A stretch of DNA of 64,000 bases from Styela clava (Eukaryota > Chordata > Ascidiacea > Stolidobranchia > Styelidae), in NCBI RefSeq assembly GCF_964204865.1, contig NC_135260.1:9936001-10000000 (forward strand). Reading direction: 5' to 3'. Positions within the stretch are counted from its first letter, which is position 1, and each line of letters opens with the position of its first letter. A model generated the notes under the pieces. That model did not search any database. It was not told the DNA's origin and saw nothing but the letters and a program-made list of their open reading frames with translations. The translations under genes and the position numbers were made by a program. Below, piece after piece: positions 1 through 64,000 of the stretch.

Positions 1-820
1 ATCTGCCAATGTAGCAACGAAGATTTGGAACAACAGAGAATAATATGTCAAAAATAAATCACAATAGCATGTGTGCAGATGTAAAGATTGTATGATAAGT
101 GAAGAATCTTTGGGTTCATGCCATGCAACCCAAGGTAAATTTTCCACAATCAGACAAAAGACTGATATGCTCAAATTCTGTCACTAGGGAAATGAATATT
201 TAAAGATAAATACCATGCTTTGACAATATTTCACAAACTCCTGAACTCCCTGTAGCACAACAAAATCTTCGACTATCGCGAAGCAAAATGAGTAAACTCA
301 TTGTGAGAAAAGACAAATAAAAAAAACTAAGTCTGCAGCTGTCAAGTACAAAATAGACAATCAGAGTAAATAGCTGAATCAAGTTTACCATTCTTACATT
401 GCGTTTGCCAAATAAAAGGCTAAAAGCATCAAGACGATTAATAAACAGTACAGAAGAAAGCTTTAAAATTACCATTATTGCGATCATTACATACAGGCAT
501 ATTCTACAGATAGTACAAGCAGGCTAAGATACCGTAATAACTGAATAAACAATTTCACTATCGTATCCCATAATATCAAAGTTAGGGCTCCTAAAATATC
601 AGATAATGACATGAATGATGTGACGATCTACAATCAGCAGCATTAAATAATGTGCACAGTCATACCGGTATACTGTATAGCCTAAGCCTAGTATAATACC
701 TGAACACACTGACTGACTGACACACGTATATTATTCAGTAGTCTACTGGTATAGCCTACTAAATTTAGAAATATACCGGTACCTAAGGCAGATTTCTATT
801 GACAGAATGACCTTCCGGTA
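1..820. other. Intergenic, no gene seen
   Basis: AT-rich sequence. The longest open frames are short and have neither splice-consistent extensions nor recognisable motifs. I see nothing that I can support as a gene or RNA here. Confidence 0.5.
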
Positions 821-1180
821 TTTTTTTTTTTTTAGTTACATAAAAAACATAAATGACAATTAGCAAATGAATAATTCACACTATTGGTAGTAAATTAATT
901 TAAAACAATTTTATTTTACATCTATCATAAACATCGGCATAATATATTCAATATATTAACATAGCTGTTATCAATTCTATTTCTTTCTAAATTACCTGTG
1001 TTTTAACCCCCTTTTAATTTTTTCTTTCACCCTTGTTACATCTGGAGTAACTCCTTGAAATATAACATTATTTCGTTCCATCCATACTTTAAATCTAACA
1101 GTAGACAGGAGCCATATCAAAGCTTCTATTTGAGAAGAAGTAGCATTTTGATACTCACAATTCGTCATAGAGCTTGCCAA
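821..1180 (-). mobile_element. Possible 3' end of a non-LTR retrotransposon
   Basis: On the minus strand a 60-residue open frame contains the run FKVWMERNNVIFQG. This resembles the VW-x-ERN-x-x-F segment found near the C-terminus of some LINE polyproteins. The frame stops at 992, is followed by about 160 bases of AT-rich sequence, and then by a T13 run on the + strand at 821-833, which would be the poly(A) tail of a minus-strand insertion. Motif, short 3' UTR and A-tail together fit a 5'-truncated LINE. The protein match is weak and from memory, so this remains tentative. Confidence 0.35.
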
Positions 1181-1685
1181 ATTCTCCTACGATCGCCCGA
1201 AATGGCATCGGCGTCGACGATAAAGAACTGACGGGTCTCAAACTATTGATGACTTCAGCATCTGTATGCCCTGCATTGTGTAGTACCGACTTTAATATAT
1301 TATTTACTATGCCAAGACTTAAACACGATGCTTACTTTAATTATTTTTGTTTTCCAATAGACTTATATGTTTACAATCTTTTGTAAAATTATCTTAAATG
1401 TTTATTGACTGTTGTATTGTTTCTCTTTAAAATTGCATTTCTATAAATGAGATTTATTCGAAAAGTTTACTCCAAAATTATTCAATCAGATTTTATACAT
1501 CATTCGATTATTGCATTGCTTGCATAGCTACATTATTTTATTTACATGTTGAAAATAACAAGATTGAAATCTTCTTGAATGTCCAATTTTCTCTAAAATG
1601 ACCTAGCCATACTCTGTCTAGGATTGATATTTGTAATATTAAATGTTTCATTAGATTTTTAATTTATTTTTATTTATTTATTTTT

Positions 1686-2534
1686 ACTCCATGAGGCTGT
1701 CCAAAATCGAATAATTGTTCGATTCGAATCGTATAATTTGTCGAAACGAATATCCTCCAAAAATCCTATTTCGATATTGTAATAACGTATTATGCTGTTA
1801 CATTTAAAATGATGATATTTTGTATAACTATGTTTCCAGAGTTATCAATGGAGTATGGAAATCACATGCCTCCCTAAAATATGAGTGTTGAAAGTTGAAA
1901 ATTACAGAGACTCCCAATACCTTATTTACTCAATTCTTATATATTCAGTTTCAATAGGGCATGTGTGGCCTGTATATACTCTTTTAACCCTGTTATCACT
2001 AGTCTAAATTTGTGCAATTTTTTAATAAACATTAATATAAATAAAACTGTTGCCCAAAAATTTCAAAAATGTAGCTAGTTTGATGATGATAATATCCCTA
2101 GATGAACCTATTGTTACTGTACCAGCCATCAAAATGCAAGAGTGCAGTTATTTGTCTTGTTATTAGATGGTTAATACTAAGTATTGCCATCATAAAACCT
2201 CCACAATGTGTGCTTCCCGATTACTGACTTGAAATGTTCGAATTGATTTCCATTGATGGAACTATCGTTTTCTATGGATACTAAATTGCTCTTTTTCCCT
2301 TATGTACTCTCTCTAAACATATACTGCCAATAATAACTTGTCAGTCATGATCACGCATGATATATACCCTCGGCATTAGGAGAGACACCCCTTTTCATCG
2401 CAATATGAAGGCTAGAGAAATATCGGGTCGTGAGGATATTTCCGCTTTATGTAGATAATATTGGCCGAAAACGATTCGAATCGTTTTTGATCCGATTTCG
2501 AATATTCAGTTCGCTGGACATCACGAACTCCATG
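1686..2534. mobile_element. Non-autonomous hAT-like element with 8-bp TSD
   Basis: The 8-mer ACTCCATG occurs at 1686-1693 and again at 2527-2534. Between the copies lie imperfect inverted ends: the left has GGCTGTCCAAAATCGAATA, and the right, reverse-complemented, has TGATGTCCAGCGAACTGAATA. Each end is followed inward by a CGATTCGAATCG-like palindromic segment. The 833-bp interior has no long open frame. An 8-bp duplication with short diverged inverted ends is typical of the hAT superfamily, so this is probably a deleted, non-coding member. Confidence 0.65.
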
Positions 2535-3535
2535 TAATTAGGTACATTTTTTAGTATGCCTTCCGAAATCTAATTCATTTCTTTCTCTCTGTGTACCCTT
2601 CATCCTTACTAGATGAGGAATAAATGCCAACAGATACACTCTGGATTGAAATAAAGGGCATTTATTTATTTATTATTTATTAATAGTGATTATTTGTTCA
2701 GCAAACTGTAAGGTACTATTTATAAAGAATGATATAATAAGCAATTTCATTATAAGCACTATGAATATAATATTGTAATCAAATAGTCACATTATCAAGT
2801 TTTCCATCTTTGTATCATATTTTTCTTGTCGTTGCATGTCTTAATAGTGAAAATTTTCTGCCATTTGTCGCACCAAGTTTTTCTGTATGTATATTTCAAG
2901 CAAAGTGATTTGTACATGTCATTTGAAGCCCATTTGAATTTAATGTATCTTGGTGAAGTATGAAATCATCCGAGACTGGACTGGAGAATTTGCTTCATGA
3001 TTAATTTTCAAGGTCCTCGATCTTCCCCTAATCATACATGTATTAACTGTTATATCACTCCAATTATCGCTTATTTCAAGCCTCAGGCAGTTACCGTATC
3101 CACTGGTATGTTCTGGCTTCTATCTTTCAGTAGAAATCTTTGATGTGACGAACAATATTCAACCAGCTTAATACATAAGTATTGTATTTATTAGATAGTC
3201 TCCTACATTGCATGCAAAACAAAAAAATGTTATGAAATGGACCTACTAGGAGTCAAACCCCAGACCTAAAACCTGAAAATGCCATTGCTTCAACCATCTT
3301 ATATCCTAATCTCAAAAATATTCTGTAAGAGTTCTGGTCAACTCTCCAATGAGTATCTTTTTTATTTTATTTCTTATTTATATACATTTAACTGTGAATC
3401 CTAATAGTGAACTTGGGGGGAGCTGACTCCGATGACCTTATGGTCGTATCGCTCCCCCCAGTCTATACCGAATTAACTTTGTGTATATTGTATATATTAT
3501 TTTGTATACCATTGTTCGTTTACGGTTGACAAAAC
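2535..3535. other. Intergenic, no gene seen
   Basis: AT-rich sequence with no coding signal that I can support. It ends in a short (CT)n microsatellite at about 3541-3557, directly before an inverted-repeat element. Confidence 0.45.
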
Positions 3536-3555
3536 AATAAATCTCTCTCTCTCTC

Positions 3556-3892
3556 TTCATGTACTTTCGTACCTAACGTACTTCTAAGAGGCGTAGAATA
3601 ACAATTTTTTCATGTGTCAATCATAACCCCCACCTGACCACATCATCCAAAAATCTCTCTCCTATCGGGATCGTTGCGACGAGAAAACGAGAGAAATGGC
3701 CGTCGATTTCGGGTTCTCGTCTGCGCGTCTTGGATGACAGTTCGCATAGTTTGAAGGGCTCTATTACGCCACTCGGACGTCATAGTGACGTAATTTTTGG
3801 ATGGTGTGGTCAGGTGGGGGTTAGGATTGACACGTGAAGAATTGTTATGCTACGCCCACTAGAAGTATATTAGGTACGAAACTACATGAGAC
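3556..3892. mobile_element. Foldback MITE with about 90-bp terminal inverted repeats
   Basis: The left arm (3556-3655) and the reverse complement of the right arm (3795-3892) align almost end to end. Both contain TTTCGTACCTAA, GGCGTAG, TAACAATT, GTGTCAATC and CCCCCACCTGACCACA. The middle is about 130 bp of GC-richer non-coding sequence. A diverged part of the right arm recurs at about 41114-41160 (CGCCCACTAGAA then ACTAAACTACA). Long arms with a short non-coding centre indicate a MITE or foldback element. I could not settle the TSD. Confidence 0.75.
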
Positions 3893-3954
3893 CCACAACG
3901 CCTGTATAGCAGCGCAATGCGCCCTCATCCAGTCATTGTTGATAATGCGCCATT

Positions 3955-4390
3955 TCTAATCCAACCATCTTCTTCTACCTTCCTATTCTCGACCCACCGC
4001 CTCAACCTTCTATCCCCAACCATATTCTTCTGCCTTCCTATCTCCGGACCACTGTCTATCTGCCCCAACTATCCTATTGTCGACCCACTGATCTATCTCC
4101 CCCAACCTATCTCCAACCCACTACTCTATCTTCTTCTACCTTCCTATACCGGGCCCACTGCCTATCTGCCCCAACCATAATCTTCTACCTTCCTATCTCC
4201 GGCCCACTGCCTACCTGCCCCAATCTTGCTATTGTCGGCACACTGACCTATCTCCCCCAACCCACTACCCTATCTTCTTCTACCTTCCTATCCCCGGCCC
4301 ACTGCTTATCTGCCACAACCTTCCTATTGTCGTCCCGCTGCCCTAGCTCCCCAACTTGCATATCCTCGACCCACTGTCCTTTACCACCAC
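3955..4390. repeat. Pyrimidine-rich tandem repeat (minisatellite)
   Basis: Diverged units of roughly 35-45 bases built from TCTTCTACCTTCCTAT, CCGGCCCACTGCC and TATCTGCCCCAACC repeat about eight to ten times across this stretch. Recurring junctions such as CTATTGTCG plus CCCACTG suggest a higher-order unit of two or three sub-units. The + strand is almost free of G. An 87-residue open frame crosses it but is Pro/Leu/Ser repeat sequence and is probably not a gene. Confidence 0.8.
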
Positions 4391-5145
4391 GTACCTGAAC
4401 TAACCGTGCTTTACACACCCTTTGATCGTGACACTCAACCTTGCTAGCTTGTGATTATGCAAACTCTCAAGTTTTATACGACTCAGAGTATGCCAATGAG
4501 ATAATTGAAGCGTACGGCGACGAAACAAGCCTTTAAGGTTGACGGAATCGTGACATATTATTATGGGTATATTTAAATATGAAACAAACGTATAGCTTCA
4601 GTGAGTGTAAATGATGCCATAAACGTTTGAAATTTCGAAAAGCGCCTATTTACATCATTTGCCAAGCAACTTGAATGTATTCTGCTATCCCAAATGGTAA
4701 TCAATCACCATAATTGGTAGCTTTAAGGTGTGCTACTTGTTAGGCCACTGATGCCCCGCTACGGGACCACAGATGAAGCAATTTTCTCCGTGAAATAGAG
4801 TTCCCAATTCCAGAGCACTGGGCCATCATGCATAAACAACCAGGCGAGATATTTAAGTGCGCACGCGAGTAAAATTAGCAACTGGTCCGAATGTGTAGAC
4901 CCTGGAAAGACAATGAGTCCATTATAAACTCCACCAAAGCGACGAGAATCAGCAAATACTAGGTAGGCATTTCGTTTCAAACAAACTTTAGCTATTCGAA
5001 AAACGCGGTTTCAACCGCCTTTGAAAGAAGAAGCTTATGTAAAAGTGAAGGTTCACAACTTCAAATCCGGGGACTCAACATCGCCTTCCTTGTTCATCAC
5101 ATCATTGCATTAGATACTCTCTGCACCAGCTAACCTGGAAAACAA
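4391..5145. other. Intergenic, no gene seen
   Basis: Unique-looking sequence with short open frames only. No splice-linked coding pattern or recognisable repeat was found. Confidence 0.4.
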
Positions 5146-5370
5146 GGTGCTTATGTAGTATGTGAAACAAGATGGCGGACACCGAAACATAGTATGTGTA
5201 CCAGATTCGGGTTAGGACATAATTACAGGTACAAATGCTACGGGAGTCACTTGGCTAGTCCCCGAACTCGTAATAGAACTAAAATGAGGAAAATTGGAAT
5301 CAAATTATGGCCTAACCTGGTACACACACTACGTCCCGGTGTCCGCCATCTTGGTTCGGAAGTATCGACA
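5146..5370. mobile_element. MITE of the GATGGCGGAC family, copy 1
   Basis: The arms carry CAAGATGGCGGACACCGAA at about 5168 and its reverse complement at about 5337-5356, followed by the partner of AGTATG. The core (GGTTAGGACATAATT, CTTGGCTAGTC, GAGGAAAATTGGAATCAAA) matches the copy at 31634-31869. The right terminus appears truncated or diverged, because the GGGAGCACC end of the intact copy is missing. Confidence 0.75.
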
Positions 5371-5538
5371 ACAATATACCTCCAAGCCAACTGGATTTGG
5401 ATTTAACTGATGAGACTTTGAAAAAAAAAACGGATTATACAAACAAAGGGAATCGAGAGGAAACAGCATCCTCTGAATCCTCGTTCTCAACAACTTTGAA
5501 AATAAAATCAATTGAAAAAAAGAAAAAAAAATGATCGA

Positions 5539-6263
5539 CTACAACGACCCACCACAAACAGCAGCTCGGATCGTACGTGTAAAACGCCCGGAAACCACAC
5601 TTTTACTATGATAATGCCATCCAATGTGTAGCGAATGTGAGGAGAGGAACTCTCCCACCAAGAGCGGTGTAGATAGGTCATATTTCCTTAGCGGGGAAAT
5701 TGCTCCGAATAAAATCACACCTTGATATAATCTTTGTATGAAGGCTGGATTCCAGTTGTATCGATCTGATCCTCGAAAGAAAAAAGATATTATGGAGTAT
5801 TTGGTTGTATTAACTCTTTGAACTCTGACGGCTCTGAGCGAAGTTACTCGCTCACCCTGAAGGTTCGCGGTGCCGTATTTGTAGAACAATAAAATAGGTC
5901 TAAATACTGACTATTTGGCACGCTTATAACTTTTTACCAAATATAGGTAGCACGTTGTGTGACATTTCAATCGAAAGGAAATTTTATCGTGCATTCAGAA
6001 TGTAATTTCCATTTTGAAATATATTTTGTCAAAATTAATAAAATTGACTCTAATCTAACAGTGATTTTTCTGCATGTAAGTGAGTTATGGCTCCAAATTT
6101 TGTTATTTTGGTACAAAATATACTGCTTATAATTGATGTTCATAAAGAGTTCCTCATAAGCTTTTTGTTGATATTGGAGGCCGGTAAACCGGCCAGCAGA
6201 GGTTAAGGTACAAGAGGTTAAGGTACAACTGAATTGTGGTTTTGTTTTGCCAACCCGCCCCAA
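5539..6263 (-). other. Unassigned open frames, probably non-coding
   Basis: Two neighbouring minus-strand frames (116 and 98 residues) lie here. Neither shows domain motifs, a signal peptide or convincing splice partners. They could be remnants of a repeat or chance frames, and I assign no function. Confidence 0.2.
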
Positions 6264-6381
6264 TTCTTGGTGTATTGGGGGTGGCCTCTTCCTCTTGGAA
6301 TTTTTCTTGAGGCTAACCCGGCGTTTTTGTGGCTTTCCTTATTTATATTAAGTCGTTACCGTTTTTGTTTTGCCTTGCGCT

Positions 6382-6602
6382 GTTTTAAATGGTGACCGTA
6401 CATTTGAACCCATGTACATTTGAACCCATGCGTATATCCACGGGTTCAATCTATATGCGGGTGCTAAAACCCATGGGTTAGGGTTAGTATGGGTTTAACT
6501 ATCCGTGGAACAAAAAAAATTCCATAGGTGCAATAGCATACAGGTGCAATTGTCATGGGTTCAAATGTACGTGGGTTCAAATGTAATGGAACCGTTTTAA
6601 AT
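6382..6602. mobile_element. MULE-like MITE with 9-bp TSD, copy 1
   Basis: The element (6391-6593, 203 bp) is flanked by the 9-mer GTTTTAAAT at 6382-6390 and 6594-6602. The inverted ends are about 40 bp and contain two tandem ACATTTGAACCC blocks each. The centre includes CCATGGGTTAGGGTTAG and no coding frame. A reverse-oriented copy with its own perfect 9-bp duplication lies at 26634-26835. Nine-base duplications are the usual product of Mutator-like transposases, which is why I assign it there. No transposase is encoded in the window. Confidence 0.85.
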
Positions 6603-7039
6603 AGTAGTTGCTCAACTTGGTTTCAGTGTTGTAATCGTTCTCGCTCTACATTGAGGCGCGTTATGGGCTATCCTTTCCCCCGGGATAAATATGTCCTATC
6701 CTATGATGAGTCCTAATCTAACATGTTCTCCTTTTGAAAATAAGTTCCCTTATTTCAGAATACGTATACATGCCACCACGCCATCTATATTAACACGTGC
6801 TTTACATAAATGTAATACATACCTTGCCGAATATAACGCTAATCCTCAGCTGCGGTGCATGTTACTCATGTGCCACGGTCGTCCAACGTCTGAAACGAGA
6901 ACGGGTTCGCTGATATGGCAATCTTCCAAGAACTGGTTCGCTTATATCACTATACCGTCATACTGTTTAGCATTTTTCTTTATACAATATATATATTAGC
7001 TATGTTTGACACAATTCTGTTAATTTTCGGGGCGAACTT

Positions 7040-7290
7040 CTCGCACATAATTATCTCCGGATGGGATTCGAACTTGCGGAACCATGCAGGGCAATTAGAG
7101 GTGAGGTGGTGAGCGTATGCCTAACGCCTAGCATGATGCCCCACACATCCGAGCCAAGGAGGAGAAGAAAGTTGAGAAGACGCCTAATCATATGGCGTAC
7201 CACGGCCTTCCGCCAGGTGACCAGTCCATATTTTGGGTATAAAAATAGTTATCCAGTGGTTTTTTCAGATGCACGGACTTGGTTATGGAG
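7040..7290 (-). repeat. tRNA-derived SINE, copy 1
   Basis: On the minus strand the sequence has a tRNA-like head: GTGGGGCATCATGCTAGGCG, then GTTAGGCATACGCTCACC, and a B-box-like AGTTCGAATCCCATCC ending near 7056. On the + strand a second shared block (CTAATCATATGG, CCACGGCC, GACCAGTCCAT) runs from about 7180 to 7245. The same two blocks recur at about 50190-50345 and 56630-56850, with a fragment at 52217-52275. B-box-like sequence plus dispersed copies supports a Pol III SINE family. Confidence 0.65.
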
Positions 7291-7299
7291 GGATCCATA

Positions 7300-9950
7300 A
7301 CTGACCCACTCACTGTACGATGAGTTCAGAAATCCTCTTCCTAACTATCCCCGAAGGATTGGAACATGCAAACTGGTGCAAGGTAACCAAAATATAATGG
7401 CGTTTCCTAACGTTTGCCACGATGTGACATATATGTGTCAATTGGCATGTGGAAATGGAGCGGATTTAAAATATACAACCATAAACAGTATTCATTCAAT
7501 CAACTTGCATTACGGAGGCTAATTAGAACAACAGCAATATCAGAATAACCACTCAAAAAATTGAAAGTTCACCAAAATTCATTGTTTTATATACTACCTT
7601 TTCACTGTACTATATCTGTAATAAAATTAAATGCAGTGAGTATTATATTTGTAATAAAATTAAGTAGGCTAAATTGGGAATACACAGACTACTGTTTTGT
7701 TTCACTCTGAGTCTGGACGAAATACAGTTAATCCACCATGTTGTTCAAAATTTATGAAATTGAATTCATTCAAATCAAACTTACATCCCTAACTTGACAA
7801 ACATATATTTTTTCTGAAATTAGGGAACCTGTTGTAAACGAGTTCCACACTGCAGAGAACCCGTTCCTAAAATTTATATATGGCCATACACCATTCGTAT
7901 TACATTTTATCATTAGAATTGTATGGTGGGAAATGATAGCAAGTCATGTAATATACAAACGTGATTTCGTTGTTCATCGTGAACAGCGGAATGTCTCTAT
8001 AATCTCATACTAACGTAGTCTTATATATATTTTTGTAGAGTTTTCATGGAAAATGAAAAAAAATATTTTTATTAATACGGATATCATTTTTATGACGCCA
8101 CGGGAGCTTCAAATTACAATTAATTCAACGTGGACGTGAAACAAAAATATATTTTCAAAATACAAAAATATATCGTCGTACCGCCAAGTGGTTCGATTTC
8201 CTCACCATCTGGAATTCTGTTTCGATACCTCCATATGCAGCGGTTTGCAATGTAAAATATTTTAATAGTAGTTTTGACCAAGAAGAAAATACAATCATTA
8301 GACTACAAGATTTATCATGGCTGACATGTGGATATTTTCGAATCTTACTAATGTTACAATATTTATAAAAATGGAATAAACAAGATTGAGTCTGTAATAA
8401 TACCATAATCAACTGTATTTGGCCCATTACTTCATGTATGTGTGGTTAATAATAAATAATAGTAGTTTTGATTCACGACAATGTTGACAATGTGATTCAC
8501 ACAATACTCGCATTTAACAGTATTTATCAATGATCATTTATTTTTGCGCAAGAAGAAATTTTAATGAATTTCACATATAAACACAAATTAAGCAAAATCG
8601 ATTGTGACTGATTGATTGAAAAATTAGCAAATCATTACATAAATGAAATTAAAATATAGAATTTATTCGGTAATACTTACTTAATAATCATGCCTAATAA
8701 TTTAATAATAGTCACATTATAAACGCAACTTTTTGTCTGTTAGTCATTATTCAACCAGACAACCATCTGATCTAATACTACAACTTACTTATACAATTTC
8801 TATTTTAGATTTTAGCGAATTAAGGCCTGCTATAACCAACTGAAATTTTGAAAAGTGTGGCACTTATGTATATATATATATAATATAGGTGTGTATGTTT
8901 TCGCTTCTATCAATTTAGAAATTATCTTTTTTAAATTTACAGACATAACACACTTGACCTTGACAAGACAGTGGTTATTGGTAATAAATATATTAGTGTA
9001 AATTTTATATGGGCTTTTGGTTAATATAACATCACCAAAATGAATTGTTTTATTTTATACATGACCTATTCACAAGTCTGAAGCTCGTTGCTAATCACGA
9101 TTTAGGCAAAAATACTTTATTGAATGAAGTTTGTGTGGTCTGCGTAATAAAATTCAAACGCTTAAACGTGGTAAGTTTTAAGCAGTACTGAAATAAATTC
9201 CTAAAATTTGTGTAGTATTATATGTATATTACAAATTTCAGCGAAACTTTTATTTAATGACCATGGGATGTAAACAAGATAAAATGATTATAAAGGGATA
9301 ATATGAAATGATCGACATGGTTGAATATTACTTATAATGAAGATGATCGCCACCCATAGTCAGATCCAGCATTCTATTCAAGTTCGATGAAGTCGTCCAC
9401 GAGCGACACAGTTAAAAGCATCCAATAGGTCATTGCCGGGTTATCATCGAATTATTTGTTAATATAAATATAGAATCTTGAGAATCTGTATTCAGTATCT
9501 GTAAACGAAAATAACGAAGTTTACCTCGTAATTATAAACAGAATACTTATGACCTAGACTGAAGTCACGATTCGGATGTCATGACATCTTATTGATAATT
9601 CGCATAACAACTTCTTGGAAGCGTCAAATGAAAGTAATGAATAAGTGGCATTTACACATAACAATACCAATCACTACAATCAGTGTGTAGTCACATGCAC
9701 AAGTGTACTCGGACTAAATTAAAACTCTCATGGTTTTGTGACAGTTGTTGCAAACCTATATTTCTTCCCATTTATTGTACCACAGCTAACCCAAATTGAA
9801 ACAAGGGAGCGATGCTTAAATATATGAACACGAAAGCCAGAACTGAGTAGTATCAAATCTTTATGAGTCCCCGTAACTTGACCACCAGATCGCTAAGATG
9901 CGATCACGAAACCATGGCGAGGTGTGCAATCGCAACCAAAAAAAAAATCC
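7300..9950. other. Long intergenic stretch, no gene seen
   Basis: About 2.6 kb of AT-rich sequence with a short (TA)n tract near 8869-8884. A 90-residue minus-strand frame at 8155-8427 has no recognisable motif or splice neighbours. Nothing else is supportable. Confidence 0.4.
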
Positions 9951-9954
9951 CATA

Positions 9955-10165
9955 GTCCACAGAAATTTTGAAAATGAATAAAAGTAATAAAATTTTAGGG
10001 ACAACAATAATCCTTAAACACCGAAAATTGCAAAGCAATTGGACTATTAGTTAAAAAGAAAATCAATTTTTTCACAACAACAAGAAGAAGAAATACTAAC
10101 AAGATCCACAACAAAAACATAATTACATTCGATTTATAGGTAGATGATGTGTCCAATAAAATACA
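9955..10165 (+). repeat. Dispersed repeat family R1, copy a
   Basis: Shares the ordered blocks GAATAAAAGTAAT, ACCGAAAATTGCAAAGCAATTGG, AACAACAAGAAGAAG and a terminal GTGTCCAATA with copies at about 24890-25080 and 30895-31075, partial copies at 45215-45290, and a reverse copy at 36470-36570. The A-rich repeats and 3' GTGTCC end are constant and no coding sequence is present. The class is unknown: it could be a SINE tail or a non-autonomous DNA element. Confidence 0.6.
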
Positions 10166-12099
10166 TACACATACACTTAATACGTAGATATGTGTTAAGT
10201 GGCATGGTGACGTGATAACATCATCGATATATATATAGTTTTCAGAAAATATTTTTCAATGGATTTAACTCGCAGTTGACACAGAACGAATTCAATCAAA
10301 TCAAATGATTTTATCTCGGCAATCAACAATCAGTAAGTAACACGATTCGCAGAAAAGATAACAATGTCGCTTGGTCTTAGCTTCCTTGTGGGTTAATTTT
10401 ACTTTTTAAATTCATGTTGAATTAGTCTAATTTTGTTTTCCGTGCAATAGCAGATTATGGTTTTCTATTTGTGTATTTAAGTGCAGTACGAGTTAACAAT
10501 TTAAGGTCATGTACTTCGCAATAATCTTTAATTGGAATCGATAAATTAGTTGATTTATGAGGAAATAAACTCCAATTTCATGTAAATATGGGAATCACTT
10601 TTAGACTTCCTTTCGTTCAACAGAAAACAAAAATACATTCTGTGAAGTATTTGGCCTATATTTATAGGTTAGCTTACCGACCAAGTTCGGTATCAAAAAA
10701 GTCACTATATCCGCATTATAATATAGTTTTCAAGATTTCCTAATAAATCCCACCTTTTTCACATTAAAATCTACTACTACAATCGTAAAAATCCACCTTA
10801 CATCCCAACTACAATTCCAGAGAATACAATTTATCTGAGTAGAAATGAAAACTGGTTAAACATACGTTTCAATCATTAGATTTCATTGCACCGCGATCTG
10901 GAATAAATTAAAGAAAGGTAAATTTAATAGCGATCGTTTGAAACCGGAAATGGATAAATGTGTGACCTTTACACACAAAATTAACTGTTATCCATCTTAA
11001 GTGCGTATTGTATCGTTTTCGTTGTAACTAACCGAAGTGCGTACCATAGGCACGCAATTCACAGTATCACAAATAGCGCTAGCATAACCTCTTTTTATCC
11101 GACGTGGAGCTCCAAATACAAACTTTATGCTGCAATATTCGTTCCATTTTTAGTGTGTATGATATTGATATCGACTCAATTTGTAAACAAGCATAATACT
11201 CATCGCAAATTTTTAAAACGTTTTTCGTCGCCATTCCGAAAATTCGAAAAGTCTTCAATAAATGAATATATTGTTCACTTGATTGCGGATACATTCGTCG
11301 AAATATCGTCGTTGTTCAAGTAATAGCGCGTTTTTCGCACTGCAGGCACAATTCCGTCGGATATAAATACTGAATATCTAGCGATTTTATTGTTTGATTT
11401 AAAGAGTCCTTCAATATAATAGCTTGATGCAATATCAGGCGCTTAAGATCAAGACGCATTTTAAAACAAAAATAGGTCTGTAGTAAGTATATGGATGTGA
11501 TTTGCAAGAAAATCATTTCAAGCAAAGCCCAAATTAATAGGATGTAGATTGGTCGTCACGGTTTGAGTGGTATTTTCTATAATTAAACTCACAAATCAAA
11601 ATTGCCGTTTCTTTGATTTTTGACAAAATTAAATTTTGTTGATTAGTTTGTTAATTACCACAAATCATTAAAGACATCCCGTAAATATAAATACATTCTT
11701 GTTTTGGTTGAAAATAGCTTACAGAAAACTATAAATTTGTTAAATTCACAGATTATCACACTTTGGTATAGTTAGCAAGACTAGTGAACAAGCAATTCAT
11801 ACTTAACTTGATGCAGTTGTATGTTAGTTAGTTCAGCTTTACCATTGAAATGGAATTCATATGGGAATATTAAATTATTTTGTTGGGGATCATTCCCCAA
11901 AAACGGTGTAAAGGGACGGAAGTATCTATTGATTCGTTTCCATATTGTATTTTCAATATTTATTTTTATATTGTAATATTTATAGCTAGAATCTATAGTA
12001 ACCATCTTCTTGGTGGATGCTTCCCAGCAAATTATAAAGAAGACAAAAGCTGAGCGTCTCGTGAGAAAACCAAACCGTTCAACCAAAAAGACAGACAAC
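10166..12099. other. Upstream region of the 12.1-kb gene
   Basis: About 1.9 kb with no gene-like pattern. It presumably holds the promoter of the intronless seven-transmembrane gene, but I could not identify core elements with confidence. Confidence 0.35.
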
Positions 12100-13128
12100 A
12101 TGGTGAATTGCTCAATCAATCAAACAACATCTACCAACGAAAACATCGGTACAATTTCAACATGGGACTTTTATCTTAACGTTCTCTATACGATTATAAT
12201 AGTTTACATTACTATTTGCCAAATCGTTGTGTATTTCACAAAATCAATACTTAAGCCAAAACGAAAAGGCTTAGTGAATGCACAACATTACAGAAGTTTG
12301 CCCTATCTTTTAAACACCACCTTAATAATTTCTGGGTTGGTTGGAATGGCAAAAATGGGTTTGGTGATTTCAAAATATTTTGTACCATATACACCTATCA
12401 CAAACGTCGTTAATTTGCTTTTGGGTGGATACTCTTTTATTACAGTGTATTTGATTTTATGGTTACGACAAACCATGTTCACTTGTGAACCAACTTTACG
12501 ACATCTATCTTCAAAATCGTGGAAAGTTTTTAGTCAGTTTCAAGGACTTTTTATTGTTTTATTCAGCTTGATTATCAGCGTGGCTACAGCATTTGAAGCT
12601 ATAAACAGCAATGCCCTGAGACTCAGTTGTATACCGAGATGGCCGGTTTTAGCGTTTCTGTTTCTACAAATCGAAACTCAAATTTCTGTCCTAGCTTTGT
12701 TTATTGTCCCGATGTTTCGCCATCACAAAAACGTGACAGCGTCCGCCACAAATCAAGCGCCGCCACTCTCACTCATAACGCTTATGAAAAGATCAATTGT
12801 GATGACTGCTTTAGCCGTTATTTCAGATTTAACCGCGTTTTCTGTGTTTTTCTTTGTCGGGGAAATGACATTGTATAACTTTAATATTGTGTTTAATTTA
12901 ATTTGCGTTATATTTTGTTTTGTTGATTGGAGAGATCGCCTATTCCCATTTCTTATTTTACACCGAATGAAAGGCCAAGCCAAAGACTTCCGAGGGAGTT
13001 CGTTCACAACAGAAATGAGTGCTAAAGGAACACTCATCAAGCAATTACCTCAAATCACACCCATGCATTTGTCCGGTGTTGCAATGCCCACTCTAGACAT
13101 GACAAGTCACAAAGACATAATTGTCTAA
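12100..13128 (+). CDS. Intronless orphan seven-transmembrane protein
   Basis: Encodes 342 residues from the ATG at 12100, in the favourable context ACAACATGG. The frame is open further upstream but has no earlier ATG. The N-terminus has two N-glycosylation sequons (NCS at 3, NQT at 7). Seven hydrophobic segments lie at about 24-47, 68-90, 102-122, 146-166, 181-206, 228-250 and 256-276, with a basic first internal loop (KPKRK) and a 65-residue cytoplasmic tail. This topology suggests a GPCR-like receptor at the cell surface. I see no DRY after TM3 (it reads WLRQ), no CWxP in TM6 and no NPxxY in TM7, so it is not an ordinary rhodopsin-class receptor. The family is not recognised. AATAAA motifs occur at 13267 and about 13498. 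The topology is fairly sure; ligand and function are unknown. Confidence 0.8.
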   Translation: MVNCSINQTTSTNENIGTISTWDFYLNVLYTIIIVYITICQIVVYFTKSILKPKRKGLVNAQHYRSLPYLLNTTLIISGLVGMAKMGLVISKYFVPYTPITNVVNLLLGGYSFITVYLILWLRQTMFTCEPTLRHLSSKSWKVFSQFQGLFIVLFSLIISVATAFEAINSNALRLSCIPRWPVLAFLFLQIETQISVLALFIVPMFRHHKNVTASATNQAPPLSLITLMKRSIVMTALAVISDLTAFSVFFFVGEMTLYNFNIVFNLICVIFCFVDWRDRLFPFLILHRMKGQAKDFRGSSFTTEMSAKGTLIKQLPQITPMHLSGVAMPTLDMTSHKDIIV

Positions 13129-13859
13129 TATAAAAGCATGAAATATTTCAAAAGCAGTATATTCATGCAGAATACCTCATCATGTGTGGAATACCTCAGA
13201 ATACCTCCTCGTCTATGTATTACAAATGAATAGTAAACTCACTAGTGAACAAACATTATGCCACAAAATAAAGTGAAAGCTTCCGGCCGTTACTGCAAAA
13301 AAAAAATTCATGATCATTCGTTTATTTATATACGGTCGTGTGGGGAACGCCACAAAGTGCAGTATTACCTCGATCTATTGTTATACATGTTTTATAGAAG
13401 GCAGGTTGATTTAAGCCTGAATTTTATCACTGTGAGCCTATATTAGGCCCAACTATTTATTTTTTCAAACTGTGTTAAAATATAATGTTTATCTTCAAAT
13501 AAAATTTTACAGGAAGTCGAATGAAAATATCCCATATATATGAGTTATTTGTTGGGTTCACTTTTTCACCCAAATGTTTTGTTTATTGAAGACATCATTA
13601 TTGTGTTTAGTATTGATTTGACAATGTTATTAAATAATCTCAATAAAAGTGCACTGTTTTGACCATCGAAACGGGTATTATGTTATCATAGAAAATGCGA
13701 ACTGCAATTCGTCAACGTCATTACTTTTGTCGAAATTATTCCAGATGTGTATGACTCCGCTGGTTGGGAACAATAAGCGACATCGGATAAAGTATCAAAT
13801 GAGCCTAACCACTACGATTCTATGCTAATAACACTGATCCACTTACATTATGACGCGAT

Positions 13860-14080
13860 AATGAAATGCGCTATCTTAGTTTGTCACAGCTTGACCCTAA
13901 ATATCTATCAGTTCCATTACCCCCAACTCCATGTGAAAGAGCCTTTTCGACGCAGGCCATGCTGCTATAGCGAATTGAGGTCTGGCTAAACATGCAAACG
14001 TGTAGAAGCTCTTGTGTTTTTAAAAAGAAGAGCTGATTTATGAATGCGGGACATATTTAATTAGGAGAACTTGGCTACCT
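13860..14080 (+). pseudogene. hAT transposase C-terminal relic
   Basis: The + strand frame reads RYLSLSQLDPKYLSVPLPP then TPCERAFSTQAMLL before a TAG stop at about 13969. Further residues (HANV, KLL) appear only after frame changes and more stops. The pattern LSxP...x-ERxFS is the hAT transposase C-terminal dimerisation region, where SERVFS or CERAFS is highly conserved. The relic is short and broken by stops and frameshifts, so it is a dead fragment. It lies about 0.7 kb downstream of the seven-transmembrane gene. Confidence 0.75.
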
Positions 14081-15105
14081 CCCTCTCACGTTTTTCTAGT
14101 TGTTCACAAGTTTCCCTACATCTACATGTACAAACAGTTTTCCTATTATTCTCGTGCTAATTGGTCAAAGTTTTGTCATTGAGCAGAAACCTTTGTGAAA
14201 GGAAAACTTGCATGAGGTACATTGCATTATCATTTCTTATTCTCAAATTAGGTTTAAGTGCTTCCTTTTTTGTAGATTTAATCCTTGGGAACGTCAGCTA
14301 GTATACATTTAATTCGATGTGTAATAATGATGGCATGATTTATTGCTTGTGACAAACTTTTGGGAACTTGTGTTTCGTTTCGAGGACAAAATTTCGGTTC
14401 GCTTTCGAAATACCAATGTTTCGAAAATGCTCAGTCCTAGATGTAGAATAATTGAGATCAGCATTGTTTCAATTGGTATTCTCTGGTTTATTTTGTCAGT
14501 AGTCACCAATTTTTGTCTATCATAAAATAATGAATGCATGAAATAACATTTCAAAATGAAATACTTTGATATATAACGAAATCAAATATAACGATTTTCG
14601 AAAGGGGGGACATGCAACTAAATATCACAAAATGAAAAACGAGTAAAACAAACTAATTATACTATGACTAAAAATTAAGTGCATGATAGTTTGCTGTGAA
14701 TACCTGTATAATGTATTGTAAACAATTTGACTGGCACGAGTAAAGTGAATTGGTATGTCCACAGCCACATTACATTTCTCCTAAATGAAACTTTCTGGTC
14801 AACAGTTTTATTCGAGAAATTCGCATTTTCTTGGTTGTTACTACTACCGTTCTTTATTCCGAATACTACGAGTATGTCAGTGACTGATATCAACACTCTA
14901 ATAAATTATTGAATTTTTATGTATCGCTTAGTTGTCGGTAGAGGTTTTCTATACTCTTCTATCAGTTATTTAAATTTTATTTTTTGACCAATACGAAACT
15001 GATTTGAGATAGTATTACACGAAAAAATAATTCTTCATTTCTAATTGGTATTGTCCATTTCTACTGTGTTGGTCTTTTGATTACTTTTTGAGCGTTTCAT
15101 TAAAG
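14081..15105. other. Intergenic, no gene seen
   Basis: Several short frames on both strands overlap one another, including a near mirror pair at 14309-14554. None has motifs or splice context, and I see no feature to support. Confidence 0.4.
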
Positions 15106-16675
15106 TTATTTATCAAACTTATCCGATAAAAACTTAAAAGGAGCTGTGGCAGTCGCCCAAAACCCATATTTATATGTAGAATAACCACCTATGGCACATA
15201 GTGCAATAAAAGTCATGAATGAAGCCATGAATTCCTTTTCCATTCTCTTAACAGTATGATTCGTTTTCAGCATTTCGTCGACTATATCTCCTCCCACGTT
15301 TTTGTGAGGAAAAGGCTCATCTGGAATCGGTATACCGAAAAAATTTACAGAGCGGTTCCCAACCTTCGGTTACCCTAAAGACCAGTAGTTTATCTGGCGG
15401 TGCATTCTGCAAAACAAAATCTACCATTGCATTGCAGATATTTGAATTTGATATTTTTCTTTTTTAATGAATCAGTAACAATAGTGTCGCAATATTGACA
15501 AATATAAAGATAGTCATTGTTGATGATATGTAAATATTACCTGCAACACATAAGCGTTGTGAGCTCTGTATTTCATTTTCAAAATTTGCTCGTGTAAATT
15601 TGTTTGAATACGAAAAGGGCCTTGTTCTTCTAATCCACATGAAATTCGGCCTGTTAATCACATGAATATCATGTTTATACGAAATGTACGGGATTATCGT
15701 AATATAAAATCATAAAATATTGTTTACATATTATGCTTACTTAAAGGAACGGTTATGTCTCTATCTACTCGTCTAAAAGTCGGAGAAAAAATTGCCATCA
15801 ATCGTACAATAAAGCTACTGTCGTAAGTTTTATACTGGTTCTCAAAACTTTTATACCATTTATCTTCGTCGTCGCGAATTGTCAGAATTATCTGTAAAAC
15901 AGATGAGGTGCTGGGCATAAATAAAGTACCGAACAAACATGTACCTGAATATGACATTTTTACAATGTGATGCCAACGTGGACAACTAGTCGAAAAATAT
16001 AACCAAACAAAAGGCCAAAATAGGATCACCATTTTTTTTTGATAACAAATGCACGCAGTTTCAGAAGCTGTTCTCCCACTATGAAGATGTTTAAGTTTAT
16101 ACCAATCATAATTTTTTCAACTGGCTGTTCTTGCATTTAAAATAAGAGTTCTCAAAGTCGGGTCATCGTGAACAACAAATATATATTTATTTATTGCAAT
16201 CATTTCAGGCGTACAACGCTGCAAAGGATTTCGATACACTTTGATGTGTTTTTTTACAAAAAAACGCGGGGATGAGAATACAGAGCCGTTGTGGCTCGGA
16301 CACTATATGTTTTAAGGTTGGAAAAGTTGGCTAATTCGGAAAATAACTCGTAGGCATCCGAAAAATGTAGAAATTCATAATATAGGCTATTTATTTAACT
16401 GTCACACATTATTCTATGCTTACTTTAGCATCTGGAAAAGCTTTGTGAATTTCTTCCCAGAAATAACAAGCAGGAAGGTCAGTCACAGCATCAACATTCT
16501 CGTACATGCGACGAAAATCTTCTGCGGTCCATCCTTAATTCAATATCTTTGTCCATTCCTTTTCTAAAATGTACATATTTTCTATCACGTCATAAACATT
16601 ATATCCCAATTTTGTGAGAGCATCACACATCGACTTTGTACCAGTTTTGGAAAATCCTGCCACTATCACTTTCAT
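15106..16675 (-). pseudogene. Sulfotransfer_4-like pseudogene, copy B
   Basis: Four exons match the intact paralogue at 27673-30181: 16675-16424 (252 nt), 15891-15741 (151), 15650-15541 (110) and 15406-15106 (301). Exon 1 begins MKVIVAGFSKTGTK, the nucleotide-binding loop, and ends WEEIHKAFPDAK. Two lesions are visible. A TAA at 16535-16537 replaces the residue before GWT, and a run of six T (minus strand) in exon 4 adds one base, shifting frame after PLCKFF; with five T the frame reads on through IPIPDEPFPHKN. Exons 2 and 3 are open, and splice sites and phases are kept, so inactivation may be recent. The homopolymer indel alone could be an assembly error; the stop codon is harder to dismiss. 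Confidence 0.85.
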
Positions 16676-17520
16676 GTTGTTGTTAAAAAATCTATAAAAT
16701 AAATGAAAATGTACACATATCGAGAGTTGCGATGCCCATAACAAATGAATCCGGCCCTGAAATATAATCGTGAGATAGCCTTATAGTTTTTGATGCGTAA
16801 TGGAAGGTCAGAAACTGAAATGGTGCGTGTAAACTGCAATATAAAAGTATGGCAAGTCTTAATTTAACATACATCACAGTCTTTGTTTAAAACAGTATTT
16901 AAGCGAAAATGATGTTCATTTAATACACCAAAATCAATAGTATGAGCTACAAACTGTGAATTTGATGCCCTTTCGCTCTTCTACACTTTGATTGCTACTC
17001 TGGCTAGTCTAAAATGCGTACATTTCCAGCACTTTACTGAATTGGCAAGGGCTGGTGGAAAACTCATCTTTGGTTATCGTTCAGGTTCAAATATTGATTT
17101 ATCAAATACATAATAGCGAGAACGTAGATCTTATTGTACAACTAACAGACATTAACTATAGATATCAAAAATGTGTATGACTAATTCCACTGGCGACATA
17201 TGAAAAAGTTGAAGCATTTCCATGTTCAGTTTGAAGATGAATGGAGCACAACTAAGTTCCGTGTTGTATGCATATGTATGCAGTACATTCCTTTGCAGGG
17301 CGTGCACTGTGCAGTTAGACTACAGCAAAATTTAATCAACTCAGCTAAGCCTTAAGTAAAATATTGCATAATATTGAAATATTTGATTTCGAACGTGAAA
17401 AGTCAATAATGTCAAAATCAGTTAATTAATAACTACGAGCACGAAACTTATACAGCTTTGAAGGTGACGAGATTACGTGTCAGCTACGGTATGTCGACTT
17501 TCATATGAAATGCATTGGTT

Positions 17521-19187
17521 TTACATACGCCGACTCAAATTATTCCAAATACTAATAACACCGCCTTCAAGAGTCGAGGTTAAACCACGAATTACTTTTT
17601 TATATGCCAAAACACCAATACAAATAGAGGCAGTCAGTAGAATAGTTGAAGATATCAACATCTCGTTTCACATTTTAATAACTAACGGATGTGATTTAAG
17701 CATATCATTTAAAATTGTGCTGCCTGCATTTTTGTGTGGAAACGGTTCATCTGGCACCGGGAAACCAAGAAACTGACACAGAGGCTCCCATCCTTCAGAT
17801 ACTTTAAACACAAGCAGTTTGTTCTTTGGAGCGCTCTGAAACATAATGGCAAACACTATTGGATTCTGGTAAGATGTGTGCGATACATATCTTTCTATTC
17901 CTATTTTAGATAAAAAACATAACAATTATTTTACCTGTAAGAAAATGTGCAATATGTGCACGATACTTCAATTTCAATAATTGTTCGTTTAGGCTTCTGT
18001 CGAACCATTTAGCTTCAAAAATTCGCTTGTCGCCAAATACATTGATTCCTTTAAAATAAAACCACCCAAATTGAGTAATAAGTTAATTCAAGAATGTCAA
18101 CCAATGTAGTAACGAAACAACAACATAAGTTGGAACATCATTAAATGGGAGTAGGAACTATAATGTAACCAAAACTAAACCAGGAAATCTTACCACAATG
18201 CCATGACCTGTTACACGTATATATAAGTTTTATTTTAGTGGGTGAAAGCAATTGCATCATTCTGTATATTAAGTTATTGTCTCCAGTTCTGACATGTTTT
18301 TCAAAACTTTCATACCACGCCTCTTCATTCTCTCGCAATGTCAAAATAATCTTTTATCATGTCAAATGGAAATGGGAAAAATAGATTGTAATTTGATATG
18401 TTTGCTGCCATGGCAACACAACAAAATTCCAGAGAATCGATTTCTTCGTATGCGAATGCTCAATTCCATTACAAAGGAATCGCTATATTTACTGGAATTA
18501 CTGCATTTGATATCGAGTTGTCACTAAGAAAACCGAAAAAGAATCGGTCATGGTATCCTATCTGTACGATTTAATTTAGTTAATAAATGGTAGTTGGGTA
18601 TTTTGGGTAAATTGGATATTATGGGTTAATTTGATTCGACGATAGGTTATGTCAGTGATACAACCTTTGTGCTGGAGATAGTAATCAGACTCGAACTATC
18701 TGATAGTTCGAGTATGATTTGTGAGCCAGATCGGAAAAATTGACTGGAAAAATTGATAGTTCGCAGTCGCACGTTGGATTGAACTTAATTAAAAAATCGT
18801 AACTTTCTACCTCTGCAACACTCAATGAAATGCAGTTATCGAGCAGACGAGCAAACGATGATGCAACGCATGACCGCCTGCGTTTACCAGAGACATATAC
18901 GCGTACTTAAAATGCTTATTGCCATTTTCACTCACTTTAGCATCAGGGAATGCCTTATGGATTTCTTCCCAGAAATAGCAGGATGGTACATCTACTACGG
19001 CGTAGACGTGGTCGTAAATTCCTTTGAACATTTCCGTTGTCCAACCTTCGTAAAATATCGTTTTCCATTCATTGTGCAATAATATGCCATTTTCTATAAA
19101 ATCATAAACGTTATACCCTAGTATCGTTAAAGCAGCATTAAGCTACTTTGTTCCTGTTTTAGGAAAACCTGCAGCAATGACTTTTAT
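17521..19187 (-). pseudogene. Sulfotransfer_4-like pseudogene, copy C
   Basis: Exons 19187-18936 (252 nt), 18350-18194 (157), 18048-17935 (114) and 17835-17521 (315) follow the same plan as the intact copy. The start codon position is ATA rather than ATG. Codon 15, just after the binding loop GFPKTGTK, is TAG (19143-19145). Exon 3 is four bases longer, which breaks the frame at its 3' junction. Exon 4 has a TGA at 17668-17670 right before the C-terminal hydrophobic segment, and after it the frame continues open to a normal stop. Exon 2 is in frame with two extra codons. Several independent lesions make this a clear, older pseudogene than copy B. Confidence 0.88.
18690..18714. repeat. Perfect 25-nt palindrome
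   Basis: ACTCGAACTATC is followed by one base and then its exact reverse complement GATAGTTCGAGT. It lies in intron 1 of pseudogene copy C. It could form a small hairpin, but nothing around it suggests an RNA gene. Confidence 0.6.
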
Positions 19188-22100
19188 AATTTCCTATGGC
19201 GCCTTATGACAGTATCAATATTTTATCATTACCCACCCATATTGCGATTCGTTTTTTTTAAAGATAGACTCGGTCCATTTAGTCAAACAAGGGTTTATTT
19301 AAAATAAACTATCATTTCTACGTTGTGAGTAATGTTGACCAGTTGTATAGTCACTTTGATGTTGACAAGCAAGCGAACCATGATTAGAAGAATCGTATAA
19401 AATTTTGACTCATGTTTTGAAGACTCTCAAGAGTAGGAAATTGTAATAATTTAATCACCTACACGGTTTTATCAATTTTGTATTATCTTATTCATGAACG
19501 TCCAATCCGCGGAAGCATTTCGAGTCACCCGCGCTGTATTTTTTAGAATTCAATAAAAAAAATTGAGTTAAACAAACGATACATACAAACGATTTTTTAT
19601 TGTTCCAGAAATGCGCTCTGCCAGCTCTTTCAAACGACCCATGAGTGCCATTTTGATTCGGGACCAACTGGGAGGAGATATCGGCACATAAAGGTGCTAT
19701 AGTCGCTTACACACTTGGCCTTTTACTTCTCTATGTGACGTTATCGCGACACTGTCGGAGCCATTCTCAGATTAAGAATTTGTTAGGAATATATATTATG
19801 TATTGTTCGGGTTTCCAATTTTTTACGTCCGGAAATAATAGAGGTATTGCGAAAATAGCCTGTCAAGACAGACCATAACTCATCGTGTTTAAGAGCTTTG
19901 GAACTCTATAGCGGATCCGGCCCACTTTGGTGTTTTATCCGGCCCACTTGTTCGTGCTGAAATTAGGCTATAGTTTTCATGCATAAAAATTATCGTTGAA
20001 GAGATCGCAGATCGTCCGCAAGTGTAAATATTGTAATTCCACACGTACTATCAGCCCTGAATATAAACATAAAGCCATCTGAATAATTTCTGTACAGTAA
20101 TTCAAAAATGCCAGCTCCTGTCATATCAGCATTTTGGTCTGCATTTTGCTACGCGCGTGTTCGTGGATGTCCCAATACATTTTGTTTACTTTTGTCCAGT
20201 ACAGGGGGGGGGGGGGATTGAGTTGAAATCGCTGATAGTTACTTCAGCATGTCATGGGTATTTAAGACGTGAACATCAATAATATATCGGTAAACTATAT
20301 TACAGGGAATTATTCCTGTATTATGAGGACGACGAGAAAAAGATTTCCTCGGAACTGTGCATGAAGTGTGCAAAACTCATTATTGTGTGGTCATCTGAAA
20401 CGAGAGACTAAATACAAACTAAAAATTTAATCCGCAAATCCAATTAGCGACTGAAAATGAGGAAGTGATTATTGTAAGAAAGGAGCGGAGTCATAAGATA
20501 TATATATATATATATATATCACAAAATATAATGCAGAACATCCCAGCGGTTCCCAAATATGTGTTTGTGCTGCGTCATATCGCCGCATTATTTCAAAGTA
20601 GCAATGCTTTTACTTTATCGTAAAGAATTGTACTAGTGGTATTTTATGACCGACCTTGGAATTTTGCAAATGGTGATTTCTTAAAAATAATCTTAAGTGG
20701 CTCAAATTAATCAAATGACCAAGATCGCTCCTTTTCTTAATAAATAATTAAATTAATTATATTATATATTAAATTGATGTGGCAAGACATTTTTAATTCT
20801 CGTAATAGTCTTGAACTGATTATTTTGCGCAACAGAAAAACCATCAACGGTGAAAAAGTCGGCAATTCCAACAAATGGGTAATCACGACGAATGTTGCCA
20901 TTGAAATTTCCGTTTCCTATTTTGAATACAAAATGAAATCGTCAAATAAAACTTGCCTCCTAAATCCCAAGTTACAGTAATTTTGTTCGTATAAAACAGG
21001 AATGCGCATCATTCATTCTCTTTGATATGAATCTTTTCATTAAATACGGTCATCATGACCGCAATTGTTACATTGTGCTATCTTCATCATTAACGTTATC
21101 CTAGCCCATTAACCCAGCTGTTAAGCTTTTTTTCTATCAACTTTCTTTCTGCTGCTGCCGTAATTTGCCAGCCCTTGTAATAACGACCTATTGATCATTG
21201 TGTCTAGGACTCTAGGTATTTGCAAATAACCGTTTCTGATCATACTGAATTTTGATCATCCGGCCCAATAACCAAGTCTGTTATCCGCATCCGACCCACT
21301 CAGGAAAGTAATTGCCCACCCCTGGACTAGAGGCATTTATTTGTTGGGAACTGTGATGAAAATAATCAAGTGTCTTGGCTTGTATTTGGCGAAACTTTCG
21401 GGAATAACCACTGTATATATATATATAGGCTACTACGCGCCTTCACTTGGATGTGTTGTAGTAGATTTAGATTCTGTCATTTCATATTGTGCTTAATTAT
21501 GAAATGGAACTTGTAATGGCCAATGGGTTGAGTAGTACGCCCTAGTTCTTTCATAAGCTTATAAGATTCTCATGCATGCACAGATTCTCATGCATCCATT
21601 GTAGGATAATGTCTATGGTTTTGCAGGCCATATTAAAAAGGAATATATACATGCATTTCATAAATCTTCTTTACCGCCTAAGAACTTTTTTGGGTAAAAT
21701 AAATGGAGCGTGAATTGAAAATACATTAAAGGCTTACCGGAAAAGGGGTTCAAACGAGATTATCTGCACAAAAGCCCAGGTATTAAGATATAAGTTGTTT
21801 TGCAATAGAAGTTTCGAAACAGGCCTTTTATGGCTGACGAACATGAGAATACATTACTATTGGAGTTCGATAATGACTGTTTTTGATCAGTTTGAAGACT
21901 GGCGATTTTCGGGAATAAGAATATAGTGTCCGAAAAGATTCTGAATAATGGTTCACAGTGTAACTGAAAGGTCGAGATACAGTGATAACTAGGCTAACTG
22001 CTTGTTGACGCATACGAATTCTAAACATACATTTTTTCATTTCTCCTTGGAATACGTTTCGAATGTAAATTCTAGGTAAACATTATTTAATATGTCACAC

Positions 22101-22282
22101 TGTCCAAAACACCCCGTTAACAATATAAGTATAAGTACAAGTATTTGAGAGTGACTTACATCAGTATTTAATATTTATGTATACATATTTCTTTTGTGCA
22201 GAAGAGATCATACTTTTCGCCGACGATATAATTATAGGTATAAAATTTTTATAAAAGTTAAATTGCAAAAAGCGACGAAGCT
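19188..22282. other. Intergenic with transposon scraps and microsatellites
   Basis: About 3.1 kb without a gene. It holds a G-run at about 20203-20216, a (TA)n tract at about 20499-20519, repeated CCGGCCCAC motifs at about 19917-19950, and at about 21250-21330 a segment ending GCCCACCCCTGGACTAG, which looks like one end of a hAT element. The partner end was not found, so no full element is claimed. Confidence 0.4.
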
Positions 22283-25200
22283 ATGAAAAATTGGAAAAAG
22301 TCTGTGCTATGGACATTCCTACTGATTATACAGTTACATTTGTGTAAGTACTATTCACATTAAACATTTAACGGAATACAGTCATATTTTTGCCATTTGA
22401 AATGACTGAATAAGTGTAAGAGGGTACAAATGAGGTAATCTCTGTAAAAATTTGTAACGATAAAATGAAGTTGGAAGTTTTGTTTAGCCTTGTGCAAAGT
22501 TTACCTTTTGGTTTGACGATTTAATTCCATTTTAATCTACATGCAGTTTATCCATTTGTTAAGTATAAATAAAGATTATGTATTCTTCGTTAGAGGTTCA
22601 AGGTATATTCGGGGCTTGAATGCTTTTATATTCTTTAGCTCTTGGATATGATACATTTTGTGGTGGCGAAATGGAAGGATCTTACGGAAAAGTTAAAATT
22701 CGAAATGGGGAACAAAAACCAATTTATTTTTTCACGAAGAGAGAAAATTTGTCGAAAAATTGCGTCTTTTACCAGACATTAGATGAAGGATTACATTCGC
22801 CTGCTTTCTTGCGTATTATTCTTCCGAAATTATCGCTTGAAGATGACGCGATACAGGTTTGTATCTTATTAGATGTTTAACAACATTATCTGACAGAAAA
22901 CAATGGATATATAAATAAAAATAGAAAGCTGTTCGTATCGCATTAAGTGTCGCAGCGATCGGCATTTACTGACGCTATTAGTGTGGCCTGTAACTTTTCT
23001 TCAGTCTATAATTTATTTTGTTGGTGACTGCGTGTGATCTTGCTTTGAGCAATTTTCTCAAAAAAATAAATTGAGTTAGGGGTTTTTGGATCATTTTCAC
23101 CCTATGTGGTGCGTTTGGGATCTTGTGTTGGCGCTCCAGAAGTATGTGCACCAATATAGAGGTAACTAATTTTGTTCGCCTATTTTACATCAAGCTGTGT
23201 AAAAGTACTGAATCTATAGTCATGGGGTATATTCACTTGGCTAACACAGACAGTCACGAACTTGTAACAGAAACTGAAATAAGGAAAATCGGAATAAAAT
23301 TATGACCTAATCCTAACCTGGTACACATACTACGGGAGTACCCTTGTGTTTCATGTGTTCGAGTTAATGTTGATTGACGACAGCGTAAAAAAAATCGTTG
23401 TTATGTACTCTGTGTATTTGATGGTCGAGCTCGTGCATCTAAGTTGATACGTAATATCAGTATAATATAAGTTCAATAAAAATTATAACGTACTCTTCTA
23501 TTTTTTTTTTATCTAAAATGTAGATTCGTGCACGAAGACAACGGCGAGGTTCAAAATGGGAAACTTTAAACACATTTTCGAATATTCAAACTTATTCTAA
23601 AATGAACGTATCAATCGATGCAATCAAGTATCCATTTGTAAAATTATTGATCCCCAGAAATTTAACCCTGATTGAGCCAATTGAATATAGAAGAGTCTAT
23701 CCGATAAGTAAGTCATTCAGGTATCGTTTAAGTCTTTAAGAGAGCATGAAAAGATGTTTAAAATGTCTATCAATAAAGAATTTTAATGAAGTGTTTATAC
23801 CTTCGCTCGCAAACAAGGCCCCAAACCCCTTTCATGCTAACCACAGGACCATTATCTCTATTACCAACGAATCTTAAAAATGCAATGGTTCAATGCTGAT
23901 TGTTATTTATGAGTTGCACTTTGGAATTGTGTATGAACCCGCACGATTTTAGATTGCGCCAAACGATGATTCATAATTGTAATTTAACAAGCTGATAGAA
24001 TTTGAGCGATTGTAAAAGAATAAGAACTAGGGTGTTATTTTTGAAAAATGATAAAATAAAAATGGATGGCATTTTGAAAATAGTGGAAAAGGGTAAAATC
24101 GTTCATTTTTTTATCTATTTTAAACGCAACAATCATTTTTACGAAAGTTCGATTACATTCTTGTGGATAATTATTTGTTCTTGATTGGATTCGATTACCC
24201 GCAAATACGGCTTATTTTTAACAATAAAAGGAAGAAGTTGTTCATTCTTTTATATGTTTCTCCATTTTTAGATCTATACAATGGATCATTGGTACGTCAT
24301 CCATTGCTGCGTTACTGTGGTCTTCACAGAGGTTTTGTTGACGTTATTCATTGCAATTTGACTGCGGAAAAAATCGCCTGCACTTTCAGATGTAAAAAAT
24401 CCCATTTCCCGTTATTTATAGATAGTGATTTATATCCCAAATTTATCGGAATCTGCAGGTAATTTCATTTTTACAGTAGGGGGAAAGGATTAACCTAGCC
24501 GCATTCTCACAAAAATAGTATGAACAGTTTTTGGAAGCGGTTTCAAACGGTTTTGCTGTCTATGTACCGTATACGTATTTTATTCGCGCCAAGTAACTGA
24601 TAAATTATGGTGTTGAAAATGATGAGTTGAAACAAGGCTATATCATAATACTAAGAACAAGAGAGCTACGCACAAATATATGGACACGTTAGAGCGAATC
24701 AGTCTTTACCGGTACCTTTGACGCTACCGGTACCCTCAAAAAAGTTCTGAATTTCCAGTAGCAAGAATTTTGCAGAATCAAAACGTACAGCCAGTCATGA
24801 CACTGACTAAAGTCCGTGTTCCCATGGATAAAATATAATACAGCAAAATTTTAGACGAAATATCAAATTTCATAGAATTCACGCAAAATTTTGAAATGAA
24901 TAAAAGTAATAGCCTTCTAGCGAAGAAATTAATCTTTAACCACTGAAAATTTCAAAGCAATTGGTCCAGTATTCGAAGAGAAAAGCGATTTTTTAAAAAC
25001 GTGTCAAAGAACAAGAACAAGAACAACAACAACGTAATATTGAAACGATCGTTATGGCCACTAAACGTGTCCAATAAGAAGTCACTTATAGTTCAGGACT
25101 GCGTATGCCCCGGATGGCAACCTCCCTCGAGAACAGGCGGTGCAAATACAAAACTGTAACAAATATTTAAATTTTGTTATTTAGGAAGAATGGCACAGTT

Positions 25201-26560
25201 AACTGGCCGACGCGTTCGAAACCTGTCTGTGTTTCCGAGGGGGAAATCGAACGAGGATGTTTTCCAAAAAGTGAAGAATTGGTGAGTGAAGTTACATTGC
25301 ATATATATTCTTAGAATGTTATGCTTTTAGTTGAATATAAGTAATAGAATTTCGTAGTAAGAAGAGTCCGACCTATCAAAAAGTTATATAGTTTACCCGA
25401 CGCGTCAAAGATTGCTGCGCATGAAAGCCTTCCGTCGAAGCAGAGCACGAGTGAGATTAATCACCGTGTAAAACCAAACATTTTCTTTCATTAGACGAAT
25501 GCGTCATTGAGCCATAACATTTTGAATCTATCTTTTTATATTTAGTATGATTGCAATTACCGCGACGAAGCAATCTTAAGGTGGTATGGAGAACATAACA
25601 GAACTTCTACATTTTCTGGACAGAGTTCACTTTACCAGCGTCGCAGCATCGAATGCACCCAACCGGAATCAATGCAAATTGCTGTGGTGAGCAAAATGTT
25701 TTTTAATCAACCCTGGCCCTGACCCTAATTTTCATTGTAACCTTTTTTGAAGATTACTGCGCTATCAAAATTTGCGCTCTTACTCAGGGGTAGGGAGGCT
25801 TTTCAAATACGGATTGCTCAAATCAGGGTCACGTGAACTCATCTCTGAGCAAAGCCAAGGACAACCACTTGGGTGCCAAGACAACTGGCAATATATAAAA
25901 TTACGGCGATGCGTTACCCGTTAGTAAATAGCGATTGTTAGTCTACACTAGAACCATGATTCGAGCAACGTTTAAAATTAAATAGACTTGTTGCATCTCA
26001 TAAAATACTAGTACATTTACAATGCTCATAAGAAAAGGTATACATTTATAAATATATTTTAGGAGAAACCATCTGCATCAACCTGTTCCGACGAATGCAT
26101 AGCAAAAAAGGTAAATGGGATATGGAAATTTCTACCAGTTTGTGGAGGTATGGAAATTTTAAATACGGATATTCATAATTACGATTGATCGCAAGTCGCA
26201 ACCTACCCATATGATATATACATTAAGATATGATACAACTTAAATTCCTATGAATTGCTTTGCGTCTACGAAATCTGTGACAAATTGTATCTATAATGGC
26301 AGTTTAATTTCTTTCTATTTATTACTACAATTTTAGAATTAGTTTGGATACTTTGACCGTCCGTATATCTCTTCTGCGTTTGACTCCTTTCCGCATCTGT
26401 TCAGCCATTTTACCAAATTAGGGATTTGATATGTATTGTGTCAGTTAGACATGATTGAATATTGTTCTCTACAGAAAGACCATCAGTGAGACATTGCATG
26501 GGTTGCCGACATCCGAAAAAAAGTTCTGTTTGCTTCTCAATGATGGGATTTGGTGGATGA
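22283..26560 (+). CDS. Secreted protein with a sushi-like module, 8 exons
   Basis: Exons 22283-22343, 22639-22856, 23524-23707, 24272-24458, 25185-25281, 25546-25686, 26063-26147 and 26475-26560 join in matching phases to give 352 residues. The first exon (MKNWKKSVLWTFLL...) is a typical signal peptide, so the product is probably secreted. Residues about 170-232 look like a sushi/CCP domain: C170, C182, C195 and C216, followed by NG, W224 and P-x-C232. Elsewhere there are further paired cysteines, including CSDEC in exon 7 and CMGC in exon 8. A basic run (RARRQRR) starts exon 3. I do not recognise the whole protein. The last exon is the least certain, resting on acceptor CTCTACAG and phase. 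The binding role suggested by the sushi module is inference. Confidence 0.65.
23122..23350. mobile_element. MITE of the GATGGCGGAC family, copy 2 (with TSD)
   Basis: The element at 23130-23342 begins GGCGCTCCAGAAGTATGTG and ends CACATACTACGGGAGTACC. It is flanked by perfect 8-bp duplications CTTGTGTT at 23122-23129 and 23343-23350. It shares its right half with the copies at 5146 and 31634, and its left interior (TTTTGTTCGCCTATTTTACAT) with the copy at 55362, so two sub-families exist. It lies in intron 2 of the secreted-protein gene. Confidence 0.85.
24885..25085 (+). repeat. Dispersed repeat family R1, copy b
   Basis: Contains GAATAAAAGTAATAGCCTTCT, ATTTCAAAGCAATTGGTCCAG, GAGAAAAGCGATTTT, a degenerate (CAA)n stretch, AAACGATC and a final GTGTCCAATAAG, in the same order as the other copies. 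It sits in intron 4 of the secreted-protein gene. Confidence 0.65.
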
Positions 26561-26624
26561 AGAGAGGAATCGATAATGACAAAGAAAGCATTGTAGAACT
26601 GAGCATATTAACTGCCTCCTATTT

Positions 26625-26844
26625 ATTATATTCGGTTCCATTACATTTGAACCCACGTACATTTGAACCCATGACAATTGCATCTGCATGCTATTGCACC
26701 TATGGATTTTTTTTGTTTCACGGATAGTTAAACCCATACTAACCCTAACCCATGGGTTTTAGCACCCGCATATAGATTGAACCCGTGGATATACGCATGG
26801 GTTCAAATGTACATGGGTTCAAATGTACGGTCATCATTATATTC
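26625..26844. mobile_element. MULE-like MITE with 9-bp TSD, copy 2
   Basis: The element at 26634-26835 is the reverse-oriented counterpart of the one at 6391-6593. The 9-mer ATTATATTC flanks it at 26625-26633 and 26836-26844 without mismatch. It lies just downstream of the secreted-protein gene's last exon. Confidence 0.88.
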
Positions 26845-27672
26845 GTATCCAATCATATACTATACCCTATCTTGTAGCCATTATCTATTGTAGCTTTTTT
26901 ATATCTGTATTCGAAGGAAGGAAGCATGAGGTTGTAGGCGGTGAACAGTTAGAATAATGATATATATGTTTTCATTTGGTAGCATTTTTAGTTTATTCAT
27001 ATAGATAACATCGGAGATGGATAAATATATCATATTCGTATCAAATTCTATAGATCGTTTATTTCTGTTATCGATGTATCATCTCTGCTCTACAGAACCC
27101 CGTACCCTCTCTAGAAAATATATATATATATATTTTATTGCTGGATTATGTACAAACTTCCCATACGCATATGTCTGACAAAGAATACTCGGGACGCTTT
27201 TACTTGTGGCATAACTATATATTACTCATGCCTAAAATATACCTTTTCACATAAAATGAAACTGAATATATTGTATAATTCTTTTGATATAATGAATAAA
27301 TGAACATAATTAAAAAGCTTGTTTTGTATTTGGTATTGTGATCACCATTTCATAGATCAATTTGGTTGTACTACATTAAAAAATACGCCATTACATTTTG
27401 TAGTAACATTTACTTACTAAAGGGTTTATATATATTCGCAATAACATTTCCAATGTTTCCTAACACAATCGGTGTTCTGGTTTCAGAACTTCTTTTTCTC
27501 TCGAGCTATGCATAGTCTTCTCATTATGATAGTCACAGAGATTATGAAACTTTTCATGGAATATATATTAACAAATTCACATGTAAATTGGCAATGCTCA
27601 ATCGGCATATATTAAATCGTATAATATTGACTTTAAACAATAAACATATATGATTTCAGCTGCAAGTCAATT
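26845..27672. other. Intergenic, no gene seen
   Basis: AT-rich spacer between the convergent secreted-protein and sulfotransferase-like genes, with a (TA)n tract near 27118-27132. Nothing else is supportable. Confidence 0.4.
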
Positions 27673-30181
27673 TTATGTTCTTGTGTGTAATATTTCTGGC
27701 AAGGTTTTCATCCACGATGTTACAGAATGATAAATATTACGAGGGCCTCTGGTAAAAAGAAAATATCCAGCAATGCCTGTGGTTAATGTTATGATGGCTG
27801 ATGACATCAGAACTTCCCTTTTCATTTTCATCAAGTGGGGATTCGTTTCAAGTAATTTTTGTAGAATTTCTCCGCTTTTGTTCTCGTGAGGAAAAGTTTC
27901 ATCCGGAATTGCAACATCCAAGAATTTGCACAAAGGTTCCCATCCATCTGAGCACTTGAATTGAAGAAACTTTTCTGGGCGTACGTTCTGAAAATAACGC
28001 AAATAAAATTGCAATATTTTAATCATACATATGTGTTCATGGTAAAAACTAGAGGCAGGTTCAAATCAGGCACCACGCAGGTAAAGACAATTATTTCAAA
28101 ATTAGTTCCTTATCAAATATCAATTCGAGAATAACAGAGAGATATTTTTTAAATCTCACTATTGCAGAGAACCAAACTTTTTCAGTTGCTCAATTTAAGA
28201 TTTAATTCGAAAGTAATGCTGCAAACTAACACAAATGTATTTATGTAAGGTTTCTACTGACCGAGGTCCGACTTCGTCAGACATAAGTCATGGTTGAAAA
28301 TTGCTCGTCTGACCTCAGTCGGACGAATTGTCGCAGAAAAACATTTGTGTTAGTGTGCAGCAAGATTCTTGATTTAAATAGAATAACCATCTTTATTCTC
28401 GCTACAGTATATCCCTGCGTTAAGCGCATACGCGTCCAATAGAGCAAGAAGCTCTTGAATTAAATCGAACACAATATTCTCGATAAAGTTTTCTTGTGTT
28501 CTGTATTATGAGCGCATACGCATCCAATTGAGCAAGGAAGCTTGGTTAGTAATTACAATTGAATAAAAATGGTCGATATTCAATTTCGACTATAACGAGC
28601 AAATAATTATGATTATTCAGTTGATATATTTGTTTCATAACGAAAAACGTAACAAAATAAAAGCTTTACTTTAATATGAAAACACACCTGTACGACGTAT
28701 GCATTATGAGCTCGAAATTTCAGTTTTAAAAGCTCTCTGTTAATGCGTGCCCATCTGAACGGTTTCCAGTGGAATGAGTCTGTGTGCCCCAAAACTACTG
28801 AACCTTAAAATTTCAGATAGAGTATAATATTGAATGTTCATGTAATTGAGGAACCTGACACATGTTAAATCTGTTTGTATAGTCTCTTTTCATTCAATGC
28901 AGTTTATCATTAACCATTAATAAAACTTTGCCAACGAATAAAATATTCAATTACCAATTGAATATTTTTAGTTTAATCAGTCTGCAGATAAGCAATGACT
29001 TATTTAGTTTTTTTTTAGCTTTCTAACAATCTTTAATATCATTGATATCACAAAATATCAACATTTTATATAGTACCTATTTGAACAAAAAAATTCAAGG
29101 TATTAAACAACACGAACAACTCAATATAGCCGACTTCATCCCTGCAACTCTCGTACATACAGACCTTCCTATAGCAAAATTGGGTATTGGTTTCACGAGT
29201 AGGCCAGTATGGATCTTCAATCGAAAATATTGCTGTTTATCATTTTCATTAAGTTCGCATTTCTAGAAAAGGTCTTCGTTAGAGAACACGAGTTATGCTA
29301 GTTCACCTAAATAAGGAAACACTTTTGCAACCGTATTTCTCGCCGTTGGTGACAAATACTGCATGAGACGCAATAAAAACGATCCCTCCATGATGCGAAG
29401 CTGTTTTTCCATACTATTGCACCAAGCATCCTCATCTTCTCTTAACATCAGGATCACCTTTGTGAAAGGAACATTTAACGATGAAACTACATGTCTGATT
29501 TACCATACTGAGGAGACTCAAATTACCGATTTGGAAAGTTGTGATACTTTTTTTCATAGAGCAGTGGAACGTCCTGCTACGCAGGTGTGTGGCCAGGAAA
29601 GGGGGTGGGGGTTATGAAATTTCTAATTGCCGAGTTACGCCGTATTAGCTAGCGGGTCCGGTGGAAGGCAGGAAAACGTCAGTTTTTAGTAGTCTTGAGG
29701 GTTTAAAAAGCTACGTTTCAAGCTACGAAAAAGTGCTTTGTATGTTAAAGAAAAATGCTTTCTTTCTTTACATTTTAAGGCGAGGTTCCGATCCTCAAAC
29801 GAACCTCTTGGCTACGCCTCTGCTGGTATGTTTTTTATTTGACAATAAAAGCTTTCCTTCCTACTCGATTCTTTCCCACAATGAATTTTGAAATAACAAA
29901 CCACACTGTAACTCGATGAAAATTTGTACCTTGGCTTCTGGGAAAGCTTTATGGATTTCTTCCCAAAAGTAAAACGCCGGATAATCAGTTACTGCATCTA
30001 CATCCTTATACATTCGTCGGAAATCTTCTGTAGTCCATCCATGTTCAAAGATTTTAATCCATTCTTCGGACAAATAAGTAGCGTTTTCTAAGAAATCATA
30101 GGTATTATAGCCCAGCAAATGCAAGGCTGCATATAACGATTTTGTCCCAGTTTTGCCGAAACCCGCACATATTACTTTCAT
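27673..30181 (-). CDS. Sulfotransfer_4-like P-loop protein, intact copy A
   Basis: Exons 30181-29930, 29457-29307, 28797-28688 and 27987-27673 join in phase (252+151+110+315 nt) to give 275 residues. The start MKVICAGFGKTGTKSL carries the 5'-phosphosulfate-binding loop (residues 7-15) typical of the animal sulfotransferase-like proteins often mislabelled as NAD-dependent epimerases. Other family blocks are FYFWEEIHKAFPEAK, RAHNAY, DGWEPLCKFL and IPDETFPHE. Residues about 232-250 form a hydrophobic segment near the C-terminus, suggesting tail anchoring, perhaps in the secretory pathway. The expected reaction is sulfate transfer from PAPS to an unknown acceptor. An upstream in-frame ATG at 30211 would add ten residues, but the family usually begins at MKVI. 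This is the only unbroken copy of three in the window. Confidence 0.85.
28210..28365. mobile_element. Small palindromic MITE-like element in an intron
   Basis: TGCTGCAAACTAACACAAATG near 28216 has a near-perfect reverse complement ending GTGCAGCA near 28362. Inner arms (CTGACCGAGGTCCGAC and GTCTGACCTCAGTCGGAC) are also complementary. The whole would fold into a long hairpin. It lies in intron 3 of the intact sulfotransferase-like gene. Confidence 0.65.
29560..29825. mobile_element. Possible non-autonomous DNA element in intron 1
   Basis: The left end, GCAGTGGAACGTCCTGCTACGC, is partly matched by the reverse complement of the right end, GCAGAGGCGTAGCC. The interior is non-coding and GC-richer than the surrounding intron of sulfotransferase-like copy A. 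No clear TSD was found, so the assignment is tentative. Confidence 0.4.
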
Positions 30182-30894
30182 GATTCTTAGTTGTTGCTGT
30201 CTCCTCGACAATAACTAATTCAACTTGATAGAAATGGTAATTTAACGAAAACGAAAAACTATACTACACAGCACACAAAATTGGAACAGTCTGTAATTGC
30301 AACCTCATCTAAATCAATACCACATTAAACTCGTACGCCATTAGCGAATACATACCAGACTGATACATTAGATACGTTCATTTTTAAGTTTATGCACCAC
30401 GGTACTAGTATCTTTATTTGCAGGGAGGGCTTGGATAACTCAGATTGTGTACTATGCAAATATTGCGAAATGGGGTCACGAAAAGTTTAGTAAACAAACA
30501 CTAAACTAAAGTTGCAAATGATCGGACTATCGCACGAGTGATATTGTTTTTCTCAACTCAAACGGCAGGACCATATTTAAGCTAAAGGAGTTCTGATCAA
30601 TTGATAAAACAACCGATAACAATTAAACAAGCATACAAGATACATTTTCCAACATTTGGTTTATAATGAAACCGAGAACGTACTGAACTTTTGCGAACGT
30701 AGTTTTGGAGAACAATACTTTATGAAAGTTGCAAATATCGAATTTGGTGACAGCACAGATCAGAGATCAAAGTGAGATTTGTTGCAGCCCACATAACATG
30801 AATATTTATAAAGTTGGCCCTGAGAAAATTTTTATTTTGGCGAAAAGTCAACACCAACATAAATTTAAAACAAAAGAGCGATGCACAAATATAT

Positions 30895-31080
30895 AAGGAA
30901 TAAATAAAAGTAATAGCCTTCTGACTAAAAATCTTCAACCATTAATAATTTCAAAGTAATTGGTCTAGTTCTAGTAGGTAATGAGAAAAGCGATCTTTTC
31001 ATAACAACAAGAATTATAACAACAACAACATGATAACAAAACGATCTGTATGTCCACTTGGTGTCCAACAGCACGGACAG
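30895..31080 (+). repeat. Dispersed repeat family R1, copy c
   Basis: Has AATAAAAGTAATAGCCTTCT, TTTCAAAGTAATTGGTCTAG, GAGAAAAGCGATC, (CAA)n, AAACGATCTGTATGTCCACT and GGTGTCCAACA in family order. With copies b and e it defines the 3' end as AAACGATC...GTGTCCAA. Confidence 0.65.
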
Positions 31081-31283
31081 GTTTGTTTTATGTAAGTCTA
31101 AAATGGCTACTAACCTGAATGTTGTATATATAAGCAATCGATTTTCTACACTGCCAATATTAAAATAAGTGATATATATATAATATATATATAAATATAT
31201 AGGAAAATATGGAATGAGACGTCAATTTAAAACTTGTTTTTATTAGGACAAGTCGAGGCTTTGAAATGTTGCAAGAGAATGTG

Positions 31284-31455
31284 CAGTGGTTCCCAGCCGG
31301 GTGGCCCGTGAGCATGAATTGCTTGAACATAATGGGATTTGGACCTTACCAATTAAAACAACACTATAAATACCACTGGAATGATAAACAGGGGGTCATG
31401 AGTGCTGACAGGCTCCGGAATGGGGCCACGAGCCATAAAAGGTTGGGAACCACCG
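31284..31455. mobile_element. Short hAT-type MITE
   Basis: The left end, CAGTGGTTCCCAGCCGG, matches the reverse complement of the right end, CGGTGGTTCCCAACC. This is the familiar CAGTGGTTCCCAACC terminus of many hAT elements. The interior is about 140 bp and non-coding. The flanking 8-mers do not match, so the TSD is lost or was never clear. Confidence 0.65.
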
Positions 31456-31625
31456 GTCTATAGAATTATGGCAATCATCATACGAACTTTCAGGATGCCA
31501 GATGAATGTATGATGATGAATTCAGCATTTTTGAAAATTGGATATATATTTGAGGTCTTTTGAATTTAAATTAGTGCAGTTTCCATATCTGTTTAGCGTC
31601 TGCATTTATATTGTGTGTATATATA

Positions 31626-31877
31626 TATTTTTGGGGGCTCCCGAAGTATGCGAACCAAGATGGCGGACATCGGAATGTAATATGTGTACTAGGTTAGGGT
31701 TAGGCCATAATTTCAGGTATAAATACTACGGTAGGCTCTTGGCTAGTCTTCGAACTGATAATAGGACTAAAATAAGGAAAATTGGAAAAAAATTATCGTC
31801 TAACCCTAACCTGTTACCCATGTTACGTTCCGATGTCCGCCATCTTGGTTCGCATACTTCGGGAGCACCTATTTTTG
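31626..31877. mobile_element. MITE of the GATGGCGGAC family, copy 3 (intact, 8-bp TSD)
   Basis: A 236-bp element at 31634-31869 is flanked by TATTTTTG at 31626-31633 and 31870-31877. Its inverted arms are about 70 bp: both begin with a GCTCCCGAAGTATGCG motif, continue into AACCAAGATGGCGGACATCGG, and end in GGTTAGGGTTAG. This is the best preserved copy and defines the family ends. Confidence 0.9.
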
Positions 31878-31886
31878 TTTATAGAC

Positions 31887-32124
31887 TGTTATGTTGACCC
31901 TTGTTCGATGCTGTTTTGTCGGATCTAGGCTCCGACCACTCACTACACGGGAGAGAAAAACTTCGACTTTCGATGTCTTTTCTCCGGCCGTCGGGCTGGG
32001 GATGGTCGTGTTTTTATTTCTTTAGTGATGTAATCTGTTATGCTGTTTTAAGTTTGATATTGGAGTTGCCGTACAATAAACAACCAATCCAGAATCCTTG
32101 AGTCTTCTGATTCATCTACAAACA
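31887..32124 (+). mobile_element. Possible solo LTR or 5' end of an LTR retrotransposon
   Basis: The segment starts TGTTATG, ends CTACAAACA, contains AATAAA at 32075-32080, and is followed by CGGTAGCAAC, which resembles a tRNA-type primer-binding site. No second LTR or gag/pol frame was found, so this is only suggestive. Confidence 0.25.
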
Positions 32125-33683
32125 CGGTAGCAACATCTTCGTCCGTGACAATGGCGAGTACACCAGGTCTTGATCAACATCTTTTTTTGTTACCGTAAAT
32201 GATTTTTCTTCAATCTTCACAATATCTAGCAACATGGTATAAATCAGACTATTTCTAGTCAAAATTGTATGTTGCGAACAAATCAAATTGACGAGGTGCA
32301 CTGATATTCCCCGAGGCCAAAATCTGTGGGGATGTCGCGATTCACTAAAAATTGTATAACGTGAAGGAATAACACCATGCACTTGGTCTGTCGAGAATAT
32401 TTTTTGCTTATTATAGAGTCAACAGAGCAATGTTCAGATATTTTGACACGGAGGTCCTATATATATAATAACTAAATGCAGTGCCGGTATATGGAAATGA
32501 TATGAGAACCGAGTTTGCAAATTCAAAACCAAAGAGAAATTGAAAATAGTTTTCACATGAATTAAAATAAAATAACGGACATTTAGGTAAAATATTGCTC
32601 TCATAGGCCTCAAAGAAAAAGTAAATAAAAGTAACACTTTTCTGGCGATCACTTCAATTTAAAATCGACTGGCCTGACTGCTATGGTTAACGCCGCGCAA
32701 AATTGTCATTCCCCACTTAGTTTTCTGCTGAAGCGCACTTGATGCTGCCTGGGCATGCCAACGGAAAAAAATATTGAACAACTGGTCACTTCTCCGCGGG
32801 AAGTTTTAAACTCAGCAGAGTGCGCAGTTGCTATTTCAAAACAATGCATATGTCTGGTGCATATTGGTTTGAATGCATATTGGTTTGAAGACGAAAATCA
32901 TGCGGTGAATATGTGACATCATGTGGCAGTGAGAGTGCTAGACATCATTTGGACGACGTAGGTCGTAGAGTAGAGGAATAAATTGAGATCATAAGTGGTT
33001 TCAAAATAACTAGGCGATACCCCCCAAGTCAAATCGCTCCCTTGAATGGTTGAGCACCTAATTCATTGGTTTTGTAGAACTCTGTGTATCAGAACAACAG
33101 GTGAACTCAAAACAGCAATTGCATCAAAATTCACATACATAGAGGAGTTCGTATGAGTGATTGCTTTGTGCAACTGATGTAAGTATGTCTACAATGCCTA
33201 GTTAGAAGATGATTTGGGACCCATTATGGATAGAACATAACTTTGGGACAAGTATCCTAAATTCCTAATACAATCATGCACAAACAGAAATTCAACAATG
33301 TCAACTAAATTAAACGCATTTTTATTTCTGACAAAATTTGAAACTGCGGACACATGTAACGTACGACTGAAGTGCAGTGACTGAACTAATAATTAATTAA
33401 CTATACTGATTTAAACGAACAAGTTGTTTGCGACAACTGTGTTTTATTTTATTTTTTATTGTTACGTCATTTTAGTTAAGCCTTGGTGCTGTTGCGAGAT
33501 GGTTCTCTGCTGCTTGTTCGTACAGACCAGTGAGACCACAATATCATGAGGTCAACAATTTTTCTTATATTGAGGAATTAATTTATTATCAAAAAATATC
33601 ATAATCTGTTTAATTGCCAATGCCTGAAAAATAAATATTTTATATAGGTGGGTAAAACTGCATCGTTTTGAAAATTGGCAAGA
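32125..33683. other. Intergenic, no gene seen
   Basis: Contains a short direct repeat (TGCATATTGGTTTGAA twice near 32858-32888). At 33592-33597 lies the reverse complement of AATAAA, about 90 bases beyond the stop of the dehydrogenase gene, and probably its poly(A) signal. No other gene was found. Confidence 0.4.
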
Positions 33684-34733
33684 TCAATTCTGTGGATCTA
33701 ATACAATTTTACAAGCATCTTGAGAAAACAAAGCATTGAAGGCATCACGGAATTTCGACATCGGAATATCATGAGAAATCACTATAGATGGATCGACCTT
33801 TTTTTCAACGATCAGTTTCTCGCACTCTTCCCACGTATGGAATATTCTTCTTCCGTGCACCGTGTTTATGGTTAAAGATTTGAAGACAATGTCTTGTATA
33901 GGGTTTTCAACATGAAATGGCTCCTTTACGAGTCCAATTAAAACTACTTTGCCGCCCTTTCTAAGATATGAAAAGCATCTATTCAGCATGAACGCAGATC
34001 CACTTGCTTCACAAATGCGATCGATTCCATTTCCATCCGTTAACTCCATAATCTTGTCTTTGAAATCTTTCACATCTTTTGAATTGATCACAACATCGGC
34101 GCCCATTTTACTGGCTCGAATCAAACGATCGGGAACAATATCAGCTGCAATCACTCTTGTTGCCCCAAGAGCTTTTGCACATGCAATTGCAAACAAACCT
34201 ACTGCACCGCATCCAATAACAAGCACTTCTTCGCCCGAAACATCAAGTCTCTCTATTCCATTGTGGGCGACTCCCATCGGTTCCAAAAGCACAGCTTCAT
34301 TATCTGTTATGTTATGTTGAAGCTTGTAACAATACTTTTCATTTACTATAGAATACTGAGAGCACCCACCGTGAATTGTACCTCTGCCGTGCCCATACTG
34401 TGACAGATTCTGACAAATATCTCCTCTGTTTTTCGAACACAATAAACATTTTCCACAGAAGAAATGATTTTCAACGGCAATTCGATCGCCTACAGTTAGT
34501 CGAGCTGCGTTAGGTCCAACCTTCACAACAGTCCCTGTCGCTTCATGTCCCGGTGTAAATGGTAGAGACGCTATCAATTTAGCTGTTTCATTCCATTTCC
34601 AAAGACTAATATCTGATCCGCAAATTGCCACTTTGTCAACTTTTATTAAGACTTCATCGTTACAGGCTTCTGGAATAGGGGTTGTCACCCATTCATATCC
34701 TTCAGCTTCTGTTCTTTTTAGAAGACAATTCAT
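33684..34733 (-). CDS. Zinc-dependent MDR dehydrogenase, L-threonine 3-dehydrogenase-like
   Basis: A complete intronless frame of 349 residues in the medium-chain (MDR) alcohol dehydrogenase superfamily. Catalytic-zinc residues C38, H63 and E64 (in PGHE) and structural-zinc cysteines C93, C96, C99 and C107 sit at the same numbers that I recall for bacterial threonine dehydrogenase Tdh. The Rossmann glycines are GCGAVG at 174-179, and D198 after VIAA predicts NAD+ preference. The likely reaction is L-threonine to 2-amino-3-ketobutyrate with NAD+. The sequence WKWNE after ICGSD resembles the WNEW region of archaeal and bacterial Tdh. Animals normally use an unrelated SDR-type threonine dehydrogenase, so a bacterial-type single-exon gene is notable. 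Butanediol or another polyol dehydrogenase is the alternative. Confidence 0.85.
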   Translation of the reverse strand: MNCLLKRTEAEGYEWVTTPIPEACNDEVLIKVDKVAICGSDISLWKWNETAKLIASLPFTPGHEATGTVVKVGPNAARLTVGDRIAVENHFFCGKCLLCSKNRGDICQNLSQYGHGRGTIHGGCSQYSIVNEKYCYKLQHNITDNEAVLLEPMGVAHNGIERLDVSGEEVLVIGCGAVGLFAIACAKALGATRVIAADIVPDRLIRASKMGADVVINSKDVKDFKDKIMELTDGNGIDRICEASGSAFMLNRCFSYLRKGGKVVLIGLVKEPFHVENPIQDIVFKSLTINTVHGRRIFHTWEECEKLIVEKKVDPSIVISHDIPMSKFRDAFNALFSQDACKIVLDPQN

Positions 34734-36690
34734 GATAATGAATAGAATACAGTAACTGCACTTTAAAACGCACGATCTAACACATTATCGGCTCATATCG
34801 CCCGTCAATTGCACGCTTGGCTTGTTTTTAGCTTACGGCTGTGCAGCGCATTGTTTAATCGTAGTAGTATATGTTTACGGTTTAATCAATAACCAAAAAA
34901 TGCAACCTACCTACATCGTGCGGACAGCAAACTTACAACGTTTAATTTCGTTTTATTACTGATGCTATATTTGTATTTAAAAACTTTGTAGATATTGCGT
35001 TTCGTCCAATTATACGATATTGTGCTATTGTTTTTAAACTGTATGTGTCAGACGCCAATACACAATTTCCGGCCATATATCAGCTATTTGGTTAGTCTGC
35101 TGATGTGCAACTTTTTTGACAAAGCCAAATATATATATATATATTATCGAGAAGTATTCAAAATTTACCAATGCCCGCGCCGCACCTATTTTATGCTGTA
35201 TGTCACAGATGTGATGGTTATCGTAGAATGAGAAAAGTTGCTTAAAATACAGTTATGCATGGATAACGCCGGCAATACGGACTTCATTTTGGTATCACGC
35301 TTTTAAATTATTTTATATAATATCAGCGTAAAATCTGACAAAGAGGTCTTCATTCGGTACCTATTTACTATTTGGCATTTGTCTATGGTTCTCACTATAG
35401 TTTACAAACGATGCAAATTTTTTAGCGGTACCGCTCTGGTATGTATTATAGGTGAGTTATACGAAATATGATTGAAGGACTAATTAAAGCATACATAATT
35501 GCAAATGCGCAGCATGTGCAAGAAACGTCAATGAAATTCCCCGTGGTATTGATAAATATTCCAAGCACGGTTCAAAAACAAGCTCATAATTGTAACGTAG
35601 ATTATGCGTTCTCTCTGTTATGAAATTTGGCATATTAATAAAGTTGCCCAAGTATTCTATTTTGCGTTGTATTCCGCATGTAATGGTGCTTGTATAGGAG
35701 GAGAAGTGGTATCTACTTGCGTGTTCCTATTTCCCGTACTATCAAACCTAGCTACCGATCGGAATATTCTCCAACCTGATCCTTCTGAGGTCAAATGTAC
35801 ACACGGTAGATTGTAGTGCCAAATGTTATATATTGCAAAGTTGTACGATCGAATTGATCCAAATAACAGATGTAATGAAATATACACCTTAAGGTAAATG
35901 AGGAAACCAAAACGATAAAACAAAGACTAGTAAGTCTTGAGCGAGGATAAGAAAATATGTCATTAACTTTTCCGCATAAAACGTTGCATAAAGATAATCA
36001 CATTGGAAATGAAATTGGACAACGACCTTGTTTCGGGGAAACAACATGTACCATTAATAATGAGGCGGTAAAAGCATTGACATATACAGTAACTAGTCTA
36101 CTCGCTGCACTCGAAACAGAGACTGAATCGCTGATATCACGCAACTGATTAACGCTCGAGGCTCGAATTCGCATAACGTCATCACAACGCTTCGCCACCC
36201 TGCGCATGTGTTACGATCTGCTTACCCAGTTACAGATAAACAGAAACGATATTGTTACGAAATATATATATTCCAGTTCTTGCTTAAACCAAAGCTAGAG
36301 TAACAGTTTCCCACAGCGATATGCGTTCGTTCTTTCTGGGCGTTGGGAGCACGTTTGTCACAGCATTGCGGCATTGGATAACGTTACCAGTATTCATTTT
36401 CCTGTTACACTTTCCACTGTCATCCAAGTGAATCATATTGATGCTAATACAATCATTTTGCTTCTGTTAATTTTTTTTATTCTTGTTGTTGTTGTGAAAA
36501 CAAATCGCTTTTCAATGGCTAAAGATTGTTGTTGTCGCTAGAGGGCTTTTACTTCTATTTGTTATAAAATGTATAGGGAAGCCTGTGGGAATTATGATTA
36601 AATAAATTTTAGAAACATCGTTTTAAAAACAAAGCAACAAAAACATCCACAACAAAGAATGACGAAATTCAGGAATCTTAGAGATTTATT
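34734..36690. other. Intergenic, with one R1 repeat
   Basis: About 2 kb upstream of the dehydrogenase and downstream of the lipocalin. It holds a (TA)n tract at about 35128-35145. Open frames near 35600-36200 lack motifs and overlap on both strands. Confidence 0.4.
36465..36575 (-). repeat. Dispersed repeat family R1, copy d (partial)
   Basis: The reverse-complement arrangement of the R1 blocks is present: TTCTTGTTGTTGTTGTG, AATCGCTTTTC, AAGATTGTTG and AGGGCTTTTACTTCTATTTG. Only the central part of the family is here. Confidence 0.55.
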
Positions 36691-36696
36691 TTATTT

Positions 36697-38121
36697 TTAT
36701 TTTAAAACTGTAGCAGATGCATCAAAATCCTGTTGACCCTTATTCAGACATTCATTTTTCAATGACATAACTGGTGAAATCCATCCATGATCAACAAGAA
36801 CTTTTGAAACATTTTGTAATTGAGCAACTGTTATTTGTGGTGTACTGAACTTGACAAATGCTTCCCAACCTATACAAAGAATTACAGTTAGCTTAAAAAA
36901 TTAGATGTTCTGTACCAACTGTAGTATATTTTTAAACGAATCGTAACTTCCGTACTAGGAAGGCACTTGAAACTACTTTAGTATCAGTTATTTCTAGTTT
37001 ACATTAAATAATTGTTCAGGCTACCTCCGTTGTGGCAAGTGATTGTTATCAGGTAGGTTTCATAATCAGTGAAAAACGTCCAGTCGTTGGCAGCAAAATC
37101 ATTAGACTCTGTAACAGTAATAAATTATACGACATTAAATATAATACAACGAAGGAAGAGTAATACAACTGATATTATCAAGCAAATGCTATTTTTACCA
37201 GTTATGAACACCTGAGGCGACATAAAAATATACATACGATTTTTTATCTTCTTCTTATTCGATTTATTAGATTCGTCGGACAAATAGTCATAGGCAGTCA
37301 ACAAAGAATCAACTGGAAAAAATAAGTGAAATCACTTTTCGATCATAGAGTCAATTTCGCAACAGGTTCTTTCCCAACTACTCGCTACATAACGTCGTTA
37401 TCATGTCGCTTCTTGCATGTTTCATGATCATCTGCTTACCTATCTACAGATCAACAGTAACAATTATGTAACGCAAAATAATTTACCTAAACTCACCTCC
37501 AGATATGCGATAAACACCGCGCTTCTGACGGATGAAGTTCTGTTCTGTTAAAAATACAGGTGTCTCACTGCAATTTTAAAATACAATGAACATATTATCT
37601 TCGGAATAACACTATTGGTCAGTTGGGAATGAATCACACAAAGAAATACTCACCCTCCCACATAGTTGTAATAACGAAATAAAACCCCAACTGCAGTAGG
37701 AACAACTTCTTTTGCCTCCCAGCAACCAAGAGGATAGTCCGTATGGGGGATATCTACAACATCGTACCATTTACCCGGTCGAACCTAGAAAGACTTGCAT
37801 GATCATATCGGCACTAATATCAAATGAATAAGACCGATAAGAATGGTTAAAAAGGTTTACGTGTAGAAAAATAACATTTCTTGACTATTAAATATTGCGA
37901 TACTTCGATATTTATATACTCTCGGTTGGCATCGCAAATAATATCAAAAATAAAATCGGAATTTTATGGTTGTGGGAGTTATACTCTACATTTTCCAAAT
38001 CATCGATATTCAACAACATTATTACCCTGTTCCAATCAATGTCTTTTTTCGGAGGATTTCCACATTTTAGGCAATTCCCCAATACAATATACGTAAAGAA
38101 CATCAAAAGCATGGACTTCAT
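36697..38121 (-). CDS. Secreted lipocalin, 6 exons
   Basis: Exons 38121-37990, 37784-37654, 37567-37497, 37312-37238, 37108-37025 and 36869-36697 join in phase to give 221 residues. The N-terminus MKSMLLMFFTYIVLGNC is a signal peptide, so the protein should be secreted. The two best lipocalin signatures are present: G-x-W at 48-50 (PGKWYDVVD, first strand) and TDY at 150-152 (FFTDYETY). C65, C161 and C205 offer possible disulfides. Lipocalins bind small hydrophobic ligands in a beta-barrel; this one is closest in feel to the apolipoprotein D group, but the ligand is unknown. The exon 1 donor (GTAGAG) is weak, yet phase and sequence (LEN|VRPGKW) fit. The last exon ends in LKTAA-like sequence with the stop at 36697-36699. 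Confidence 0.85.
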
Positions 38122-41100
38122 TATAGCACCCTGCTTTCAAACTCTTTCAGAGTAACGTAAACTTCAACAAACTAAGTTAGTAGCTTATTTTTAGTTCCTT
38201 CCTAGAATATACAAATTTGATTGCTTTTATCGTAATATTTTGCACGTTATCAAGCAAATGCTATTGTACGCGTTGGAGTCCAACGGATATCTTGCACAAT
38301 CGCAAATTTCCGTAATTGGAGTAACAAGTTTATTGTTCGCTATAAAAAAAAGTGTCGCTTTGCGTTTTATTTTGAAGTGTATGACCGACGCGGGAGAACT
38401 AAGATCGCAAAAGTCAGCTCTTTCAGAATAATTCCTGGTAGCTAATTTAATACTCGATTCTTAACTCGGTTTCAAATAATTTATTCGATAATTTTTTCCT
38501 TTTATTAATTCGAGCTACAGCAGCATTTTTTGCTGAAATTGTTTCTGGATTCCCCACAAAAACAAAGATGAACAAGTTAACCATAAACATCATATTTCCC
38601 GTAAAGCTATATATCAACAGCTGTTGCAGCACTCCCAAAGCATCGAAAATAATCAAGGACGATTGACTTAATAGCAGGCGTTGCGGCGGTTAGCCGACTC
38701 TGTGTAAGCGTCTCCGAATCGAATAGCTTTGGCTTGGAAGCTCTCCTCTATCGCGCGATTGTGCTGATATATATATATATATATATATACGAAGAAACAA
38801 AACGTAGAATCGATACACGCGCATGTTACGAAGGAAATGCTATATTGTAGCAGAGTATTGCTTGCACACGATATTCTGTGTAATGCATACAACACGTAGA
38901 ATATTGAATCACAATCAATATTGAAGTTTTACCATTAGATCAAAATTCACATAGAATAATCGTCCCCTATCGCTTTGACTATAAATAATTTATGTCATAA
39001 TATAATGATTCATCAAAAAAAATCATTGCTTCCGAAGGCAATTTAGAGATCGAAAGTCAATTTATTCGCATCCGGGAGGTCCCCATTTTCTATAGATTTT
39101 TCCCCTGTTCAATGCCGTAATAATAAACTCGTCACTATGGTGCAATATCTTACTGCACAGGTTTCTTGTTTTCGGCGTCAGCATCACAGCCGCCGTTTGC
39201 AACGGAAACGACAATCGATCGCTCCTACGTTTAAACAATCTCACGGTAACCATAGTTTACGTATTAACATGTCTCCTGGCATCAGCAATTATCCATGTCT
39301 CTCACTTCCCTCGGTCGAAACCTCCGGACATCAATGGAATGTATCAAAATGAAGAGCATTTTCATTTGAAAAGTTGTGACGTCAAAATACGATGTCATGT
39401 TTTGTATTTTACGCCTATCGTGGTGGACCAATGTTACACCCAGTGCACTGGCGCACACAAGAGGTGTATACATTTTCACGCTGAACCTGAACAAACAGTA
39501 GATTAACATTATAACTAAAGATTTGATGATATAAAGCACAACTCTTTTTATGAGGTATTTCACACATTTCCTTTGAACAAGGCTCTAAACAAGAAGTTAC
39601 CCATTTTGGAAAGAATTTTTTCGTTGTGTATAGAATATTAGATTGAATACAGCTGTTGTATAAAACGGTTCCATCATCCGATGAGGATAGAAGTTATAAA
39701 ACTTCCCCGTAGCAAAGCTCTAAACAGGTTTCCTCATTTGGTTGTGACATCACACAAGCTTCGAGAATGAGACGTAGAATTTCGTTGCTGATATATTTCA
39801 CCATAAAATCAAATTACGTTGCATAAAGTCATGGAGTACTTTTCTGATACAAGGAACAATAGCGAGGTCGCATTGGGCGCAGCGCACTGGGAACGAACAA
39901 TGTGATAGTGGTTATCAACAATGATGGCGCATTATCAGGAGTGCATCGAAAACAATGCGTGGTCGCATTAGAAATGAGGCATTATTAACAATGAGGACGC
40001 ATTATGATGACACAAAATTGACAATTAATTCATCCATTCTCATGAACTCTTTTCATGGCATAGTTCTCGCCTTTTTTTTTTGGAAAAGCTGCTCTGAATA
40101 GCAGTTACTGGTATTCAGACAACTATTATGCCTTTTTTGAAGAAATATATACTTCTGTTATCCCAAGACTTATGAAATTGGCAAAAGCTATCGGAAAAAA
40201 TAGTCTCATCTTCTAACGGCATGTCGTCCATCTGGTGGTCCGATGACCAATATTTATGAATGAAGGTTGTCGAATGTTTTGTAGAAATTCGAGTGACCCT
40301 TTGTAAACCAACCCCGCGCTTTTCTTTCTGTTCCCATAGTTGTTCTAGCTACCAATAAATTGTGTTTGATACTAAATATGAATGGCATTGATGTCTCGAT
40401 ATAGACTGATAATTGGAAAAGTGTCTACTTGCCCAAATATATATAGTTTTTATCATAAATTTATTTTTTCATCATACTGATGGATACACACTGGATATAC
40501 AAAAAATTACAATACTTATGAAAAATGCGTTTCAGGGCGAGGGGACCGCGGAAAACCAATGAATATAGGCTATCGAGCAGCGGCACCCTTGAAATAGACT
40601 AACAGATAATAATAATAACAAATATTCGAAGTATATATGTTATTTGAAGAAAGCACTAAATACGTCAAAGTAACCTGGTGTGCCCAGGGCGCGCGTTTTA
40701 ACAACTACAAAAAAGACGACTCCGGATAAGATATCATATTTTACCCTAGGCTGAGCAAAGCTGATAAGAGATAGGACTTACTACTAAGTGAACGATTTTG
40801 AAAAACGTGTGAGAATATTTGGAACAATTCGGTAAAATCATGGATGGTTGAATAAACAGGAAATCGAATGTCTTTCATAAACTTGTAAGACAATAAAAAT
40901 GCCATTTGGGTCAACTCTGACATTCTTCAGTTGATCCAAGAATTGTGCCAATTATTTCGAGTTATATAAATGTTATTTATAATACAGTAACCCCATATAG
41001 CAAATTATATTGGATTATTTTGAACGGACACGATTGCTACGAAAGGGTAATCAAATAATTGAGGGGGAGGTGTTTCAATACTGGACTGCTTTTTTGGGTC

Positions 41101-41241
41101 TCATGTATTGCAAAAATTGTTACGCCACGCCCACTAGAAATACTTGTGGCACTAAACTACACTGGTTCACAGGTACACTTACTAGATCCCCGGTCGCCTG
41201 CCCTTCTCAAAAACCTTTCGACTTCCGCGTAGTACGAGTTT
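38122..41241. other. Intergenic, no gene seen
   Basis: About 3.1 kb. It has a (TA)n microsatellite at about 38766-38789. At 39900-40010 a short motif (AACAATG then CGCATTA) recurs about three times with variation. At about 41114-41160 there is a fragment matching the right arm of the foldback MITE at 3556-3892. Minus-strand frames at 38447-38656, 39062-39253 and 39282-39563 have no recognisable motifs. Confidence 0.4.
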
Positions 41242-44200
41242 GTAAGATCAATGACATTAAACAACATGATAGGCAACTCTGACGTCACTCCATAGGACTA
41301 CAGGCAAAACATTGTATTTCATGATACGCTCCAATGCACATATTTCTCGTCGCCTTTCGCGTCCGTTTTCCGCTCGCTTTTGCTACTCGGCGTCTTTTTT
41401 ACGTGTAGTACCTGCCTTTTTGCGCCTGTAACGAAACAAAATAATCTCTATATCTAAAAAGTTTTGCTTACTTGGAAAGCTGGAATAACAGGCAAGCTGT
41501 AAAGAGCAATTCTGGACATCATAGACGTTTTTTTTATCAGAGAAGATTACAAACGCGATAGCGGAAAGATTTGTGTGGAACATTTTGCAGATAATGACAA
41601 AGTTCAAAGTTGCGCTTAATCATTGAAATTTAATTTAAAGAGGGTGTCATACAAAACTGTGCTGCGATACAATTCCATAACACAAAGTTTGCACCTATCG
41701 AACTTGCTTTTGTAGGTGAATTTATTAGACATATTACATATTCAGTTAATCGTAGGTAACATTGCTGGTACATACTGCATCGTAGATAGGTTTGTTTAAA
41801 TTTAGGAATTTAGCTCATAGCCCACTAATTAATATTATCTTCTATGCAGGAGGTTGCAGGGCTGAATTCAACTTGCAGCCTTACCGATCACCTGACGATG
41901 CTCATTTAGTTTGGCTCGAGCAATTCTTCTTGAAATGCTTGTGTGGATGGAAACTACCCATATTTTTTGCCTTCCTCCGATTTTAGATAAATTTATTCTG
42001 AGTGATTTCGCATATAATTCTCACTGATTGTTGGCTGTTTATAATTCCTATTGATTGTGAATTCTGATTATAACAATGAGTTGAAAATTTTTTTACCTAA
42101 TTTACTGGCACCTTTTTCTTGTCAATACTCCAAGCTGAGGTAATAAACATGACAATACATTTATGTCATCTGGAAGCAAAATATGCACACTAATTAATAG
42201 TTTGGCACATTGAGATAATACATCATGACAGAAAATACAAGTTAAAGATATGTATGACCATCACATGGTAATTAAAATTAAAAAAAATTAATAGGGGCTG
42301 TGGAGTATGGAAAGTTCAAGACAAAGAAAAGAACAAATGTTCATAGCTCATGAACTCTCAATTTTGCCTCCATTGCTTTGTGAAGGCCAATATATTTCGA
42401 GTGGCTGAATTGGTTTACCTTTATGATAGCAACGATTTTGTATTTAATATAGCGAGATTATTTCAATTTAATTGAAGTGATATAATTTCCCAAAGCAATG
42501 CTTGAATCGTCTAGAATAGATCAGTGGTGTCAAACTCATGGGTTTTCGAGAGCCGCATTGCATTTTGAAAATTGTAAAAAGAGCCGCAAACAGTTTTTGA
42601 TAATGTATACTTAAAAGATATTTTTAAGATAGTTTTAGTTTGTGACATATATTGTGATGCAACTAAACAGTTGGATTAAGTTTTATTATTTTCTTCAATT
42701 TCAAATGCAATTACATATTAATATTTGTATTCCACTATTATTGCAACATTTGCAAGTTACAGTATTTATTATAGAAAATCGTAAAATTCTATGTACAACC
42801 ATCAAAATCATTTTTGAACAAGCTTCGAATAAGGAAAGAATAATACATACACTAAAAATAACTTAATCTAAATATATGAACCTAAAATTAACAAAAATAC
42901 TACAGTATAAACTCAATGTTTTAATAATTACATTTGTCCTGGCGTTTGGCATCTTTTTTGTGTCACCAGCATACTAAGGCCAGTCTGAAATGATTTTATA
43001 GTACCAACTCTAACTAACGGGGCCACATGATCATGGGTTTATCTGGATCTTTACGAATGTTTAATTAATTCCAGTAATGCAAAAAAGTTACTTTTATCAT
43101 TTCATGTATAGATCAGTAAAAAAACAAATGACAGATTTTTTCGACAAGACATTTCGCACTACATTGCGTGGCATAGGATTGCTTGAATTATTATTGATAT
43201 TGATTTTTAGTAACTAAGTCGTTGTATAATTATATTAATTTACAAACACATGGAAATTTTCTGTTCGAAGTTGGTCTTCGAATTTGTCATATTGACTGCT
43301 GAGCTTATTGTGTTTTTTGATTGTATTGACGGAAATATGACAACTTAAACAATGTGCTTCAGAATTTTGTGAAGAGCAGAAATGTTACAACTCCCATTTT
43401 CTTCGAAAATGCCACCTTCTCCATGTACTTTGCGTTTAATTTAATTACTCAAGTGTTTTATTCAAGTATTCTTTTGCTAGCTTGATGTGTATTCTTAATT
43501 GGGTCAAAATGTGGACAAAAAAATTAATATTCCAAAACTACTTTCAGTAAATTGTTTTCTGTGTGAATAATCAATTTCACTTTAGAAAGTTTGAAAAATC
43601 TATTACATTTAGATAACAAAAAAAAAAAACTTCAAAAATACTATTACAATTATTGTTAAGCGTTCGAGGGCCGCACTGGAAGTTCTCCGGGGCCGCGAGT
43701 TTGAGATCCCTGGTCTAGATTGAAGTTGTTCAAAAAATATATGATAGTATTTTATCATGAATGATGATTATACCCCTTCCGGAATTTCTTCTATAGTACT
43801 ACCAAAAGTTGATGAACCAAATATAACACAGGTGCAGTGAGGTACCCGTAATCCTCATTTCCAAAGCTGTTTTAAGTATGTCTGGCGTGTTTTGTGCCTT
43901 TTTACAAATAAGACCGCTTATGCAATCTTACGCTTTGGAATTTTTAGTTATTTTCCTCAAGCCCTGCAGGATGTGGGGGCCATACACAACTCTACCGGAG
44001 GGTCAAATGTCTTTGCATGCCTCCATAGGTTGTTTTTCTATTGCAATTTTCAATTGCATTATATTTCTTGGAATCACACTGTCACTGATATGTCGCCAGA
44101 CTTCTGATATCTCCCCGTCTGCTATAGTTGTCCTGTGAATAAATAATAGGAAATTGAGATTAGACGAATAGTTGAAAGTTTTGCTTTATGTCGGCTTAAT

Positions 44201-45051
44201 TTCTTGATTGATATACTTACTATTTCTGCTATTGCCTCTTGTGCTGCAAGAGTCTCACAATGCTTAGACAGGTTTGTCCACAACTTCCACATCTGAAGAA
44301 AGAGAGGAGATTTATTAATTTTCGTTAAGAATAAATAAAGCAGTCTATATGATTCAGAATGGAAAAGCTAATAAATCCAATATCTCATGTTTTATTTAAA
44401 AAATATTTTACTGAATTTGGTATATAAACCAACTAATAAAAGGGTTTAGTTAGAAAATTACAAGCATTCGTGGCTCCAAATACTTGAGAAATCAGACTAT
44501 ACAATATAGACCGGTATGAGTGAAATGTTAGGTGAACTTGTTAACACTTTGATTCAATACGCAAATAAAAGTGAATGCGTAATAGTATGTTACAATGAGC
44601 AGCAATCAACAATGAGTATATATCCTCACTGATTAAAAAAAATCTAACTGGAGGTGCATGAACTATTTGAAACCATAAGGGGTAAGTAAATATGTAATTT
44701 CGGCAAATGGGCAACTACATACCGTACTGAATTAATAACTTCGTAGTATTTGACAAAGGCTGGCTTTCCCACATGTACTTAACAGTGCGATGCCCGGGTG
44801 TGATATACAACAATAGTATTCACCTTACCTTTTACCGATTTCTTTTTACCCCAACTTTCAAAAATATCGTTAAAATCGACAACAACTGTCAAAGCAGACA
44901 CGAACACCATTCGTGCTACGCCTTGAAAGCAGCACACATCCGCTCGTTTTCGTCTCGTCAAGTATGTGCATTGGAGCGTGCTATCGAATACGATCTTCGG
45001 ACAAAAATGCCGGAGTTGCGCATCATGTTGTTTAATGTCATTGGTAAGATC
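41242..45051. mobile_element. P-superfamily-like DNA transposon, copy 1 (3.8 kb)
   Basis: The element spans about 41249-45043 between GTAAGATC direct repeats at 41242-41249 and 45044-45051 (one C is shared with the terminus). Ends are inverted: CAATGACATTAAACAACATG on the left and its exact reverse complement on the right, with a second inverted block (CGCTCCAATGCACATA) about 80 bp inside. A frame near 41535-41610 reads GKICVEHFADNDKV, resembling the C-x2-H end of a THAP zinc finger, which is found in P-type transposases. Minus-strand exon-like pieces occur at 44220-44300 (acceptor TTTCTTCAG, MWKLWTNLSKHCETL). Eight-base TSDs plus THAP-like sequence favour the P superfamily, but the coding part is decayed. 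Confidence 0.7.
42514..43720. mobile_element. hAT element nested in transposon copy 1
   Basis: The element is 42522-43712. The left end, CAGTGGTGTCAAACTC, and the right end, GAGTTTGAGATCCCTG, are inverted, followed inward by GAGCCGCA- and GGGCCGC-type sequence common in hAT ends. The flanking 8-mers GAATAGAT and GTCTAGAT match at six of eight positions. The interior (1.19 kb) is non-coding. The equivalent element is present in transposon copy 2, so this insertion predates the spread of the host element. Confidence 0.75.
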
Positions 45052-45282
45052 AAAACCGGGGACGACCTTGTCGTAACCCGTCACGCTTGGTGGAATAAAA
45101 ACCATGTTCCCGTTGATAAAATAAAGCGACGATATTTTGGATGAAATATCTGATCTCATAGGACTAATGGAAAATGGGAAAAGTTACAGCCTTTCAGGCG
45201 TTTTTTTATAACAACGAGGGGTAAAATACCAACAAAAACACGAACAACAACATAATAACAAAACGATCCATAGGTCCATTTA
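45052..45282. other. Spacer between the two transposon copies, with R1 fragment
   Basis: A short unique piece followed by an R1 repeat fragment (copy e, about 45215-45290: (CAA)n, AAACGATCCATAGGTCCATT, GTGTCCAA). Transposon copy 2 is inserted in the terminal GTGTCCAA of this R1 copy, which continues after it as CAACAAACAAA. Confidence 0.6.
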
Positions 45283-48223
45283 GTGTCCAACAATGACATT
45301 AAACAACATGATAGGCAACTCTGACGTCACTCCATAAGACTACAGGCAAAACATTGTATTTCATGATACGCTCCAATGCACATATTTCTCTTCGCCTTTC
45401 GCGTCCGTTTTCCGCTCGCTTTTGCTACTCGGCGTCTTTTTTACGTGTAGTACCTGCCTTTTTGCGCCTGTAACGAAACAAAATAATCTTTATATCTAAG
45501 AAGTTTCGCTTACTTGGAAAGCTGGAATAACAGGCAAGCTGTAAAGAGCAATTCTGGACATCATAGACTTTTTTTTATCAGAGAAGATTACAAACGCGAT
45601 AGCGGAAAGATTTGTGTGGAACATTTTGCAGATAATGACAAAGTTCAAAGTTAGTAATTTTAATGTTTGCGCTTAATCATTGAAATTTTATTTAAAAAGG
45701 GTTTCATACAAAACTGTGCTGCGATACAATTCCATAACACAAAGTTTGCACCTATCGAACTTGCTTTTGTAGGTGAATTTATTAGACATATTACATATTC
45801 AGTTAATCGTAGGTAACATTGCTGGTACATAATGCATCGTAGATAGGTTTGTTTAAATTTAGGAATTTAGCTCATAGCCCACTAATTAATATTATCTTCT
45901 ATGCAGGAGGTTGCAGGGCTGAATTCAACTTGCAGCCTTACCGATCACCTGACGATGCTCATTTAGTTTGGCTCGAGCAAGTCTTCTTGAAATGCTTGTG
46001 TGGATGGAAACTACCTATATTTTTTGCCTTCCTCCGATTTTAGACAAATTTATTCTGAGGGATTTCGCATATAATTCTCACTGATTGTTGGCTGTTTATA
46101 ATTCCTATTGATTGTGAATTCTGATTATAACAATGAGTTGAAAATTTTTTTACCTAATTTACTGGCACCTTTTTCTTGTCAATACTCCAAGCTGAGGTAA
46201 TAAACATGACAATACATTTATGTCATCTGGAAGCAAAATATGCACACTAATTAATAATTTGGCACATTGAGATAATACATCATGACAGAAAATACAAGTT
46301 AAAGATATGTATGACCATCACATGGTAATTAAAATTAATAAAAATTAATAGGGGCTGTGGAGTATGGAAAGTTCAAGACAAAGAAAAGAACAAATGTTCA
46401 TAGCTCATGAACTCTCAATTTTGCCTCCATTGCTTTGTGAAGGCCAATATATTTCGAGTGGCTGAATTGGTTTACCTTTATGATAGCAACGATTTTGTAT
46501 TTAATATAGCGAGATTATTTCAATTTAATTGAAGTGATATAATTTCCCAAAGCAATGCTTGAATCGTCTAGAATAGATCAGTGGTGTCAAACTCATGGGT
46601 TTTCGAGAGCCGCATTGCATTTTGAAAATTGTAAAAAGAGCCGCAAACAGTTTTTGATAATGTATACTCAAAAGATATTTTTAAGATAGTTTTAGTTTGT
46701 GACATATATTGTGATGCAACTAAACAGTTGGATTAGGTTTTATTATTTTCTTCAATTTCAAATGCAATTACATATTAATATTTGCATTCCACTATTATTG
46801 CAAGTTGCAGTATTTATTATAAAAAATCTTAAAATTATATGTACAACCATCAAAATCATTTTTGAACAAGCTTTGAATAAGGAAAGAATAATACATACAC
46901 TAAAAATACCTTAATCTAAATATATGAACCTAAAATTAGCAAAAATACTACAGTATAAACTCAATGTTTTAATAATTACATTTGTCCTGGCGTTTGGCAT
47001 CTTTTTTTGTGTCACCAGCATACTAAGGCCAGTCTGAAATGATTTTATAGTACCAACTCTAACTAACGAGGCCACATGATCATGGGTTTATCTGGATCTT
47101 TACGAATGTTTAATTAATTCCAGTAATGCAAAAAAGTTACTTTTATCATTTCATGTATAGATCAGTAAAAAAACAAACGACAGATTTTTTCGACAAGACA
47201 TTTCGCACTACATTGCGTGGCATAGGATTGCTTGAATTATTCTTGATATTGATTTTTAGTAACTAAGTCGTTGTATAATTATATTAATATACAAACACAT
47301 GGAAATTTTCTGTTCGAAGTTGGTCTTCGAATTTGTCATATTGACTGCTGAGCTTATTGTGTTTTTTGATTGTATTGATGGAAATATGACAAATTAAACA
47401 ATGTGCTTCAGAATTTTGTGAAGAGCAGAAATGTTACAACTCCCATTTTCTTCGAAAATACCACCTTCTTCATGTACTTTGCGTTTAATTTAATTACTCA
47501 AGTGTTTTATTCAAGTATTCTTTTGGTAGCTTGATGTGTATTCTTAATTGGGTCAAAATGTGGACAAAAAAAATTAATATTCCAAAACTACTTTCAGTAA
47601 ATTGTTTTCTGTGTGAATAATCAATTTCACTTTAGAAGGTTTGAAAAATCTATTACATTTAGATAAAAAAAAACTTCCAGAATACTATTACAATTATTGT
47701 TAAGCGTTCGAGGGCCGCACTGGAAGTTCTCTGGGGCCGCGAGTTTGAGATCCCTGGTCTAGATTGAAGTTGTTCAAAAAATATATGATAGTATTTTATC
47801 ATGAATGATGATTATACCCCTTCCGGAATTTCTTCTATAGTACTACCAAAAGTTGATGAACCAAATATAACACAGGTGCAGTGAGGTACCCGTAATTCTC
47901 ATTTCCAAAGCTGTTTTAAGTATGTCTGGCGTGTTTTGTGCCTTTTTACAAATAAGACCGCTTATGCAATCTTACGCTTTGGAATTTTTAGTTATTTTCC
48001 TCAAGCCCTGCAGGATGTGGGGGCCATACACAACTCTACCGGAGGGTCAAATGTCTTTGCATGCCTCCATAGGTTGTTCGTTCGTGCATACGCCTTGAAA
48101 GCAGCACACATCCGCTCGTTTTCGTCTCGTCAAGTATGTGCATTGGAGCGTGCTATCGAATACGATCTTCGGACAAAAATGCCGGAGTTGCGCATCATGT
48201 TGTTTAATGTCATTGGTGTCCAA
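45283..48223. mobile_element. P-superfamily-like DNA transposon, copy 2 (2.9 kb, deleted)
   Basis: The element at 45291-48215 is flanked by perfect GTGTCCAA duplications at 45283-45290 and 48216-48223. It has the same CAATGACATT inverted ends and near-identical interior as copy 1, but lacks about 880 bp corresponding to roughly 44033-44915 of copy 1, which removes the exon-like pieces there. It keeps a 15-base segment after the THAP-like frame that copy 1 has lost. It is non-autonomous by content. Confidence 0.82.
46571..47764. mobile_element. hAT element nested in transposon copy 2
   Basis: The element is 46579-47756, with the same CAGTGGTGTCAAACTC and GAGTTTGAGATCCCTG ends as its counterpart at 42522-43712 and the same flanking 8-mers. 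It differs by small indels and substitutions only. Confidence 0.75.
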
Positions 48224-48620
48224 CAACAAACAAAAATGGGAATTGTACATTCCAACATTTGCATCATTTATCTGGCTCTTTTTACTGGATATACCGGCTT
48301 GCAATTCTTGACTCTTTTCATCAGTTTGAACTTTAAAGACTAAACACAAAGTTGGGTTAGCTTGGGTGGCGGTCGGACTCTTAGTAATAATTTCTGGATG
48401 TTCTGATGTTACTTGCCTCCTTTTTACTTTTTTTCACCGTCGGATCGGCTGATTGGTCGATTAGAGTCTGATGCATAGATTTGGATGTTTATATTTTTTC
48501 AGGTTTATTGACTTATATTTCATATGTCAGTATGTAATTTGTATGCAATGAATCAGTGCTCAACTGTTTATTAAAAAATGAAATGTTATCAGCCATAGTT
48601 TTATGACATAAACCGACAAG

Positions 48621-51600
48621 ATGGCAGAGGGAGATAACTCAGTCTCTGATGATGACTTGAATCAGCAGAAAGGTGAATCTGGTAAGATATTATTGACAAT
48701 CTGAACATAAATAGTTGGATTAAAATTGAGATTTTTATTGTTTACATTTTACCAGTTTGTAATCTCTTGGCACCAGTCAACCAGTTGGTTTAATAATATT
48801 TTTTAATGGTCCTGTTAGAATGAAAAGTCATATTGGCACTACCTTACCCCATATAATTTACACGCTTGGAAGTGGGTGCCATATACAGATATAGCATATG
48901 GCTATCTATCATGCTGATCAAAAATGTGATTTTATAATTTATACCTGTATCATTATTTGTTTGTTGGCGAGCTTCAACAGTTCAAACACAGAAACAGTCA
49001 AAAGGGTGGTAAAATTACTCCAAGTTGGTACCTACTGTAAGCCTCCGTCTGATTGTATTGTAATATATAATACTGTAATATGTAGCGTTTTATATCTAGT
49101 TCATTTATACCAGTATGTAGAATTGTTATCCTCGAAAGTTGCAGGTGCGTAATACATCACCATGAATTTTAATGGTTTCAGTAGCTCTTCGCATTTCAGT
49201 AGTTGTGCATGACCTTGTTTTGAACGAATTTCCTTAAAAAATTACAGGAAATGGGATAAATTGCATTTGGTATTTATGCTTTTCAAGCTATCCATATCTA
49301 CTGCTCCAGCAGTTCTCAAACTTTTTCTTCGTGCTGCGCCAAACTTTTAGGGAAAAAACGCATGGCACACTTACACGAGAAAAATCAATTTTGTGATCGA
49401 TAATGTGTCTGAATTTTATGTCTTGCAAAGTTTGTAAACATGTAGGTCTAAGGAATAAAAGCAAAAGGTTAACTCTTTTTTTTCCATCTTGCCTGATTTT
49501 ACATTGAAATGCTAAAAAATAATTCATGTTCTCTAAACTCGGTTCAGCAGATAAATAAACTGCAGCTCACGAAATTGCATCGAGTGGTGTATATCCCTAT
49601 TGTTACATAACAGTAGAGACAGACATTATGTAACAAAAATTAAACAACATAAAAAGTGAAAAGAATTTATTGATTCAAATACACAGCATTCAAAATAAGA
49701 AACAATAAAACAGTTATAATAATTACAATATGTAAAATATTTAATTATATTTCAGTTATGTCCAATACAATTTTCGCGGCGTACCCTTCGAGAACCGCTG
49801 TACTACAATATTAATTTCTTCATTGATTTATTCAGGCTTCTTTGATCATAGGCCGCTCTTCCTATTATTTTCTCAATGCTTCGTAATTTTGAGATTAATT
49901 ATGATTTTCATTTTTTACAACAGGTACAATAAGAGAAGGGACTGCACGAGTACACATGAAACTTTTCCCAAAATATGGTTTCCTTGTTCCTGATAATCCA
50001 CTCTCCATGGGTGACACAATCTTTTTTGGCCTGACAGCTCATGTAGATGCTTCAAAAAAGTATATTGCAGATCTTCGTGAAGAGCTCTACCCTGATCAAA
50101 AAGTAAAATTCATGGCTGTACCCGTTGAACGCGATGGTTCTATAAAATGGAAGGTAAATATTTGTCTCACACAAAAATAGGATAGGATTTTTATTTTCTC
50201 TCCGGGAGCGAGGAGTCCAGCAATCCTTTTGTACATATTATCACTCATGGGATTTGTACCAGCGAACCCACACAAGATGATCGAAGGTGCGGTGAGCATA
50301 TTCCTAACGCTTACGGGAGCATGATACGCCACCAATACTTAGTTTATATCTACAGTTAGCCTTTGGTGCAAAAATACTGTGCAACAACTTTGTTGTTGTT
50401 TAAATTAACTTTGTTAAATTCATAATCGGCTTTATCATACTTTGTTGGCAGTCTTGGCCCGTCACATTAATTTGGGCGTTTTATGCAAGACTTGTCCTAG
50501 GCGCAGGAATTTGAATGGGAAGTCTAAAACATATTTGGGACATTATAAGTAAATGATGTCGGAAATTAATTTTGTGAATAATCCAGTGTTTTTCAACCTA
50601 TGGGTCGTGAGTTCAAAGCTGCGTGGCCTAAAAATCCATTTTGGTCGCCTGTTTGTCATCAAAAAATTATTGAATTTATTTTCTAGGTAATATAAATGTA
50701 TCTTTTGTATTTGACATTGAATTGTTACTCAGGTATAATTGGATATGTGAGAAAAATATTAAATCGGAAAAGCTTGTTGTGAACGTTAAAACTGATTCAA
50801 TTGAATAGGTTCCTCTTGCAATTTTTATTTTTCAACCGAAATTAAATGATATTCACACGTCACACCACTTTACTTACCGTAAGTGAACTCAATAATTTTT
50901 GGAAATTTGAACCAATTTTTAGTCTCTGATTATCTCTGACAATTCCAACGTGTCCCCGAAGCTCTAAGTTATTTATTTATTATTTATTTTCAGGCATTGG
51001 TGGTTGGTCCTTTACCTGATGACCAACAGGATGTTCCCAGAATTATAGGTATGTGTTATTGCTTCTATTTATTTTTTTTTTGTTTGTCTTTTGTGCCATT
51101 ATACTTTATATTTAGAGGAGGAAGGAGAGGAAGATGGTCAAATCTGGTTAACTTGTCGAATTCATCCAAATTTACAGCCAACACATGGTTTTGCTACTCC
51201 AGAAGGTGGAAATCAATATCATGACAATGTTTATTTTAGTTTACGTGAGGTAAATTCAAATTTAATTTTTTTTTTATTGTAATTTTCTTTTATGTCCCAA
51301 CATTCACTTTTGTAGGCATGTTTATTGTTTTTCCCAAAATATAGACAGTATATCTTGGCATTTCAGTATTCACATGCAAAAATCCCCTTCATTTTCGAGT
51401 GAGTGTTGTGACCTTGCCCTGAGCAATCATCTTATAAAAATATAGGCCTATATACATTATGAGTTACCAAATAAGGAATACATGCACAAATATTTAATTG
51501 TATTATAGAATGAACCATTACATCTATATTTTTGTAACAAAACAATATTAAAAACAAATAGAAATTTCCTTAACAATACGTGTCAAATGATATCAATATT

Positions 51601-54600
51601 TAACTAATTTCATAAAATAATAAATACTCAGTTTTACTCACACTCACACTAAATACTCGGTTTTTATTCTGCCAAGTGTGGCGTTTTGGTTTTGCAAACT
51701 CATAGCTACTGCTCAGACTAATTTTTCCCCATGACTCGCAAAGGCTATCGGGACTGCTTTGGACCGCTGTGTCCATATATTTGGGCTTTGCTCTTGCTCT
51801 CTTGTTAAGTACCGGTAATAATTTTATCAGTTTAGATTTTTTGTGTGGCCCTTCAATTCTCAACTGCATTGAAATAGGGTCTTCAATTTCGTTTCTTCAG
51901 GCAACTGACGGTCTTGAAGTCTCCGTTTCTGATTTGACTTCCGTATTTTCTGCCGGAGAAAGAATCAAAGCTCTTTGTGTGTCTGCTGATCCTCAATTCA
52001 AAGCTAAATACAGAGCATTGAAAGTCTGCAAAATTCCGGAGTCTGCAGATGCTGATTCGGTATGTATGGGTTTGAAAAATTGATCTGAAAAATATTCACG
52101 AATCCTATTTACTGTCAACTGTTTCAATAAACTTTAAAACTGTCTATGCATGTATGAAAGTTTTGTAGTTCTACTCTATGATAGGATTTACAAGTTTATC
52201 CCACTGGAGAGGAAATACTATTAGACAGCATAATCACATGGCTGACCTATGGCCTCTCATCCAGTTACTAGTCCATGTAGGCTCTATCATTATTTGATAC
52301 TGGTATTATTCTTCTTTGCCTATAGTTTGCAGGCAATTCCTATATTGGATTGTGTAAATCTAATTGGAAAGTCAACCAGCTGTAATAAACTTTCTGCTTT
52401 ATCAAATTTATACTGTAATTTGTTTCCAAATTTTTATCATGAACATCGAATATTTAATATCACAATGTTTGATTATTTAATATTTGTTCTCCTTTATAGA
52501 CTGCAAATAGTGATACTCCCGTTTCCAAGAATTCTGCTGAAGATTGTTTGCTGGTCGAAGAAACTGATCAAAGCGCAGTGTCATGGATATATGAAGTTCT
52601 TAAAAGCAAAGATAAAATCAAATTAACAAGCCTAGCAGGAGATTTAAGTCACAATTCCGATATTCGTTCTGTGGTACAACCCCAAAAGAAATCTCTAAAG
52701 CGTTTCCTTGCAAAGTATCCACGTTTCTTCACTATTAAAGAAGATATAGTCAGCCTCGCTCCAAATTGCCCGCCAATTAACTTCAAACCAGTCAGAAAAT
52801 CAAGTGATACATTTCCCAGAGATGAGTATGTTCTTAACAAAAACTGGTCTTCTGAAGACGAGTCTCTCAACAGCCCTAGTGCATCTGAGAGTATACCATC
52901 TGGCATGTCATCACCTATATTATATACAACACATAATTTGAAAACATTGGCGGATTCTTCGTCTCGCTTCACCATGAGCATGCTGGCAAATATAGTCAAG
53001 TCTTTGCCAGAACCAATGAAGATGTCTGAAATTTTTAAACACTGTCAAAAGCAAGGTTGGGAAGGAATGAGAAGTATGGCAATGTTGGCACAAGTCGTTT
53101 CCGACAACCCAACCTATTTTTGCCAGGACGAGAAAGGATGCTTGCTAGTTACTGCGGAAGGAAAAAATCTCTCTGTCAAACAAGCTGATGTTAATAATAT
53201 TAAGACGACAAAAAGTTCCGTAAATGGTACTAACCATCCATTAACAAGTTCTATAATTGTCAGTGCTCCCAATGTTGAAACTACAATAGGTCAAGGACCG
53301 CTTGGAAGCTTTAACCACTCTTCAACTGCATCTGCATTTTCAATCTTCTCTCCACTATCGCCTCCAAAGCCTCAAGAGTCATCTTCATCACTGATAACAC
53401 CTAGTTTAGGATTTGGAACATCTGCCTTCAACCATACTCAGTCAAATGTAGGAATAAATCGAAAAGCATACATGCCTATTAGCACCAATTTTCTTGGTCT
53501 GACTCCATCATATCAGGTATAAATTAAATGATTCTTTATTCCCATCTCATTCTCTTCTTGGTTAAGTGATAGCTGGTAACACTGGTAGCAAAAAGGTTTC
53601 TTATTTTGTCCGTAACTGTAATTAAAATTTTTTTGTTCAACTCTTTCAGTGTTAAATGTAAGACTATAGCTAGATTCCATTTTCAGTGTTGGAAAATATG
53701 TACTGTTTTGCTAAATTGTTGTTAAAGCAATAAATTGCCTGAAAATAGTGCTCTAATCACTCTCAATTCTTTGATATTTAAAGTATATTTGATAGGATAT
53801 TTCGGTGTCACTTTGGTTTGCGATCGCACTTGCTCAAAACATGATCTCAATCACATACCAGGTGTTGCCACTTCGGTATGATTTTAAGCTCTCAATGAAT
53901 TCCAAACCTTATCCTAACTGAGATCACACCTTGTTGAGATTGCTTACTAAAATAGCATCGATATTTTCTTTATATTTTCTAGTCACATTTCTTCCAAGCT
54001 TGTTTGGGTTTGATCTTTTTGTTCCCAAATTGTCTTGTTTTAAATTCTCACCTCTTAGTCTCACTGATCATTTTTGGTGAGCTAGTGGTGATGGTGTGAA
54101 CTGTGAAGACACAGTGACAGTACGTTGAGCACCCCTCTCCTTTTATTTTTAGGCTGACAGATCCAAATCCACAGCAAGTAATAATTTTGGAAATAATTCA
54201 TTCCCTTCAAGTCATGTTTTACCTGTCGCCCATACTTCTTCAACTACTTCCTTGACACGACTCAGTAATGGATATGTAAGTTTACTTTGTTTGAAAATGT
54301 GAATTCGATAGCTATTAATCATAAGCTCGGATATATTTATTATTATGTGTTATTTCAGATCACATGATCACAATAGAGTATCTGACATACAAATGTTCAC
54401 CATTTGACATGAAAAATTATTGCCATTTTCTGAATGCACAACCTATTAATTCAATATATTTTGTTCAAGAAAAAAAATATAATGTAAATAGAAAAATTTT
54501 TGGCGTTCCCAGAAGTGGACCACGTTGAGAAACACTGCTTTACACTACTCACCTATGTAAAATCATATTTAGGTATCTTTTCAATATTTTCGGACATTCG

Positions 54601-57347
54601 TGAGAAGTGGAAAAAACATTGGGAAGCATTCATAATTTTCTTTATTACCTTGCTGATAATTTGCATCACAAATTACATTTACCAGATTTATCACAGTGAC
54701 AATGAAGACTTATTAGATGACAAATTCAGATCTCCAAAATCAGTGACATCTGCGAGTCATTATAATGAAGAGGAGAGTCAATTTTTGTCCGTGGTTGCTC
54801 GAGGAATTTGTCCTCACGCTGTGGGTGGAGGTGAAGAAGTTTTCAAAATGCTGAAAAAAGAGCTCGAAGCACTCGGGATATCATTGTCAGACAACGAGGG
54901 AGGAAACACAAGCGGTACACTGTCACGTCATCTATTATGTTTGGAAATGGATGTGGGAAAGAAACCAAGAGCAAAGTAAGCAGAATAGGATGAAATTTAT
55001 ATATTTTTTGTGGGGGGGGGGGAGAGGAAAATGTAATTGATATTGATATATTATATTTTCTAGGTTCCAGTCTTTCACACCAAGTGGAAAAATCAGCAAA
55101 ACAACTGTGACATTATTGTCAGCTGAAAGAATAAGTGAGGCTGCTCTAGCTAATATGCTTACCTTGTCACAAGCAAATGTTAACATAACAAGAGTTGGAA
55201 GACTTCTATATGGCATAAACAAAGCTTATCATTGTATAAGGTAGAACACTTCCTATTTCATTACTAAAGATGCATTTGTACAAGTGATATTCTTGTCATT
55301 GTATGGTATTAAAGCCCGACATTCAAAAATAGAACTCTTTGTTTGAACCATAGTGAATTTTGGGTATTCCTGTAGTGTGTGTACCATACCAGGTTAGGGT
55401 TAGGCCATAATTTTATTTCGATTTTCCTTATTTCAGTTCTATTGCGAGTTTGGGGACTGTCTGTGTTATACAAGTGAATATACCCCCTGCCCATAGGTTT
55501 CAGTCCCTTTACACAACTTAATGTAAAATAGGCGAACAAAATTAGTCACCTCCGTAACTGAGTGAAATGCTTCCTGCTCTAAATTCTTTCAGAGTCTGAT
55601 ATTTCACTGCAAAATTCGCTGTTTTTCACAAATCCCTGGCATACTTTCACAGCATTTAGGACAGTACTTCTAACATTTGACTGGAAGTTTGCTGGCATTG
55701 TGATCTTCATTTGGCCTTTGTGTGAATATATTTGAGTACTTGTCCCTTGTTTTCGAATAATTCTTTACTATTTAAGAAAAAATATTATAATTTCGAATAC
55801 CAATTATTTCAATTATTATTTACAATATTACAGATTTTTATAGAAATATATTCCTGCTTTTCTTTTCAGAATGCTAACAAATGGTATTGATGAGATTTCT
55901 GGCTGTACTGTAAGTTTCAAGAACCAAGATGCCCCCGATATCAGAATGTCTGATCATTTGCAACTTGGAGAAAAGGGAAAAGTGAAAATAATATTGAGTC
56001 ACAGTAGTCAGGGTACAACCTCAAGTGCTGCTTGTGCATCATTGAGAAAACATGCTATCGAAAAATGTGTGAATTCAACTGTTGTTGTAGTAGACTTGGA
56101 GGGCCAGGTTTGTGCATTCTACTGATATATATACCCTCTCCTTACAAAAATATTTTCAGGGTCTTTGTGTGTTATTTTTCTTAACATTAGCATTGACCGA
56201 CGTGATCATATCAGTCAACTGACCTTTATGCCCATATGTTATCTTGTTTTGCAGATTAAAGTAAAACCGACTCTTTTCATTTGTCCAAATTAGCTTTTCT
56301 ATTCTTATACAGTTCTTTTATACTTTAACTTTACTTTGGGTGGTATGCATAACATCATGTTATTTTCTTTTCTTCAGATTTTTGGATTTGGCTGTCATAC
56401 TTCTGAAGTTCGTCGCATGATTTGTGGAAGCTTAGACATGCAGCAACGACATTTAAAGGAAACTGTTCATCATCATCCCAGTTTAGTTGTTGCAAATTCT
56501 ATCGATTGTGTCGAATCTTTAAAATTATTGAAGCGAATAAATGCTAAAGGTAAGTAGCAGATGCCTGAATGGTAATTATGAATGTGGCTTTAGAAAGGAT
56601 AAAATGGAATTTACATATTTATCTTGGGGAGTGGAAAGTCGATAAGGCGCCTTAATCATATGATGAGCCACGGCCTCTCGTCTTGTTACCAGTCCATGTT
56701 GGGTATGAGATTAGTTAGCCAGTTATTTGTTTCCGGCTTGATGTTGGAGGAAGACCTGCAGTTATGTAACTGACCTGCAGTTACGTGAACCTTCCTATGG
56801 CGGAGAGAAGTACAGCAATCCTCTTGCACATAATTATTGCCTGAAGGCTGAAATAAAGATTTGTGCTCTGGTGTGAAAAAAATTATTTTCATTTTTTAAC
56901 CTGATATTCAGGCTCGACGTAACATCTGCTTAAATATTGCATATGCATAGCACTGTTCTTCATTTTCCAGATTAACCAGTTTAAGTCTATATTCCACTAA
57001 TTTCTCACTTGTTACTGTCATTCCTAGTACCCTCGTGTTGTGTACTTTGTGCGCAATTTTTACAATATTTTCGATTGTCTTTTGTGATTTTCTTATACTA
57101 TCCAGAAACTTCACGCGTATAGGTATTAAAATATATTTCCTCACTAAATTTTACCTTTTCTCGTAAAACATGATATTGATTAATCTGAGTTGTTAATTTA
57201 AGATTACCTAATCGAGCATCCAGCTTCCACATCCACACAATAGCTTGCGCTAAGTAATTTCATTTCTATTTAGGAATTTCCATATATGCAGAGGTCACCA
57301 AATCATTGGAAAAAACTGTGAGAAATATATTTAATGATTGTACATAA
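48621..57347 (+). CDS. Unrecognised 909-residue protein, cold-shock-like and Egl-N/LOTUS-like segments
   Basis: Twelve exons join in consistent phases: 48621-48681, 49924-50153, 50994-51048, 51116-51249, 51901-52059, 52500-53516, 54153-54275, 54686-54975, 55064-55240, 55870-56107, 56378-56549 and 57274-57347. The product has no signal peptide or membrane segment and is probably intracellular. Residues about 28-105 and 122-208 look like two beta-barrel, cold-shock-like repeats (GFLVPD...DTIFF; HGFATPE...DNVYF). Residues 238-301 and 370-432 look like paired winged-helix units of the Egalitarian-N/LOTUS kind (KKSLKRFLAKYPRFF; AQVVSDNPTYF). A Ser/Pro-rich linker (about 440-610) leads to a C-terminal region (about 620-909) that I cannot assign. 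RNA binding is an inference. AATAAA lies at 57505 and 57520. The exon 8 acceptor is the least certain boundary. Confidence 0.75.
49307..49800. mobile_element. hAT-type non-autonomous element in intron 1
   Basis: The left end, CAGCAGTTCTCAAACTTTTT, and the reverse complement of the right end, CAGCGGTTCTCGAAGGGTAC, are inverted, with GCTGCGCC and CGCCGCG following inward. Flanks TACTGCTC and TACTACAA match at five of eight bases. The interior is non-coding. It lies in intron 1 of the 909-residue gene. Confidence 0.65.
50185..50345 (-). repeat. tRNA-derived SINE, copy 2
   Basis: On the minus strand: GGTGGCGTATCATGCTCCCG, GTTAGGAATATGCTCACC, then GGGTTCGCTGGTACAAATCC (B-box region) and a tail with GGATTGCTGGACTCC. 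It matches the head of the SINE at 7040-7290. It lies in intron 2 of the 909-residue gene. Confidence 0.65.
52215..52275. repeat. SINE fragment
   Basis: CAGCATAATCACATGGCTGA then TGGCCTCTCATCCAGTTACT and AGTCCATGTAGG match the second block of the SINE family at 7180-7245 and 56640-56705. It lies in intron 5 of the 909-residue gene. Confidence 0.5.
54300..54541. mobile_element. One end of a hAT element in intron 7
   Basis: The reverse complement of about 54499-54541 begins GCAGTGTTTCTCAACGTGGT then CCACTTCTGGGAACGCC, a standard hAT terminus. The opposite end was not found. The start coordinate is approximate. Confidence 0.4.
55362..55562. mobile_element. MITE of the GATGGCGGAC family, copy 4 (reverse, truncated)
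   Basis: The reverse complement matches copy 2 (23130-23342) from GTAACTAATTTTGTTCGCC- to the GGTACACACACTAC-type end. It lacks the outer GGCGCTCC arm on one side. It lies in intron 9 of the 909-residue gene. Confidence 0.75.
56625..56850. repeat. tRNA-derived SINE, copy 3
   Basis: The + strand block GGCGCCTTAATCATATGATG, CCACGGCCTCTCG and ACCAGTCCATGTTGGGTATG matches the SINE at 7180-7250. The following part, read in reverse, matches the GTGCAAGAGGATTGCTG segment of the copy at 50185-50345. It lies in intron 11 of the 909-residue gene. Confidence 0.6.
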
Positions 57348-57504
57348 AGAAGCAAGTATTTAATTTTTTTGTCTTTAGCAAATTTATCATCTGCCACTGT
57401 CCGTACCTATAAACAAAAAGTAGATATCAATTTACATGGATGAATTATGAAATGTGTATGTAATGTATATAATGCTATTTACCAGACAAAATTATTTATT
57501 TCTT

Positions 57505-57525
57505 AATAAACTCAATTTTAATAAA
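57505..57525 (+). terminator. Poly(A) signals of the 909-residue gene
   Basis: Two AATAAA hexamers (57505-57510 and 57520-57525) lie about 160-180 bases after the stop codon and are followed by AT-rich sequence. Position and duplication make them credible cleavage signals. Confidence 0.5.
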
Positions 57526-57529
57526 GCAT

Positions 57530-60500
57530 TCATAGTAAATTATGTTTGAACTGAAACTTGTCATATGCTTAGTTTATTTCTTTCACACAAATAATAACAT
57601 GCTTTTTAAAATTACCCCCTTTAAAAAATTTAATCCAACTTAACACAATATAAATTTAATTTAATCACTTAATAATTTTTTATGCAATATAATCTTTCAT
57701 TGAACATAATGAATAATGACTACATATTATATATTCCTTTAAATTTAAAATAATGAAACATACGATAGATTAAATTTCATTTAGATGTTCTTCAAGTTCC
57801 AGAATATTTTAATTTATTTAGTCAGCCATATAATTTATGTGTTCAAATATACTCACTTTGCACCACCATAAATGTATATAGTAGATTCGGTGGTAGCCCG
57901 CAACTTTGCTCGGAGATGAGTCTCTTTTACCTCTGATTGAGTGTGCATAACTGTGCTTTGAGAAAATAACTATAAAGAATGAATTTTTTTTTGATTTGCA
58001 GTACAGTGTTGTACACTCCATAGAACCAAAATTATCAGTTTAAGTTACATACTTCCAAATTTTCAATTGTTTTACTTTGAAGTTTTTTTAACTACAATAT
58101 ATGACCTTTTTTTGAGTTATTCATAAATAAAAATTGAATGAAACCAATATTCTGAAATGTAAGGTCTTTGTGCTATTTATCATTTTTCCCAAACTTAAAA
58201 ACTATTTGTGACAAATCTACATGCTCTGAATTTGCTGTATTTATGTGCAGCAGTGCATTTTTTCTGATAGGAAAAAATACTATGAAAATATATGTTTATG
58301 AACGTCATGTAGATATTCTCAGTATACTATAGCAAATGCTCGCATCATTATAGTATATATTCTGTATACTTTTCCTTGATGAGTGCAAATGACACTAACT
58401 AGTAGTTTTAATTCATTGAATCTTCTAAAACAGCTTTTTAAATTTAAAATAGTTGAAATATTTCTTGAGATAATAAGTCAAGTATGTGATTGTATATAAT
58501 ATATTTAAAGAGGATATTGGTATTCAATAGGAATCTGTCATTAGCTTTGTCTTGACGGATATTTCGTCCTGTATTGGACAGAATCATGACTAAGACAAGT
58601 GTGTTTGTGTTCAACACCTTGCCAACGAGGGCTCAACAACAACCATTCCAAAATGCTTGCACTTTATTACTATTTACTTACATACATACAAATAATTGTT
58701 GAATTCATGAGGCTTACTTCAAGTCAGTTACTGAAAAAATGGTCTTAGATATTTTAGTCTTTGTAAATAGAGAGCCGCAGTTAGAAAGCCCAAATTATTA
58801 ATTACTTGTTAGAAGAAGCTTGTTTGTATCTGCCTTCCACTCATTGTCTGTTTGTACCAAAGGCTTTCAAAATTTACTCTTTTGTTGTAATCCTAATGGA
58901 TGTTGTACGATATTGTATATTAGTATAATTGTGTTGTAGACTTGTAGTAGAACATCAAATTTCATTTGTGAATATCGCAATTTTTTTGTATTGATGTAGC
59001 AAGAGATTAAAAATATTGTATATATGAATTATTACTCTGATATCATAGATAATAAGAGTACCCAAGAATGCTATAAATCGAATGTATTATTATTATTAAC
59101 ATATAATATTGTGCGCAAAGAATGTGAAATGTAATTTAAAGTGTAAAATGAGAATATATATGCAATTTGCCTGTTGTGGTTATGAAAATATATCCATAGC
59201 AAACACTAGAAAATGAAGATGGTAATGTATTTGAATGGTTCACTTTTATAGAATTCCTAGTGATATTTGCATTTCTGTTGAGTATTTTAAAAGTTATCCA
59301 CTAGATCACACAACTATGGATCTTAAAACCATATCATTTTGTGATATTCGAGGTAGTCCAGTTTCGGTTGAATCAGCTTTGCTTTAATTATCTATTGTAC
59401 AAGAAGAAACAAGTAAAAAAAATTTTGATTGTGAAAGTCCAATAAATATCTGAATGTTTGGTCATATTGGTCAAGAGGCAATACCAAGTTTAGTTTATAA
59501 TATTTCCCTAATTTGAGTGATTGAAGAAATGATCTTCTACTATCTGTTCAATGTTATCAGCAAAGTGTTCATTGTTATGTATGAAATGAATGATTATGTA
59601 AAATAAATTCTCAATGATGGTACAAAGGTATTGCTCTTCCTACCAAGGTCAGGGAAATCGAGTCAACTTTTTCATAGAGTTGATATGACTCTTAGTAATC
59701 TAAACCAGTGATTCTTAAAGCGAGCGATATCACCCCTTTTGGGGCGAGAGACACAGTAGGGGTGGACGCGTATTTATTTTGGGAAACATCGTATTATCAA
59801 TAAACCCTCATGAATCTTATTTGATATGCATCAAATCTGATCCAAACGAAACGATTGAAACTCTAGTGTAGATTCTAATAGCAACAAAGCGCGTCACACC
59901 GCCGGCGAATTTGTCAATAAATTGCTGGTTTATTGTTATTAGATTTACAAATACACGTCTATATTTTAATTTGACTTCGGACTAGCTGATGGCCGATTAG
60001 TAGCAGTGGGTTCACCGGTGTAATCATCCCTGGATGCTCGGGCTTAAAACAATGACAAACCTTCGCTGTTTGTATGGCGGACTTTCCAAATAAATATCGT
60101 ATATATTATATATGAGATTTAATTTCACACTTTTCGCGAATTGGAGGATCCCGTTTGACAGCATAATCGTGTGGTGATTAGCGACCTCCTGTCTGTTCAC
60201 GAAGCCGAGACTTATGTGACATTATCTAACCATTTCGATGTCCATATGGGCAGAAGCCGAAGCGTTAAAATGAACTGAACGGTTCAAAATGAACAAAATT
60301 ATATAATAACACGCGCGATGTTCTTCAAATCGGCGGATGTGCATTGGTACCGTAAGTGAGTCATAAAACCACCACTGTCAACATACGTGACCCACATCAT
60401 TGTAACAAACAAGTATTAGAATACAGCACACAATCTTCATGCAACAAGATGTATTAGGAGTTACAATTTTAATTTACAACACTGGGAAAGGTAAGGGTTT

Positions 60501-61195
60501 CATATATTACTAATGACTGTAACATATTATGAAAACTGAAGGCTAGGCAACTGCAACTTGTGACTTTACGTTACATAATAATAAAAACAAAAAAACATTC
60601 TAAAATGTCGAGGTGTGAACAAACATTCCTGTCATTGAACATGCAATGTTGCATTTGAGTCCTGTCAGTTAGGGTTCAAGGCAAGAGGTAGTTTCATTGT
60701 GTTCGCACCGATAATAATAAGTAACGGGGATTTATTTTCTAAATGAAAGTATTTCGAAATTTTTACACATAGACCTCAGACCATGAAAAAGTTTATCGTT
60801 ACCAAGTTATTCCAGTAGCAAGGAACCTTTGAATGAGTTTTGATAATACTCGGAAAAGGAATTGTATATCTTCAAGGCAGAACGCTTCCTGCACAAACCA
60901 TAAATAAATATAATCAAAATAACGTACCATCTCTATAAATTCGATTGTTCTGGAGTTATGGTATTAATTTTTAACAGGACACTTTATCTCATAATCGAAT
61001 GAACGTCAGACTTATAGTAAATATCAATTAGCGCTTTATATAGATGGTTTTTAGATTAAAGGCTTCTTTTGTGTTTATATATATACATGCATTGTTCAGC
61101 ATGGTCTGTAAAATTTCACGATAAATTTGATCACGGAATTCATTGCAACATTAGCATATTCATCACTGGTTCGAGTGCCGGTAGGCTATGCTTGC
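57530..61195. other. Long intergenic stretch with a hAT end
   Basis: About 3.7 kb of AT-rich sequence. At about 59708-59740, CAGTGATTCTTAAAGCGAGC then GATATCACCCC looks like a hAT left terminus, but the partner was not found. Near 60155-60250 there is a weak SINE-like stretch (GACAGCATAATCGTGTGG). No gene was found. The part nearest 61.2 kb would be the 3' UTR of the minus-strand receptor. Confidence 0.4.
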
Positions 61196-63603
61196 TCACT
61201 TATTTGTTATTTCGGTTCCTTTTGATGAAACTAGCATCGATTGAAGTCGAACTCTCTTCTTCCATACAACATCTACAATATTCGAATACATTAATGGATT
61301 GAGAACACTGTTTATAGGCAAAATAATGATAGCTGTAGCAGCATAAATTTCAGCCCTCGCCTTTATTGCGCCGGTAAAATTTAATAACGCTATGATACAC
61401 AACGGCATCCAACAACAAAAATCACTGGCAACAAGGCGTATGATTTTCTTCTGCATACTCGAACTTCTATCAGCAGTACTTCTAATTTTACTTTTCTTAT
61501 TAGACTTTCTATAAATGGCGATGTAAGCAAGCATTATATAGATGAAAATGAAGAAGTTTACTATCACGATCGTGAATGAATATCCCCACATCATTTCTTT
61601 TGTTGTAACATAGAAGTTCGGTAAACAAACGCTCTCCTGGGAGTAGTATCCATAAAATCCACGAATGCGATGAGCGGGGAAATTTTGCTGCAGGTGATAA
61701 TTAAGTTTACTCCAGTCTTTTGGCAAATTAGTATTAGATGCGTTTGGAGAAAATGCGGTGAGAAGCGTTGCAAATTGTCTCACTCCGTTGAGGTGAACAG
61801 TGCGGGATGAAATGAACTTCGAAGGGATGAATGCTCCATAAGTAAAGGCTTCTTGCATATGAGAGGAAAATGGTATAAGACCTATGAATAAAGCAATACC
61901 CCAGGCTAGAGCTATTGCAATCGCCGCCCATTTAACTTTTATACTCCGTACCGTGAGGGGATTATGCACAGAGACAAGCCTGATCGTTGTAAGTAATGTT
62001 AGCATAAATACAGATGCTTCCGAGGATATGATGGAGATTGCACCGAGCCACACACAGGCATTACTTGTTCGCCATTGAACATCGTGTCTACAATATGCAC
62101 CGGCAACTGTACTGTTTTTTACAGCTATCCCAAGAAGATAGATAGCCATTAACAAATCGGCTATAGCAAGATTAAATAGAATCAGATGATTGCATTTTAG
62201 TAAACCTTCAGCCTTATGTATTCTATCATAATCTCTGATTTTATCAATAATCATATAGCTGTTTCCAAATATACAACAGAACCCGACAAACCAAACCCAA
62301 AATTGAAAGAACGGCGATGCAATCAAATACGCTCTTGATCCAATGGGTTCGTTGTCTAGATCTCTCGGACATTCGTCAGCACCTTCGTGGCAGTCTTGCA
62401 CTCCATCTCCTACAAACCTGTTTGGGACTGATAGAGGAGTTCCTTCCTCGCATTGGTACCTTGAAGTGCAGTTGTCTTCATCGCTTCCGTCGTCACAATC
62501 TTCATACCCGTTACATTTTAGAACGTTATCAATACTGATTAGACTTCCACTCTGGCAATAAAATCTACCTGGACAATTAGTTTCTTCTTCTGGGATACGT
62601 GGATTACAAGAAGACCATTGTCCATCACATATGTGCTCAACAGTAAGGTTAAATGTACCCGTACTTGTATTACATTCTCGAATAAACGGAACAGTAGAAA
62701 AACCTAAATAGCAAAAATCCGATGTTGTGTTTGTTTTATTTACGCACTCAAGATTACACTCGTCCGATAGATCGTAACACTCCGGTCGCCCATCGCAAAG
62801 CCTTGCCAATGTTCGAGTTGAGTTATCTACATCGCCCGCACATCGCATAATCCGACGAGATGAATGAGAACTGCAGTATTTTTCGTCCATCCTGTCTTTG
62901 CAATCTAGCCTTCCATCACATATTTTGTCGGTGGTTAACTCAGTAGTAATATCACAGACAAAAGTCCCCAAAGTACAATTGGTTGTTCCCCACTCTGCTT
63001 CTCGTGTACAATAGCGCGAACAAAATTCTTCATTACGATTTTCGCACGGACATTCGTCAGATAAATCCGAACAATCTACAACTCCATCACATTGTTGTAA
63101 AGTAGATATCCTCATGCTTTTATCAAAGCAGTGAAACAATCTAGAATGTCCATCTGTAGTTTTTCCTTCGTCTTCTTCGTTGTTGCAGTGAGTAAAGCAA
63201 TCAGACACATGTCGTTGTGGAAGAACGCATATGTCACCTCCTTGTCCGAGTGGGCATTTGAACCCGGCCACGTGACGTATTTCATCCGAACCATCTCCGC
63301 AGTGATCAATTTTATCACATGCGTATTTTGTACTAATACATTTTCCATTTTTGCATTGATACGTTCCGTTTATACAGTCGCCGTTATCGCAAAACTCCTG
63401 CCATGACCAACATTCTGGCCTCTTTTTTCGGCAACCCCTCTCATCACTATAATCTCCACAAGAATCAATTCCGTCGCACACTTTTATCTGCGATAAGCAT
63501 TTACCATTGCCGCAGTTATATTCTCCAAAATTACAAAGGGGATCAGTTGTAGAAGAGTTACTTTGAGGAGTAGTATCTGTTTGACAATTCCCCGGTAATA
63601 TAC
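61196..63603 (-). CDS. LDLa-repeat GPCR (GRL101/LGR-like), 5' part outside the window
   Basis: A single large 3' exon of 801 codons begins at acceptor TGCAG (63604-63605), with the stop at 61196-61198; upstream exons are beyond the window or unrecognised. About eight LDL-receptor class A modules come first, each with the C-D-G/N...D-C-x-D-x-S-D-E signature (for example CDGIDSCGDYSDERGC and CNGYEDCDDGSDEDNC). They are followed after about 20 residues by seven membrane segments. Receptor features: CCWMP in TM6, LPINSVLNPLMY in TM7, and extracellular cysteines before TM3 (YCRHD) and in loop 2 (SVCLPNF). These resemble relaxin-receptor/GRL101-type LGRs. DRY is replaced (TIRLVSVHNP). No leucine-rich repeats are visible between the LDLa units and TM1. 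The ligand is unknown. Confidence 0.9.
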
Positions 63604-63605
63604 CT

Positions 63606-64000
63606 GCATGTGATTCAAAATTTCAATTTTATTTTACCTTAATTCAAATAACATTTAAAGTTATAGCCTTATGTGAACATGGTATAAAATGTGTTCACAA
63701 CTTGTAGCTTCGACGAAAGAAAAATATCTTAACAAATAAATATTTTTTAGCTTGCTATCGAAATATAAAGGAATCAAATAACACATATAGTTTAACTATT
63801 TTTTGTAACCAACTTTCATTAACATTTTTATGTTTTATGACGCTTATGCTATAAGCCTGATGATTTGGTTCAATAATTAAATTAAATTAATTGCCGCCTA
63901 TTATAGTCATATGAACACCTATGATTTTTCATTGCTGAAAAGAAAGAGCAAGCAATCTACTGAACTATCTAATTCTATTTCACATTATATCACGTCATGT
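63606..64000 (-). other. Probable intron of the LDLa receptor gene
   Basis: AT-rich, non-coding sequence upstream of the acceptor at 63604-63605. No further coding exon is visible before the window ends. Confidence 0.5.

Follow-up and report, generated by a model that had tools for sequence, protein, structure and literature searches.

Gene, product and surroundings

The window, that is, the whole 64-kb stretch of Styela clava DNA analyzed here, carries a gene of 12 exons on its forward strand. The coding region and the features of its product are as follows, with residue numbers referring to the encoded protein.

48621..57347, + strand: coding region, 12 exons joined in frame, 909 aa
48621-48681, 49924-50153, 50994-51048, 51116-51249, 51901-52059 and 52500-53516, + strand: exons 1-6
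54153-54275, 54686-54975, 55064-55240, 55870-56107, 56378-56549 and 57274-57347, + strand: exons 7-12
49941..51020, + strand: repeat 1, residues 27-106, exons 2-3 (range includes intron), from ungapped alignment to repeat 2
51151..52041, + strand: repeat 2, residues 128-207, exons 4-5 (range includes intron), from ungapped alignment to repeat 1
52572..52763, + strand: winged helix WH_Egal (PF23713), residues 238-301, within exon 6, Pfam match
52935..53180, + strand: conserved block, residues 359-440, candidate second winged helix, from conservation with P0003
53301..53363, + strand: linker island, residues 481-501, 20/21 identical with P0003
53451..53501, + strand: linker island, residues 531-547, 16/17 identical with P0003
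54261..54709, + strand: linker island, residues 589-601, 13/13 identical between P0002 and P0003, spans the exon 7/8 junction (intron included)
54767..57344, + strand: C-terminal block, residues 621-909, exons 8-12 (range includes introns), fits no family found

Joined in silico, the exons encode 909 residues followed by a stop codon, and all 11 introns have GT...AG boundaries. Database search and alignment matched the product end to end to P0002, "uncharacterized protein LOC120342626 isoform X1" of Styela clava (TaxID 7725; UniRef/nr), with four substitutions among 909 residues. The Styela gene and its protein are genuine, and both the exon chain and the length of 909 residues proposed in an earlier note on this DNA agree with the join and with P0002. 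The four differences (window residue first: S266P, R588G, E711Q and S863N) appear to be normal variation or differences between assemblies, since a second database protein, P0003, agrees with P0002 at positions 266, 588 and 863 and with the window at 711. P0003 has 916 residues and is encoded on a contig of 3,221 bases. This is too short for a gene with such introns, so the contig is probably a transcript or cDNA.

P0002 and P0003 were the sole matches in a database of 5.8 billion proteins, both for the whole protein (E <= 0.001, best 7,994 candidates by shared words scored) and for two segments, residues 620-909 (E <= 1, 4,267 candidates) and residues 22-210 (E <= 10, 403 candidates). Because the search method requires shared 5-residue words, distant relatives may have been overlooked. 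The first 205 residues matched none of 50,697 phage records, as expected. A literature search for LOC120342626 returned no paper, and none of the literature retrieved on Egalitarian and on Styela describes this protein, judged by titles and the beginnings of abstracts.

The Rfam search at gathering scores gave 0 matches within the 64-kb window. A direct repeat of 129 bases has copies at 44917-45045 and 48089-48217 that are 100% identical and 3,172 bases apart, and the start codon of the gene lies about 400 bases downstream of the second copy; the repeat has no Rfam match and is perhaps a mobile or repeated element. On the reverse strand, a single open frame of 808 codons (61196-63622) appears, by our own reading, to encode LDL-receptor class A repeats ahead of a rhodopsin-like seven-helix receptor, an arrangement like that of relaxin-type or LDLa-containing GPCRs. 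Another reverse-strand open frame of 366 codons (33684-34784) reads to us as a sorbitol dehydrogenase-like medium-chain dehydrogenase.

Conserved blocks and linkers of the protein

Alignment of P0002 with P0003 gave 691 identical columns of 919 (75%), unevenly distributed along the protein. Identity in the domain blocks is 84-95% (83/87 in repeat 1, residues 22-108; 73/86 in repeat 2, residues 123-208; 78/87 in the winged helix region, residues 224-310; 69/82 in block 359-440), and the C-terminal block has 236 identical columns of 289 (82%). The two long linkers show 54% (residues 311-358, 27/50 columns) and 50% (residues 441-620, 93/186 columns). The blocks are so much more conserved than the two long linkers that they may be taken as folded, constrained parts, and the pattern speaks for folded blocks separated by loose linkers which carry short motifs.

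The N-terminal segments are confirmed, by sequence comparison, as homologous copies arising from tandem duplication of one module of about 80 residues. The alignment of repeats 1 and 2 is free of gaps across 80 residues, of which 21 are identical; their Smith-Waterman score of 103 compares with a maximum of 43 among 2000 shuffles (0/2000 as good), and hhalign gave a probability of 94.8% with 0/60 shuffles as good. When segments of the protein were compared in 28 pairs, this was the sole pair accepted as a repeat (0/500 shuffles). The pair C3/C4 also gave 0/500 shuffles, but the compared ranges overlapped and the result is an artefact. The lowest value among the remaining pairs was 14/500, which is unremarkable given 28 pairs.

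Whether the modules are cold-shock-like, as the earlier note had it for both segments, is a separate matter: the segments are present and homologous, while their cold-shock identity shows as a weak signal only. A four-row profile of the repeats compared with four cold-shock domains, used as approximate queries, scored 16.2 with 2/150 shuffles as good and an hhalign probability of 2.4%. Repeat 1 alone gave 3/60 shuffles as good and repeat 2 alone 21/60; control comparisons of unrelated pairs gave 46, 32 and 44 of 60 and 35/60. Each repeat has a 'GF' followed by an aromatic '(F/Y)F', in the same succession as the two RNP-like strands of cold-shock domains. Neither repeat matched the cold-shock family PF00313 at E <= 10 (HMMER's filters remove most matches with E above about 0.1), and the four chains found with the repeat profile among PDB sequences are at chance level (E 0.19 to 1.1). 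Together, these comparisons are at most suggestive of a relationship with cold-shock domains. A match of residues 161-228 to RRP5, an S1/OB-fold protein, might hint at an OB fold; at E 0.14 it was too weak to be counted. A match to HU in the family search (E 1.6) is at chance level. The predicted structure models, with mean pLDDT of 30 and 53 and the last repeat strand missing from the second, were unusable and gave no trustworthy fold match.

One Egalitarian-type winged helix is firmly identified by profile. PF23713 matched the window protein with 48.1 bits (E 1.7e-12; curated cut-off 27 bits), P0002 with 49.3 bits (E 7.1e-13) and P0003 with 45.7 bits (E 9.8e-12). Across the 376.6-Mb assembly, searched exon by exon with only the best candidates scored, this exon was the single place found. 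Among PDB sequences, the best of six matches to residues 224-308 was Egalitarian (9rvy), itself weak (E 0.039, best single stretch 10.7 bits), and the next was a plant-type oxidase (E 1.2). In the 9rvy match, two Egalitarian domains aligned weakly to the Styela winged helix. Our own reading of the second alignment (3.3 bits, thus a lead only) places Ser127 and Gln128 of Egl ED2 opposite Ser263 and His264 here. In fly Egl, several noncanonical dsRNA-binding domains, ED1 and ED2 among them, build the RNA pocket; the second helix of each of these two is inserted in RNA minor grooves, and Ser127 and Gln128 of ED2 are base-contact residues (PMC13186709).

The earlier note had proposed two Egalitarian-N/LOTUS-like winged helices. 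The first is the domain above, and the second, at residues 359-440, found no Pfam match above cut-off and no PDB or pairwise support. This block had no match among PDB sequences and none to PF23713, and the Pfam matches obtained (P3A, CNOT1_HEAT and SapA, E 0.068 to 0.51) did not reach the cut-off and concern families without relation to winged helices. LOTUS/OST-HTH Pfam models matched neither P0002 nor P0003 nor the 359-440 piece at E <= 10. Compared with the first winged helix, the block gave 16/60 shuffles as good by hhalign and 621/2000 by pairwise alignment; adding two Egl fragments to the first winged helix gave 14/150. A helix-helix-helix-strand-strand order fits a winged helix, in a whole-protein model of mean pLDDT 30.4.

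The linker between residues 441 and 620 proved poorly conserved, in line with the Ser/Pro linker named in the earlier note. Its three conserved islands were picked after viewing the alignment of two sequences and are possible binding motifs for partners, with residues 481-501 a candidate short linear motif. The window has R in place of G at 588, just outside the island 589-601. A Hyponastic leave 1 match over columns 591-640 (E 1.1) is at chance level.

The C-terminal block had been placed outside known families, and we arrive at the same view: it is conserved and has no Pfam match and no credible match among PDB sequences, and its database matches at residues 620-909 are those to P0002 and P0003. 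A designed TIM barrel (6wvs) matched the C-terminal pair with E 0.0023; this E value sums weak stretches of 6.8, 6.4, 5.5 and 0.9 bits, so we read the match as coincidence on a beta-alpha-beta stretch. Two PDB chains matching residues 730-909 (E 0.62 and 0.89) are at chance level. An L7Ae/L30e-like domain at residues 728-850 found no support, with 54/60 shuffles as good; residues 780-909 and 618-909 gave 0/60 and 1/60, over just 28 columns and with about 1% probability. The last 130 residues look alpha/beta in the whole-protein model, whose mean pLDDT is 30.4. The 3'-5' exonuclease family PF01612 does not match the protein at E <= 10, and a search of PDB sequences with the C-terminal part did not bring up Egl at the same limit of E <= 10. 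PF01612 matched three other places in the assembly, in an exon-by-exon search that could miss a multi-exon Egl-type exonuclease. By our own reading of the translations, these places look EXD3-, EXOSC10- and WRN-like.

Taken as a whole, the architecture appears to have no match to any known architecture among the searches made. The suggestion that it joins modules not usually combined is fair among the matches found, but a word-based search could miss distant orthologues of the same architecture.

Possible functions

We lean slightly towards the view that the protein is a multi-domain RNA-binding adaptor, and we infer the RNA binding from Egl. The Egl-type domain would grip the minor groove of structured RNA via its second helix, as fly ED1 and ED2 do. 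As a guess, both the duplicated modules and the C-terminal block may supply further RNA or partner contacts, and several weak domains could jointly select an RNA and tether it to machinery for transport, storage or translation. Charge counts against such an adaptor: K+R versus D+E is 12/12 in repeat 1, 9/13 in repeat 2, 13/11 in the first winged helix, 10/8 in 359-440 and 35/29 in the C-terminal block, so that the blocks appear near-neutral or negative, unlike strongly positive RNA binders. The exonuclease-homology domain, though part of the Egl RNA pocket, was not found in our profile searches, and this also counts against the adaptor.

The same near-neutral or negative charge would suit a protein-scaffolding factor whose winged helix and repeats bind proteins rather than RNA. 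Winged helices and LOTUS domains can bind proteins too, and the LOTUS domain is reportedly a DEAD-box helicase regulator and a Vasa recruiter. We consider a scaffold unlikely; the nearest characterised relative of the Egl domain binds dsRNA directly (PMC13186709). Another possibility, which we regard as somewhat improbable, is that the protein belongs to an animal family described before, with distant members that escaped the word search and an architecture already recorded under another name. The requirement for shared 5-residue words, the numbers of candidates scored (7,994, 4,267 and 403) and the use of the window's own genome as the sole eukaryotic genome compared all leave room for this. 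Against it, searches of Pfam, NCBIfam and PDB sequences gave one credible match in the protein, that to PF23713.

The protein could also be a diverged tunicate orthologue of Egalitarian, serving as the same mRNA-dynein adaptor, with the exonuclease part decayed or diverged into the C-terminal block. The C-terminal parts of the two proteins are, we presume, similar in size. In favour of this reading, a single WH_Egal locus was found in the assembly, and the three exonuclease places found, which look to be of EXOSC10, EXD3 and WRN type, lie apart from it. TQT-type strings are a dynein light-chain binding motif, and a pattern search of P0002 for TQT or [KR]xTQ found none, which argues against such an orthologue, as do the missing PF01612 match and the lack of an Egl hit when the C-terminal part was searched against PDB sequences. 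The order of winged helix, linker and C-terminal block is alike in the two proteins, but Egl as described (PMC13186709) is without an N-terminal repeat pair. We judge this orthology quite unlikely, and in its strict form we rank it below the RNA adaptor, because the exonuclease-homology domain was looked for and not found.

A more specific proposal would have a chordate Egl-domain RNA adaptor, equipped with a tandem RNA-binding module of its own and a C-terminal fold that is new, transport localised maternal or cell-type mRNAs in ascidians. This is a speculation to which we assign a low probability. If true, it would mean an Egl-like RNA localisation route beyond arthropods and nematodes.

Significance and relation to known systems

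A 2012 review considered BicD/Egl transport most likely confined to arthropods and nematodes (PMC3361156), which makes an Egl domain in a chordate noteworthy. Several ascidians are listed there among the species whose oocytes, eggs or embryos contain localised mRNAs (PMC3361156). With its firmly identified Egl domain, this tunicate protein is a specific candidate for tests of RNA localisation, and the gene is relevant to the fields of RNA localisation and tunicate development. Should other animals lack the Styela protein, its repeat pair and its C-terminal block would count as new families.

Among known systems, LOTUS/OST-HTH proteins (Oskar, TDRD5/7 and Limkain) are close by fold, the fold of Egl domains being similar to that of LOTUS domains (PMC13186709); the Styela protein is without a LOTUS/OST-HTH Pfam match. 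Cold-shock proteins of the CspA, YBX1 and LIN28 type share a weak profile similarity with the repeats (the 2/150 shuffles above) and differ by the missing PF00313 match and the low hhalign probability. The Drosophila mRNA-dynein adaptor Egl is laid out as three EDs, of which ED3 is divergent, followed by an exonuclease-homology domain and XAD, and it starts with these three Egl domains (PMC13186709). The Styela protein differs in having one PF23713 match, no detected exonuclease domain and a tandem repeat before the ED. What it shares with Egl is the PF23713 winged helix, long linkers and a large C-terminal block after the winged-helix part.
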